A stretch of 64,000 nucleotides of DNA from Neelides folsomi. Its lineage: Eukaryota; Arthropoda; Collembola; Neelipleona; Neelidae. Each line of letters begins with the position of its first letter. Within the stretch, counting starts at the first letter, position 1. The DNA is taken from contig JAQGBZ010000034.1 in NCBI GenBank assembly GCA_034687125.1, positions 124,001 through 188,000 on the forward strand, in the 5' to 3' direction. A program made the position numbers and the translations under genes. The notes below the pieces were generated by a model that saw only the letters and a program-made list of their open reading frames with translations, was not told where the DNA came from and did not search any database. Positions 1-64,000 of this stretch are shown here, in pieces.

Positions 1-1859
1 CACGGCCGCCCGCCTCGCCCATCTCGCATTTGGGGATATGAACCACGAGTGGGTGGGGAACGTGTGGTTGCCGTCCCTGGGTCTCCCACAGTACAGGACC
101 ACATTCATGGAGTGCCTCGTCGATGCCCGAATGCTCGATCACCTCACCAAGAAAGATCTAAGGACTCAGCTGAAAATGGTCGATGCCTTCCACAGGTACG
201 TGGGAAAACTTTTTTAACGGCCGATTCCACCCCAAAAAACTCACGCTCCCAATCCCAAATTGGGATTCCCAATAAGAGGTCAAATATTAAAGGGAAATGA
301 ATAACAATTTCCAATTAGCTATGCCCCGTGCCCAATACCCATTTACTCGAATTTAATTCCCTATGCAATACTTTTATACTTTATTCTTTTATTATCTGTA
401 TCTTATATCGTATCTGTACAAGTTGTCCAATATGTACAGAGAGGATTTGTATTTCTTTTGTGTTGTATGGTGAAGAAGAACTATTTGGAAGTGGAGTGTG
501 TGAATGAATGGATTTATCAAGCGTATATTCAAATATGGTGAAATTGTATTTTGTGGATGATTTTCCAAAGGTTTGACTTTGAAAGAGATAAGGATGAGCT
601 TTGGATGATTCGTTGAGGTACTTGAGAGGGGAATGAATGGAACCAACCATGTTCCCCCCTATTGATCTCCTTGGGATTGAAGGGACGTATCTTTTTAATT
701 GATATGAATATCGTAATGAGGTGGCGATGAGATCTTTTGTCCCCTCATTGGGTTCCGTTGGGTGCTCAATAAATTTCCCGTGGATTCGGCACGGAATGAA
801 GAGGATTGTAAAGGCGGATCATTCCCTGGACCTGGATCCATTCCCTCATTGTTTTCCACCCATATGGTTTCCCATTCATGACTCACTGATGCTCACTTTT
901 TTGGATGGGTTTTGAAAGGAGAGATGAGGATTTGTCAAGTTTTATTAGGGTTCACCTTATTTCACCCCTGTTCGGGAGGGTAATTGGGCGAGGGATGATT
1001 ACACGGTGAGGAGCAGGGAGATAATGGGAACAGATGAATGGGAGATCCCTCAAACTCATCCTTTACACGAACCGAGGGATGTCAGGGACAATCAATTCAC
1101 CCCCTTTGAGGACTCATTGAGGAAACATTATATAATAGGAGTTTGGTAAATTTTAATCCTAATTGGGAAATTGGCATTTACAGGAATAGCCTCCAGTTTG
1201 GAATAGCCGCGTTGAAGCGGCTCAACTATGACCGAAAACTCTTAGAAGAGAGAAGGCGAGACTGTGAGGTCGAGAATGTGGATTTGCTCGTGTGGTCAAA
1301 TGATCGGGTCATCCGGTGGGTGTCGGCCATTGGCCTCAAGGTACAAACAAAACGGTTACAACTTTCAAATTAAAACATGGTTTTAAGAAGTAAATTAAAT
1401 TGAAGATATTGATTGGGATTCAATTAAAATAAAAGGTCAATTGAGACATAATTCAATTAGAACATTTTCAATACAATAATTTTCACTACATACCTATTAC
1501 AAATCATTTTAATTAAAGATCAAATGGAAGGCTAAAACTTTTGAGGGGTTTTTTAAAAGGGGTTTTTGAGGAGTTTGGTTTTTATTTGTCTAAATATGGA
1601 TGGTATTTAGGAGTTTGCGGGTAACCTGGGCGAGACCGGAGTGCACGGGGCGTTGGTTGCCATGGATGAGAATTTTGACAGTAATGCGATGGCCCTCGCC
1701 CTTCAGATCCCAACTCAGAGCACACAGGTAAAGGAATGAATGAACCTTCGGAGGTTTAATGGTTCCCTTTCTTTCAAGGTCCGCCATATCCTTGAAGCCG
1801 AGTTTCGGAATTTGCTGACTTTGGCGGAGCGCGGGCTTTGCGTCGGCGACCCCTCCTGA
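1..1859 (+). CDS. Liprin-alpha: Liprin-alpha, C-terminal part (5' end outside window)
   Basis: Scaffold protein of presynaptic active zones that binds LAR-type receptor phosphatases through its SAM domains. Four exons are read: 1-195, 1184-1340, 1611-1727 and 1779-1859, all with GT-AG borders and compatible phases. The first encodes most of a SAM domain ([20 protein letters not shown], then [19 protein letters not shown]), nearly identical to animal liprin-alphas. The second continues with [17 protein letters not shown] and enters the third SAM domain ([18 protein letters not shown]). The third gives [14 protein letters not shown] and LQIPTQSTQ. The last exon encodes [20 protein letters not shown] and stops at TGA 1857-1859 after GDPS. 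The family identity is certain by eye. The end is shorter than in vertebrate liprins, which carry a further tail after this point; an alternative 3' exon is possible. A frame-compatible upstream part must lie left of base 1. Confidence 0.95.
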
Positions 1860-2511
1860 CCCCCCCGACAGGCCGAGGTGTGAAAGGGAGACTCGGCCAT
1901 TTGTGTATTTGAATATAATAGTCAGGCGTCTCGGCCGCACCGAATGTGTTAAACTACATACGTTTTTAACCTCTCTCTCTCTCACACTCTCTCCTATCAA
2001 TTTTTTGTTACACCTCTTTGTACATACTCTAGGCTAAGGGACATTGATCCAAGTAATACTGAATAATTTTTTGTCAACCAATGGCGACTTGCGATGAGTT
2101 CTATTCATTTGTAATAAAAAAATAATTAAAAAAACACCAACAGTGAAGGTCCTGATCAAATAATAATAATACTACTACTACTTATTAACATTTCCCTACT
2201 ATGGGAATTTGTAGCGGTGGCCGCGCCTCCACGCTTCATAGCCGCCCAGCTGTCGTCGACATTTAAAAACAATTTACAATAATGAAAGTAACGTACGCGA
2301 TGCAGAATAATAAAATCCAACTTGACGGACCAAATTGCCTTTTCTTTGGGTGCATTGGGGCGGATTGGACGTTTGCTCTTCGGCTCACCCAGGGATTGGA
2401 AGAGGGGGAAGGGAGGGAACTCCTTTCGGCCACCCCTAGCCCCGCCCCTGGCACCTCTCACTCACTCCTTCGCCCTCGTCCGACCACTCGCTCGCTCGTC
2501 CTCGGCCAAAC
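1860..2511. other. Intergenic, liprin-alpha to Gsx
   Basis: No coding region was recognised. The first part contains the liprin 3' UTR and AT-rich sequence. From about 2210 the DNA becomes GC-richer and pyrimidine-rich up to the Gsx start, which fits a core promoter and 5' leader for that gene. No TATA box could be assigned with confidence. Confidence 0.6.
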
Positions 2512-3090
2512 ATGTCGAGGAACAATTTCTCGGTGGTGGAGTCACTCGTGGACAAGCCGAGACACTTCTTTCCGCCGCCATCCCTCTTCCCGCCATTCCA
2601 CCCCCCTCCGCAGTTCTTCCTCCCGCCTGGGAAGTCCGAGTTCCCCTGCTTCTACGCCCCGTTCCCCTTCGCCTACCTTCATCGCCCGCCGCTGTGCGGG
2701 ATGCGGGAAGATACCATTCGAGGAGCGGAAGAAAAACCCGAGGAACGGAAGAAGAAGGAAGAAGTCAAGGAGGAAACGTCGGACCATGAGGACGACGACG
2801 AGGGGCGACCTTCCAAGAGGATGAGAACGGCCTTCACCTCGGGTCAACTTGTGGAGCTGGAGCGGGAATTCTCGGCCAACATGTACTTGTCGAGATTGAG
2901 GAGAATTGAAATCGCTGGCTACCTGAACCTGAGCGAGAAACAAGTCAAGATTTGGTTCCAAAACCGCCGAGTGAAGTTCAAGAAGGAAGAAACCGAGCCG
3001 GTGTCGATGGGAAACACCCAAGGAACGTCAGAAGGAAAGTGTCGGTGTTTGAGGGCAAATTCAAAGCGTCCAACAACTCCATCGTCCTAG
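2512..3090 (+). CDS. Gsx: Gsx/ind ParaHox homeodomain transcription factor
   Basis: Nuclear transcription factor of the Gsx (Drosophila ind) class, which patterns the intermediate column of the neuroectoderm. The 192-residue protein is encoded in one uninterrupted frame. The homeodomain spans about residues 102-161, beginning [39 protein letters not shown] is diagnostic of Gsx, and helix 3 reads [18 protein letters not shown]. The ATG at 2512 is chosen because it follows CAAAC and because [16 protein letters not shown] resembles the conserved Gsx N-terminus (SFxVxSLV), an eh1-like repressor motif. A proline/phenylalanine-rich stretch and an acidic DHEDDDEG stretch precede the homeodomain. The C-terminus has a short KCRC, comparable to the CKC found after the homeodomain of other Gsx proteins. 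Position 58 of the homeodomain is Phe where vertebrate Gsx has His. Confidence in the class is high; the absence of an intron is notable. Confidence 0.93.
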
Positions 3091-3832
3091 TCGCAATAAA
3101 AATTCTACCCTTTTTATCAATTTCATCAATTTACATTTATTCCCATATCCGGATCCCAACAAGTTCAAAATTACATTTACATTCCAGTTTACCACATAGT
3201 GGAATTAAAATATTGGTCGTTAGTTAAATAAATAGTTTATTTAGTTTTACTCATCATTCTTCAATTTTCACCATTTGGATCATAATTTTGAGCAAATAAC
3301 ATATCAGAGTTTAAAAGTCTTTTTAATTTTAGTTTGAGTTTTAAAGCTAATTTGGATTTTATTGAGTTATTTAATGATTAATTTTGAAGTACCTACGTTT
3401 TAAAGTTGAAGGAATTGAGGAGAGAAACTGATTGTGAAACATGCAGGACTAGGTTTGATGAAGCGTTATATTCGGTTTGGAGTGATTGGGGGAGTGATGA
3501 GATTGATGAGTCCCGTGCCGTGACAGTCCGCTCTTCCGCTCAACGACTCTCAAAGGTGAGGTGAAGTGAAAGATGGCTCAAAGGTAGGAAGCGTAATCCA
3601 ATTTCCTCGCTTCGCCAATTCCAACTCAATGAACACTCCGACATGATTAATCATTCCAAAATCACATTCTTCAATTTGACACCCCATTAGGTACACAAAT
3701 CATCAGGAGTTTATTCATACGATACGCTTTGGTCATCCTCATTGGAAAAATGAGCAAATCAATCACATTGATTGAGATTCCATTAAAACAAACATCCAGA
3801 GATTTATTTATATTACCGTAAAGCATGGATTT

Positions 3833-4085
3833 TTGTCCCGGGATATCTTTCAAAATTTAACCTCGTACCCCCGGATATAAATCGATACCGGAATATATTC
3901 AATACCCGGATATCTTTATATAAAGTAAGACAAAATAGTTCAAAAAATTCTCAATTGGCTATCTTAGCTATCAATATGAGTTAAATTAGCGCATTTTTAA
4001 GATAGACCCGGACATCTTTTAAAATCTCATGTCTCACCCCCGGACATATATTGATACCGGATATAATTAGATATCCGGACATTCA
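3833..4085. repeat. Degenerate direct repeat, two copies
   Basis: Two related segments, about 3833-3915 and 4003-4082, share the order cccggayatctt, then acccccgga, then at(c/t)gataccgga, then tatccgg or cccggatat. The copies are about 170 bp apart and diverged. They may be remnants of a satellite or of the ends of a mobile element. No open frame lies between them. Confidence 0.55.
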
Positions 4086-5704
4086 TTTAGATAATATTCA
4101 TTTAGATACAATTCAAGTTATTTACTATCCATTTAAGATATTTACATTCAGTTGAGATATTTAATGTGCCTTATTAAAAAATACTATTCATTGGGATATT
4201 TACTATTCAATTGGGGCATTTACTATTCAATTGTGACATTTACTATTCTTTGGGATATTGAATAATAATTGAATAAGATTTTTCACAATATATTGAATTG
4301 TAAGATTGTATTTGTCTGAAGGTGTGAAAGAGAAGGATTAAGGTCCACCTGGTCTTAATTGGAGTGGTCGGTGTATTAAATTAGAGGGCGGTTGGGTCTG
4401 TCGTCCAACATCCGCATCTGTCGTCTGAAACCTGACACCCCCTTCGACCACTAGTTGCAACTTGAGGACTTTGAATGGAGGCCTTTAATCATCTCGCCGA
4501 TGAAAAGAGTTGGAGGGCTTCACAGCAGGGCGGAGGAGATTTCCATATTTAACCTCTGCCTCCTCCCAACACCAACAGCCACTCTCATCAAAAATTTCCC
4601 GCCAGCAATAACTCTCATTAAACTTAATGTCCAACTCATAATCAACTTAATACTTCACATATCAACTCATAATCAACTCATTTAACTTATAGCTCATTAG
4701 GTCAAGATGGTCAAATCTATAATAATAAGTATATGGTATGTATGTATTACCAATATAATACAACTATATTGTAGTATGTTTGTATATGGTATATTATGTG
4801 TAGTTATGTATTGTATTTATATTGACATGGAATTTCGGTGTCATTTGGACGGTTCGTGTTGGAAAGTTTGAATACATCAATTTGTATTTGCGACCGTTGC
4901 GTGGGTTTTGGGCCCCTTTGTTCATTTGAGGTCTATTGAGGTTCTGAGGAGAGAATTGAGAATTTTATTCAATTTGTTCAATAGCTCCGTGTCATCCAGG
5001 GCTCATTACAACTCATTACATCATTCATGTACTTACCTTACTTTTAGTTGGGAGAATAAAAGTTTTTTCCTGTCATTTGGATCAATTGGAGTGTTGGGTG
5101 TTGAATGAAGATTTCTTTTTTGTTCATTTCGGCCGAGGGGAGGTTTGATGAATTTAAGGGCCATCGAGGCCTCGAACGCGGTTTAATTACCTTCAAAATT
5201 CCCACTCAATCACTTGCGTGTCAAAGGACAAGTCCAACCACTCTTTCCATGTCAATCATCAACCTCATTTACATCCATTAATCAAAAACATTTTTTAAAT
5301 AAAGGTCAAATTGAACACTTTTCCGTGTTGATGAGGAAAGGAATGAAAAAGGTAAAGCACACGAGAAGGATCAAGGAATAATTTGGTGAATTAAATTCAT
5401 TTTTTAAATACTTTTTCACAGGAAGGTTAATGAAGTTGAAGATGGGCAATTTCTCATAATGTCTCTGAATGATTTGAATCAAAGATTCCCTCGAGCAACC
5501 CCAGTTTACATTTTTAATATTCTATGGTTCTATACTAGAGAGAAGGGCCATTGTGGAATTTAATTAACATTAAATTTCTTTCTATTCAATCCTTTCTTTG
5601 CAAAATTACAAAATTGATACAAAACTTTGCATCAATTGAATGACACGAAATATCCAGAGATAATAAAAAGATTGCTATTGTACTATAATAAAAAGATTGC
5701 TAAA

Positions 5705-6465
5705 TAGGTATAGGTAAGATGGGTTCTCAATTGTGAATATAACAACTTATAAGTAACTTTATCTTACTTAACTTTGTATTTAAATTATAACTTTACCTAA
5801 CAATCTATATGTTATAACTGTCTGTATTTGGACGATGGAATAAATGATGGAATATAATATTTATATTAAATGAATTATAAAGAAGATTCATTATAAAGGT
5901 ATTTTCATAATAGACATTATATATACCAATATATATTGGTACTCTGCTCTAAACTCCAATATTGTGTTTTTGTGTTGATTAGATAAGAATTAAAGGATTT
6001 GATGGTTGGTTTGTTCTTGAAGAAATTGTCATACATTTGGCCTGACCCTAATGATGTTTTCTGGCTTCTATTTCTAGCCGTCTGTTGGAGTTATTCGGGG
6101 ATTCGGGTTCTCCACTCAAACGCCCGACCACCTGCCAAACCCTGGCTCCCATACAAACTTCCAACATTACAACCAATGGCCCAATTTTTACATTCGCTTT
6201 ACATTCTTTCATTTTGGTCTCAGGATTCCCACCAACCTTTGGGTTAATATTTAGCAGATGGATGAACGAAATCAGTCTATAGACATTGTAGGACTATAAA
6301 TTGGAATTAATCAATCTCTGAATCTTGAATATTAATTTATAATTAAATTCCAAATGTCTTCAGTCTGGAATTGAATTTCAATTGATAATTAGTGATTAGA
6401 ATAATTATCCATTTAGTTTCAGTTAAATATTGTATAGGTATAGGTAAGATGGGTTCTCAATTGTG
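5705..6465. repeat. 31-bp direct repeat pair bounding about 0.7 kb
   Basis: The word taggtataggtaagatggg followed by ttctcaattgtg occurs at 5705-5735 and again, exactly, at 6435-6465; the flanks then diverge. A partial copy (ccataggtataggtaaggta) occurs at 30412-30431. The intervening DNA has no recognisable gene. The pair could be the termini of a decayed insertion or two copies of a short dispersed repeat. Confidence 0.6.
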
Positions 6466-7380
6466 CATATAAGGACTTGAGTCAAATTGATGATTCTCGT
6501 TTATTTTGGGGGTGTTTGGAGATGGGGGCGTTTTGGAACGTGTGAGAGTGAATTGGTTGAAATTTGTTTTAAGGTGGGCGGGTAGTTATAAATTGGTTCA
6601 TTTCCTCCCCTCCGAATTCGGTGTTGGGGAGGTGTGAGAGGAAGGAGCGGGAATTGGTTTTCCATCTAACTCACCCTCCTCAATCAAACAGGGGAATGGG
6701 CCTATCCGACCTCACCTCCGCTTTTATAGACTTTAATTTTATTCACCCTTCTCTCCCTTATGCAAAATCCGCCTCAAATGTTCAAACACTCAATTAGACC
6801 ACAATCAATGAAGTAATGAAATTAAAAAGACTATCACAATATTAAAATTTACCCTTTAAAGCGACTCAAATATTCCCATTTTTATTATTCCCATCATATT
6901 TATTCTCATCTCTATCACATTTTACATTAATTTAAATCCCTTAAATAAATCTTGTCCATTTTTATGCATCCATTTCTTTAAACATTTTCAAGTTGCAGAT
7001 CTTACGAGGACAATTTTGGCGAATTGGGTAAGAAAAAAAGTATAGATATAAATAACCATATATGCATACTACAAATATAAACCATTTGATCTTTGTATGT
7101 GATGTTCCAGGAATTCAATATTGCATAGTTAGATAAATGTATTACATATACCATGTACAAAAATTATATAAGTAAGGTAGTATAAGCATAAGGTACATAG
7201 TGTATCTGTATGTAATGCTAGAGTCCATATTATTGTAGCATTGTAATATATGTATAATTTCAGCTTTGTACATCTTTGTTGATCCTACAAGTTGTGGATG
7301 TTGTAAATATAGAGCAAGAGATCTCTGTACTAAACATAGTACGGAACTTGTGTTGAAACAAAGTATGTAAAAAGGCTGCG

Positions 7381-7797
7381 TGTTGCTGGTGGGGTTTCTT
7401 CTTCACAGCGGAATGCGGATTTCCGAAAATAAACTTGGCTCAAGTTTCGCTTCTCCGAATCCCATATTTGGTCCGAGGGACTTTTGAGGGTCGCGGGGTC
7501 GTCGGAGGGCGGCGGGCCCTGGAAGACAACCAGGACATGCGAAGGAGGTGGATTGGCCCCGGTGGGTATTTGGTCCCGGCGGCGGGTTGCGGGATTTTCC
7601 CACTTCCGGGCCGGGGGATCTTGAGGAGATTTGGGGAGGTGGGAGGAGGCGGAGGGCGGCGGCTTCATCTCTCAGATTCCTTGCAGCCTCTGGCCCAGCC
7701 GCTCCCGCGACCTTTCTCTGCTCAGCGAGTTCTTTGAGTAAGGAAAAGGTCGGCCGGGACTTTTCTAACCTTTGTTTCACAGATCAACAGCCCGGAG
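7381..7797 (+). promoter_or_regulatory. GC-rich promoter and 5' leader of troponin T
   Basis: A GC-rich island stands out in AT-rich surroundings. A pyrimidine-rich stretch near 7665-7735 ends in a plausible donor (tttga|gtaagg at about 7737), and an acceptor, tttcacag, ends at about 7782, 15 bases before the ATG. This suggests a non-coding first exon and a very short leader intron. Open frames on both strands here have no family features and are treated as compositional. The transcription start is not identified. Confidence 0.5.
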
Positions 7798-10700
7798 ATG
7801 TCGGACGACGAGGAAGTCTACTCGTAAGAACTTTTTCCTTTTTACTTCTCTTCTCCATTCACCACGGAGGATTTGGGGCATTACGGAAAATTATCCAATT
7901 AAATTCAAAATTTCAACAATTAGCCAACAATTATTCAAATTCAAAACTTTCCAACATATTTTATAATTGTATTCAACTTGTAAAACTTATAACTTGTACA
8001 TTACTTGAATTAAAAGAATATCAAGTGTATACATTATTGAGTATTCAACATATTAAGTATATTTACATATACAGGGTGGGCCATAAGTTGCTTTCTTTTT
8101 TAAATAAACAATAAAGAAGCAACTCATCGCCCAGACTGTATATGCAATTCAATTTTTTATATACATGGGGATTGTGGGCTAAACTTAATACCTGATTAAT
8201 TTGGATTGATCGTGGTGAGTGGGGAATGAGATTTTGACTCCAAGGCCCGCCCTGATCGCGGCCGCCTCTCTAAATCTCATTTCACTTCATGAGTTTGAGC
8301 ATGGGAGTGGCATGGGGGCGGGCGGAACTGAATTCCGTTCCCGTCCGAAAATGTTTAACCCTCTTTAATTTTCAGGGAAGAGGAGGAGGAGGAGGAAGTG
8401 TAAGCACAATCACATTTAGACATGACACAGTTGGGGAGACGCGGACGAGGGCTTTGGCGGAAAGTTTAAACGACCTTTGTTCTTTTTATTTGTTTGGTTT
8501 ACAGGAAGTAAGTGGAGTTGTAGGCCGACCACCCCGTAACCTTTATCATTTACTCAAATTAAGTATCAGTTGTTGTGGTGACTAGAGGAAGAGCGTATTT
8601 TAGGCGCACTTAGGGCGGAGCTTCTTTTTAAATTCCCCATCAGTGCTCACCTTTTATTTTGGGACCTTCTAATTGACTTCTTTTGTTTTCCCCGCCCTCC
8701 CACAGAAGGGAACCCGAGAGGAGGACGTAAGTGATTTATTTTCCTTTTTTTCTTTTGTTGCATTTGCATCTTCCCGCTCTTTGCCTTCGAGTGGTCGTCC
8801 TGTTCGACTCCAGCACGGAACCCCGTCCTTTGTCCAAATAAATATCACTTGTAATGCCTGTGGGTGTTTAGGGTTAATCCCAAGAGATCTTTAGGTTTTT
8901 ATAACACTGCACGTGGGTGCCCTGCACGTGGTCATGGCCCCTTCCTCGCCCTCACATTCTTTATTGTGCTTTAAAGGGAAGAGGCAGCGCCGGCCGGAGG
9001 AGAAGCTGAATTCATCAAGGTGACATAAAATTCCCCAACTCTTCCTAACCTAACTTTGATAAAAATTTTAATTGTTTTAATCCAATTCCAGCGGCAAGAG
9101 CAGAAAAAGTCGGACTTGGACGAGCAGCTGAAGGACTACATCAACGAATGGCGGAAGCAGCGGGCCAAGGAGGAAGAGGACCTCAAAAAACTCAAGGACA
9201 AACAGGCCAAGAGAAAGGTAATTAATTAATTAACAATTAAACGGAATTTCACACGTAAAGCAAGATTAAGAAGATTGGGGCAAAATGTGACAATTGTTTT
9301 TAACAACAATTTTGAATATTTTTTACTAGACTCTCCGAGAACAAGAAGAAAAGCGCCTTGCGGAGAAGAAACGTCAAGAGGAAGAACGTCGTCAACGGGA
9401 GGTTGAGGAAAAGAAACAACAAGACCAACAAGAGAAGCTTCGTCGTCTTGAGGAAGCCGAGAAGAAGCGCCAAATGATGATGCAAGCCCAAAAGGTACAG
9501 TCGGGTTCCTGCCGTGGTTTCTTTCCTCTCAAGATTCTAATTATTATTTTTGTTCTTTTTATTTTTGTAGAAAAGAAATGATGAAGTATAGTAGTCCTTT
9601 TAACTAACTAACCACTCTAATCCAGGCTTATCCAGGTTATTAGGCCCGAGTTTAAATATGAGTTGTGGTAGGCGAGCATGGCGGGGAAGAATTTCATGGT
9701 GGGGAAGAAGGCGGACGGCGGAGCCATCGGAGGCACCGGGTCGGCCCGACAAGAACTCAACAAAACCAAGGAGCAGTTGGAGGAGGAGAAGAAAATCTCC
9801 CTTTCTTTCCGCATCAAGCCCCTTGACCTCTCGGGGTTGGGGAGCGAGAGCTTGAAGAAGAAAGCCGCCGAGCTGTGGGAGCAGATCATCAAGCTCGAGA
9901 CGGAGAAATACGATTTGGAAGAACGTCAAAAGCGTCAAGACTACGACGTGAGTCTTCCCTTCTCATTTGCCCCCCCTCACGACCCCCCCAGTTGAAAGAG
10001 CTGAAGGAGCGACAAAAGCAGCAGCTTCGTCAGAAGGCCATGAAGCTCGGCTTAGAGCCAGAGTAAGTCGCCGCCCTCGTTTTAAGTCCAGGTCCCCCCC
10101 CGCCCTCGTACGCTTCCGTCTCCATTCCATGTTGTGCCTCGTCTCAATTCCATGTTGTTCGTTGTCAGTTGAAAGAGCTGAAGGAGCGGCAGAAGCAGCA
10201 GCTGCGACACAAGGCTCTCAAAAGGGGCCTCGACCCCGAGTAAGATCACATTTCACATTCACAGTCATTCCAATGCCACTTCTGCCCTTTAGATCCCATT
10301 ATGTATAATTGGGACACAATGAGATCAACCCCTTCCAATGGACACAAATATGTAATATGATATGGGGGATGAAATCCAATAGCTATTTAACACTCATTGT
10401 TAAGATCATTATATTCGATACACAACACATTGCATTCAAATGTCCAAAGTATATAAATATTGAATTGATTTAGGTGAGATTTAAACATTTATTTATATTT
10501 GATTAAAAACCCTTTTTTAATTATGATTTATGACTCACTCAAAACATGCATTTTATGATTTATTTATGATTTGTTGACACAATTTACATAATTATAGACA
10601 AGAAGACTGTTTTGGTATTTATTTGTTCTTTTTTTATTATTTGTTGCACATGTTTTGTTTTCCAAATTCATTGTTTTTTTATTTGTCCATTTTCCCCATT

Positions 10701-12478
10701 TTGATTTGATGACATATGTTTGCCCCAGACTGGGGAAACGGTTTACCCGTTTACCTATTATATGGGTATGTGCAAAAGTTGAATGTTTTGAACTTGGGCG
10801 AACTTTTGTTCCTCCGGCGCCAAATTATTCACTTTTAGCATTATGAATTTCTCGAGAAATGCTCGGCTTTAAGGCAAGGTTTATTTTCATTGTTACAACG
10901 CGATTCATCAAGTTTTCACTCTCTTAGATCTTTAAATCTTACATTTAAATTTAAAATACTTAATTAAAACCGAAGCCGAGTATTTCCTCATTTTACGGGA
11001 AAGTCAGAATGGACGATCTCGCATTGATTCTCATGCAGGATAAATATCAACGACGTTTAAGGTCTTTGTATTTAAGCAAATTAAGGTTAAATGATTTTAA
11101 AGTTTTTTTATCTTTCACTTATAATTTCCTCATTTATTATTATTTTCATTGACCTTTTGACGTCGTTGATCTAATGAAATTGTACAATACTCAACTAATT
11201 AAATTTTCTCTTTTTCAGGGCCTTGACAGGAAAATACCCGGTGAGTTTCAAATAATCGGTTTTTAATTAAAATTTTAAATTGATGGATAAATTTGGTCAT
11301 AAAAATATTTCTAATTGTTTTTAGCCCAAGATCCAAGTTGCCTCCAAGTACGAGCGGCGTGTGGACACCCGGTCTTATGAAGACAAGAAAAAACTCTTCG
11401 AGGGCGTAAGTTTCCAATTGAAACGTTTAGTTTAGAAATATGTCAAATTTTATAATTTTTCTTTTTTCACGGGGTAGGGTAGTTTTGACAATTGTAATTA
11501 TTTTGTCAATATTTTATATAGCTTAACTAGGACCCATTTTTACCAATTTTCAATAGGTGGACTTTTGATGTTTAGCTAATGATGATTAGTTTTCCAGATC
11601 AGGATTAGTTTTTAAAATTATTATTCAAATGGCGGAATTTCATGTGGGTCATCTGTAGGGCTGGGAAGTCATAACAAAGGAATGCAACGAAAAGTTCTGG
11701 GCCGAAAGACTCGATGGTTTCTCAAAGAGGCAGAAGAGTAAGAGTTGACCCGTGTGACTTTCTGTCTCGTTCTCCCCTTGACCTTTTTCCCGAGTTCACC
11801 AAAAATTGTTTTTCCCCACACGACAGAGGGCGGGCAGGGTTTAGGCACAGCGGGGTGGGAACGCCCTCCTTTGGGAAGGGGGTTGACTGTGATGAGCGCA
11901 GGCGCACAGAAACGCCGCTCGTTGTTTTTTCTTTGTCTAACCTCTCTCTTTCCCGATCGGGACATGGAAGGGATTGGTGGGGATTAACAAAGAGGCGTCC
12001 GAGAGGGCCTGGGCCGAAAATATTAAGCTGTTCGAGGAACGGCAGAAAAGTAAGACACACTCACACCCTCACACATCCTTGGACTACTCGGATCTTAGCT
12101 TGACCCTTTGACCCCTGCTAACTCTCTTTCCTCCAGCAAAACTCCCCAAGTGGTTCGGTGAGCGACCTGGAAAGAAGAAGGGAGAACCTGAGACCCCCGA
12201 GGAGGAAGTCGTGAACGTGAGGAATTAAATACAATTTAAAAAATAGAATACAATTTAAAAAATTACACAAAATTCTCATTTAAATATTTAACTTGTTTAC
12301 AATTGTATAACTATAACTTCCTATGGTTTAGGAACCCCCGATCCCTGACGTCCTCGAAGAACCAACCTTTGAAGAGGAGGAAGAGGAAGCCGCAGCAGAA
12401 GAGGCCGCCGAGGAGGAAGAAGAAGAGGAGGAGGAGGAGGAGGAGGAAGAGGAAGAAGAGGAGGAGGAAGAAGAATGA
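7798..12478 (+). CDS. TnT: Troponin T (upheld type), alternatively spliced
   Basis: Tropomyosin-binding subunit of the thin-filament troponin complex in muscle. Exons read: 7798-7823 (MSDDEEVYS start), 8376-8399 (Glu-rich), optional small exons 8505-8507 and 8706-8726, 8977-9019 (GGEAEFIK), 9092-9217 (RQEQKKSDLDEQLKDYINEW), 9330-9494, a 15-nt exon at 9571-9585, 9672-9947 (NKTKEQLEEEKKISLSFRIK), exclusive pair 9992-10062/10169-10239, 11219-11240, 11325-11405 (KIQVASKYERRVDTRSY), exclusive pair 11659-11737/11971-12049, 12137-12216 (KLPKWFGERPGKK) and 12332-12478. The last exon encodes a run of more than 20 Glu before TGA, the long acidic tail typical of insect and crustacean TnT. Every splice joint keeps frame, and either member of each pair fits. 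The family call is certain. Which short N-terminal exons are used, and in which tissue, is inferred only from splice signals. Confidence 0.96.
8072..8138. mobile_element. Short TIR element (mariner-type MITE), copy 1
   Basis: Lies in troponin T intron 1. The left end is cagggtgggccataagttg; the right end is an imperfect inverse ending ggcgatgagttg...cccagactg. It is flanked on both sides by TA, as expected of Tc1/mariner insertion. It is 67 bp, non-coding, and the most diverged of four short copies in the window. Confidence 0.8.
9992..10239 (+). other. Mutually exclusive exon pair 1 of troponin T
   Basis: Two tandem exons of identical length, 71 nt (9992-10062 and 10169-10239), have identical phases (enter 0, leave 2) and homologous products: LKELKERQKQQLRQKAMKLG and LKELKERQKQQLRHKALKRG. 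Joining both would shift the frame (142 nt), so only one can be used per mRNA. This matches the exon 10A/10B arrangement of Drosophila upheld. The second copy (RHKALKRGLDPE) is the more similar to the widely used insect isoform. Confidence 0.93.
10857..11170. repeat. Two intronic hairpins beside the exclusive exons
   Basis: In the roughly 980-bp intron after exon pair 1, two long-range inverted repeats occur. One pairs gagaaatgctcggctttaa (about 10854-10872) with ttaaaaccgaagccgag (10964-10980 and following bases). The other pairs atcaacgacgtttaaggtc (11046-11064) with gaccttttgacgtcgttgat (11151-11170). They may be foldback element remnants, or intronic RNA stems influencing splicing. Confidence 0.6.
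11659..12049 (+). other. Second mutually exclusive exon pair of troponin T
   Basis: Two exons of identical length, 79 nt (11659-11737 and 11971-12049), have matching phases (enter 0, leave 1) and paralogous products: GWEVITKECNEKFWAERLDG... and GLVGINKEASERAWAENIKL..., both ending RQK before the shared KLPKWF exon. The first aligns with the constitutive Drosophila GWDEISKDSNEKIW segment. Joining both would break frame, so use is exclusive. The acceptor of the second copy (gacatggaag|GG) is preceded by a long pyrimidine tract. Confidence 0.9.
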
Positions 12479-13497
12479 TTCCCTTCTCTTTTACTGTTAG
12501 TTATTTTTAATTAATTCAGTAATTTAATTAATTAAATATTATATAGTTAATAGTTTTAATTAGGGATAAAAAATAAATGATTCTAATTTTTGGTCATTTA
12601 AATTGTAGAAGTCTTTTAACCTCCGACCATTCTCAACTTATTTAACTGGCGCGATGCTGGAATTATCTGGACCTCCCACTAGATCCTTTTAATACTCCAA
12701 CAACTCCTTTCCTCGGCCGGGGAAATCCCAAATATATGAATGAATAAATAAAGATAAAATATAAAACTTTGGTACAGTTTCATTTAGGTAAAAGCTGACT
12801 CATTTTTATTCACTTTAAGAACAAACCACGCTAGATTTAATTTATTTAAAATCATCTACATAAATAACAATTTAATATGTTTAAAATATATAATAATTAA
12901 ATATAAAATATTCGTTTATGGAAATTCTGTTGTATAGTTGGAAATGATCAATCGCGTGTTGAAGGATTAAAATGAGAGCTCAAAAATGTAAAGAGAAAAG
13001 AAGAAACTTTTGCTGAGCCTCCGATTAATAAAATAAATCTAAATCAAAGTCGTAAACATTTCATAGGAAACAATTAAGAAATTTTCATACAATTTGTTGG
13101 TTCAAAGTTGAGAAAGAAACCAAGTTGGTCAAAATAACTCGGAAAATTTAAATTTTGTAAAATGCGAAGCTTAAGAAGAAAAACACAAGGAAAACCATAC
13201 ATTTCTTTGGTAGAAATTCATTAAATTAAAAATTAAAAATCGTCATTAAAAACTTAGCATCAAAAACACAAAATAGACAAATGTTTAACATACATAGAAT
13301 TAAAATACATTAATTCTTTTAATTAGAATACATTAAAAAAATTTTTAATTAGAATATACATTAAATTTTTTAGAATACGTTTCTTTTAAATTTGAGTAAT
13401 TTTTTTTACAAATTTTCAATTTGGATCAAATGTTTGGATTTCCTCGTGTTTCTTCCCCTTTAACCCTAATCAATCGTATAAATATAATATCGAAGTT
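12479..13497. other. Convergent gap, troponin T to PP2C
   Basis: About 1 kb of AT-rich DNA between the troponin T stop and the PP2C stop on the opposite strand. It should hold both 3' UTRs. No further exon, RNA gene or mobile element was seen. Confidence 0.6.
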
Positions 13498-15079
13498 TCA
13501 TTGAATGTGAGTTTCCTCTTCTGACTCTTCTCTTTTCTTTTCTCGATTTTCTTCATCTTCTGACTCGGACTCTTCCCGGTCTCCTTCCGAGTTCCCGTTG
13601 AGAGACGCAGCCGAAGTTCCGACTTCTTCTCCAATTTTACGACAAAACTCTTCATATGATTTCCCATGGAGAAAACAGACTAGGATCACCTGTAACACAA
13701 AACCCAGTTAGGACTTCATTTAAATTTATTTAAATTTTTAACAAAGCGCTTTTTATTGTTTTTATAACTGATAATAAATATTAAGTTTAGTTAGTTAGTT
13801 AGTTATATATATATATATATATAGTTAGTTGTTAGTAGCATACAGTTAGTTAGTTACACATAGTTTAGTTGTTAGTTAATAGTATAATTAATTTTAACTA
13901 ACCGTCATGTTGTCACATCCAAGTCCACCCATTTGGCAGTCTGGCGCTAAACAATTGGTCATGAGTTCCTCACAAATGATTTCTGGTTCATGACGTTGAG
14001 ACAATCGACGGCGCACAAACTCAACTGCTTCCTATTTAAAACCATCAGTTTAATTATCAAAGCATATTAAGTAATTATGCATAAATGATTATTTAAAATT
14101 GACCTCGTTGGTCACCACATCCCAAATTCCATCACAGGCCAAAATGATGAATTCCCAGTCTTCATTGATGGTCCTCTCTTCGATGTCCGGAAGGGCCGTG
14201 ACCATTTGTTCCTCCGCCTTCAACCCTGTGTTCCTCTTGAACACAAAGTCGCCCAATGCTCGCGAAAGAGCCAAGTTGCCATTGACGCGATTGTATTCCA
14301 CCCAACCCCCGGCCTTAGAAATCCGATTCGATTCCTCAGGATTATTTGGCTTGTGGTCCAGCGACAACGGCTCTACTTTACCCTTAATGCAGCCCACGGC
14401 CCGAGAGTCTCCCACATTTGCCTGCAAACAACCAATTTACAAAATAAATAAAATTCCCTCCTTTGGACTAACTATTAAAGTTAAAATACTTACGCAAAAG
14501 AGCCGATCATTTTTAATTAAAACAGTCACAGCCGTCGTCCCTGCGAGTTCATCTCTCATGGCTTCGTCAACTAACATGGATTGGTCAAACTCCAAAAATC
14601 CCTATGAATCACAAATTGAAATATAATAAATGCATACTTATATCAAGTTAAATAAAATGATTGATGAAATCAGTTAAAGGAAATCAATTAACAATTTTAA
14701 AGTAAAATGTAGATAAATAAAGTGATTTTAGACCTTCCTGAGCGATTCTGGGAATTTTCCCTCTCCGTATTCATCTCTTTGTACTATGAACTTGTGAAGA
14801 TGATGACCCGCATGTTGAGCGACCTTTGGGCCGCCGTGACCGTCGTAGACAGCGAAAAACGCCGCTTCTTCGTCGTCCGGGAGAGCTAAGATGTGAGTAT
14901 GAGAATCTTCCATGGTGACTCGCCATCCTTGCATGCAGCTCGAACCCACCTGACAAAATATCATTCATTAGAATTAGGAAAATGTTGCCATTCGTCCCTT
15001 GACCTCTCACCTTGTAGGCTGATGACTGAACGGAAGTGGATTCTTTGGCCGTCACGGGCTCTGAGAGCGTTTGCCCCAT
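13498..15079 (-). CDS. PP2C-type Mg/Mn protein phosphatase
   Basis: Metal-dependent Ser/Thr phosphatase of the PPM family. Exons run from ATG 15079 (15011-15079) through about 14731-14949, 14494-14606, 14099-14423 and 13903-14033 to a last exon ending at TGA 13498. The start MGQTLSEPVTAKESTSVQSS is the highly conserved N-terminus of the C. elegans ppm-2 type, with Gly2 a likely myristoylation site. All metal-site motifs are intact: SCMQGWRVTMEDSH, FAVYDGHGG, ANVGDSRAV, NGNLALSRALGDF, LACDGIWDVVTNE, and LAPDCQMGGLGCDNMT. The C-terminus continues for about 50 residues in a Ser/Glu-rich tail (SEGDREESESEDEENREKKR). The family and catalytic competence are clear. The exact human counterpart (PPM1A, B or G type) is not settled, so no symbol is given. 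Confidence 0.94.
13793..13885. repeat. Simple repeat, (TA)n flanked by GTTA tracts
   Basis: About ten TA units sit between imperfect 'tagttagttag' arrays. It lies in an intron of the PP2C gene and is likely polymorphic. Confidence 0.85.
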
Positions 15080-16570
15080 TTTCCCCTTCTTCTTCTTTGA
15101 AGGGTCAAGGTGGTGAAGTTGTCCAGCGAGAAAGGCCGAGGACCCGCGCTTAGCTGTGATTCACATTCACCCCCATTACATTAACTAATATCACTAATTA
15201 ACTAATCGCTTTTAATTTAACAAAATTAAATGGTGAGTGAATGGAAATGAAAGAAGGTCATACGATTAGGAACGAGGTTCGGGTTCCTGAATCGCCTCCC
15301 TGCACTTTGACCTCCGGAATTGAGGAGCGGGTCAGACAGGCGCGGGATCCGCAACCGATTGAATATCGAGTAAAAACGACGTCGTCGACGGGCCGAAATC
15401 TTCGGTTGACGACAGGGAGGGGCAGGGAGAGAACCCATAGATGGTGTTCGCGTCCCTTCCCTCCGCCTCTCCATCTCACCTCAATGAAGATCGTCCTACC
15501 CGGGCAACTGATTTATACCCGGATCCCTTCGCCCGCGTCCGTGCCGATTCCTCAAATCCGCGTCTCTATCGATCCCGTCTATATTTATCAATTCGCGAAT
15601 CTCCGACTGTTGCTCTTTTAAATTGACAAGGTCCAAGGACCGCCTTCCACTCGGATCAAATCAAAACTGCAAAAGTCTGCAAACTCGCCAAGCATCTAAA
15701 TTTTCTAACAGGGGACAAAATTTCTTATCAGCTTCGACCCAACGGAGCCGATTTTAATAGCCACTTAAAGACGTTCGAGACTTAAACCATAAATTTATTC
15801 ATCAATTTATAATTGGTTGAATTTGCAAAACAAAGGTCTTACTATTGGGAACGTGTCTCACTCTTAATAAACGCAAGGATTTCATATCTCACAAACACCA
15901 TAACTTATGACTCACTGATAGCCATTCTTCATCTTAATTGTTATTGAAATCGTTAATTTATTTGATAAGAAATAAATCTCATTCTTATCCATGTCCATGA
16001 AAAGATATGGAGAATAAAAGCATGGTTTTATTCAAGGGGAATTCTGACTCATAGGAAGAGATGAAAGATTCGAGCAACAGATGAATCCCGGTGCATGGTT
16101 AGGTTCTTAAATTCTTAGGTTAAATTCTGATTTATGCGAAAAATGAAAAAATCCCAAGGTCTCAAACTCCCCTTAAAATGGTAAAACGAAAGCCAATTTT
16201 TGAAAATAAATATTGAATTCGGATCAATTTAATTATTTTTTACATAAAATGATTTATTAATCGTAATTATCTAATGTCAATTTAATATTGAAATGTCATA
16301 AATTAGAATTACAAACAATTAGAGCTAAATAACAGTGCAAAGTAATTGTTATAGGTAAGTAGTAGTAGGTAATAAGTAGAAAGCATTTTGGGGCGAAGCA
16401 AAGAAGTTGCCAAGGGATCAAAAGCCCTAATAAACAAACGCCACATTAAATTCAAATTCCCTCAAATTTCCTTCCAACATTTTTCACCTAGCTTGTGAAT
16501 TTCACAAGACTTGAAAGAGAAAAGACTTCGATTTGGTCCACAAAGATTCAAATCAGCGACAAGGACTGCA
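15080..16570. promoter_or_regulatory. Divergent intergenic region, PP2C to membrane-protein gene
   Basis: The first 500 bp (15080-15600) are GC-rich and probably hold the PP2C promoter and leader; the open frames seen there on both strands share no family features. The remainder is AT-rich, with nothing recognisable until the leader of the gene at 16571. Specific promoter elements could not be assigned. Confidence 0.45.
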
Positions 16571-19198
16571 ATGGCAGACCAAAAAGGGGACGAAAGTCCC
16601 GAGGAAGATCATCGGAACATTCTGGAGCGATTGATCGAGGAAACGGGAATGACTTCAATACCACCCTTTAAGACGGTGAGCGATTCGAAATTAGTGACCC
16701 GAAATTCCCTTCGACATCGATGGAACACAAGGTCACCTGACTCGCTTCGGTACTCCGATGGGGAAATGCCCAATATTCGACCATCGACCGCCGCAGGGTC
16801 ATTTCCGATCCCCGGTTCCCCCTGTCTCCCAGCGACGCCTTTGCGGGGCGTCTCGCCCGTGAGTTGGACATCGGACGATGGGATGAGTTCTTCTTCTTTA
16901 CGAAACTCCTCCACGACCAGTTCAGGGACAGATTCGTCCTTAGCACCTTCGCCAGGTTCTTTGGCTTCGGTTTGCACGAATTCGGGAGTCGCGGCCGAGC
17001 AATTGGCCTCAGCATTACTTCGAGCCAAGTTAGACCAACATGCTGAGGGATTGGAAGAAGGCAGCGATGAGGAGGATTGGGACATGGAATTGGAAAAATA
17101 TTTTGCGCTTCACCCGATTTATGACGAGCTTGACTCACCGAGCTTATCTCCCGGGACGCCAACTCCACCCTCTACCCCACAGGTCTTGACTGACCAGGCC
17201 CTAAAGGAATATCGGGAAAGAATGAAGGCTTACAACAAGATGATGCGGGGGGTGTTCGAGCAACGAGAGAGAAGAGCCAGGAAAATGAAAAAAGCAGAGA
17301 AGAAGGCAAAGAAGCTCGGAAAGAAGCATAACGAAAACGGGCCCTTGGCAGAGCACATGGCGCTTCAAAAAATTAAGAGGAAGGAAGAAGACAAGGCGAT
17401 TGAAAGGGCCGAGAAGAAGATTCGAAAGGAAGAGAAGGATGAAGAGAAAGAGGCCAAGAAGGAAGAGAAGAGAATGATGAAGGAAGAGAAGAAGGCCGAG
17501 AAGAACAATTACAAAGAAATTAAAAAAGGATACAAAGACATTGAGAAGGAGTTCAACAAGTTGACCAAAGAGAGTGACAAAAATGTTGAATATTGGGGTC
17601 AGCGGGTGGAGAAGCTGAGGAAAAAAGCGGCCCTGGAGGAGACGAAGAAAAAGAGACGGCAGCGGAAGGCCCAGGAGAAAATCATAAAAGCGGCGGAAAA
17701 GGCCCGGAAAAAAGTCGAGCAGGCGGAGGAAGACGAGAAAAAGGGAATTGTCAAAACACCTGAAGAGAAATTGGAAGCCGCCGCGAAAGCCGCCAAGAAG
17801 GTGAGGAAGGCCAAGAAAAGGGCGTCAAAGAAAATTAAAAAGAGATTGAGGTGGAAGGCGAAGAAAGCGAGGAGAAAGGCAAAGCGAAGGAAGAAGATCA
17901 GAAAGGGAAAGAAGAAAATCAGAAAGGGACTTTCATTCATTAACAAAAAGGCAAACACAGTGAGCGCGAATGTCAAGGACGCTTTTTTCATCTCGACCGA
18001 ATTCTCCTTTGGCAAGATCAAACTCTTGAGGGATTTCCAACAAAGGGTCTTTACAAGTCTGCGAGATAATATATACGAGCATGGTAAAATTAACTAGAGA
18101 AGATACTTATTATAATTGATACAACTACGTAATTATTCCCTTAATTATAATGTGGTTAATGATGTAAGATTATGAAAATTATGTTAATGAAAATTAAGAT
18201 TAGAAAAATTATGATTATAATTAAGATTAACTGATTTCTGGCATTTTGTGAATTTTAGGTCACAAAGTGTTCAGTGTCATTCCGCTGTACGTTGTCCTGT
18301 TTGGTGAAGCTTTTTTTTACATCATGTGGGTCTTCAACTATTTCATGTATTTGGACTTTCGGGTAAATTTCAATTTCAATTAAATGATTATTTTAACCAG
18401 TTCAATGTTAAGGAATATTTGGTCAATTTGGTTAGGTCGAATTGACGCATGAAGTCCAAGGGATGTCGAGCGTGTTTCTCAATACAGTTTTTCTCATTTT
18501 CAACTCCTTCAGACTTTGGATTGGATTAACTGCTCTTAAAACGAGAGAAGTATGAAATCTATTTTATTAATTAAATTAATCAATTGATGTAAAAATGATA
18601 AAACCATGTCTTATAAATATATAACTATAACATAGTTAATCATGAATCATGGATTTACGGATTTGGGAATTATGATTTTAATCTTTTCATTTTAATATGA
18701 TTCCAGATCATAGGACTTGCATTCTTTTGGTTTTCGACTATTTTGCTTGGCATGCCGATCATAGGGGCAACAATGACAATTGACAAGGCTACTCTTGGAG
18801 GATATTGGTCCTTCAACATGTGGATGCATTTGGCCGCGGGCCTTTTCCTGTTCCTGGAAAGCTTCTTCGGCCTCTTCGCTCTCATGGCCGTCCTTAGGGA
18901 CGATTTGGTCTCGGTGGCTTATGGAGAGAAAATGGGATTCACAGCATCCGGATGGACTCGTCCAATCAACACGGAACTCTACAACCTACTTTGGAAACGT
19001 CAATATAGAAATTCGAAATATTGGGCTGGGAAAACAACTAAAGCTGCTGAGAAGAAAAAAAGGCGTGTGAAAAATAACAATTCTTCGATCCCGCCATCAC
19101 CCACAGTTGGGGGGAAGAAAAAGGGGAAGGAGTTTTACTATAATGAAAGGGGCGATTTGCTTTTTAACTTCGAAGCTAAATATGAAGATTTAAAATAA
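16571..19198 (+). CDS. Four-pass membrane protein, TMEM17/TMEM216-like domain with charged N-terminus
   Basis: Exons 16571-18083, 18259-18362, 18436-18549 and 18707-19198 join in frame to a 740-residue protein. The ATG at 16571 (MADQKGDESPEEDHRN) is chosen; the frame extends 20 codons upstream without an ATG. Residues 30-200 are Ser/Thr/Pro-rich and probably disordered. Residues 205-455 are a Lys/Glu-rich coiled coil (ERMKAYNKMMRG, then repeated KKAEKKAKK, KEEKDEEKEA). Four membrane segments follow, at about 511-535 (VIPLYVVLFGEAFFYIMWVF), 549-573 (FLNTVFLIFNSFRLWIGLTA), 578-600 (IIGLAFFWFSTILLGMPIIG) and 616-640 (MHLAAGLFLFLESFFGLFAL). Their order and words such as xxPLxVLxxxxxFF, the xRLxxG between helices 2 and 3, and GxxxxxFW resemble the TMEM17/TMEM216 transition-zone family. 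That assignment is inference from pattern only. The C-terminal tail is basic. Confidence 0.6.
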
Positions 19199-19716
19199 CT
19201 CAACAAACTATATATAATATAAACTCACAAATACTTTTCTAATTGATCAGCTATCTGTAATAATCTAAATTATTTGTGAAAATGTTAATTAAATTAAACG
19301 TTAAAATTGTTCAAAGTATTTTTCTAATTGATCAACATATTTTTCTAATTGTTCAAAATATTTTTCTAATTGATCAACAATTGTTTCTAATTAATCAATT
19401 TTTTTCTAAATTATTAAAATGTTCATTATCTGTTTAAATTGGTCCAAATATTAAAATTATGAGTTATGTGAATAAAAAGTGATGACTTTCGATAGCATAA
19501 AAGGAAAGGGAATTTTATTCCATGTATTATAAAAGCTATAAAAATGTATATTCTTGGTGAATGTAAAAATTCACAATATATTAGTTAAAACAATAGCAGC
19601 CGCGTTTTTCAACCACTTGACAGGTTTTATAAATATTAGACAGGTAAAGAAGAAATTTGTGAAAATAGTTATATATTAATAGCAGTTGCTCATATTATAA
19701 TCTCATCCCCAAGAAA
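19199..19716. other. Convergent gap with a short AT-rich tandem repeat
   Basis: Between the stops of the membrane-protein gene and exportin-5. At about 19314-19400 a unit of roughly 21 bp built on tatttttctaattgatcaac occurs four times with drift, and a related word lies at 19232. No gene seen. Confidence 0.65.
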
Positions 19717-22700
19717 TCATTTTGAATGAATTGGGGTGAAACATTCCTGTAAGTTGATTTCCTCATTTGAGCCTTTTTTCTCCTTCTGGATCATGTGAGC
19801 CAAAGCTGGCAAACCCCTCAGCCAACAAGATCTCAACTGCCCTGAAGATTCCTTTGAAATGACAAGACGACGAATAATGTCCTTGCGTTTTTTAACCCCC
19901 TTCGGGTCACTTGACAAAGCCTTCAATCGCCCAATTTCATCCTTTTTCATTCCAAAATCACTCATGCACTGAAAAAAGAATTAAAATACCAATTTAAGCA
20001 TTTTAACAATCAAATGTAATTAATGAAATTAATAATTATTAAAATTAATAATTATGTTTAATTTTGATTAATTTTATAATTGCCCTATTACATCGGTAAA
20101 TCTGGGGTCGACATCATGAAATTTGATAAAGATCCCATCAAAAATTCGAAATAACATATCGAAATTGGAATCGGCTTTGACCCAATTTCCAATGGTCTTT
20201 AGAACTTGAGCCAGAACGTCGTAGTAAATCTCACCACACTCGGTGATTCTTGGTAAAAAGTAATAGAGAACTCTGGAAGCTCTCAAGTTAGTTGACATGT
20301 CGTTCCATTTAATGGCCCTAAAATCACCATTATTTAAAAATATTTACTAATTAACTAATTACAATTACTAATTACAGTTACAAGATTTAAAATAGATAAA
20401 ATTGAAATTCCTACGTTCCAGCCAATATGGTGATGGCATTGAAAGACACTTCGTCTTTCATGATGAGATTCCCAATGTATCCAAGCTCAGTTGCTCTATG
20501 GGATTCTTTATCGTCCAGATCCATCCTTCCCTCGTCCCCTCCAACAGACTTCATTTCCAAAAGTCGACAGAGCCAATCGAAAACTTCTTTTGATAACATC
20601 CGAAGAGTGGCATTGGCCAGGATTTCACATTCTTCGTTTCCGCCTTCAATCCTCGAATCGGATAAATCCCACTTACGTGACAACCGATCTCGAACTAATT
20701 AAAATAAATTTTTTTACTTAAAATATAAAACTTGATTTATTGAAATCAGAACATGTTGAAAAGTGATGAGTGGATAATTTTTTGATTCAATTACTGAAAG
20801 GGCAAAATGCTTGTAGAAAAGATCGAGTCACGCTGTCGACTTTGTTCACCGGGCAATTGAGAGTCAAAGGACGGAATATGTTACGCAAGATGGTCCGAAC
20901 TTTGTAATCCGACAACAGGTGCATATCACTCCCAACGTATTGAAAGTAAGCATTTCCCAAATGAGGCACAGCGTAAATCCCTGGAGACAAAACCACACAG
21001 CTCTCTCCAAGAATGCTATACACGAGTTCAGTCAAAGTCGACATAAAAGTCTGAAAAACAAATCATTTGGCCATTATTTAAGTGTAATTAAGTAATTGTA
21101 AATTATTTAAATGTGATTAAATCACTGTAAGTTATTTGAATGTAATGACAACTAACTTGAGCTTTTTCATAGAATGTTTTCGGGACAGGCAGAGCAGGTT
21201 GGTCCGGGTAACTAGAATGAGCAACTCCTAAGAGATTCGCCCTTTCGGCGGGTGTCAGTTCAAAGAGTGACACATGCGCAGGAGAGTTTAAAATCCCATG
21301 GATGACTTTGACCAGTTGTAGGACTACGGGGATGTTCGGAAGAAGCAAATCATGAGCTGGATGAATTCGGTTCACTCCGATTCCTCGTGGAGAAATTCTC
21401 TTCAACGTCGACCGGAAGATCAATAAATTGAGAATGATGAGACGTCGCAAACGACTCAAATCGTTTTCGTTCTCGAAATGGGACAAAAGCCGTTCAGTAC
21501 TTGTAGTGATATTGGAAATGGATTCCCATTCTTTTGGCAAAATAATTTCAACAAGAAACTTTCTTTGTCGCTCAGCATTATTCCTGAAATTAAAATATTA
21601 TTATCAGAAACTACCATATGTAGAGATTCAAATATATAGTAATACTAATATTCTAATATCAGTACTAATAAATGTATTATTTGATTAATTATTGATATAA
21701 TTATTGAACCCAACATTTTGTCTGATAAGATGAGAAGAGTTTCAATGAAAGCATGAAGTTCATTTAACCCCAGAGTCCCATTGTGTGTCCATGCAAAATC
21801 TTTAATCTCATCGTACAAAGATAACATGAGTTTTGAATTCCTCGTGGAAAGTTTGATGAGCAGAGCTCCAACATGACGTCGAAGACTTCGCAAACTCGTA
21901 GCTTCTGGAGTTCCTTCTGGTTGTGTAGGAATGATATAACAAGCCAAAATGGATCGACAAAAATATTTCACATCCACCGGCCGGTAATAAACAAATGGAA
22001 ATAATGGGGAAATGCAAGAAAGGATCTTTGACTTAATTTCCAAATCTCCCTCATCGTCAAAACGTCGAAGCAAAAGAGCAAAATCTCCCAGGCCGATGTT
22101 TCCAACCGTCCGATCCGATTCCTAATTAAATAACCATTCATTACAGTACAAGGCTTGAATTAAATAAGATTAATAATTGGTTAAATAAAATAGATTAATA
22201 AAATGAATTAATAAATTGTTAGTAATAAAAATTAAAATTTGGGGTATTACAGGAATGATTGTTGAAATGGCATCAAGTGGAATGGCCAATATTTCCCATT
22301 TCTGGTTCACTTCGTTCCATTGAGGACTCATCCTCGTTGGCGTGAGGGTTGAGACGAAGGAGGCAATCCAACAATGAACGACATCGTACATCCCAGCAAA
22401 CCTTCGTTTGCCAACGTATTTGATCAAAGTCGAGAGGTCGGTTTTCATCTGACTTACCAATTTCCTCTCCTTACTGTTAGAAGCACAGACCATTCCTTGA
22501 ATCATCCGATTCAATTCCTTGAAGATGAAAGCAATCAAAGTTTCATGGAGCCACTGGGCATCTTTCATCTTCTCCGCCATGTTCACGAGCGCATTGAGGG
22601 CAATGAGAACTCCCGGCAAAACGGCCAAATCTCCGCGGGCCATCAAGTTCTCCAATTGGTACAGAATTTTCCCGATGAATTGATTCGTTAAAGTACTTGT

Positions 22701-24289
22701 CCCAATGAGGAGATTCAGGATCTCCCCGATTCGCTGAAGAAACAAACCATCGCCAGAATCCAATTGATCCGAAGGTATCTTCGTGCATTGAATCACGGCC
22801 CCGTGCAAAACATGTTGATTCCGGGTGCTGAGAAATAAATTAGGAATTTGCGTGGCCTTCTTGCAGGATCGAATTTTTTCCAAAAGGACGATGATAGTCT
22901 CCGCAGCTTCACACTTCAACTCCGGATGATAAAAGAGGGCCAAGAGCGTAAAGATACGATCCTCGTCCTCCAAAAGACCGAGATGGGAAGGTTCAAAGAA
23001 GGCTTGAAGACAACTCAAAGTTGTCGTTCCGCGAATAACATCTAAATCAGTGACCAAAATGCCGAATAAAAATCTGAATATGTCTGGAGCCACAGCGGTG
23101 AGAGTGAGATTCAGCTCTTTGAGACGATCTTTTCGTTCTTCACGCAAATCGCTATTGATTCCCTAAAATTTTATACAATATAAAACCCAATTTAACCAAC
23201 AACTAAAAAAACTTGTAAACTCAATAGCTTAATTAGTAACTAAATAATCTTAATTGGATATTAATTACTTAAATGGTTTATTGTTTAAAACGACTAAATT
23301 ATTGAATTAGGAAGATATCGAATAATTGAAAATAACTTACGCCATTCATGATGACATCTTCGGCTAGTCGTCGGATGACTAGAAGTGGCAAAAGCGACAT
23401 GTGAGAGATTTGGAAAAGTCTTGGGAGCAAATCAGGCCAAAGTTGAGGCCATTCGCGTTTGCAAATTTCCACAATTACTCTTAATGATGAAATAAGATTT
23501 AATTTAATGAATAGGAATTGTTGAATGATTATAATGATTAATAACTTTAGGAATTTACTTTGCCATCGGCTCATGAACAATTCGTTGGGAATTGGGTGGG
23601 AGATGTTGAAAGCCAAGCTCCATAAGTTTGGTCAAACTCTCCTATAAATCCAAATCCATTTAATTTTAAATTAACAGATTATAAAACAAAATGAATGAGT
23701 TTATATTATTACATTTAAAACAGCTAATTTTACCTTCACAGCCGCTCTTGAAGGTTCCGGAAGAAAATGCCATTTGAATTTAATGACCACGTAAAGGAAT
23801 TGAAGACTAGATATGACCACCTCGATCTTGGGAGATGTTCCACAGAGGTACAAGGAGACTTCGGCATTTTGCACAGGATCCAAATTCTGAATGATATTAT
23901 CTAATTCGTGATGAGCTGCCGATCGACGTTCCAATCCGATGGTTGGGCTCAGGGCGTCCTAAAATCATTTTATTTAAATTATTAAATAAAAATTTGAATG
24001 TTTACATTTTTCCGAGCTCATGTTTGCCAAACATTGTTTGGAAGTTAGTTACGTAGTTTATAAATTGGTAAAATGAGTCATGTTCATTTGCAATTGCCAT
24101 ATATGACTTGAATGCTTATTGCGAATTGAGCCAATTCGAATTAATTGTTTAAGATAAACCCCCTATTGTAAAACGATCCTGTCATGAAGACGACATGTGA
24201 CATTCGCGTGAGAAATAGAAGCGAGGAGGAAAAATGTCTCTTCGGGTTCTAACCTGAATCAATAGGGAAATTTTCTCTGCCAACTCCAT
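19717..24289 (-). CDS. Xpo5: Exportin-5
   Basis: Karyopherin of the importin-beta class. With RanGTP it exports pre-microRNAs and other double-stranded RNAs from the nucleus. About a dozen exons are read on the minus strand. A 12-codon first exon (24254-24289, MELAEKISLLIQ) joins 23734-23958 in phase 0; the latter holds VVISSLQFLYVVIKFKWHF, like LQILEHVVKFRW of human XPO5. Then come ESLTKLMELGF...HEPMAK and VIVEICKREWPQLWPDLLP (human VVEMIKREWPQHWPDML), followed by RLAEDVIMNG. The middle exon at 22251-23147 is long; SCISPLFPFVYYRPVDV and RSLRRHVGALLIKLS match the HEAT core. IPVVLQLVKVIHGIL, RTILRNIFRPLTLNCP and the C-terminal KGVKKRKDIIRRLV also align with the human protein. Stop at 19717. 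The family is secure; the tiny first exon and its ATG are the least certain part, because an upstream in-frame ATG exists at 24403. Confidence 0.92.
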
Positions 24290-25645
24290 TGCTCTTTGAC
24301 CTGGCCGTGGGAGTGGGCCAGAGAAGACAAAGAGAACACTCAGGTCAATACCGGGTTGTTTCCAATGATCAAAATTCGGGTTTTTAGTTTCAACTCTTCC
24401 CAACTAACCGGAATATTGAGAGTTGTGAGAAGAACTGAACTGAGCTGAGTGAAGTGAAGGATGAAAATGAAGGAATGACCAATATTTAAAATGGCACCTT
24501 TTATACGTCTGCTAGATAGCTCAATATTGAGACATTGAAAACAATAATTAAAATCAATCTTTAATTAACATAGATATAATTACTCATTTTATGCCCAAAA
24601 TACTAATTATGATTACTAATCATATGAGATTTAGCGGTTAAAGCTACCATGATTAAAATTATCTATTTTACTAATGTTTTTGGGTTTGATTAGGTAAATA
24701 TACAGGGTGGGCCATAAGTTGATTTATAAGTTTCTTTTTATACGATTTTGTATTTAAAAACGAAATCAACTTATGGCCCACCCTGTATAATAATTATATG
24801 ATAACTTATTAGGAATTTTTTTATCGTGATGTTTATATGAAATATCGTGAGATGAATGATTTGATGATTTATGCATTATAAATGAAACTAGATAAAAGTA
24901 AACTTTTGATTTTTAGGCATTTATTGTACATTAAAAGTCACAGTAGCAAGATCATTCTGTAAAAAGAAATATAAAAGTCGAGATCTCTTGGCTCATTTAA
25001 TTTATTCGTTTTTAACTTATTACTTAAATTTAAAAATCCTCATTGAAAGACCAAGAGAGGACTAAATTCTATAAAGTGCTTCATTAGCACCAAAGCATTG
25101 GGACAAAATTTACAATAAATGGCATAAGTTTAAAATGAATTAGGATTAAAAAATAAATTTAAAATATTACTATTAACTACAATATATATTTTGTATTATA
25201 TGTAATTATTTGTAATAAAATTTTACTCTCCCAACAACGAGACACATTTTCCGAGTTTTAGAATTGGAATAAGATTATCATAATTATAATTTATAGGAAA
25301 TAAAATTGTGTAAATCAAATCTATATCAAATTTAAAACATGGAAAATACATTGACTCGGCGTGTGGAGAGTTTGTACATATATAAAAGATATAATTTATA
25401 AAATTTACATTCTAGATTAAAATGTAATATACATTAATATGGATCAATATTGGCCTAAGTGAGTTGCATCGTATTTTGTAATACGAGAGCAGTCCCAGAA
25501 AACAACAACAATATACATTAATTGTTATTCTAAAACTAACAATTAGCAAATATGGGAAAACAAGTGGAAAAATTAGACTAACTAAAGATTAACTTTCGTA
25601 AATAATTTTGGATTGGATTATTTTAACCAGGTTTGAATGATACAA
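24290..25645. other. Intergenic, exportin-5 to PHF12
   Basis: Contains the exportin-5 promoter side (24290-24500) and the PHF12 3' side. One short mariner-type element lies at 24703-24785. The rest is AT-rich with no recognised gene. Confidence 0.6.
24703..24785. mobile_element. Short TIR element (mariner-type MITE), copy 2
   Basis: 83 bp with perfect 23-bp terminal inverted repeats, cagggtgggccataagttg plus attt and its exact inverse, flanked by TA on both sides. It is the best preserved of the four copies, suggesting recent insertion. The interior is AT-rich and non-coding. Confidence 0.92.
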
Positions 25646-28600
25646 TTACATATTTACTTCTTCGATTTCAATCACTTCTGAAGTTTTCTCAATGGACTTT
25701 TTCCCCCCTTGGTTCGTCGTATCATCGTCAGATCCAGAGTCAGTGTGGGAGGATTCCTCATCCTTCTTTTCCTGACTTATGCGAGGGTTGGGTGGACGTC
25801 CACCACGACCACGTCCCCGCCCTCTTCCTCGCCCTCGTCCAGGAGTTCCTTTGCCCCTAGAAGAAAACGACCCCCGTCCTCTTCCTCGCCATCCTCCACG
25901 TCGGGCGAAACCTTTTGGGATGAAAGTCTTGGAATAAAGGATTTCATCTTCTTCTTCGCTCTCAGACTCGACGGCAGGAGATGAAGGAAGATCCTCTTGG
26001 GGAAGTTCTTTAACTTCGTCCGGGGGATCAGGAATTTGTTCAAGGCGATATTTGGGCTGCTTGAGAGGAACGTAATTTTCCACAGGATGAATAAGCTCAC
26101 ATTTCCCATTAACTTCTATATATTGAACATCCTTGACTTCAAATCCAATGCAACCGAAGTAAATAGTCGAATCAACATTAAAACGGGCAGATCCTTCATA
26201 GCAGTCTTTTGGAAGAGAAATCTCTTTACATTTACACTTTGACGATTCCTAATTAAAAAATTAAAATTTTAAATAAGTTAAATAATAAATTGCAATATAT
26301 ATTACTAGGTATATAATTATATACATATATACTAGGTATAATATAAAATACTATTTCATGATTATTACCTTATTTTCAGGCCCTTGAGGTTTGATCCAAT
26401 AATCAGCCAATTTGGCCTTCCTGTACGTTGCAAGTGATTCGCTTAAGGAATGAATTGGAGATTGGAGATTGGCCCGGGCCATTAAAACAGTTTCAAGATT
26501 GAGTCCGTATAAAACTCCGTTAACGTATGTCCCAGAAGGAGAATAATTAATTAGCTCCCATCCTCGTTCAACAACGTTATAATATATTGTTGCATGATTT
26601 TGGGAAACCATCGAACATGTTCCGAATTCATTCAAATCAAGAGTGTTTTGTGGTCCAAGTCCAATGTTGATCGTCGTAGAGGTGAAAACAGCAATTTTGT
26701 CAGTGTTTAAAACCCTCAATGTTAATCGCTTTAGGGCCACTTTTAATTGACGCGGCGGGTGGGAATTAAAAGGATCAAATAACTTTTGTGCCTAAAATAA
26801 ACAAATTGTCAAAGAAATCATAATTAATTTGGATAATTAATTAAAATTAATAAAAAAAATCGTTGAAAAATTTTGTTTATAAATTACCAAATTAGCTTTT
26901 GATGGAATTTTGTCATTTTCATGGCCATTTTGACAGGTTCCTAATTTATCTATCGACTCATCTTTTTGATGTTTATTTTGGTTTCGGCGATCGATTAGGG
27001 ATTTTCCTATTTTCCTTCCATATCCAAGGTATTGGACATCATTGGATTTTTCATCTTCCGAATCAACTTCTTCCATATTTTCTCCACCAGGAGTTGAATC
27101 GGATGAAATTGGATAAAAGACGGTCGAAGAATCAATAATTTCCTCACCATCGTCATGATCCTCGTAAACCCTCTTCCTTTTAACGGCCACATCTGATAAA
27201 ATTTCCTTCTTATGCATCTCAAATGGCCTTTCGACAATTTGCGTCTCCGCCGGCTTTTGATCATCCATTGAGATCTCTTGGGTGTCTTCTAAACTATCGA
27301 AGGGAATTGAAGACTCGGAATCGGGCTGAGAATCGTCTGATTCATTGGAGATCATCGAAGGTTGGTTCGGTGGCAATTTGATTTCTTCAAATTGTACTGT
27401 CCTTTCCTCGTCTTTCCTCACCCACCCAAGACATTCCACGCTCGAGGCTTCACTCACTTCAGAACTTGGGGCTGATTGGAAAAGCTCACCAAGTTGACCT
27501 TGGAGATCTTCCATGTTTTTAACTTCCATTTCCACGACGTCTTCGTCCCCAGTAGTGAAGTCGAAAGCCGAAGGCGGGAGATTGAAATTTTCAATTCTCC
27601 TCCCTTGACTATTCTTTTCAAATGAAATGACATCCATTGGATGTTCAACCTCATTTGCGTTTTCTCTCTCAAGAACTAAATAAGATTCTTTGTGCTTCTT
27701 GGGCTTTGGAAGTTCTGTGCATTCGCCAGGTCGTTTGCGGCTATTAATTTCATCCATGTTTTGACATTCAGTATCTTCAATTTTTCCATCGCACTCATCT
27801 TTAGTTTGAACTTCAGATTGAACTTTGGAATTCTCTCGAGTTTTGAGAATGAGTTGAGCTTCCATTGTAGCCCGTTGAACCAATGATCTTTCTTCATCTT
27901 TTTTACTAAGAAGGTATTTGGCTGCCATGGCTCTAATTTCAAAATGATTCATGCCTATAAGCACCGTTTGAAATTCTTCTGGTTCTTCTTGATCTTTCTT
28001 TGCAGCTTCGGCCAAATCCATTAAGGTGCATCTCTAATTACAAAATATTAATTAGCAATTATATAATTTAAAAAATGTTTATTTAAAACATACCATTGGA
28101 CGTTGGCTCAACAACATTCTCCTTTGTTCAATTTCATAATCCCTTTTCGCTTTCAGCTCTCTCAATTCGGCATCGGAGTAAACACGAAATATGTGAGTTG
28201 GAATCTTAGTAAATGGTAAATATGAATTTATAGATAAATAACACTATTATAATGTCAATAGATAAAAAATAATTATATAATAATTAATTACCTCTGCTTC
28301 TTTTTTCGCTAGTGTAGGAATGACGTTTCTCAAGCCAAAAACATGCCGCTTTACTTTTTTAAAAAAATCTAAGTGTATGTGTGAAGGGTCCAATTTGCCA
28401 CCTTCGGTCAATTCCCATACTCGTAGACGATCTGACAAAGCAGAGGACTTGGCGAGCTTTTCTTCCAACATGTTAATAACATGGCACTCACAACTCCAAT
28501 TGCGAGTTGGAATGGTCGTGAGAGGCGGATTGGCACAATCCAGATGAAAGTAATTGGAACAAAAGTCGCATTGTACAAGAGGACCAAGTCGACATGATCT

Positions 28601-29670
28601 GTGAAGTAAAAATAATGAGAATTCAATATTTACTAAATTATAGGATTTATGCCTTGTATACTTAATTGTATATTGAATGTATTTACTTAAGGCAATGATA
28701 GCATGTGATTGTTGGCTTCGGAACCAACCCGTTTTCCATCTCGACAACAACTGCCTTTTTCCCATTACGACTCGATCCTGAAATAATTTTAAAAATAAAT
28801 AATTATATATTACAATTTGTCCCTTAAAGTAATATTTGATATTTATACTATCAATTATCAAATTATAAGATTTGTAGTGAACCTGGCAAGATCCGATTGT
28901 AACACCCATATTCATGTGGAAGAGAAAAGATCCTTGGTTGCCTGTTTTTGAACTTGGGTATGATCTGATTGAAAAAGGCCGAGATTGGCCGTCTCTCGCC
29001 CTCCACTTTTTCAATCCCTTCGTTCACAATGGCCTTTTTCCCAACATCCTTCACCTTCTTCTTTGCTTCCTTCCCCTAAAAAGTCAAAAATTAACTACAA
29101 TGATTAAATAGTTATCGAAACAAAGGTTAAACAAGGTGTGAAACAATGTGATTATTTTAAACTATAAACTAATTATTTCGACTATTTTAAACTACAAAAT
29201 TTTATAAGAATATTTTATAATATTTATTAAATGAATATCCCTTACATTTCGGGTACAAAGATAACAAAGAAGAGAAATTGGCAAGGAATCGTCATCAACA
29301 GGAGGAACAAGGCAAATTCCGTGAAACGCTGCTGAGCAATTGGAGCAACTGACAGTCTCTCCCGTCTCGCCACAGGCCACACAAATTTCTTTATGAGAAA
29401 CTTTGGGCTTCCGTCCCACCGTCACTTTCTTCTCGACAACGCCCGACGGCCCCAATAGATTATTTAATTGCTGAAAATAAAATGAATAAAATTTCGATTA
29501 TGTACAAGTCCAATAAAGTGTAGTGTAATCCAATATTTAATTGGACAGTTATTATATGAATTTTATATAATAACTCATAAAATAATTACCGGCATCAGAC
29601 CATGCTCGAGGTTATGGGTGGAGCAACTTGACCGCCTATTGCCCTTTGCAGATGGTCCGGCCTTTGGCAT
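25646..29670 (-). CDS. PHF12: PHD finger protein 12 (Pf1)
   Basis: Chromatin corepressor subunit that bridges Sin3/HDAC complexes and histone tails. ATG 29670 gives MPKAGPSAKGNRRSS. The first PHD finger (29244-29455 region) reads KEICVACGETGETVSCSNCS, then AAFHGICLVPP and LLCYLCTRN. The second (28450-28600 region) reads SCRLGPLVQCDFCSNYFHLD and CANPPLTTIPTRNWSCECH, close to human PHF12 SCRVAPLIQCDYC. A 26888-28033 exon encodes an acidic Ser/Glu-rich linker. The FHA domain is split over 26369-26791 (FGTCSMVSQNHATIYYN, WELINYSPSGTYVNGVLYG) and 25646-26248 (KCKCKEISL...STIYFGCIGFEV), matching human NYGHCNYVSGKHACIFY and the later CNCK...GCLQFVF. The C-terminus ends in an RG-repeat tract at about 25793-25900 and an acidic tail not known to me in vertebrate PHF12. 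Several internal exon borders are approximate. Confidence 0.9.
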
Positions 29671-31048
29671 TTTGGACCACGGAAGATTTGGACTTGGATC
29701 ACGGCTGATCTTTTAAAAACAAATGCGAGTATAAAACTTCTATCTATTCTGTATGAATTAATTTGGAAATATTTGTATATATTAGTACCTTGATCACTAA
29801 TGCGGTGAATAATAATCCAGTTATAGTTAACTGCAGTTAAATTGTTGATATATTCGAATTGGGATGGATTTCAGCTTGAGGTCCTGGTCCTGGGCTCAGA
29901 CAGCAGCCATTCAGGGTCCGAGATTGCTTTGTGGGAAATTTAAAAAATTCGCTTTTTCCCCGCGATTCCTCCCGGAGACGTTTTGCTTCTCCTGCGGCTC
30001 AACAACTCTCCAAGACCCGGATTCTTCTTCGCTTAATTAAACTTGAGGTTCCAGTCTTAGGGTCACGAGGGATCAAGGGAAAACGCCAACCTTTAACGTA
30101 TTTTAAATAAATTAAAATATGCTTCAGGGGGCAGAAAAGTAAAATCCAAGAGCGGGAGAGGAAAACAAAGGCAAAATTTAGTCTCTTATTCACTTCAAAG
30201 AACTGAAATATCCTTCCCATTAAATATTAGAGGCAGAAGGCGAATTGGTGCTCAATCAAATAATCCTCAAAATTGAATACCACTAACAATAATATTAGGT
30301 ATTAATGTATCAATTAGATAAATAGGCAAATAAAAGTATATTATCACTATCAATTAATAATTAAAATAATAATAAATAACTTATTGTTTAAACATTAAAC
30401 AAATATGTATACCATAGGTATAGGTAAGGTAGTTACTTATATTTAGTTTATGAATTCGAAATAAATGGAATCAATGTTATTTGATAATATTAATAATCTT
30501 TAATAAGGACAGAAACAATTGGTGAAATATTCATTAACAGATAACAACCACATTTGGATATTAATAAACGATCTAAATTGAAGGTGTAGGCAAATTAAAA
30601 TTTTTTTATTAAAATATTAGAAAGGATATTCTAATTAAAATAACAGCTGAGATTAATTCATTTAAGAGCACGTGATTAACCAAATAAAACATCCGAATGA
30701 TAATTAAAATTTAAATAAAGGTTCAAGGCTAAGCCACACGTCGCCCTGAATGCCCCCCAAAGATCTACATAATTGACTAAAAACTAAAAAAAACTTAAAA
30801 AGCTACAATTTACATACTACAATCAAATGATGTATATATGTGTCTAATCAAAGTGTAAAGACTCGAGTGGAATATGTATATATATATATATATGAATGTG
30901 TTCATATAGTTATTGGATATAGGAAAGTAACAAAGAGGAAATTGATCTTAAGGATCTTCATCTGCTATAGATACTAATATAATATTACATAATAGGGGAA
31001 AATCATGATTGCGTAAATGTAAGAAGAAAAAAGACGATGCTTAAAATG
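29671..31048. other. Intergenic, PHF12 promoter side to CPEB 3' side
   Basis: 29671-30060 is moderately GC-rich and is likely the PHF12 leader and promoter. The remainder is AT-rich, with a (TA)n microsatellite at 30876-30893. No additional gene was recognised. Confidence 0.55.
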
Positions 31049-33386
31049 TTAGCACCGGGGTCCGTTGCCTTTGAACACTTTGTTCAAGTTGTTTTGAGTC
31101 GACTTATTCCACATGTTGTTTCCCCGACTCATCGACCCACTCCGACCATACCCGCGATTTCCACGCGGTTCAGGCGAACAAAGAGCCGACGATGAAAGTC
31201 GATGTTGCTCTTTCTCGTTCCGAGTCAGTGGTTTGTGATTACGACGATCCCCACGATGCTCCGATTTGAAGCAGCTTTTGCAAAAGTACCGGAAACAACT
31301 AAAGTCTCGACAGAAATACGGTCCTTGTTGAAGCTCGCAATGGGAGCATGTAGCATCCTCCAAATAAGGATCGACTTGAACCTACAAATTGAAACAAAAA
31401 TTTATAAAAATTAAATTGAAGAAAAAAATAAACCATTCAATTGCATTGAATTTATTGTAACTGTAATTGTAATTCAAAATTTACCTTTTTGTTCACTTTG
31501 CCAGATTTAATCTCCACAAACGCAGCTGCAACAGCATTCAAAAAGGATTTTTCATTCCCAAAAGTTACACGACCGGAGCCAATGGGGTATTTGAACTTGT
31601 CGAGATCAATCCCTAAAAAATACCATTTATCAATGGTTTATTCATTTAGCCTTTTGTTTGTAAGTCATTTAAAAATAAATGCTATTGTTTTGAATATTGT
31701 ATTGACTGAATGGTATTTAAAAGGGGTGTTTACCTGCGTAAACCACATCATCGAATAAATCGTTCATGACTCTAGCCAGCCCCTCAGCATTCACAACCCC
31801 ATGGATAGCTCCGACAAAAATGGTCAGTTTTGAGTCCAATTTAGCAGTTTGGCTCTTCACCTATTCAATACAAAATTATGAGATGAATTTAATTCCGGTA
31901 ATTTTAAAAATTATAGTAATTTAAAAATTCCGGTAATTTAAAAAAAAGTACGAAATTAGAGTCGGACGAAGCCCATGGGATGATCTGAGCATCTTTAACT
32001 TTTCCCTTGGACCCTTTAGGAACCACATGATGGTAAAACTCTCCTCCACGGCTGTAGTCTTGAGAACAATTGGCAATTAAGTTTTTGACCTAAAACACCC
32101 AAACCATGCAATTATAATGATCTTTTTTAGTCCATGTATCATATATATCATATGTATTATAGTGTGGTAATTACATAGATTAATTGGCAATCAATTAATA
32201 CCTGTTTCTCAGATTCAAAAATGATGTAAGTGAATCCTTTGGGGCGGTTTGGGTCATTGAGATTTCCTGGCCACTGGACAATTATGTTCCCATAAGGCTT
32301 GAAGATTTGCTGAAGGGCCGAGTCAGTCAAATCCCACGGGATTCCTCCAACAAACACTTTGCATGAAAAATTGGTGTTCCGGTGGACACGCGGTGGGAGT
32401 TGTCCGCTCCAAGTGAAACTCGGCTTGCAAATTGCTACCACAAAGGCGACCATTAAAGGAATTAATTAAATTGTAATTAGGTATAAATTACCGGCCGATT
32501 CGCGATGAAACATGGCCGCTCTTTCCAGACTGTCGATCTTTTGACCCTGGGAGCTTGAATTTGGGCGAGAACGTCTTTGGCTTGTGAGAAATACAAGATG
32601 GTGGCGGAGGAGCTTGAGAAGCTGTTGGATGTGGGTCAAGCTTCCGTCCATTGACCTGATGTTGTCCAAAGCCGAGATGTACTCCAATGTCTGTTTGATG
32701 TCAAGACATGCAGGAAAGGCCGCGTTGTCCTTTGACTCCGGTTGCGGGCTGGTCCACCCAAACGAGTTGTTCTCAGTCCCCGATGCTGAGTCCACTCCAA
32801 GATAATTGGCCGGGTCGAAGGCAAAGCCCCCCAGGTCGCTGAGGTTCAAAGCCTCGATGAGATCCGAAATCTCCGAGAGCGCCATGGTGCTTGAGAGCTC
32901 CGTCGCCGGGGACGAGTTGTACGTGGGCGTCGACGGGAAGTTGAAGAACCCATTTTCGTTCTCAAAGTATGGCGGCGGTGACAGGATGAGCGGTCCGTTG
33001 TATTGGCCCAGCAAACCCTCGTCGTCGAACTTGGGGGTTTCTTCCTTGTAGATCGGCGACCAGGCCGGAGATCTGTTGATCGGTCGCGGGCCCTCGCCCT
33101 CACACCAAGCAAAGACGGTCGGTGAAAGGTCGGGGTCGTCCGGGAAGAATGAATTGCTCGTCGTGGGCGTTGGATTGTCCCACGGCGACCCCGGGAGTCT
33201 TGTCGGTGGAGAAGTCATGTTGACGGACGAATGGCCCGAGTGGTCAGAGAACCTTTGTTGGTCGCCAGTAAAGTCCCAACTAACGTTGGAGTACCTTTTG
33301 GGTTCTCTCTTCTGCCCCCGACCCCTGGAGTAGAAAGACTCTGCTTTAAATAATCGATCATAGAACTCGAGGTCTATTTCCTTCAT
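31049..33386 (-). CDS. orb: Cytoplasmic polyadenylation element-binding protein, CPEB1/Orb class
   Basis: RNA-binding regulator of poly(A) tail length and translation in oocytes and neurons. The start is taken as ATG 33386 ([18 protein letters not shown]); the frame extends upstream only to a non-ATG codon after TAG. The first exon encodes about 300 Ser/Pro-rich residues. The hallmark [10 protein letters not shown] precedes RRM1 ([34 protein letters not shown]). RRM2 follows ([20 protein letters not shown] region, [20 protein letters not shown]). The C-terminal zinc-binding ZZ-like domain reads [19 protein letters not shown], then FRYFCKSCF and [17 protein letters not shown] and GxIPWDxT place it with CPEB1 rather than CPEB2-4. 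A Gly/Arg/Asn-rich tail ([18 protein letters not shown]) extends past the ZZ domain to the stop at 31049. Confidence 0.94.
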
Positions 33387-34325
33387 ATCGATAGTCAAAT
33401 GAGAGACGTTGGCGTTCTTCAACTTCTTCTAATGTTGTGGAGCGTCGTGCTTGAAGGGAATCAACCATACAACCCGCGTTGAGTTTCTTCTACTTACCAT
33501 GCCCAAAACACCAAAGAACGTATTTGAATGGAGGGAAACTTCTTTGTCTATTTAACTTATCACTTCCTATATCTTTCATTTAATAAATATATTTTAATGA
33601 ATATCATTTAAAATGAACATAGGAATTGGAAACTTTACGTTCCAATCAATTCAATTCTCATTTTATTAAATAATTAAATAGATGTTAAAAATATTATCAT
33701 CGGCTTTTCTCATTTTCAGACAAAAACACCTTTTGTTCGACCAACACATAGAATTTGAAAGGAATCAAAGGTCTTTAAAGGAGATTAACATTCAAAGATA
33801 AACAACATGCATGGTACAAATGGTGATGAGATCTTTACATATGAAAATAAATTCATAAGCATTAAAGGTGAAGATTTTTAAATAAACAAGTTATAAATTA
33901 TACAAATGTCCAAATACTCATTTAATCCAATGGTGAGTCAATAAGATAAGAATACACATATATATCAGAGAACCTAATTAACCATTTCCATTCAAGTAAA
34001 TAAAGTAAGAAAAAATATATGAAAATGTTTTATTAAATAAGTTTTAAATCCACACTAATGGCCAAATAATATAACTTTAGATATATCTTTAGATATAACA
34101 TAATTTGTTAAAATATAATTTAATATAATTTTGTTTAAGGATATTTAAATATATGTGATTTTGTTTAGATTAGGATATTTAAATCTAAATATTTAAATTA
34201 GAATAACTTTACAGAAGCCATCACAATGTGTCAGAAATTCACCAAATGGATTCAAGTCATTTCTGAGGTTTAAGGTAATTCAATTACTTTGTAGTTATAC
34301 CATATAAAAAAGTGATGTGGTGAAG
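33387..34325. other. Intergenic, CPEB leader side to CDC16 3' side
   Basis: The CPEB 5' leader probably includes 33387-33440, with a possible leader splice acceptor (aacattag) near 33430. The remainder is AT-rich with no gene or repeat that could be supported. Confidence 0.55.
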
Positions 34326-37040
34326 TTAAGGTTGTGTGTAAATCGAGTCCAAATCAATATCCGTTGACTCTTCCACCATTTTCTCAATCACGTAACGCAA
34401 CATTGTATTGGAGAATGCGTCGTCTCTCCTCAACGACAATGCTTTATGAAAAGATTCAATGGCCATTTCCGTCCGACCAGCAACTGCATGGACCAAACCC
34501 ATAGCAGAATAAGTAGAGGCATTCGAAGGGCATAAAACGAGAGCCTGAAATAAAATAATCAAATTAAAATATTTTTTCCTAAAAAGGATACAAAGATAAG
34601 AAGGACATTGACAAGCATTTTTTTTAAATATAATGGATAAAAGTATTAGAATTATACAGGGTGGGCCATAAGTTGCTTTCTTATCTAAATAAACAATGGT
34701 ATGAAAAAGAAAGCAACTCATGGTCCACCCTGTACAATTTATATACCCAAAATAATGAATTACCTTTCTATGGTAAAAAATAGCATCTTCCAATTTGCCC
34801 AACTTCCTCGAACAATGACCTAAATTATTATAGAGCGGTTCCCATTTGTAGAGCCCGTAGCTGCATCGATCAACTGCTGAAAGAGCTTCTTTAAATAAAA
34901 CCATCGCATCGGCCCAATGTTTTTCTTGGAACTTCACCACGGCCATTTCGTGGGTGATGAAGGGATCGTGGGGAGCAATGCGTTTTGCATCCAACAGGAA
35001 CTTTGTGGCCAGTTGGGGATTGTTGGTCAGGCCGCATTCAAGCCCCACGTGGAGCATTGGCAAATGACATCCTTTCATTAATTGGGTGGCTTTGAAGTAG
35101 GCGGCCATGGCTTGGTCGTGCTCTCTTTCAACGGCAAAAGAATGGCCAAATAGGAGCCAGGCAGGACCGAAGATTTGGTCCACGTGCAGAGCTTTGTTCA
35201 GATGACGTCGAGCGAGTTCTTGTTTTCCTATGAGGAAATAATAAGCCCCGACAGCATACCAGGAAATGGCCGAAGAACTCATGACGATCATGAGTTTGTG
35301 AGCTATACGAAACAATTCAGTCGTTTCATTCAACTCTACCAAGCAGGCAATGTGAACTGGGAGAATTCCTGAATGATAAGAGTCCTCTTCCATGACCTAA
35401 ATAAAATAATTAAATTACCAATTAATTATTTTTACAATTTTTAAATATTCATTTTCAAAAAGGATACCATACATGGCATTATGTATATATTACATTTAAC
35501 AGTAAAATTTTGTATGTTATATTTTATATTTAGTTATTATTATTAGGTATAGTGGAATATAGTGTATATATTATTTGGATATGATATATATATAATACAA
35601 ATAAATATAAATCTTGTATTTAAGTTTTCATTACTCGTGTGGAGATGGAAAAGGCACGTGAAATGTCGCAATTGTAAAAAGCTCTTTCCGCCTCTGAAGA
35701 TAACATATCCGCATTTTTGGATAATTTTTTTTGTAGGGGTCCGCCCCCGTTGGGGTTCCTCACTTCGTGTACGGGATATTTCTTCATTTTGGCACGGTAA
35801 AGATGCCGAAGGATTTCACCGTCACCACAAGGACAATCGTCATAAGCAAGACCTTCGATCAACTCCTTTTCTGTTAAAATAATACTTGCTTAATATTTAC
35901 TACTATTATTTATTATTATTATTTAATATTATTAGTAAGATACTTTAGTACATAGATTAGTAGCATAGTTTTATAAAGTAAAGAGATTACTTAACAAGAT
36001 TCTTTCATTTCCAAACAAGGTAAATGGAAATAAATTGAAATTAAATTGAAATTGGAATTAAAATTAAAGGAATTATCAAAATGGAAATTAAAATTTTAAT
36101 GAAATAAAGCGAACCTTCGGCAAAAGTTAACATTTGATGTTGTGTGAGGAGATTGAGAGCTTCGGTACAATAAATATCTTTTGCAAGGGCCATTCGATAG
36201 TTTTTGATTGCCAGTAACGTGTTCATTTGAGCTTCATAGATTTTACCTTTGAGTAAATACAATTGACCTTCGACCTTTCAAATTAAAAATATTAAAATCC
36301 AATTATTATAAAAATAAAATTGTAATAAATATTAATAATAATTAAAATATTTATGAATATAATGAATAAACTTTGATTATTACATTATCGGGGAAATCGG
36401 ACGGGGTGAATTCACTGTCGGGTATTCTTGTTCCTGGTGGAACGTGAGAGTTTTCCAAATCCAAAAGGTCCAATGCTTTGGTCACTTCTCCAGCTTGGAA
36501 CAGCGATTTGGCAGCAAGGAGTCGAAAGTACAAATTGGTCTTAAAAAGTCATTAAATTGAGGAAATAATTAGATGATCAAATAAAGAAAGTAAACCAACC
36601 CTTTGTAAATTGTGTTGATAAATGACATTAGCAGCCCTTTGGAATTGACCATCAAAGTAGAGACATTGGGCTTTTAAATAAACGTCTTCTTGATTTCCGC
36701 CACTCAATGTCACGAGTTTGTCCGCCCAGTAATTGGCCGTCTCGAAATCTTGCTGAGAAATAATAAAAAATTAACGGCTTTTTTTATTAAAATAATTATT
36801 TCATGTTTATTATTAAAATATCCAATTATTATTAAAATAAAATTATTATTAAAATATCCAATTAGTTCAATTAATAGCTATTACTTTCCACACATATCCT
36901 TCTATAAGTTTCCTGTAGAAGTGGAAAAGTTCATCGGACGAAGCTTTGGAAGTGGAAAAGGTGTCCTTTAAAATTGAGGAAGGAATCGATGAAAAAAGCG
37001 AAGAACGAGTCACAGGATAATCCGAGGACCTTAAGGACAT
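34326..37040 (-). CDS. Cdc16: CDC16 / APC6, anaphase-promoting complex TPR subunit
   Basis: TPR scaffold subunit of the anaphase-promoting complex, the E3 ligase that degrades cyclin B and securin. Exon 1 is 36885-37040: ATG at 37040, MSLRSSDYPV, then FHFYRKLIEGYVWK. Exon 2 is 36600-36752: DFETANYWADKLVTLSGGNQ, then EDVYLKAQCLYFDGQF. Later exons give NLYFRLLAAKSLFQAGEVTK, LYLLKGKIYEAQMNTLLAIK, ILPVHIACLVELNETTELF, AISWYAVGAYYFLIGKQELA, FGPAWLLFGHSFAVEREHDQ, AMAAYFKATQLMKGCHLPML, and WEPLYNNLGHCSRKLGKLED. The last exon (34326-34544) reads ALVLCPSNASTYSAMGLVHA and ends LDSIYTQP. Tetratricopeptide periodicity is evident throughout, and each block aligns with human CDC16 in order. The C-terminus is shorter than the human protein, lacking its Ser/Thr-rich tail. 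The last intron (34545-34763) is described separately. Confidence 0.95.
34657..34732. mobile_element. Short TIR element (mariner-type MITE), copy 3
   Basis: 76 bp inside the last CDC16 intron. Left end cagggtgggccataagttg; right end is the inverse of cagggtggaccatgagttg. TA flanks both sides. The interior is AT-rich and non-coding. Confidence 0.9.
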
Positions 37041-39278
37041 CATGTATCAATTTTGATTATCACAGAACTAAAACAATTAAACTGATAGTTAATGATTTAG
37101 TATTTAATGTTCAAAGTGTTCACAAATTGTTTTTCATTCTCCAGAGCGAAACCGGAGAGGTTTCAGAGGATGAGATCAACACTTGCAACATTGACTTTTT
37201 CATTGCCAAATCCAAAATGTCTCCCATTTTACAACTCAATTAACAATTTAGTTAATTCACAATGAGTAATTTAAGATAAAGCCTCTAACCGATTTAATTA
37301 TAAAACCTTAATTAATAATTTTTAACGATCGACTCAAGTTCTCTCCCACCTCAGCGCATTGCAAGAAACACCTTGATATATCATTCATTCAATCACTGGG
37401 GCTAAATGCAACATTCACCCAATTCATTCATTTTTTGGTCAGATTTTACTTGCCGGAAAAACTCCATGCTGCTCCATGGAGCCCCTATGTTAATACATTT
37501 ATTTAAGTTAGGTTAGGTTTTGTTTTTGGTAGGTTTTGTTAGGTTTTGTGACGGTTTTCCGGATAGTAAAGTCTAGCCCATTTTTTATATTTAACATATT
37601 ATTATTATAATTATTTTAATAGTTATTAATTAATGTTGATTTAACGTATTTTAATCAGCTAATTAAATAAGGTTGTAAACAAATTTCAAAATAAGTATAT
37701 ATTATATAATATTTTCTTAGTAAATATTCAATGAAATAAATAATGAATGAATGATTTTATGAGCATATGAAGATAATTAAGAATTTGCATATTAGGTAAT
37801 ATGTGGCGAGGTAAATTATTATTAAGTAATGTAAATACTTTTATTCAGCCACATGTAATTGTAAAAATTGAAGCTTAAAACATTTGTTTATTTCTTATGA
37901 TTGTAAAATAGAGTCTCGAACGATGGATAATTAAATACTCAACCTATTTGAAATTTACAATTTTCTTACGCTAACATTTAAGTACGTTCATTCAATGAAG
38001 CCTTTAAGTGTCATCACTCATCAGACTCATCACTCACACAATCTGACAAATACCGCTAAATTAATTGAGTTATTAAAGGTATTTAACCTAACTTATAAAA
38101 AGGTGATTTTGATCCAATCGTAAATACGTATGTAAATATTACATTTAGTATATTTCTAATATCAAAAGACAGGAACCGACATTATTTCTAAAATCCCAAT
38201 CGCGAACATTGGGCTTAAGCAATGAACTTTATTATAATCATTAACAATTAATTGCTATTATAAAAACGGTAGTGATCATGTACTTAGTGAATTGTTAATT
38301 AATTAATACAATATAACTCAGCCGCTGACTGAAATTCCTACATAAATGGAACTAGAGTTAAAAGCACTCTGCAACTCACAATTTATACAAACTGTCATCA
38401 CATAAAAAGTTAAAAATTAAAAATCCTTAGCCGCCTAAGGACTCAATTCAAATGAAGGTTCTACAAAAATATTATTTCTCATCTTACATTATTATTTATT
38501 GTTTAAGTACTTCCATTCTTTCCCATCTTTCAAAATAAGTCTAAAAAGGTAAAACTGATTCGTTGTGTTTAAAATTCATTGTTCCTCTACTTCATTGGCA
38601 AATACATAATTAGTAGTATTGTTTAATATTAAATACTAAAATTTTTGTCATGTTGTTATACACATGTGAGGTTTTTAATTAATTAATGTTTACAAATTAA
38701 ATGAATTGTTAATAAAAGTAAATTAAAATCCAAGTTAATTAAATTAGGTACGATTGTCATGTTCATGTTAGGTACTTTATACTATAGTAGGATTAAAATA
38801 AGGTATACAAGCAAATCAATGATTATTGCTAAAAAGTTTTAAATTACAGCTAGTAATTGGGAAATCACACTTTAAAATATATAAAATCCGCTCAATTAGG
38901 AATAGAATTAAAAATTGAATTACAAATTGAATTACAAATTGAATTACAAATTTATTTTAAAAAACATGGTTTGTTCAATATGGGAACTTAACCCATAAAA
39001 ACCATGAAAAATAAAAAGGTGTTCAGTCTCGAAAGATGAAAATAAAAATAAAATCATTTGAAGTTTGGAAGGCGAAAGATCCAAATCGTTTGAATCCCAC
39101 GGACGCGTTTGTTCAAGGCACTTCCTTTGATTGGATAAATACTAATTAGTTAATTACTAATTACTGAACATTATTGTGGAAGTCGGATCCTTAAAATCTT
39201 TAAAAAAAACTATTTCGAATGTCTTGGAAAAAAAGAAGTTCCCGTTTGTACTCCTTTCTTCTTGTCGGAGAATCCCAA
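37041..39278. other. Gene-free region, CDC16 5' side to UAP 3' side
   Basis: About 2.2 kb, very AT-rich beyond the CDC16 promoter side. A foldback element lies at 37435-37579 and a short tandem of attgaattacaa at about 38910-38952. No exon was recognised. Confidence 0.55.
37435..37579. repeat. Small foldback element
   Basis: The arm ttggtcagattttacttgcc plus ggaaaa (37435-37460) is matched inversely by ttttccggatagtaaagtct plus agccc (37555-37579), about 95 bp apart. The loop holds a short palindrome at ctccatg...catggag and TTAGG-like words. It is probably a decayed MITE; the ends and target duplication are uncertain. Confidence 0.6.
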
Positions 39279-42200
39279 TTAAAGATGGGCTGCCACTTTG
39301 CCCTTCACGAGATGGATGTTGAATTTCCCCGACCCAACGCGTTCTGCTGGGCCAACGAGGAGGATTGGGGGTTGAAGGTCGTAACCCCCAACAGCGTCTT
39401 CGATCCCTTCGCCAGCGTAAGAGACGAGTGGGGAGATCTCAACGACCATTGGCGGTTCATATGGCATACAACACTTTTGGCTAAAATAAAATCAATTTAA
39501 ATTCAATAGTTAATATTGGGCTACCAGACTTTCAATTTATTTGATTAATGTAAGCAAATGTATTGATTATATTATTAACTATTTGTCCTTCAAAGTTTCT
39601 TTATGAATAATTTAAATAAATGCGACATTGGATAATTGGAGAAAGTTGCAAATTGTTGAAAGTGCAAAATAATAAATGAACGTTGATTTGAAGCCGTTGG
39701 TTAAAATTGCAACTTACATTTCATTGTTGTTCGTTTCCATTGTGTTGTTATTCAAAGGGCTATAAAGGTAAAAAAAATAAAAAGGAAATAAATATACATA
39801 CAAACGGCTCGCAGATAGTTAAATAATAAATGGTAAAGTTGTGTAAGCAAATGACAAACCTCAGCCAGATGCAAAGTCAAAGCCACATTAAATGATTTAC
39901 CTCAAGCCACTGCTTGTAAATCCATAAACCCAATTTCCACCCAACAATCACTCAAAATGTCAATTGTGCAAATTAAGAATTTGCATTTAAAACCAATGAG
40001 GCATGGTATCGAATTGTGTTAATAATAAATAATAATAATGTGTGTTAATTCCCAGACCTTCACACAAAGTCAGCTCAGAGTTTAGTAATCATTCAAATAG
40101 TTATTCAAGTCATTCAAATAAAACTAGGTATTTATTGTATTCAAGCCAACAAAGACCAGCAAAACAGTTTATGAATGTTTATACGAAAATTAGGGAAAGA
40201 TGGTTTAAATTGTAATTAGTTAATTAGAATACCTCGGAATGAAAGGGATTGTTCGTCCGACTTCGTCGACAAGTCTTCCACCAGCCTCTCGGACGTATCT
40301 TGCATGAAGGGAATAAAGTGCATGTCGGGCCGTTTTGGGCGAATCCGCTCCTTCGGCATTCTTCAGCGGGGAAAATTCGTCGGGTCGGAGAACTTCCCAA
40401 ACTACGAACCGGGTGGCAAATTGGAAAACATCAAACACGAACTTCTCGAGCTTGATCCCATTGGGCCGATCGGGTTTGACCAAATTCCCACTCCCGTCCA
40501 CGTACGGAATCTTCTTCTCTGCCACATGGTGTTTGAGCTCCGTTCCCTCTCGGACCAAAACCCGTTGGAGAAATTCAGTGGTGAAGAAATGATTGCAAAT
40601 GTTCCCGGCACTAAATGTCAATTTCCCGTCGGGGTTCCTTTTCTGGGCCGTTTTCTCGGTGATTTCCGAATATTCCACTACTTGGTATTGACCGTCCACT
40701 CGACAGACAACTCCAAGAGCTTCGTAAGGATCGGCCTTTTCCACCACCTGATTAAAATAAACAATTGTAATAATATCCCCATAATTAATTAAAATTAACT
40801 GTATCTATAATTAACCATGATTAATTATTTAATTATATATGAGGTAATTTGGTAAATAAAATACCTTTGCTCCACAGTCAGCCCCTTTGGACAAGCAATA
40901 GCCGATGAAGATGGGATCGGCCATTTTGACCAGAATGTTGTCGACGCAGTAGACGTGGACGTATTCGATCCCTCGGGCCATCATGTCCTCCAAGATACGT
41001 TTCTCTTTCATTGCACGATACAATCCGCCATTACCATCTTAAAAGATTAAAAACAATCGGTTAATTATATTTAGTAAACAAAGTACGTTAAATGGTTTGA
41101 GTTGAAATTGTATGAAGCTATATAGTTTAAATTTATACAATTTATATTATTATTATAATATTTAAATGTGTGAAAATTGTTTCAATTCACCTGGCGCTTT
41201 AGAAATGGCGTGTTTTTCTGCAAGCATAATTTTGCCATCAAAGTCAAACGTTGGCAACATTCCTTGTTCGAAAACGATCAAGTTTTCTCTCCTGAGTCCA
41301 AAATAGGAATGTCGAGCAAAGAAGTCAAAGGTTGGTTCCTTGGTGTGTTCTGAGGTCATGATGTACCAAGGGATGGATCCTCGACGACCTGTGGAGGCCG
41401 CTCCCAATTTCTCCAAACGAAGGATCCGCTCTGCTTGCAACTGATAAAGAGTTTTCCCAGACGGAAGCCCAACATCGTACATTCCTTTGGGATAGGAAAC
41501 TCCAAGACGTGTCCCTTGACCTCCAGCCAGCAACAACACGGCCACTTTGCCTTGTCCGATCGCCTCAAGTCCTATCCATAAACACCAATTGATATTTACA
41601 ATTACAATTACAATTGATATTTACAATGCCAATTTTTGGAATGTGATAATTCCAAAAATTTATTTATTTACAATATACTTATTATTATTATTTATTATTA
41701 TATATATTCATAACATTTGTAAAAATGGATCAAAGTTCTCAGATTACATAATAAAAGCTCGTAACCGATCCGACTCTCACTTTTATTTCCATACTACATA
41801 TTTGGTTGTAAGATGAGAAACTGATCGATTGGTCCGATAAGAAGTGAATATAAGAAAGAAAGGGAAATTTGTTGATTTGTTTGTTTCCGACCCTTGGAGG
41901 TTTAAAATTACCCTCAATGTCATAGAAAGGACTGACCTTTGTTCTCATAGGCCTTGAGGGTTTTTGGATCAGTCCTCACGACAGCTCCGTGGACGTCTGA
42001 AGGGATGGCCTCCAACCGATCGTCCAACTTCCCTCCTCCTCCACTCGACCCGTTGAAGAATCGACTCATCTCGTCCAACTTTAGCCTGGAAAATATTACA
42101 ATTCTTCAACATCAAAAGTGTCAACATTCCAAATGAAAAATGTCAACATCCCACAATGAAAAATGTGAATATCTAAAGGAAATGTTAACAACTCCCTTGA

Positions 42201-42431
42201 AAACTTAAAACATGTCTTGGAGTTTGAGTTTAAATCTCATTTGGAAAATTTAAATTTCCCAATTTGACCAAATGTGAATTGAATGATATTTTGGATATTT
42301 GGAATGTATACTGACCCTTGTAGTTCATTTATCAAATGGTTTTTCTCTCTCGGACCGATGTCGTCCACAAAGTCCAGAAGGTGTTGTTGTCCGTGCAGGG
42401 CACATCGGGCCCTGAGCGTCTCGATGTCCAT
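39279..42431 (-). CDS. Uap1: UDP-N-acetylglucosamine pyrophosphorylase (mummy)
   Basis: Cytosolic enzyme making UDP-GlcNAc from UTP and GlcNAc-1-phosphate, the donor for chitin and N-glycans. Exons on the minus strand: about 42317-42431 (ATG 42431, [20 protein letters not shown]), 41938-42088 ([19 protein letters not shown]), 41191-41572 with the nucleotide-binding loop [20 protein letters not shown] and [10 protein letters not shown], 40863-41039 ([25 protein letters not shown]), 40232-40747 ([65 protein letters not shown]), and, after an intron of about 750 bp, 39279-39480. The last exon encodes [16 protein letters not shown], matching CEISPLISYAGEGLE near the end of human UAP1, and ends at TAA 39279. 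All active-site motifs are present and the order is complete. Confidence 0.96.
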
Positions 42432-45400
42432 TGGAGTTTGCTGGAAAAAGAAATCCTTTCACTCTCGCTGACCCACTTTGGCCACTTTCTACTCTCACTC
42501 TCCATACGGACCCCAAGTGGGGTTGGTCCGGACCGGAGTCCGAACCCCACGAGAGCGGAGCGGGGAGGAAGCGGAAGGGAGGGAGAAACTCAATGGGAAC
42601 TTGCCAGAACCGCCAATTTGGATTTGTGGTCAAGAGGTCGAGGGCGACGATGGTGAGCGGACGGGTGCCGTGGGAGCAGTGAGGGAGGGTGCTGGATGGA
42701 CACGGACCTTATCGCTCCCTCGTCCTCGTGCGGGTGGTGGGAGATAGGGAAATGAGGGAGGGGACAGGTGGGAAGGATGGACGGGTCAAACTCACAAACT
42801 CCAGAAACAACCGTTACCACACCGAATAACATCCAATAGAGACAAAGATCCCATAGGGACAATCCACAGATCCAAGAGGGATAATCAAAGTAATAGAGAC
42901 AATCAAAGATCCAATAGGGACAATCATGGGGAAATAGGGAAGTGACTCCATCCAATTTTAATAAAAATAAAAGGTCAATGGATTGAAAATGGTTTAATTA
43001 CCATTCACCTCCAGACATGGAACATCCGAATAATCTCAACAAATCCAGTCATGTGGTTCCAATGCGTAATGAGGTTATCAACATGTTCTCATCTGACTAA
43101 TCTCCTCCAACCCGCCAATCATTCTGCATATCTCGAGATCACTTCCCAAATCCCCATTGAAACCAAAGACAAAATCACTCCAAATTATCTTACTCCATTT
43201 GGACACACACTTGACCAGAAAAACCCAATTGACACTCATATAAATATTTATGAAGGGAATTACAAATATAACAAATAATACACAAATACCATATACCGTA
43301 TATAGTATATTAGTATATTATTATTATACACCAATTCCCATTTAAATCCTCTCTTATAAATAAATACAGTAGTTACAGGATGAAAGTGAGCGGGAATACT
43401 GGAGACAAAATATTTAAATTATATTTTTAATTACCTTTTTAAGTCGCCTGGATGGAAGTGATTGGATGAGTAGAGCAAGGTTAAATGGCCATCACCATTA
43501 ATATCCAAAGAGCCAAAGACGGTGGCGGGGTGAAGCGACTTTGGACTTTGGACTTTTCCATATCAGCCCGACTGAAAGAGTTCAAGCCCGTTAAGAAATA
43601 TTATCATTCATTCATTTAATCCCGCATGTAAATAGTTGGAGTATTTAATAGTATCATTTAATATTGTATTTAATTTTCCCTAATTACATTGGCTATATAC
43701 CAGGTCATATATTGGGCACACATTATATTGATGCTATTATATATGGTAGTCACTGGAGGTATTAGGTCTATGAGTAACAAAAAGGGCAAATTATTATTAT
43801 TATACACATGTTATCCATGTCATCCTTGATAAAGGAGTGATATGACGTGTATGAGTAATTTATAACAATTATTATAGAGATAAATGTTCTCAGACACCCA
43901 ATGACATCGCAATTTAAATAATTTCCATGAATTGATCAAAATACGTTCATTTAATCGAATATAAATCATGTAAGATCAACCTTTACAAATTGTACATCTA
44001 TGAGTTTCATCCTCCCATATCCTATTATTCATTTTCATTACTCTATGGAAAAACTAGCAAATAAAGTTTTACAGGGGGCACCGAGATTATAAGTACACCC
44101 GCCAAGTCCCCGCCGTTTGCTTAAATATAAAATCAGCGGGATTAAATTTGGAAGGACCTTGTCAATACATCTAGCAGCACATTTATAATTCATATTGTTG
44201 GATTATGGTAATTAATTGGTCTAAAATTTGTTCATTAGTTAAAAGTGGGGTTTTTGAATTTTACAAGGTTTTAATGGTAGAATGACTATAGGTGGAAGGA
44301 ATTTGTGATCAGAGCTAATGTGTAATCAAATACTAATCAATTTTTTATTTTAATTAACCATATATTTAATATAAAAATTGATTATAACTTGATTTAACCG
44401 TAATTCTGATCAACGGTAGAGGTAGTACTTTCTACTATAAAAAGTTTTGTAAAATTCTATAACATACTTTCAACTTATGGATTAATATTTATGCCCATTA
44501 TTAAAATAAATGACCAATTTGAATAATACACATATTGATAGATGCATTGACAAGATCCCTTCCAAATTTGACCCCACTTCCTTTATATTTGAACAAACGG
44601 CGGGCACTTGGCGGTGTACTTATAATGTCGGTGCCCCCTGTATTACAAATACTGTATGAATATTATCTGTATATTACATTACTCATTTCTATTCCACCAA
44701 GGAGTCGTAAATGTCATAAAAGGTAAATATCTCCATCCAAACCACATTTAAATACCAAGTTGAATATGAAAATAGTGAAAAACAAGTGAAATAAGTGAAT
44801 ATAGAAATACATGATATACCTATATGTAATTGTCAACTTGGACTTCCAAGGGGATTCATAAAAGGTTTTATTATAATCCTGATATAGGAATCTTCCATTA
44901 CTCACATTCTCATTCTAATGGCTTTACTCCCAAAATTTAAAGGAAGAATACACCAAATTGGTATCTCAAATTGAAAATTTGAATATGTTAATTACAATTT
45001 GAAAGAGAAAAGCAATTAAGTGAATTATTCAAGAATTTGTGTAAACTCTATGGCGCCTTTAGGCTCATTATCAGAAATTCCACGTTAATGAACAACCAAA
45101 TGACATTTATGAATTCTTAATTGCGTAGTTGGATCTCAATAACCATATGAACCAAATTAGCCATTGGTCATCACCTGTGATCACCTCTGATCACATATCC
45201 AATGCACAGTGGAAAAAATGACGATTTAAATAAACCACTTGTAATGATTTTACATTCATATCTGTATTATTAGTATAAGTGAAACAACTCCAATTTGTAT
45301 AATTTATATACATATTTGTGTATATTTACTATATAAGGTATACTTAATTTAAGTATATGATCGTAAAATTCTCTCAAATTGGTTTGATCACTTATAATCG

Positions 45401-47990
45401 ATATCTAATAAACTAATAATAGTTATTTCATAAATCCGCAGTTAAAGTAATTGAATTAATCACTTAATTACCATTCCAAAGTAAATTATATTTAGTTTTT
45501 TCCCCAAATTTAATCAACCCTGAGGGCGGCTTGTGACTGTAGATGAAGTGGAAATTAAATTGGTTCTTTTTTCCTAATTACAATTCCTAATTTCTCATAA
45601 ATGACCATTGATAATCAATTTGTCCAACTCGAGATGTTTCCACTTGTTGGCAACCAACCCACGTCAAGATGTTAATTAGCCATAATCTCCACACTTATGT
45701 ATTCACCATAGTGAGATACATTTACATATGATGCATATCACGTTCTCACATCCTCAATTACGATTACCAGTCAATAAAATAAAATATTTGGCATATACAT
45801 TACTAACAATAACATATACACTACAATAAGGATTGTAACATGTGTATAATTTGTATACTAGTCAATGAATGTAAAGAGATGAACACATTTGTATTGTAAA
45901 TATATTTGTACATGTAGGTATATGTATTGTATGTATATTTCTCAAGTCTTCCGTCATTTGTGTCCTTGTGAATGACGAAGGAGGGAGATGTTCAAAACCA
46001 TTTGAACTTTGTTGGGCGTGTTCGGCCTCCTCACGTCTTGGGCGTCGACTTCCCCTTCTTTATATTAGAATGAGCCTCAGACAACTTCTCATTTATTGAC
46101 CACCTCTTTTTTGTCCATTAACCAGGTTAATTTAACCTTCTAACGATGCACAAAGTGAAGTGGTTGGAGAGAAGGAAATTGGGTCTATTCATTAAGACCA
46201 TGTCTAGCAACCCTTCACCAAAGTTAATAAGAATGGGATGAACTATTGAGAACAAATGAAACTTGCATCATCTGTGATCTTAATTACAATTAAGGAATAA
46301 TAGTCGGTCCATAAATACCCAAGTAGGAGTTATGAAATGGCCGTAAATGAGAAAGTCGTTTAATTAAGTCAAATGGTTAAAATATTGGACCATAAACAGA
46401 TCCCCATGAACCATAATAAAAAGTAGTATGGAAGAATGTGCCAAGTAAGATAATATTTAAATGAACCTTAAATTGCATCATCGGGAATGAAAAATGATCC
46501 ATTTACTCTTTGGGGGGATAATTAAGTAAGGGGAGAGGTAAATCAACTTACAATTGCCGCTTATTGTTGAAAGTTATGGGCGGATGGTCGATGAGGGTCA
46601 GCTATTCTTCGATCCGAAATTCGGAAGCGTCGTGGCAAAATACCCGTTGCACGTGTTTGGAATATTCCGGTCCACTCGCGCAGACCTCTCAAATAACCTC
46701 ATTATGTTTACATGGCCAAAACGGGTTTGGATAGGAAATTACAAATGGGGATGATCGATATGGATAAATAATTTATTCCATTTGGCATCGTAAATTAATA
46801 AATATTTAAAATGGCTTGAATAAAAGAAATAACCAAAAGCTTCATAAAAATAACCACGAGGAATTCCCTCAATGGGGCAAAATGAGAAATTGATTTTCAT
46901 TTTCCTATAAATGAATCTCCAATAACAATAAAAACCTTTAATTGAGGCTTTTATAAGTCTAGTTATAAGAGGTGATGTATGTGTTTATTTTATAATATAA
47001 TTGATGGGTTTAAATTGTATATGTTATATAATTATTAATTTGCAAGATCGCATGGGATCATTGTGAAGTTTAGCAATTCGCATTGTGATCGCGAGAAAGA
47101 TATTGGGAGATCTCGAGAGAGGGAAAAGCAAAGAAAATGTGTCTCTCTTTTATCTAAATTAAATTTACTAAATTTAATTAGTTTTAAATACCTTTAATTC
47201 CTAAATTAATTATTCTTCAATCCATTTATATTTTTATGAGAAAATTTCTTCATTTTCCACTTTAAGTTCCAAAGTTAATTTGTTTGGATTTTCCTCATCG
47301 ACGAAATTCTTCTTCTTTTCCTTTAAAGGTTCTCTTTGTGTGTTCAATTTTCATCGAGATTTATTTAGAAAATTTAAGGAACTTGCACCAAGAAGTTATT
47401 TAGTACAAAGGAATTAATTTCAATTAAATTGGTTATTGTCACACATTTGATCTCTTTTGCCTTTGTCCTCTCCAATGATTTGAACAAGGAAAATCGAGAT
47501 TAAATTGGTAAGAAATAATTTAATCTATTTCTAATCACAACTATTTTTTCTTCATTCTTCACGCTGCCAACTCACTTTGTTTTAAACATATGCTTAAAGT
47601 AAACTTAAAGTTAAAGTAAAGTTTATATTATAAGTTTATACTTATGTTATAAAAATACATTTGTATAGATACTGTGCTTAAATATATTTAAGATATTAAG
47701 ATAAATATACAATATAATGTATCATTAACTTTGGTTTTCTTTCGCTTCTGGCTCTTACTCTGAATAGTATAAGACGATTTTTCATTTGCAAAAGAATAAA
47801 CCTAAATAATAATTAAAATTATCGACACTGATTTTCTTTAAATAGGAAAATTCCAAGAACACTTTTAAAATGGACATCAGTGGATTTTCTCATTGTCAAA
47901 TAATAATGGAGATATACTCAGTTTTAACATGACTCAAATCATTTCCAATTTACTTCGAGTTCAATCTCAATCTTTAACAGACTTGACATT
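42432..47990. other. Large gene-poor region, UAP promoter to TBC1D7
   Basis: 42432-42780 is GC-rich and is probably the UAP promoter and leader. It contains nested palindromes around 42505-42545 (ggaccccaagtggggttgg, then tccggaccgga). 42830-42930 holds an imperfect tandem of about 22 bp built on gatccaatagggacaatc. A 569-bp foldback element lies at 44072-44640. A GC-richer, open-frame island occurs at 46554-46754. Around 47040-47130 a purine-rich patch may belong to the TBC1D7 promoter. Otherwise AT-rich, with no recognised exon in more than 4 kb. Confidence 0.5.
44072..44640. mobile_element. 569-bp foldback transposable element with TA target site
   Basis: The ends are cagggggcaccgagattata (left) and the inverse of cagggggcaccgacattata (right). 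The inverted arms continue for about 110 bp, including aagtacacccgccaagt and ccgccgtttg. TA flanks both ends (44070-44071 and 44641-44642). The interior is AT-rich, and no transposase frame is seen. It is a non-autonomous DNA transposon, unrelated in its terminus to the cagggtgg family. Confidence 0.9.
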
Positions 47991-49648
47991 ATGGCATTTG
48001 GAGGTAACCCTTTTAAATATAACTATTATTATCAATATTGAACTATAATTATTAATTGTTTATCCTTTAATTTTAGTTAAATTTAAAGAGGCCAATAAAT
48101 ATAAATTTATTAGGTAAAGTGGAGAATGAGCGGAACTTCCGATCCCATTATTACGAGAAAATGGGATTTCGCGTTGTGGAAGAGAAAAAGTCATTAGAAA
48201 TTCTTTTAAAAGAAAAACCGATCGACAGAGCGAAACTGATTCAGTTTGCTCTTCGGTTTTCGGTTCCCAATATTCATCGGATATTACTTTGGAAATTAAT
48301 TCTTGGTATTTTAATAATTAATGGCAATTGTTTATTTTATAATTTAAGTAATTACCATTCAAGGACATACAATTCCCATAATTTTGCCATATTTAATATA
48401 TTAATTAAATTTGTTAGAGATTTTGCCATTGTATTTGGACCAACATGGATTCGTTCGGGATCAACGTAAAGAGCAATTTGAAGATCTTCTTCATTATCTT
48501 CATCTTCTTCAAGTGAGCAGCGGTCATTTGTCCAAACCTCATCTCTTTGTCCTCATGAAATATTTAGAGGAAGGATCGCTGAAGCTCAACTATAGAACAC
48601 AAGTACTTGACATAATTAATCATTCATGATTATTATTTAAAATTAACAATATATTAAATTTAATTAATAAATTTAATTAATAAACGTGATTAATGGAGGA
48701 ATTAATTGAATAGTTAGGAAGTCGGGACAGCATGGTCCTCCTTGCAATTAACGAAGCCCTTTCGGACGTCCTTGACTCGGACGCGGAAGTTTATTGGGTT
48801 TCAAAGCAGTTTTTTAACATCGTGAAGTCCTTCAGGGGAATGGTTCCTTCCTTGATCACCTCAACCTACAAACTCGTCAACAAGCACGACGAGGAGCTTT
48901 ATGGGTTAATTTAACATTATAACAATGTTAATTTAACATATATGCAACATATTTAACAATTTTGATATTTAATAAAAATCATCATTCTGTGAATGAAAAT
49001 GAATATTCTTATTTATATTTACAGATATTTAGAAAATAACAAATTTTTTAAAGAGCTTCCACTCCAAGATTGGTTTGACAAAGGTTTTGCTGGCGTTCTT
49101 CCTTTCAGTTCAATACAAAGGTCCATTTCTGTTAATTTAATACTACAGATGCATTTAACTATTTGTATTATGAACTAAATGTTGTCTTAAGTGGCATTAA
49201 AAAAGAAGAAAAATTTAATTAAGTTTTACTTATATTAGAGTTTGGGACAAGCTGCTGGGCGGTTCTTCAGTTGTGATGGTTTACGTGGCCATTTGTCTTT
49301 TACTTAAACTGAAGCAATTGATTCTTAAGTCCAATTCTGTTCACAAAATTCTCGAAGGAATTAAGCAGGTCATTGTTAAACTGATGATGCTAAAACAGTT
49401 CAAATTGAAATAATTTGAATAAATTAAATGAATCTTGTTATTAATTAAATCTTGTTCATTGGTAGATTAACGAGACAACGGCCGATTTGGTTGTGAGTGA
49501 AGGAATCGACTGGTGGCAGGCGAGCGGAAGTCAACTTTATCCTGGGCCAAACACCGAAGTCCACAAAGAGCATCGAAACCCAGTGAAATATTTTCCAAAA
49601 TCATTTTCTCATCAAACCTCAGTCAGATTAAATCCAAATATTCATTAA
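47991..49648 (+). CDS. TBC1D7: TBC1 domain family member 7
   Basis: Third subunit of the TSC1-TSC2 complex, which restrains Rheb and TORC1. Exon 1 is proposed as 47991-48003 (ATGGCATTTGGAG), joining 48114-48305 to give [20 protein letters not shown], then [16 protein letters not shown]; human TBC1D7 has [20 protein letters not shown]. Later exons encode [40 protein letters not shown] (human [20 protein letters not shown]), [20 protein letters not shown] (human [20 protein letters not shown]), then [29 protein letters not shown], and a terminal exon ending at TAA 49646-49648. The order and spacing match the whole 293-residue human protein. The first exon is the weakest part: the frame is open upstream of exon 2 only as far as the acceptor, so an ATG exon is required, and this one fits in phase. 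Confidence 0.93.
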
Positions 49649-49917
49649 ATATTCTAAGATACTAATAATGTGAATAATGCAATTGATAAATTGATATGAT
49701 TAAATATTTTCTCTTTAATATTTCAAATTTCTTATTTATTTATTTGACGTCAAATCTCAATGTTAAAATACAATAATTTAAAAATGGAAATATTAAAATC
49801 ATTTAAAAATGAAAACATTAAAATCATTAAAAATGAAAACGCTACAAAACGTAACAAAACATGATTAAAAGCATATGACATAAAAATGTAATTAATAACA
49901 CAATTAATGTAAAAGGA
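49649..49917. other. Convergent 3' gap, TBC1D7 to zinc-finger gene
   Basis: Short AT-rich spacer containing both 3' ends; nothing else seen. Confidence 0.6.
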
Positions 49918-50964
49918 CTAGAGATTTTCAAAAGCTTGATGCAACAAATTGTCCACAATTATGATTTGCTGTTCGTCGGATGTCTCGGGCGGGAGATGAA
50001 TTCTTTTCATATGGGTTTTGAGATTGTCGGGTCGTTGAGTGGCATAAGGGCAAGAAGGGCAAACAAAGGGCTTTAAAGATTCATGACGAAGCAAATGGTC
50101 AGACAAACGCTTTTTGTCGGCGTATCTTGCTGGGCATTGGGGACATTCAAATGGTTGGCTTTTGGTGTGACTTAACATGTGACGTTTGAGTCCTTCGTTG
50201 CTACCATATCTGGAAATGGAATTAAATTAATCAATTAAAATAATGTTGTTATACTTTGATTAACATTATAAATAATTAAGATTTTATAAGGTTATACAAT
50301 TATACTATATAAATATAAATTCATTATTATGTTAATTAAATAAATTAAGTTGATTACAAAATGAAAGATTACCGTCTTGGACAAATTGTGCAAATATGTT
50401 TGATATGATCGCGATGTTGAGATTCTTGATGTTTCTTCAGGGCAGCTTTTTCCACGGAAGTGTAAGAACAATGGGAGCAATGAAACGGCTTGGTTTGTGA
50501 ATGCCTTCTTATTTGATGACATTTCATTTGACCCTCGGTTCGACCTTTGAAGGAACATGAAGGGTAGGGGCAGAGAATCGACTCCAGCGGACTCCCATCG
50601 ACGTTTTTCCCATGGCGGACAGCCAAATGGCGAACCAAATTACCTTTTTGAAGACTTTCAAAATCGCACTCAGGGCACTGACAATTTAATTTTTTAATGA
50701 ATAAATTAAGTATATAACTATGCAGCTTATTTATCTTGTGATTCTTGTGTCATGTCAATGACATGGTGTCATGGACAACAAAGACAAGGTTGATATATAC
50801 TACTTATTAATTAACAATAAGTAATTATTTAATTGCCAAATTACCCGTAACAAGAAAATGTGAGGAGAATGGGACTTTTGATGAAGATTGAGACCTCCTT
50901 TGGTTCGGAACTTCTTTCGGCACTCGGAGCATTTAAAACTGACACGTTTTTCAGCTTCACACAT
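49918..50964 (-). CDS. C2H2 zinc-finger protein, seven fingers
   Basis: Probable nuclear DNA-binding protein of about 245 residues. ATG at 50964 gives MCEAEKRVSFKCSECRKKFR. Four exons: about 50847-50964, 50369-50680 (split near CPECDFESLQKGNLVRHLAV) and 49918-50211. Fingers in order: FKCSECRKKFRTKGGLNLHQ; CPECDFESLQKGNLVRHLAV; LCPYPSCSFKGRTEGQMKCH; FHCSHCSYTSVEKAALKKHQ; HICTICPRRYGSNEGLKRHM; FECPQCPARYADKKRLSDHL; FVCPSCPYATQRPDNLKTHM. Each has both Cys and both His. The protein is nearly all fingers, with a short acidic tail ending HQAFENL. Fingers of the xCxxC...SY/CxxK type resemble the REST/CTCF-like polydactyl class, but no specific ortholog is recognised, so no symbol is given. Confidence 0.88.
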
Positions 50965-52069
50965 TTTTATGCCAATTTGTTTAATTGTCCATTAGATAAT
51001 TTAATAGCAGATATGGGTGATATTCAAACTTTCCCTTAATTAATACTGTTAGGTTATAATAATGATTAGAAATAAATGTTAAGAGGAATTTAAAATGTTG
51101 GTGAAAAGTTTGACTAGCGATGAAGAGGAAATGGGGGAATTTTGGGAGACATCTGCCCGAACCTCACAGCTGTCTTACCCGGGTTACAAATTATATACTC
51201 CTGCCTCCCCTATACAGGTCCACAATATAGATATGTATCTCTGTGTTGAAATTGTATAATTGTACTTTAATCTAAAAGTTTTTTCCCTGCCATAGAAACA
51301 TAAATATGTTTATCTTATATATTACCTAGGTATATATGGTACGTATTGTATTGATGTACGCTATTCATTTCATGTACAGATTTGTATTAAACTCGTTGTG
51401 TCTCATATATGCTTTTATGTATTTAATCAGCTTAAAAATATAGACATGTATTTACTATAAATATAGCATAAATGGCTTTTAGTACATATTATGTATATAA
51501 ATGTAAATAGGTATGTCACATCTCATGATCATGTTGTAATTGCTGCTATCTGCTATGCTTTGCAAAAAAGATCTCAGATAACCCCAAATGGCTTTCAATG
51601 ATCAATTGTGTTTAAAATCACAAATTTTGTTTTTGTTGTTAACTCTGAAGTCGAACAAAAATTTAATTTATAACACTTGTTACTTAAAAGTTCAATGAAA
51701 AGATAATAAGAATTGTGTATTCTATCTGTACTTATTGGTTAATTATGCAAAAAAGATTAATAAGATTTATTAGATATATATACAAAAACACATGAAGGTA
51801 AACAATAGGTATTTTATTTTAAGACAACATAAATTATTTAATCTGGGCTCAAATATTGTTTTAAATTGCTCAATTGACATTAATAAAGGCATTTGTGACA
51901 TTTAATAAAGGCATCTTGAATAAATATTTTAGCTGCCTGAACATTATTTAACTAAATCCCCAAATGACTAAACTATTTAATAGATAATGAGTAATTATAT
52001 GTAACTATAATTGTAAATCTATTATTTGGCAAAAATTACATTTTATATACATTTTGTGTGTTCTAAGAA
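50965..52069. other. Intergenic, zinc-finger gene to acyltransferase
   Basis: About 1.1 kb, strongly AT-rich apart from 51100-51220, which may be the promoter side of the zinc-finger gene. No gene, RNA or repeat could be supported. Confidence 0.55.
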
Positions 52070-53771
52070 TTACAGTTCAGTCCTTGGAACAGAATCCGGA
52101 GATTTTAAAATTGTTTCCGTCTTATTGTAAAATATCCCATTTCTCTCTGCAGGGGGTTCAGCTTTTGGTTCTCTTCGACTTCCGCCTCCGACTAGAACAA
52201 ATTAATTGATTTGATAACATGACACTTTTTATATAAACAATATCGACAACAATTAAACGTTTAATCATTAAAAGTAAATTGTCATTTATTTGAAATATTC
52301 ATATATTACCTCCACTAAACATAAGTTTTTCAATCTGGATAAATGGTGATTCAAAAGCGATTGTTGCGATGAACCCAAGGAAAAATGAAATCATCATGTG
52401 AGCAAAGAAAAAATTAGTCTGAAATAAATTGAAATTAATAATAAGAATTAATAATAAAGTTGGCCTTCATTCAATAATCATTAAACTGTTCAATTAATAC
52501 ATTTATAATATGTTTTCATTAATTATATTCTAACCATTGTGTATGGCTTGAAAGAAATCGGTTGTTGGAAGCTGAGATGGAAAATCATTTGCAAATGAAG
52601 TGAGATCAAATAAACACAGAAACAAGTCCGTCCGAGTGGCATGAATCCCTTCCAAGATAGGAAAGTGTTCACAAATCCCCCGTAACCTTTGACACATGCG
52701 AAGACAACCCAAGCGACGGCGACGCTCCAAGCAAATCGGTTCAGCCCTCCGTAAATCATCCCTCCGATCCTTGGAATTTCCTTAGTTGGGTCAAAGTAGG
52801 GATGAATTCCATAAAGGACGGCCAGGGCAGTTCCAGCAGCCACCAGCCATCCAACGACAACCACCAATTTATTCAAATGAATTTTCCCTCCTCGGGTCTT
52901 GAAGAAAATGAACCCAAGCCACATGCCGACGATGTAAGATTGCGCATGGCCGTAAGGCTTGATATAGATATCAGGATAATAATCGAAATTCCTGTAATGA
53001 ACATTTAAATTACACTCAAAATACAGCAAAGAATAAAATAATAACTATAAGAGTAAAATAAGATTAACAAGAAGTAAAGCTTAACATTTATTTAAAGTTT
53101 AAATTTTATATTTAAATTTTATTATAGCTTAAATTTTTATTTACGCTCTTGTTCCAATAGAAGTTGGAGTTGTTTCCCAAAAATAAACCATAAGACCGGG
53201 AGCAATAATTGACCCGACCATTAAAATTCCTAAGAACGCCGATCCAAGAACGTTGTATTTCCAAAGTGGATAAACCACAAAAGGAGCAAGAATGTACAAT
53301 TGGAAATCCACTGCAAGATACCACGCTTCTCCTTGGCACTAAATACAAGGTTCAAAATTACACAGCTAAATACATAAATTAAAAGTAATACAGTATTAAA
53401 AAAAAGTATATATTTATGTTACGTCTACAGTATGTACTTTATAGTTATAGTTATAAATTTCTTGAATGTGAGAAGTTCAATATCAATAATTATGATTACA
53501 ATTGCAGAGTAATGTTAAAATCAAAGTTTTTACGGTTTTTACCAATTCTGAGACATTGATGAAATTGTTGAGATACAAAATGTTGGTCCACCAGTTCTTT
53601 TCGCAGAAATGAGACCAAGTGTCCATAATATTCCAATAAGGGCCACTACCAACGTATGGGACCAAAGTGGCCATAATTCCCAAAAGAATTAAATACGTTG
53701 GGGTCAATCTAAAATTAAAGATGTTTTAAATATAATTAAAGAAATAAGAAAATTTTATATGTAAGTGCATA

Positions 53772-53808
<37 letters not shown>

Positions 53809-56299
53809 TAAATGGGCTAATCCATGGTGAGTGTAAAATATGAATAATGAGAAACGCCTGAGGTTCCCTCAATATGCCCCAAAGTCATAAACGCGTGTTT
53901 TAAGTTTATGACTTTGGGGCATAGTGAGAGAACCTCAAGATTTTCTCGTTATTCACATTTTACTTTCGCCTTGGATTAGCCTAAATAATTAATAAATAAT
54001 AATCTCTTTAAATGATTTAAATTACAATATTTGTACCTTAAATAACGATGAATGTAAAACATAGGTAAAAAGTTAGGATTGAATGCTTTTGCCTTTTCAA
54101 ACATCTTCATGAGAGAATAAGTGACAAGAAGTCCGCTGATGACAAAGAAAGTGTCAACAGCCACTGTGGCATTCAAAATCGTAAGGATTTTCCAATCTTC
54201 ATGAACCTGGAAGGGAAAATTGAGATTTTCAAACAAAACAAAATTGACATTTTGACCTCGAATGTCAAATGTCAAAATAATTTATTAAAAAATCCTCACC
54301 AATTTGAGATCCACCATATTGAACTGTGGGATGAAAGTGGCCATATACCACGTGTGACCTAAAACGACCCATGATGTACTAAAAAATCTCAACCCGTGAA
54401 GACAGCCAAGATCATCTGCAGACTTCCTCGTATTTAAAAACTTCTTCACATTGGTGTACACAGAAAATGCTATGATTACTTGTAATCCAACACCTGTGGA
54501 ATTAATATTCTACTATAATTGTTTTATTTAATTTTAATTTAACTACAATTTGGTCTCTTACTTCCTTTTTCTGCTTTGGCCTTTTCATCTCTTCGCAAGT
54601 CAAGGAAAGTTCCAAGAGCACAAAGGAAGAAAATTACAGAAAGTAAAACTCTAAAATATAAAAACTAAACATTAAATCGTTTACTTATATGTATTAATCA
54701 TAAATTAAGGTTAATTGTAAATATAATTATGGTTAATTGTAAGTATATAAAATTGATTAGCTTGTAAAAATAAAAAAAAATTAAAATTTACATGATTGAA
54801 ATATCCCCAGCATCCAAAGGAGGTTTTTCATCTGTATAACATTGGAGCATATTTGGAATTAAGAATTTGATTGTTGAATTGTTGTAAATTTCTTGTGCAA
54901 TCAACACAACATCTTCTTGTGAACATGTCGATGGAGCACAAACGGCCAAACTCGGGATCATAAAGATTCCTTCAGCAATGCTGATTAATTTCTAACAGTT
55001 CAAAATATTATCAATTATTATATACATTAAATAGGTACATACACTTTATATTAGGTAATTGTAATACATAATTTGTATTTATTTTTTCAAATGATTTTGT
55101 CTTACAAGAAGATCTGCAGGTGAAACAGCCTTTCTAGGACTAAAATTCAAACTCAAACTGTTTTCTGTAACGTCTACTGGAGGAACTTGTGGAATTAACC
55201 TCAGCGTGCAGTAACGACCTCGGAATTGAAGTTGGCCATTTTTCCTCGACCTCGTCCCAACACACTCGTCGTAATCTCCCATCAAGTTAATGTGACCGCT
55301 GAGTAATCCTTCCGGAGGTTTACCATATGCATCCGCCACTAAAAATAATAAAAATAGATTTAAATATTAAATGTAATTAATAGGTTTCCATACTTATATA
55401 CAGGGTGGACCATAAGTTGCTTTTAATACGATTGTTTATTTAAAACAGAAAGCAACGTATGGCGAACCCTGTACACAATGTATGTCGTATAGCTTTAAAT
55501 GGTATTTACTACATTTACTGTACGTTTAGGCATGTGCTTGACATTTGCTACATTGTTTTATTAGTGAAATTTGCTCCTTGACTTTTATTAAAACTTGACT
55601 ATCATTTTAAACTGCCTTTAAGGGTAAACATTATTTGCAATTCATAACAAACAATTGAATTGGTTCCTTGAACGCTTTGGGTCTTTGTTCAACTTAGAGG
55701 TGATTGATTGTGATTGACATTTTATCACCAATATGACATTGACATTTTATCTATTTACAAATTGTAAATTTGATAGCTTCCACTTCTTTCAATACTCGAT
55801 CTCATAATTCCTCAAATGCAGAAAGTTTAAAAATCTTGAATTCAAAAATAACTAAATCGGTTAGGTAAGGTAATTAGGTGAATATATAGTTAAATTTTAT
55901 AATGATAGATATTCCCTTAATTTGATAATTAGGTAATTAGAAGTTTAATTTATATGCATTTGAAATTTAGATCTTTTTATATATCTTACTATGTAAGGCC
56001 CAAATTTCTTCGTCTTTGAGCGTCCGGTTAGCGCTCAAAATGGCAATCCATTCTACAAGATGTTCCAAACATTGAGTTCCCTCCAAGATCCTTCTGAGTT
56101 GCGGGATGATTTCCGGCGAGTGAATTATCTCATCCAGGTAAGAAGGCAAAATGTTTTGAATAAGATAATCCAAAGCACCCGAAGAGACATTACTCAAATG
56201 TGAGGAATATTTGTTCCTAAATGTTTTCCCTAATTGGAGGTTTTTAGGAACGGCGTCCGCCACCACCAAGAGGGAAAGAGCCAACGCCAAAATCTTCAT
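52070..56299 (-). CDS. Nose-resistant-to-fluoxetine (NRF-6)-like membrane acyltransferase
   Basis: Multipass protein with an N-terminal secreted NRF domain and a C-terminal acyltransferase-3 domain. ATG at 56299 gives signal peptide MKILALALSLLVVADA. The first exon (to about 55978) and the next (55090-55339 region: LLSGHINLMGDYDECVG, then YCTLRLIP) form the NRF domain, followed by AVCAPSTCSQEDVVLIAQEI. The acyltransferase part reads DLGCLHGLRFFSTSWVVLGH, VAVDTFFVISGLLVTYSLMK, LTPTYLILLGIMATLVPYVG, then WWTNILYLNNFINVSE, CQGEAWYLAVDFQLYILAPF, YGHAQSYIVGMWLG, MPLGRTCFCVYLISLHLQMI and MMISFFLGFIATIAFESPFI; the final exon ends at TAA 52070. These are the standard blocks of the family (CLHGxRFxSxxWVxLGH, VDTFFxxSGxLVxY, WWxNxLYxNNF). 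Introns hold a MITE, a foldback element and a microsatellite. Substrate unknown. Confidence 0.93.
53773..53804. repeat. (TAA)n microsatellite
   Basis: About nine ATA/TAA units in an acyltransferase intron, immediately 5' of the foldback element. Confidence 0.9.
53814..53981. mobile_element. Foldback element, family B, long copy
   Basis: Arms of about 78 bp: gggctaatccatggtgagtg at the left pairs with the inverse ending ggattagcc at the right, and the arms continue through atgccccaaagtcataaa into a short central loop. It lies in an acyltransferase intron, and the arm similarity is about 85 percent by eye. It shares about 55 bp with the element at 62463-62553. Confidence 0.88.
55401..55471. 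mobile_element. Short TIR element (mariner-type MITE), copy 4
   Basis: 71 bp in the first acyltransferase intron. Left cagggtggaccataagttgc; right is the inverse of cagggttcgccatacgttgc. TA flanks both sides. Confidence 0.9.
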
Positions 56300-57813
56300 T
56301 TTTAACTCCGAACCTCAAATGAGAATCGATAATGAAGTGACGGTCAATTTTATGGACCTGGTGATAAATAATACATAATTGTTTCTCACCTTGATGTATC
56401 CATCAACACGGTTCCATATTGGCCTATCTCACCTGTCAAAAAGAGGAAGTAAAATATTATAAGCATTACAAGTTACAAGTATTACAAGTTCAAGCATGTT
56501 CCACACACGGGGTGAAACCATTGGGAATTGGAATGTGTCAATTACGCTCCAGACTCCCAGATGCTCCCATGACTCGGATAAGAACAAATACATGACTCTA
56601 ATTATTGATTAATTTTATTGGTATTCTTTCGATTCACCTCGTTCAAAGTATCAGTCAACTTAAATCAATAAAATTATTTAAACTTCACTTATCTCTGTTT
56701 TTAATTTAGCATAAATTTAAATATGTTATATGAGTTATACATATCTACTTTATTACCTATCTTATATATCGGGTGGTCCAGAGGTCGATGCGTATTTTTA
56801 ATGAGTGATATCTTTTTTATTTATTAACCGAATTTCGTTAAAATTGGCAGGTATATACTTTATATATCGTATAATATAAGTAAAACCTCAAACTCTTCAA
56901 TTAAGCCCTATTTACTTCTATTTATTTACCGGGGTTTCCGCGAATGCTTTTGGCTAATATCCTCTTTCAATTTAACCAAAGTAGACTGGTTTTTTGACAT
57001 AACCCTAGATGAAGAAATTGAGGGGAGTCAGATCGGAAGATCGGATGGGTTTTTTTTATCATTAACCATCTTAAATTTATGATTGATCAAAAAAAACGCA
57101 TCGATCTCTGGTCCACCCTGTATATATAATATATAACATACACACTGTATATACCTACTAGCATTAAATTAATTATAAAGTTAAGTTCTTAATTATATAC
57201 AATTAATAATTATATACTTATAATTAACTTCTTTTCATATTTTATGCAATATTGTTAAAAAATATGGCAAAGACCATATTAAATATACATTGTATTGTAC
57301 TACATACATACATATCTGTATATGATATATCCATATTATATAGGATACATATTATACATACATGCATATTTATATGATACGCCATTTAAGTAATTCAGTT
57401 TTGGCATATTTTGAATACAAAGTTTTCGCAATTTTCCTACCTTGTAAATTTACCGAGTTTCACAACATAGAAGTAAATAAGATAGGTGATGTTAGTGCGC
57501 GTCGATCACGTTGGATAAATGACATGACAGAGAGATGAGTAAATCAATAATTAATTTCCACATTAAATGTATTAATTGCATGCTAATATGGCCATTGACT
57601 GCAAAGGCCCGACACAACATTAAATTTGTATGAATGACAATGATGATGTTTGAAGATAACCGACAAGTGTTGGAATATCACCAACATGGAATTAATTGCT
57701 TTTTCATGTTCCATGGGACCAAATCTTAATAATGAAAAACCGTCATATCATATCTCCAATGAAGCTTTTGAAGATTTCATTTTATTTCACTTATTTCCTA
57801 GTTTGAATTGTTT
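56300..57813. other. Intergenic with a decayed mariner-like element
   Basis: The acyltransferase promoter side is at 56300-56640. A 352-bp decayed transposon lies at 56769-57120. AT-rich sequence follows to the 3' end of the inhibitor gene. No cellular gene recognised. Confidence 0.6.
56769..57120 (-). mobile_element. Mariner-like transposon remnant
   Basis: The ends, cgggtggtccagaggtcgat and the inverse of cagggtggaccagagatcga, are inverted repeats of about 30 bp with TA on both sides. On the minus strand around 56995-57045 the reading RSSDLTPLNFF, then a stop in place of Trp, then GYVKKPVY matches the RSPDLTPLDFFLWGYVK block that carries the third catalytic Asp of mariner-type transposases. 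The frame is broken and most of the gene is missing, so the element is dead. Confidence 0.85.
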
Positions 57814-58441
57814 TTAAGGATGTCCGCGACCTGCATGAGCTTTTTCTCCAGGTTCGAGGGGAATTGAATTCATGCACTTGGCCCCATTGCAGAAATCAAA
57901 ACAGCAAAGTTGTTGGCCAGGACAATCATTGTCCACTTTACATTCGGACTTGAAATTGCTGGGGCAGATTTTGCTATCGTCCATTTTTAATATTGCTGGT
58001 GGGCATTGACCACTGTCTTTTGCTAAATTAAAAAACTACCTTTAAATAACGTTTAAAATTATTTTAATATAATGTAAGCAAATAATGTTATAGTTAATTA
58101 ATGTTAATTTAATACTTCTCAGATCACAAGATTTCCTAAAACATCTTGCAGCTCGATTCGGCTTCGGACAAGTGCATATTCGGCAGTCAAAGTAAATCAT
58201 GAGACTGTCTTGGCTGCACATTACTGAATATTTATTTAATAAACTTATTTTTGACAATTAAAGTTAAATGTGGATTTATTTAAATATATTTCAAATGGTA
58301 GTTTAATATTTGACCTTTCTTTTGGGGATTCATTGACTTTCCTATTTGCCCCTTTTCTCTCATGTGAGGGTTCATGGCGTCTGTTCCAAAGATGAGGAAG
58401 AGAAGAAGGGCGAAGACGACACGGCTGGTTGTTGACCCCAT
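57814..58441 (-). CDS. Small secreted pacifastin-like plus WAP-domain protein
   Basis: Predicted secreted protease inhibitor of about 145 residues. Exon 1 (58315-58441) has a signal peptide, MGSTTSRVVFALLLFLIFGT, with likely cleavage near DA|MN, then a basic stretch. Exon 2 (about 58118-58225) has six cysteines spaced CSQDSLMIYFDCRICTCPK...RCFRKSC, which fits the pacifastin light-chain pattern C-x9-C-x2-C-x-C-x8-C-x4-C. Exon 3 begins just upstream of the WAP domain and ends at TAA 57814. It carries eight cysteines (QCPPAILK, KICPS, SECKVDNDCPGQQLCC, FDFCNGAKC), the whey-acidic-protein four-disulfide core. Splice phases fit. A related secreted fold is not excluded for exon 2, because one hallmark Asn after the second Cys is Arg. 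Targets unknown. Confidence 0.8.
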
Positions 58442-59788
58442 TTGGTCCAGTCGTTTGGACAAAAATGTTGAATGATTCTCAAACCATTCCTTTTCAAATG
58501 CAACTTTAACTTTATAACAAAACATATTAATAGGCAATCAATAAAGTGAAATTTAATTACGACTATTATTTCTCATTGGAAGTATTAGCTTAATATTAAT
58601 CAATTAAAGTTTAACAAGGTTTATGCTTCATGTTTTATTACTTCGATCAATACATACTTACATACGTGTGTAATCACATTTTATTTATGTAAATGAAAAT
58701 AACTGACTAATACTAATATTTTAGATTCGTACCTACTTATGCACTACAAGATAGATGTCTATTTAGGTATTAATATGGTATTATACATGGTGGGCTTCTA
58801 AGTTTTGAGCATTTACAATCGACTCTAATTTTTATGTTTATAAACGAATATTTATCAAAATTTAATGACACTCTTTAAATATCATGCTATAAGAGGCTAA
58901 ACTTTATTTTAAGATTTGACCTCCGTTGACTTCAATGCAGTGCAATATCGAAAACTTCGACATATTAAGTAGATGAATTTCTATAAATTTCAATGGTAGA
59001 AAACGTTTAATTGATTCTTTAACTTAACCCAAACGCTGGAATCTCTGAACAATCACTGATTGCGAATTAAACAATGAAAGTTGAAGCATTTGAGGAAATT
59101 CCCTTCGAGACGCGTAAAATGCCTGTAAAGTTGAGTTTTTGTTGTTGCACTGGATTGAGGTCAACAGAGGTCAAGTCATAAAATATAATTTAACTTTCAA
59201 TAACATGTTATATAAAGAACATGTCAGCATAAATTGATGAATATTCATTCATAAACATAAAAGTTATCTTCGATTAAAAATACTCAAAACTTAGCAGCCC
59301 ACCCTGTATAATTAATATAGACTTTCATTTTTACTTTCTACAAAGCTTATTCTTTATTGTTAGTTAAGTGAATAAACAAAAAAATGTGTAATGTAATGAC
59401 TTTAATTTTGATAATTTTTATTTTATTCTGATGTGACTTGAGCAATTACTGTGATAAAGTGATAATATTATCTAATAAATATAATAAATGTATAATTTAA
59501 AGCATTGTTAACAAAGTAGGAATTGTCAATTAGACAATTAATTTAGTTTCGGTAATGTATTTTTTTGGTTTATGAAAAACGTTTAATAATATTTGAAAGA
59601 TCTGGCTTGATTTAAACTGCGAATGAATTTTAGGTCGAATCCTCTTGCTGGCTAAATCATGCCTTTGCTCCCGTCCTATTTTAGATTAAATAAAAGACAT
59701 TGAGTTGGGTTGGGAAAATATTTAATCATAAAGTTAATTAAGTATTTATAATCTAATTTATATGAATCACCTTGTGGGATAAATCATA
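58442..59788. other. Intergenic, inhibitor gene to Rogdi
   Basis: Divergent promoters for the inhibitor (-) and Rogdi (+) should lie here. More than a third is occupied by the 521-bp foldback transposon at 58786-59306. The remainder is AT-rich; no exon recognised. Confidence 0.6.
58786..59306. mobile_element. Foldback element made of two inverted transposon 3' ends
   Basis: Termini catggtgggcttctaagttt and the inverse of cagggtgggctgctaagttt, with TA on both sides. The arms remain recognisable for about 130 bp. On the minus strand near 58925-58960 the reading is LHCIEVNGGQILK then a stop; on the plus strand near 59138-59180 it is LHWIEVNRGQVIK. Each arm therefore carries what looks like the same transposase C-terminus followed by its 3' end. 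Confidence 0.85.
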
Positions 59789-61113
59789 ATGGCGGATCCG
59801 GAAAAGTGGGAAATTCTCGCATTGGTAATTTTATTGAATTTAATTACACATAATCCTGTAAACCTCAAATCGGGTCAATTCTTTTTTATTTCAGCAACAA
59901 GAATTCGACTGGATTTTGCAACATGAAGTTCCAGAAGCTTTAAAACAACTTCGAGTTGTTGTTGAGGTTCCAATTTTATTTTATTTGGGGGCTCTCCGCT
60001 GTCCTAATTATTAATTATTAAATTCGATACAATTTATTTAAATTTGTAAACCTCAATTTATAGTTTCCATATAGGAAATTTATTCTTTATTCAATACAAT
60101 TATTATTAATTATTATTGCTTTTTCCAGGAATGTGCGAGACATTTTCCATTATCAGTCGGTGGGATTGTGACCCCTTTGAAGTTGGACAAGTTCGTAATG
60201 GCAACTGCTTCTCACAATGCTCAAGACAGCATTAAATGCATTGTGACTATTTTGGGTGACAATATCACCAACGCTGTAAGCCATTTAAAATTTAAATGCC
60301 AATAACAGTAATTCCTTTAATGGGTAAGTTTTTTTAATTTTTGTAGGATGTGACGATCAAACTTCACAAGAACACTTCACAATATCACGGTTCTCTTCAA
60401 ACGGAATGGAAATTGCAGCAAGTCCAAGACTCTGCCAATCATTTGCAATCATGTATTACTTTTTTCAATTCCCTCGATGAAAGCGTCAAATCGGCCGATG
60501 AGGCCTTGTACATTTTAAATTCCATCATGGGGAGTTTGTACAAAGGAAGAAATTCTCTCATCATTCCAAAGAAAAGAACAATGGATGACATTGTTTCAAG
60601 CAGAAATATGGTAATTGGCAAACATTCATTTTTTCAACAAACATAATTAAGAATTTTATTCTTCGATTGTTAAATAATTTGGGAATTTATTGGAATTTGT
60701 TTTAATTGCAGAAATCTCTTCTTCCTTCACTTCCTTCAGACCTCGCAGTGAGTTTTTACATCCAGGCCCAAAAATTAATTTTTGCCGTTTACCTCTTGAG
60801 CCAATCACAAGGGAATGTAAAATGGGAAGGATTCCAAGCTGAGTGTTGCGTTCCGTGGCTGAACCAAGCCATCCTTCTCTTCTCCGATGCACTCCAACTC
60901 TGCCAACAATTGAGGGATAAGGTAAATAACCAAATCGGATAATTTAATTGGAAAATAAATTGGATCATTTATGGACTTTAATATTTAATTAAGTAATTAC
61001 AGTACTGTTAATAATACTATATTTGCTCAATTCAGATTGTCGTTTTCTCGCAATACAAAGATGCAAATCTTCTGTGCAGTCATTGTCCTTCACCTGACTC
61101 TTGGCAAACTTAA
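59789..61113 (+). CDS. Rogdi: Rogdi (leucine-zipper domain protein)
   Basis: Conserved protein that in vertebrates is part of the V-ATPase-regulating Rabconnectin/RAVE-like complex, and in Drosophila is needed for memory and sleep. Six coding exons: ATG 59789 (MADPEKWEILAL), then QQEFDWILQHEVPEALKQLR, then ECARHFPLSVGGIVTP, LDKFVMATASHNAQDSIKCI, TILGDNIT, then the long exon with TEWKLQQVQDSANHLQSCIT and ADEALYILNSIMGSLYKGRN, then LLPSLPSDLAVSFYIQAQKL and CCVPWLNQAILLFSDALQLC, then QQLRDK and IVVFSQY. It aligns from end to end with human ROGDI (EEFRWLLHDEV, WKLQQIQDARNHV, PALPSDLLVNVYI, CVIPWLNDALVYF, LQLCQQLKDKISVF). After VFSQY the last residues (KDANLLCSHCPSPDSWQT) diverge from the vertebrate ending. 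Stop TAA 61111-61113. Confidence 0.94.
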
Positions 61114-62462
61114 GAACCAATTGGAATCGATTCGTAGTATCCAATACAATTTAGTAAATTCAATTTACCATTAGATTAATTAAAAAGCTTATACAAAGAA
61201 TTAAGTACTCTTAAAGGTGTTGGAAATAATACAAGTGTGATTGATGTAATGTTTATTCTCATTAAATGTCCAGACGTCATCATTAATATAATTTTAGTAT
61301 CAACAATTAATGAAAAATTATTTTAAGTTGTAATAAATGTAATAATTAACGTTGTTCCGCAAGTATTCCATATCTTACAAAGTAATTGATTTATTCAATG
61401 AATTCTGTTCTCGTACTAATACACAATTGGGAAGCTTTTGTGTATTACTAGTCAGACAAAATCAAATATGTAAAAAATCAATATTTGTTTATATAATTAC
61501 TAATTATTAATATAAGTTAAGTATTTGGACATTTTTAAATATGTCGTAATTTACCAAAACTATTAGTTTTCCAATTAGATACATTCAATTCATACGCAAA
61601 ATTGTACATTTAAATATGAATACTTAAGTATTTACGATGTTTAATTCTTTCAGTTGTTGAAGGAATCTTGAATCTCAGAATGTCAATAATTTATTTAACC
61701 TTTACATAAAATTAAAACCTGATTATTTAACAAGACTTAAAAAACATTAATAGAAAAATTGTGTATGTTTGTATTATCTTTATTGGATTCATTTATTGGA
61801 AATGTTTGATTTAATTAAAATTCAAAATCTGATTTTATAAGGAATAAATGAAGGTAACTAAAACACTGCAATATACATCAAATACTTATCATTAGTAGCT
61901 AATTAATTACACACTAACCATCGAAATAATTCAATGGTAACTTCTAAATAAAATAATAAAAATGAAATAAAATCATAATTGGAAACAATTAATGTAAGGT
62001 ACTATACCTATGTTCATTTTTTGGCACATATATAAATCCGCCATGATTAGATATATAATAGAAGTACATATTTTTGACTTGCGAATTTGTAATCGATAAT
62101 AATAAAATATTTAAATAAAAAGGCATTGGTTTGAAGACAATACATTAGAAAGGATTTAAGTCGAAAATGGTCAAAAGTAAATTGATATAATGAAATCACA
62201 ATTAGCCAGATCACATTCAAATAAACACATCGATTGATTTGGCTATTTTACACATAAGTAAGTATATATGTAAACTATATTTTGCATACTTATGTATATC
62301 TACAATTTATATCTACAGAAAACATATTAAGGATATAATAGAATATTTCTTTAAAAATTTTCATTTAAATTTATTGATAAGTGTTAAGATTGAGTATTGG
62401 ATCAATATGCAACAAATTTAAAGGGAATTACATATGTACATTCACCATATATTTAATATATT

Positions 62463-62553
62463 TAGTCCAATCTATGCGAAATGTAGGCAAAACCTCAAGG
62501 GTTTCTCACTATTCCGATTTTACATTTCGCATGGATTTGCCCATTTATAAATA
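62463..62553. mobile_element. Foldback element, family B, short copy
   Basis: Arms agtccaatctatgcgaaatg and the inverse, with catttcgcatggatttgccc at the right. The right half, read inversely, matches the left arm of 53814-53981 over about 55 bp (gggcaaatccatg, gtgagaaacccttgaggt). Confidence 0.8.
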
Positions 62554-62631
62554 TTAATCATTTTACTAAAAAATCAAAAGTATTTTATACAATAAAATTT
62601 TCTCTCAATGTCTCAATAGACATATATAATA

Positions 62632-62707
62632 ATTAATATTATTGTAATAATTAATGTAATAATTAATATTATTGTAATAATTAATGTAATAATTAATATT
62701 ATTGTAT
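62632..62707. repeat. AT-only tandem repeat, unit about 30 bp
   Basis: Two and a half copies of a unit containing attattgtaataattaatg, nearly identical. No function inferred. Confidence 0.9.
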
Positions 62708-62947
62708 GTAGTATAGGACAAAATGCATTTCGTATATTGTAGTATTATAAGGGTATAGGTACTTATAATATAACAAAGGTAAACTTTAATTATATCTATT
62801 ATAGACTATAAAACGTCTTCCCGTAGGAAATACCTTTAACAAATCGTATCTAAACGATTTTCTCCATTTTTGCAATCTCTGTGCGATAATTAGTTAATTA
62901 GGAATGTGTCAATTTGCTGGATCAAATTTCTGACTGAATTGATTTTT

Positions 62948-64000
62948 TCACCCACGCTTGGCCTTTTTGAGAAAATCTTGACACATGCAGAAGTTCTTGA
63001 GGGCGTAATCGAGAACGCAGTCGCTTTGGCCCTTGTAGCTATTTACCCTGCTCACATCCCCAAGAAGTGTTCGAGTGCCGTTGAGGAAAAGTCTTAGCTT
63101 GGCTTCAAAATGAGCTTGGCTTGGCTCGACCTCCAGAGCCACCAAATAATCCTTGTAAGTCACCATCTTACCAAAATTGTTCCACATCTCACCCTGATCA
63201 AAAAAATTAAAAATTACATTAAATTAAAAATTATATTAAATTAAAAATTAACAATTATACTAAATTGCCAATAAGGAAAACGTCCAAATTGCTAATTTAA
63301 TGAATTACATGAAAAATTTCCCTCCCATAGAGGAATTTCTTAAAATTGAGTTTTGCGCAAAGACCAGATTTGATTGATGTGCTCAAAAGTCGATTGACAT
63401 CGCCAACAACGAATTCTCCTAAAGCTGTTGACAATTGAGATCGTTTTGAAACTGGAAATGAAAAAATACTGAATTTAAAAGCAAATAAGTATTTTCGTAA
63501 ATACGATCAATCTGTAAAATGACAATTAGTAAGGTAAGTTATAATAAATTTAAAATTTACCCTGAGGCGTTACTCCACACATACAGTAAACTTGTGGAAT
63601 TCCACTCGCTTCGCAAGTTCTATTAATGGGGGCAGTTTCAAAGAAGGAGAATCCTCTTCGGCTTTGAGGTCGATTTGGCTCTTTTTGATCACTCAGTCTG
63701 AGGACGTCTTTGAGGGTTTCGTAGAGATCCAGCGGATTCGTCAGACGTCTTCCGTTCATTTTCAAATTGTCGGCCCAATCAGGATGCTCCGCCCGCAGTG
63801 AGGGCGGAAAACGGGCAAAGAAAAAAGGGAGACTTTCTTCGTAAAATCCGAGGAAAGTTTCCCGGAATTCACCAAATCGATAGCCATGGTCGCTGATGAA
63901 AAATATCAAAGTGTTGTTCCCGCCTTTTTCAGGGTCAACGGCCTGGGTCAGGAGATCCAAAAATATTTTGTCTGCCGTCTTCAATTGATCAAAGTGGTTA
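62948..64000 (-). CDS. DUF229 sulfatase/phosphatase-like protein, C-terminal part
   Basis: Member of the DUF229 family, which has an alkaline-phosphatase-like (sulfatase) fold and is usually an extracellular or membrane protein. Three exons are visible: about 63561-64000, 63310-63451 and 62948-63195. The first carries the family block NTLIFFISDHGYRFGEFRET, then FLGFYEESLPFFFARFPP, including the metal-binding DHG, and later LYETLKDVLRL. The next gives SKRSQLSTALGEFVVGDVNR. The last has MVTYKDYLVALEVEPSQAHF, then EAKLRLF, and ends FCMCQDFLKKAKRG at TGA 62948. Cysteines near the C-terminus (CVLDYALKNFCMC) are typical of the family's terminal domain. The N-terminal half, including the first metal site, lies beyond the right edge. 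Substrate unknown. Confidence 0.9.

Follow-up and report, generated by a model that had tools for sequence, protein, structure and literature searches.

The troponin T gene of the collembolan Neelides folsomi contains two tandem pairs of homologous exons: an upstream pair (P pair, exons Pa and Pb) and a downstream pair (C pair, exons Ca and Cb) close to the Glu-rich C-terminal tail. This raises the question of which pair corresponds to the exclusive exons 10A/10B of the Drosophila gene upheld, and which of them, if either, is comparable with the C-terminal switch of vertebrate fast troponin T (TnT). The original prediction took the downstream pair for a new second switch of this lineage, convergent with the vertebrate one. 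We find that the downstream pair is probably the counterpart of the fly switch, and that the vertebrate comparison belongs with the upstream pair.

Structure of the troponin T gene

The window (the whole 64-kb stretch of DNA analysed, located on contig C34) contains a troponin T gene whose core exons we assembled from the ATG to the stop codon; upstream of 9092 the exons were positioned by visual inspection, which makes them less secure. Pfam identifies the spliced core as troponin (PF00992, E=2.4e-10), and it also matches solved vertebrate TnT chains in the PDB (best match 1ytz, E=4.4e-11). The PDB search with the spliced core returned 27 sequences, which by name are all troponin T or troponin I chains; troponin was not found in a PDB search with the C-terminal part of TnT. 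The features of the gene, in window coordinates, are the following:

7798..12478, + strand: troponin T gene, ATG to stop, with Glu-rich C-terminal tail (core exons assembled)
9672..9947, + strand: exon ending in ..EKYDLEERQKRQDYD, aligned with the vertebrate I-T arm
9992..10062, + strand: P-pair exon Pa, 71 nt, LKELKERQKQQLRQKAMKLGLEP(E)
10063..10168, + strand: spacer intron between Pa and Pb, 106 nt
10169..10239, + strand: P-pair exon Pb, 71 nt, LKELKERQKQQLRHKALKRGLDP(E)
11219..11240, + strand: 22-nt exon, (E)ALTGKYP, 3' of the P pair
11325..11405, + strand: exon PKIQVASKYERRVDTRSYEDKKKLFEG, 5' of the C pair; its end at 11405 is in phase 0
11659..11737, + strand: C-pair exon Ca, 79 nt, GWEVITKECNEKFWAERLDGFSKRQK; acceptor ..ctgtag/GGC, donor AGA/gtaaga
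11738..11970, + strand: spacer intron between Ca and Cb, 233 nt
11971..12049, + strand: C-pair exon Cb, 79 nt, GLVGINKEASERAWAENIKLFEERQK; acceptor ..tggaag/GGA, donor AAA/gtaaga
12137..12216, + strand: exon (T)KLPKWFGERPGKKKGEPETPEEEVVN
12332..12478, + strand: last coding exon, Glu-rich tail

No second TnT was found in the genome of the animal itself (75.1 Mb in 840 contigs): the matches scored among the best candidates (3 of 3 and 4 of 4) all correspond to the troponin T gene described here. No relatives turned up on viral or prokaryote contigs, each scanned twice, as expected for an animal gene.

The gene also contains candidate microexons. In the N-terminal region, the trinucleotide GAA at 8505-8507 lies between ..ttacag and gtaagt; judged by eye it is in phase and would add one extra Lys. 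A 3-bp TnT microexon in Drosophila is named in the title of Benoist 1998. The intron 5' of the exon starting at 9672 contains a candidate 15-nt in-frame cassette microexon (KRNDE, 9571-9585), with a gtag acceptor and a gtatag donor.

Neighbouring genes and mitochondrial genome

Upstream of the troponin T gene, the window contains the end of a liprin-alpha-like SAM-domain gene (1-1860, + strand, identified by eye) and a homeobox gene at 2512-3090 (Pfam homeodomain, E=4.5e-22), whose homeodomain looks Gsx-like. A PP2C-like phosphatase gene, also recognised by eye, follows downstream on the - strand (13500-15100).

The mitochondrial genome of the host (C742:1-15157) is 15,157 nt long with 31% GC. 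Its protein genes were named by eye. It carries tRNA-Leu(taa) between cox1 and cox2 and has 11 TGA codons inside cox1; one of the 22 tRNA calls is without identity, and tRNA-Asn was not found in this mitochondrial genome. The gene order is consistent with the ancestral pancrustacean order. This ancestral order is shared by tadpole shrimps, according to the consulted portion of PMC6537178. Judging from mitochondrial gene order, the host looks pancrustacean.

The downstream exon pair

Ca and Cb are a real tandem exon pair in troponin T. Each copy begins in phase 0 and ends in phase 1, its borders are GT-AG and its donor reads gtaaga; the earlier description of two 79-nt tandem exons of equal phase proved exact in every coordinate. 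The two copies are identical at 12 of 26 residues and at 43 of 79 nucleotides. As a chance test, we took all AG-79 nt-GT stretches of the 64-kb window, forward and reverse; of these 277 stretches, 89 have an open first frame. Scored without gaps under BLOSUM62, Cb reaches 58 against Ca; the next best of the open stretches reaches 12, and the remaining ones have a mean of -25 (s.d. 13). None of 200,000 shuffled versions of Cb attained 58 against Ca. A six-frame scan of the window for scores of at least 24, imposing no splice-site condition, revealed nothing above 25 against either copy beyond Ca and Cb themselves. The proposed paralogy of the two peptides is thereby well supported.

Either copy alone produces a continuous reading frame into TKLPKWFGERPGKK. 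When Ca and Cb are joined, the sixth Cb codon is a stop; when both are skipped, the shifted frame is terminated by codon 26 of the exon starting at 12137. The claim that the use of both copies breaks the frame therefore holds, and it extends to the use of neither.

Synonymous changes between the copies amount to 14.2 at 15.0 sites, against 21.8 non-synonymous changes at 63.0 sites (Fisher p=6e-5, rounded counts). Because synonymous change so far exceeds non-synonymous change, neither copy has the appearance of decay. The pyrimidine tracts of both C-pair acceptors are weak (10/17 in Ca and 8/17 in Cb). The 12 other acceptors in the troponin T gene have 7 to 15 pyrimidines out of 17, and one other exon is equally weak (7/17). 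Regulated exons often have weak pyrimidine tracts.

The upstream exon pair and relative age

In the P pair, too, two homologous exons lie next to each other; their phases are equal and their splice sites intact. Pa and Pb share 19 of 23 residues (complete codons) and 55 of 71 nucleotides, and after Pa, Pb is the top of 92 open AG-71-GT stretches, with a score of 95 compared to 8 for the next best. As in the C pair, one copy keeps the frame, and both or neither breaks it. The residues that differ are at exon positions 14, 17, 19 and 22, and neither exon encodes Ser or Thr. Synonymous changes (9.3 at 14.8 sites) again outweigh non-synonymous ones (6.7 at 54.2 sites; Fisher p=5e-4, rounded counts). 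Judged by these substitution patterns, both the P pair and the C pair look maintained. At synonymous sites the C pair has reached saturation, whereas the P pair (dS about 1.4) is less saturated, and the C pair is therefore probably the more ancient of the two.

The spacer directly 5' of the Pb acceptor contains two 23-nt tandem copies that are 87% alike (10117-10162). Outside the troponin T gene, the six-frame scan, run with no splice-site condition, recovered the stretch LRELKAKRDYEIEQRRMLLSQRP at position 28097 of the window on the - strand, with a score of 42 against Pa; this stretch probably belongs to another coiled-coil protein.

We know of no published Drosophila counterpart of the upstream pair. 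Among the papers listed from an open-licence library, no second TnT exon pair is named in the titles and abstract openings, and motif searches of that library with TnT peptides matched no paper. Troponin is not mentioned in the main text of PMC9741552, which surveys tandem exon duplications that arose convergently.

Which pair corresponds to Drosophila 10A/10B

Reverse primers specific for Drosophila exons 10a and 10b are printed in the accessible text of PMC5633399. Each of these two 18-nt primers yields three readings after reverse complementing, and we chose the frame by fit to TnT. The best-fitting readings are FTQRT for 10a and KEQYT, followed by G, for 10b. Across the whole TnT core, the two top matches of FTQRT fall at residue 268, one in each C copy (FSKRQ with 12 and FEERQ with 11), followed by FGERP with 10; for a 5-mer this margin of 12 versus 10 is narrow. 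Among the other 10a readings, DSLSAQ has its highest score, 10, at both residue 156 and residue 266 (in Ca), whereas IHSAH scores at most 6, at three places, one of them within Pb. KEQYT has its best matches, 13 each, at residues 130-134 and 270-274, and the score gives it no unique placing. In the fly protein, KEQYT(G) belongs to the exon directly before KLPKWFGERPGKK; in the fly sequence KEQYTGRQKSKLPKWFGERPGKK, KEQYTG stands directly before SKLPKWFGERPGKK, which would put it in the same exon as the C pair. The best match of FTQRT at the C pair, together with this placing of KEQYT, points to the C pair as the counterpart of 10A/10B. We regard this as evidence of moderate strength that the C pair occupies the same protein position as the fly exons. 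Ca resembles the 10B sequence, and either copy may be the 10A-like one.

Drosophila 10a and 10b are reported to differ in phosphorylation sites, a difference with which the P pair, lacking Ser and Thr, is a poor fit. The layout of the fly gene can be compared as well. According to the text available from PMC13322953, upheld has 11 exons, of which 10A and 10B are exclusive, and this agrees with the premise of the original prediction that the Drosophila gene has one exclusive pair. The Glu-rich extension of insects is encoded by exon 11 or 12 (PMC7581897, in part), which places exon 10 close to the tail.

Taken together, these comparisons make it probable that Ca and Cb are a mutually exclusive pair and the orthologue of upheld 10A/10B, and the two copies would then descend from the same duplication as the fly exons. 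The opposite assignment, with the C pair as a new switch specific to this lineage and the upstream pair as 10A/10B, draws on the existence of both pairs, on the single exclusive pair of Drosophila and on the 10a reading IHSAH, whose weak best match includes Pb. The best-fitting 10a reading nevertheless sits on the downstream exon, the P exons have no Ser or Thr despite the phosphorylation difference reported for 10a and 10b, and it is the C pair that is the more diverged, all of which make this assignment very unlikely. The original interpretation was sound as to the tandem pair, the exclusivity enforced by the reading frame and the number of core isoforms, and most likely had the identities of the two pairs swapped.

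Inheritance of the C pair also has to be weighed against an independent re-duplication at the exon-10 position, which would make the resemblance to fly 10A/10B convergent. The comparison is drawn from one such genome, which leaves some room for this scenario, but the identical place in the protein favours common descent and the saturated synonymous divergence speaks against a recent duplication, so we consider it improbable. Less probable than any of these is that one of the copies, Cb or else Ca, is cryptic or a relic in decay and goes unused in muscle transcripts. The weak pyrimidine tracts of both acceptors and the purine-rich gggacatggaag of Cb could be read in this way; an open frame, intact GT-AG borders, a length of exactly 79 nt and a protein conserved against saturated synonymous change are all contrary to it. 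We therefore retain the reading of the C pair as the likely counterpart of the fly switch, and consequently as probably not a new invention.

Position relative to the vertebrate switch

In the alignment with chicken fast TnT (PDB, 1ytz), ..RQDYD/LKELKERQKQQLRHKA of the troponin T described here falls on ..RKKYE/IVTLRNRIDQAQKHSK. The alignments with TnT chains end at or before residue 205 of 300, and one TnI chain reaches residue 236. We take the 14 residues of vertebrate exons 16/17 to be the aligned stretch; the exon limits assumed here agree with an I-T arm that ends at Q245. In the part of PMC5062619 consulted, the 14 residues encoded by exons 16/17 are located at the TnI/TnC interface, and Q245 is given as the end of the I-T arm in chicken fast TnT. 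The C pair comprises residues 248-274, outside the part that is alignable with vertebrate TnT. Since the alignments with TnT chains extend into the P pair but do not reach the C pair, it is the upstream pair, and not the C pair, that is at the vertebrate switch site: by this alignment, the upstream pair is on the segment switched by exons 16/17 in vertebrate fast TnT. The proposed convergence of the downstream pair with the vertebrate switch is not supported, on the same ground, as that pair lies past the end of the alignment.

This arrangement would be explained by two independent switches, one inherited as 10A/10B and an upstream one that arose separately on the TnI-binding segment of vertebrate exons 16/17. 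We put this forward tentatively, as a possibility that falls somewhat short of an even chance. If true, the vertebrate-like convergence is real, but it concerns the upstream pair rather than the pair originally flagged.

Exclusive use and possible regulation

The reading frame suggests that, in both pairs, one copy is used per transcript. Each C copy is 79 nt long (3n+1), so that two copies or none shift the frame. Transcripts with two or no C copies would lose the KLPKWFGERPGKK segment together with the Glu-rich tail. In flies, 10A is used in flight and jump muscle and 10B in other muscle. By analogy, the C-pair copies may be muscle-specific, and different muscles or stages would likely receive a different 26-residue segment directly before the tail. 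The upstream pair can be combined with the C pair, so that one gene could encode four core proteins; with two pairs present in one gene, the predicted maximum of four core isoforms stands.

With 106 and 233 nt, both spacers are considerably longer than the shortest intron of the gene (44 nt), which makes simple crowding an unlikely mechanism of exclusion. Competing intron pairings were not detected in six duplex tests against dinucleotide shuffles (z from -1.6 to +1.0), performed in one species only. Self-folding of the spacers is not stronger than that of shuffled sequences either (z of +0.3 and +2.0, positive values being less stable). By analogy with the fly, Muscleblind is a candidate trans-regulator. 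It promotes fly exon 10A, as stated in the available part of PMC13322953. The P spacer holds 5 Muscleblind YGCY motifs where 2.2 are expected (p=0.06), and the three introns of the C pair hold 0, 3 and 1; neither count amounts to evidence.

Comparison with known systems

The closest likeness of the C pair is with upheld 10A/10B, which are also alternative exons near a Glu-rich C-terminus and of which the fly uses one per transcript; splicing defects of 10A lead to flightless flies (both from the accessible portion of PMC13322953). The flagged pair thus ties Neelides folsomi to a well-studied fly switch. Unlike upheld with its one pair, the troponin T gene described here has a second pair upstream.

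Several exclusive exon clusters in one muscle gene are also known from the arthropod muscle myosin heavy chain, where multiple independent mutually exclusive clusters are described and the full set is retained in Daphnia pulex alone (PMC3912159, in part). Myosin heavy chain is a different gene, and the TnT described here has two pairs; troponin receives no mention in the consulted portion of PMC3912159. In tarantula, TnT has at least 2 isoforms with 9 substitutions within the C-terminal 157 residues, as described in part of PMC2674065. These isoforms are known as cDNA only. The isoform difference might come from a similar exon pair, which counts against the novelty of the upstream pair.

Vertebrate TNNT3 exons 16/17 and the P pair both encode the stretch in which the TnI-TnT coiled coil, and with it the I-T arm, comes to an end. 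The TNNT3 exons encode 14 residues each, and the P-pair exons, with 71 nt, 24 residues each. Three of the four residues that differ between Pa and Pb lie beyond the part aligned with vertebrate TnT, so the resemblance between the P pair and TNNT3 is one of place and not of detail. In the literature consulted, so far as its accessible text goes, vertebrate fast TnT is the only case described of a switch at the TnI/TnT coiled-coil end, which makes the upstream pair the place to look for another. If this pair is used in transcripts, the same segment would have become switchable in two distant lineages.
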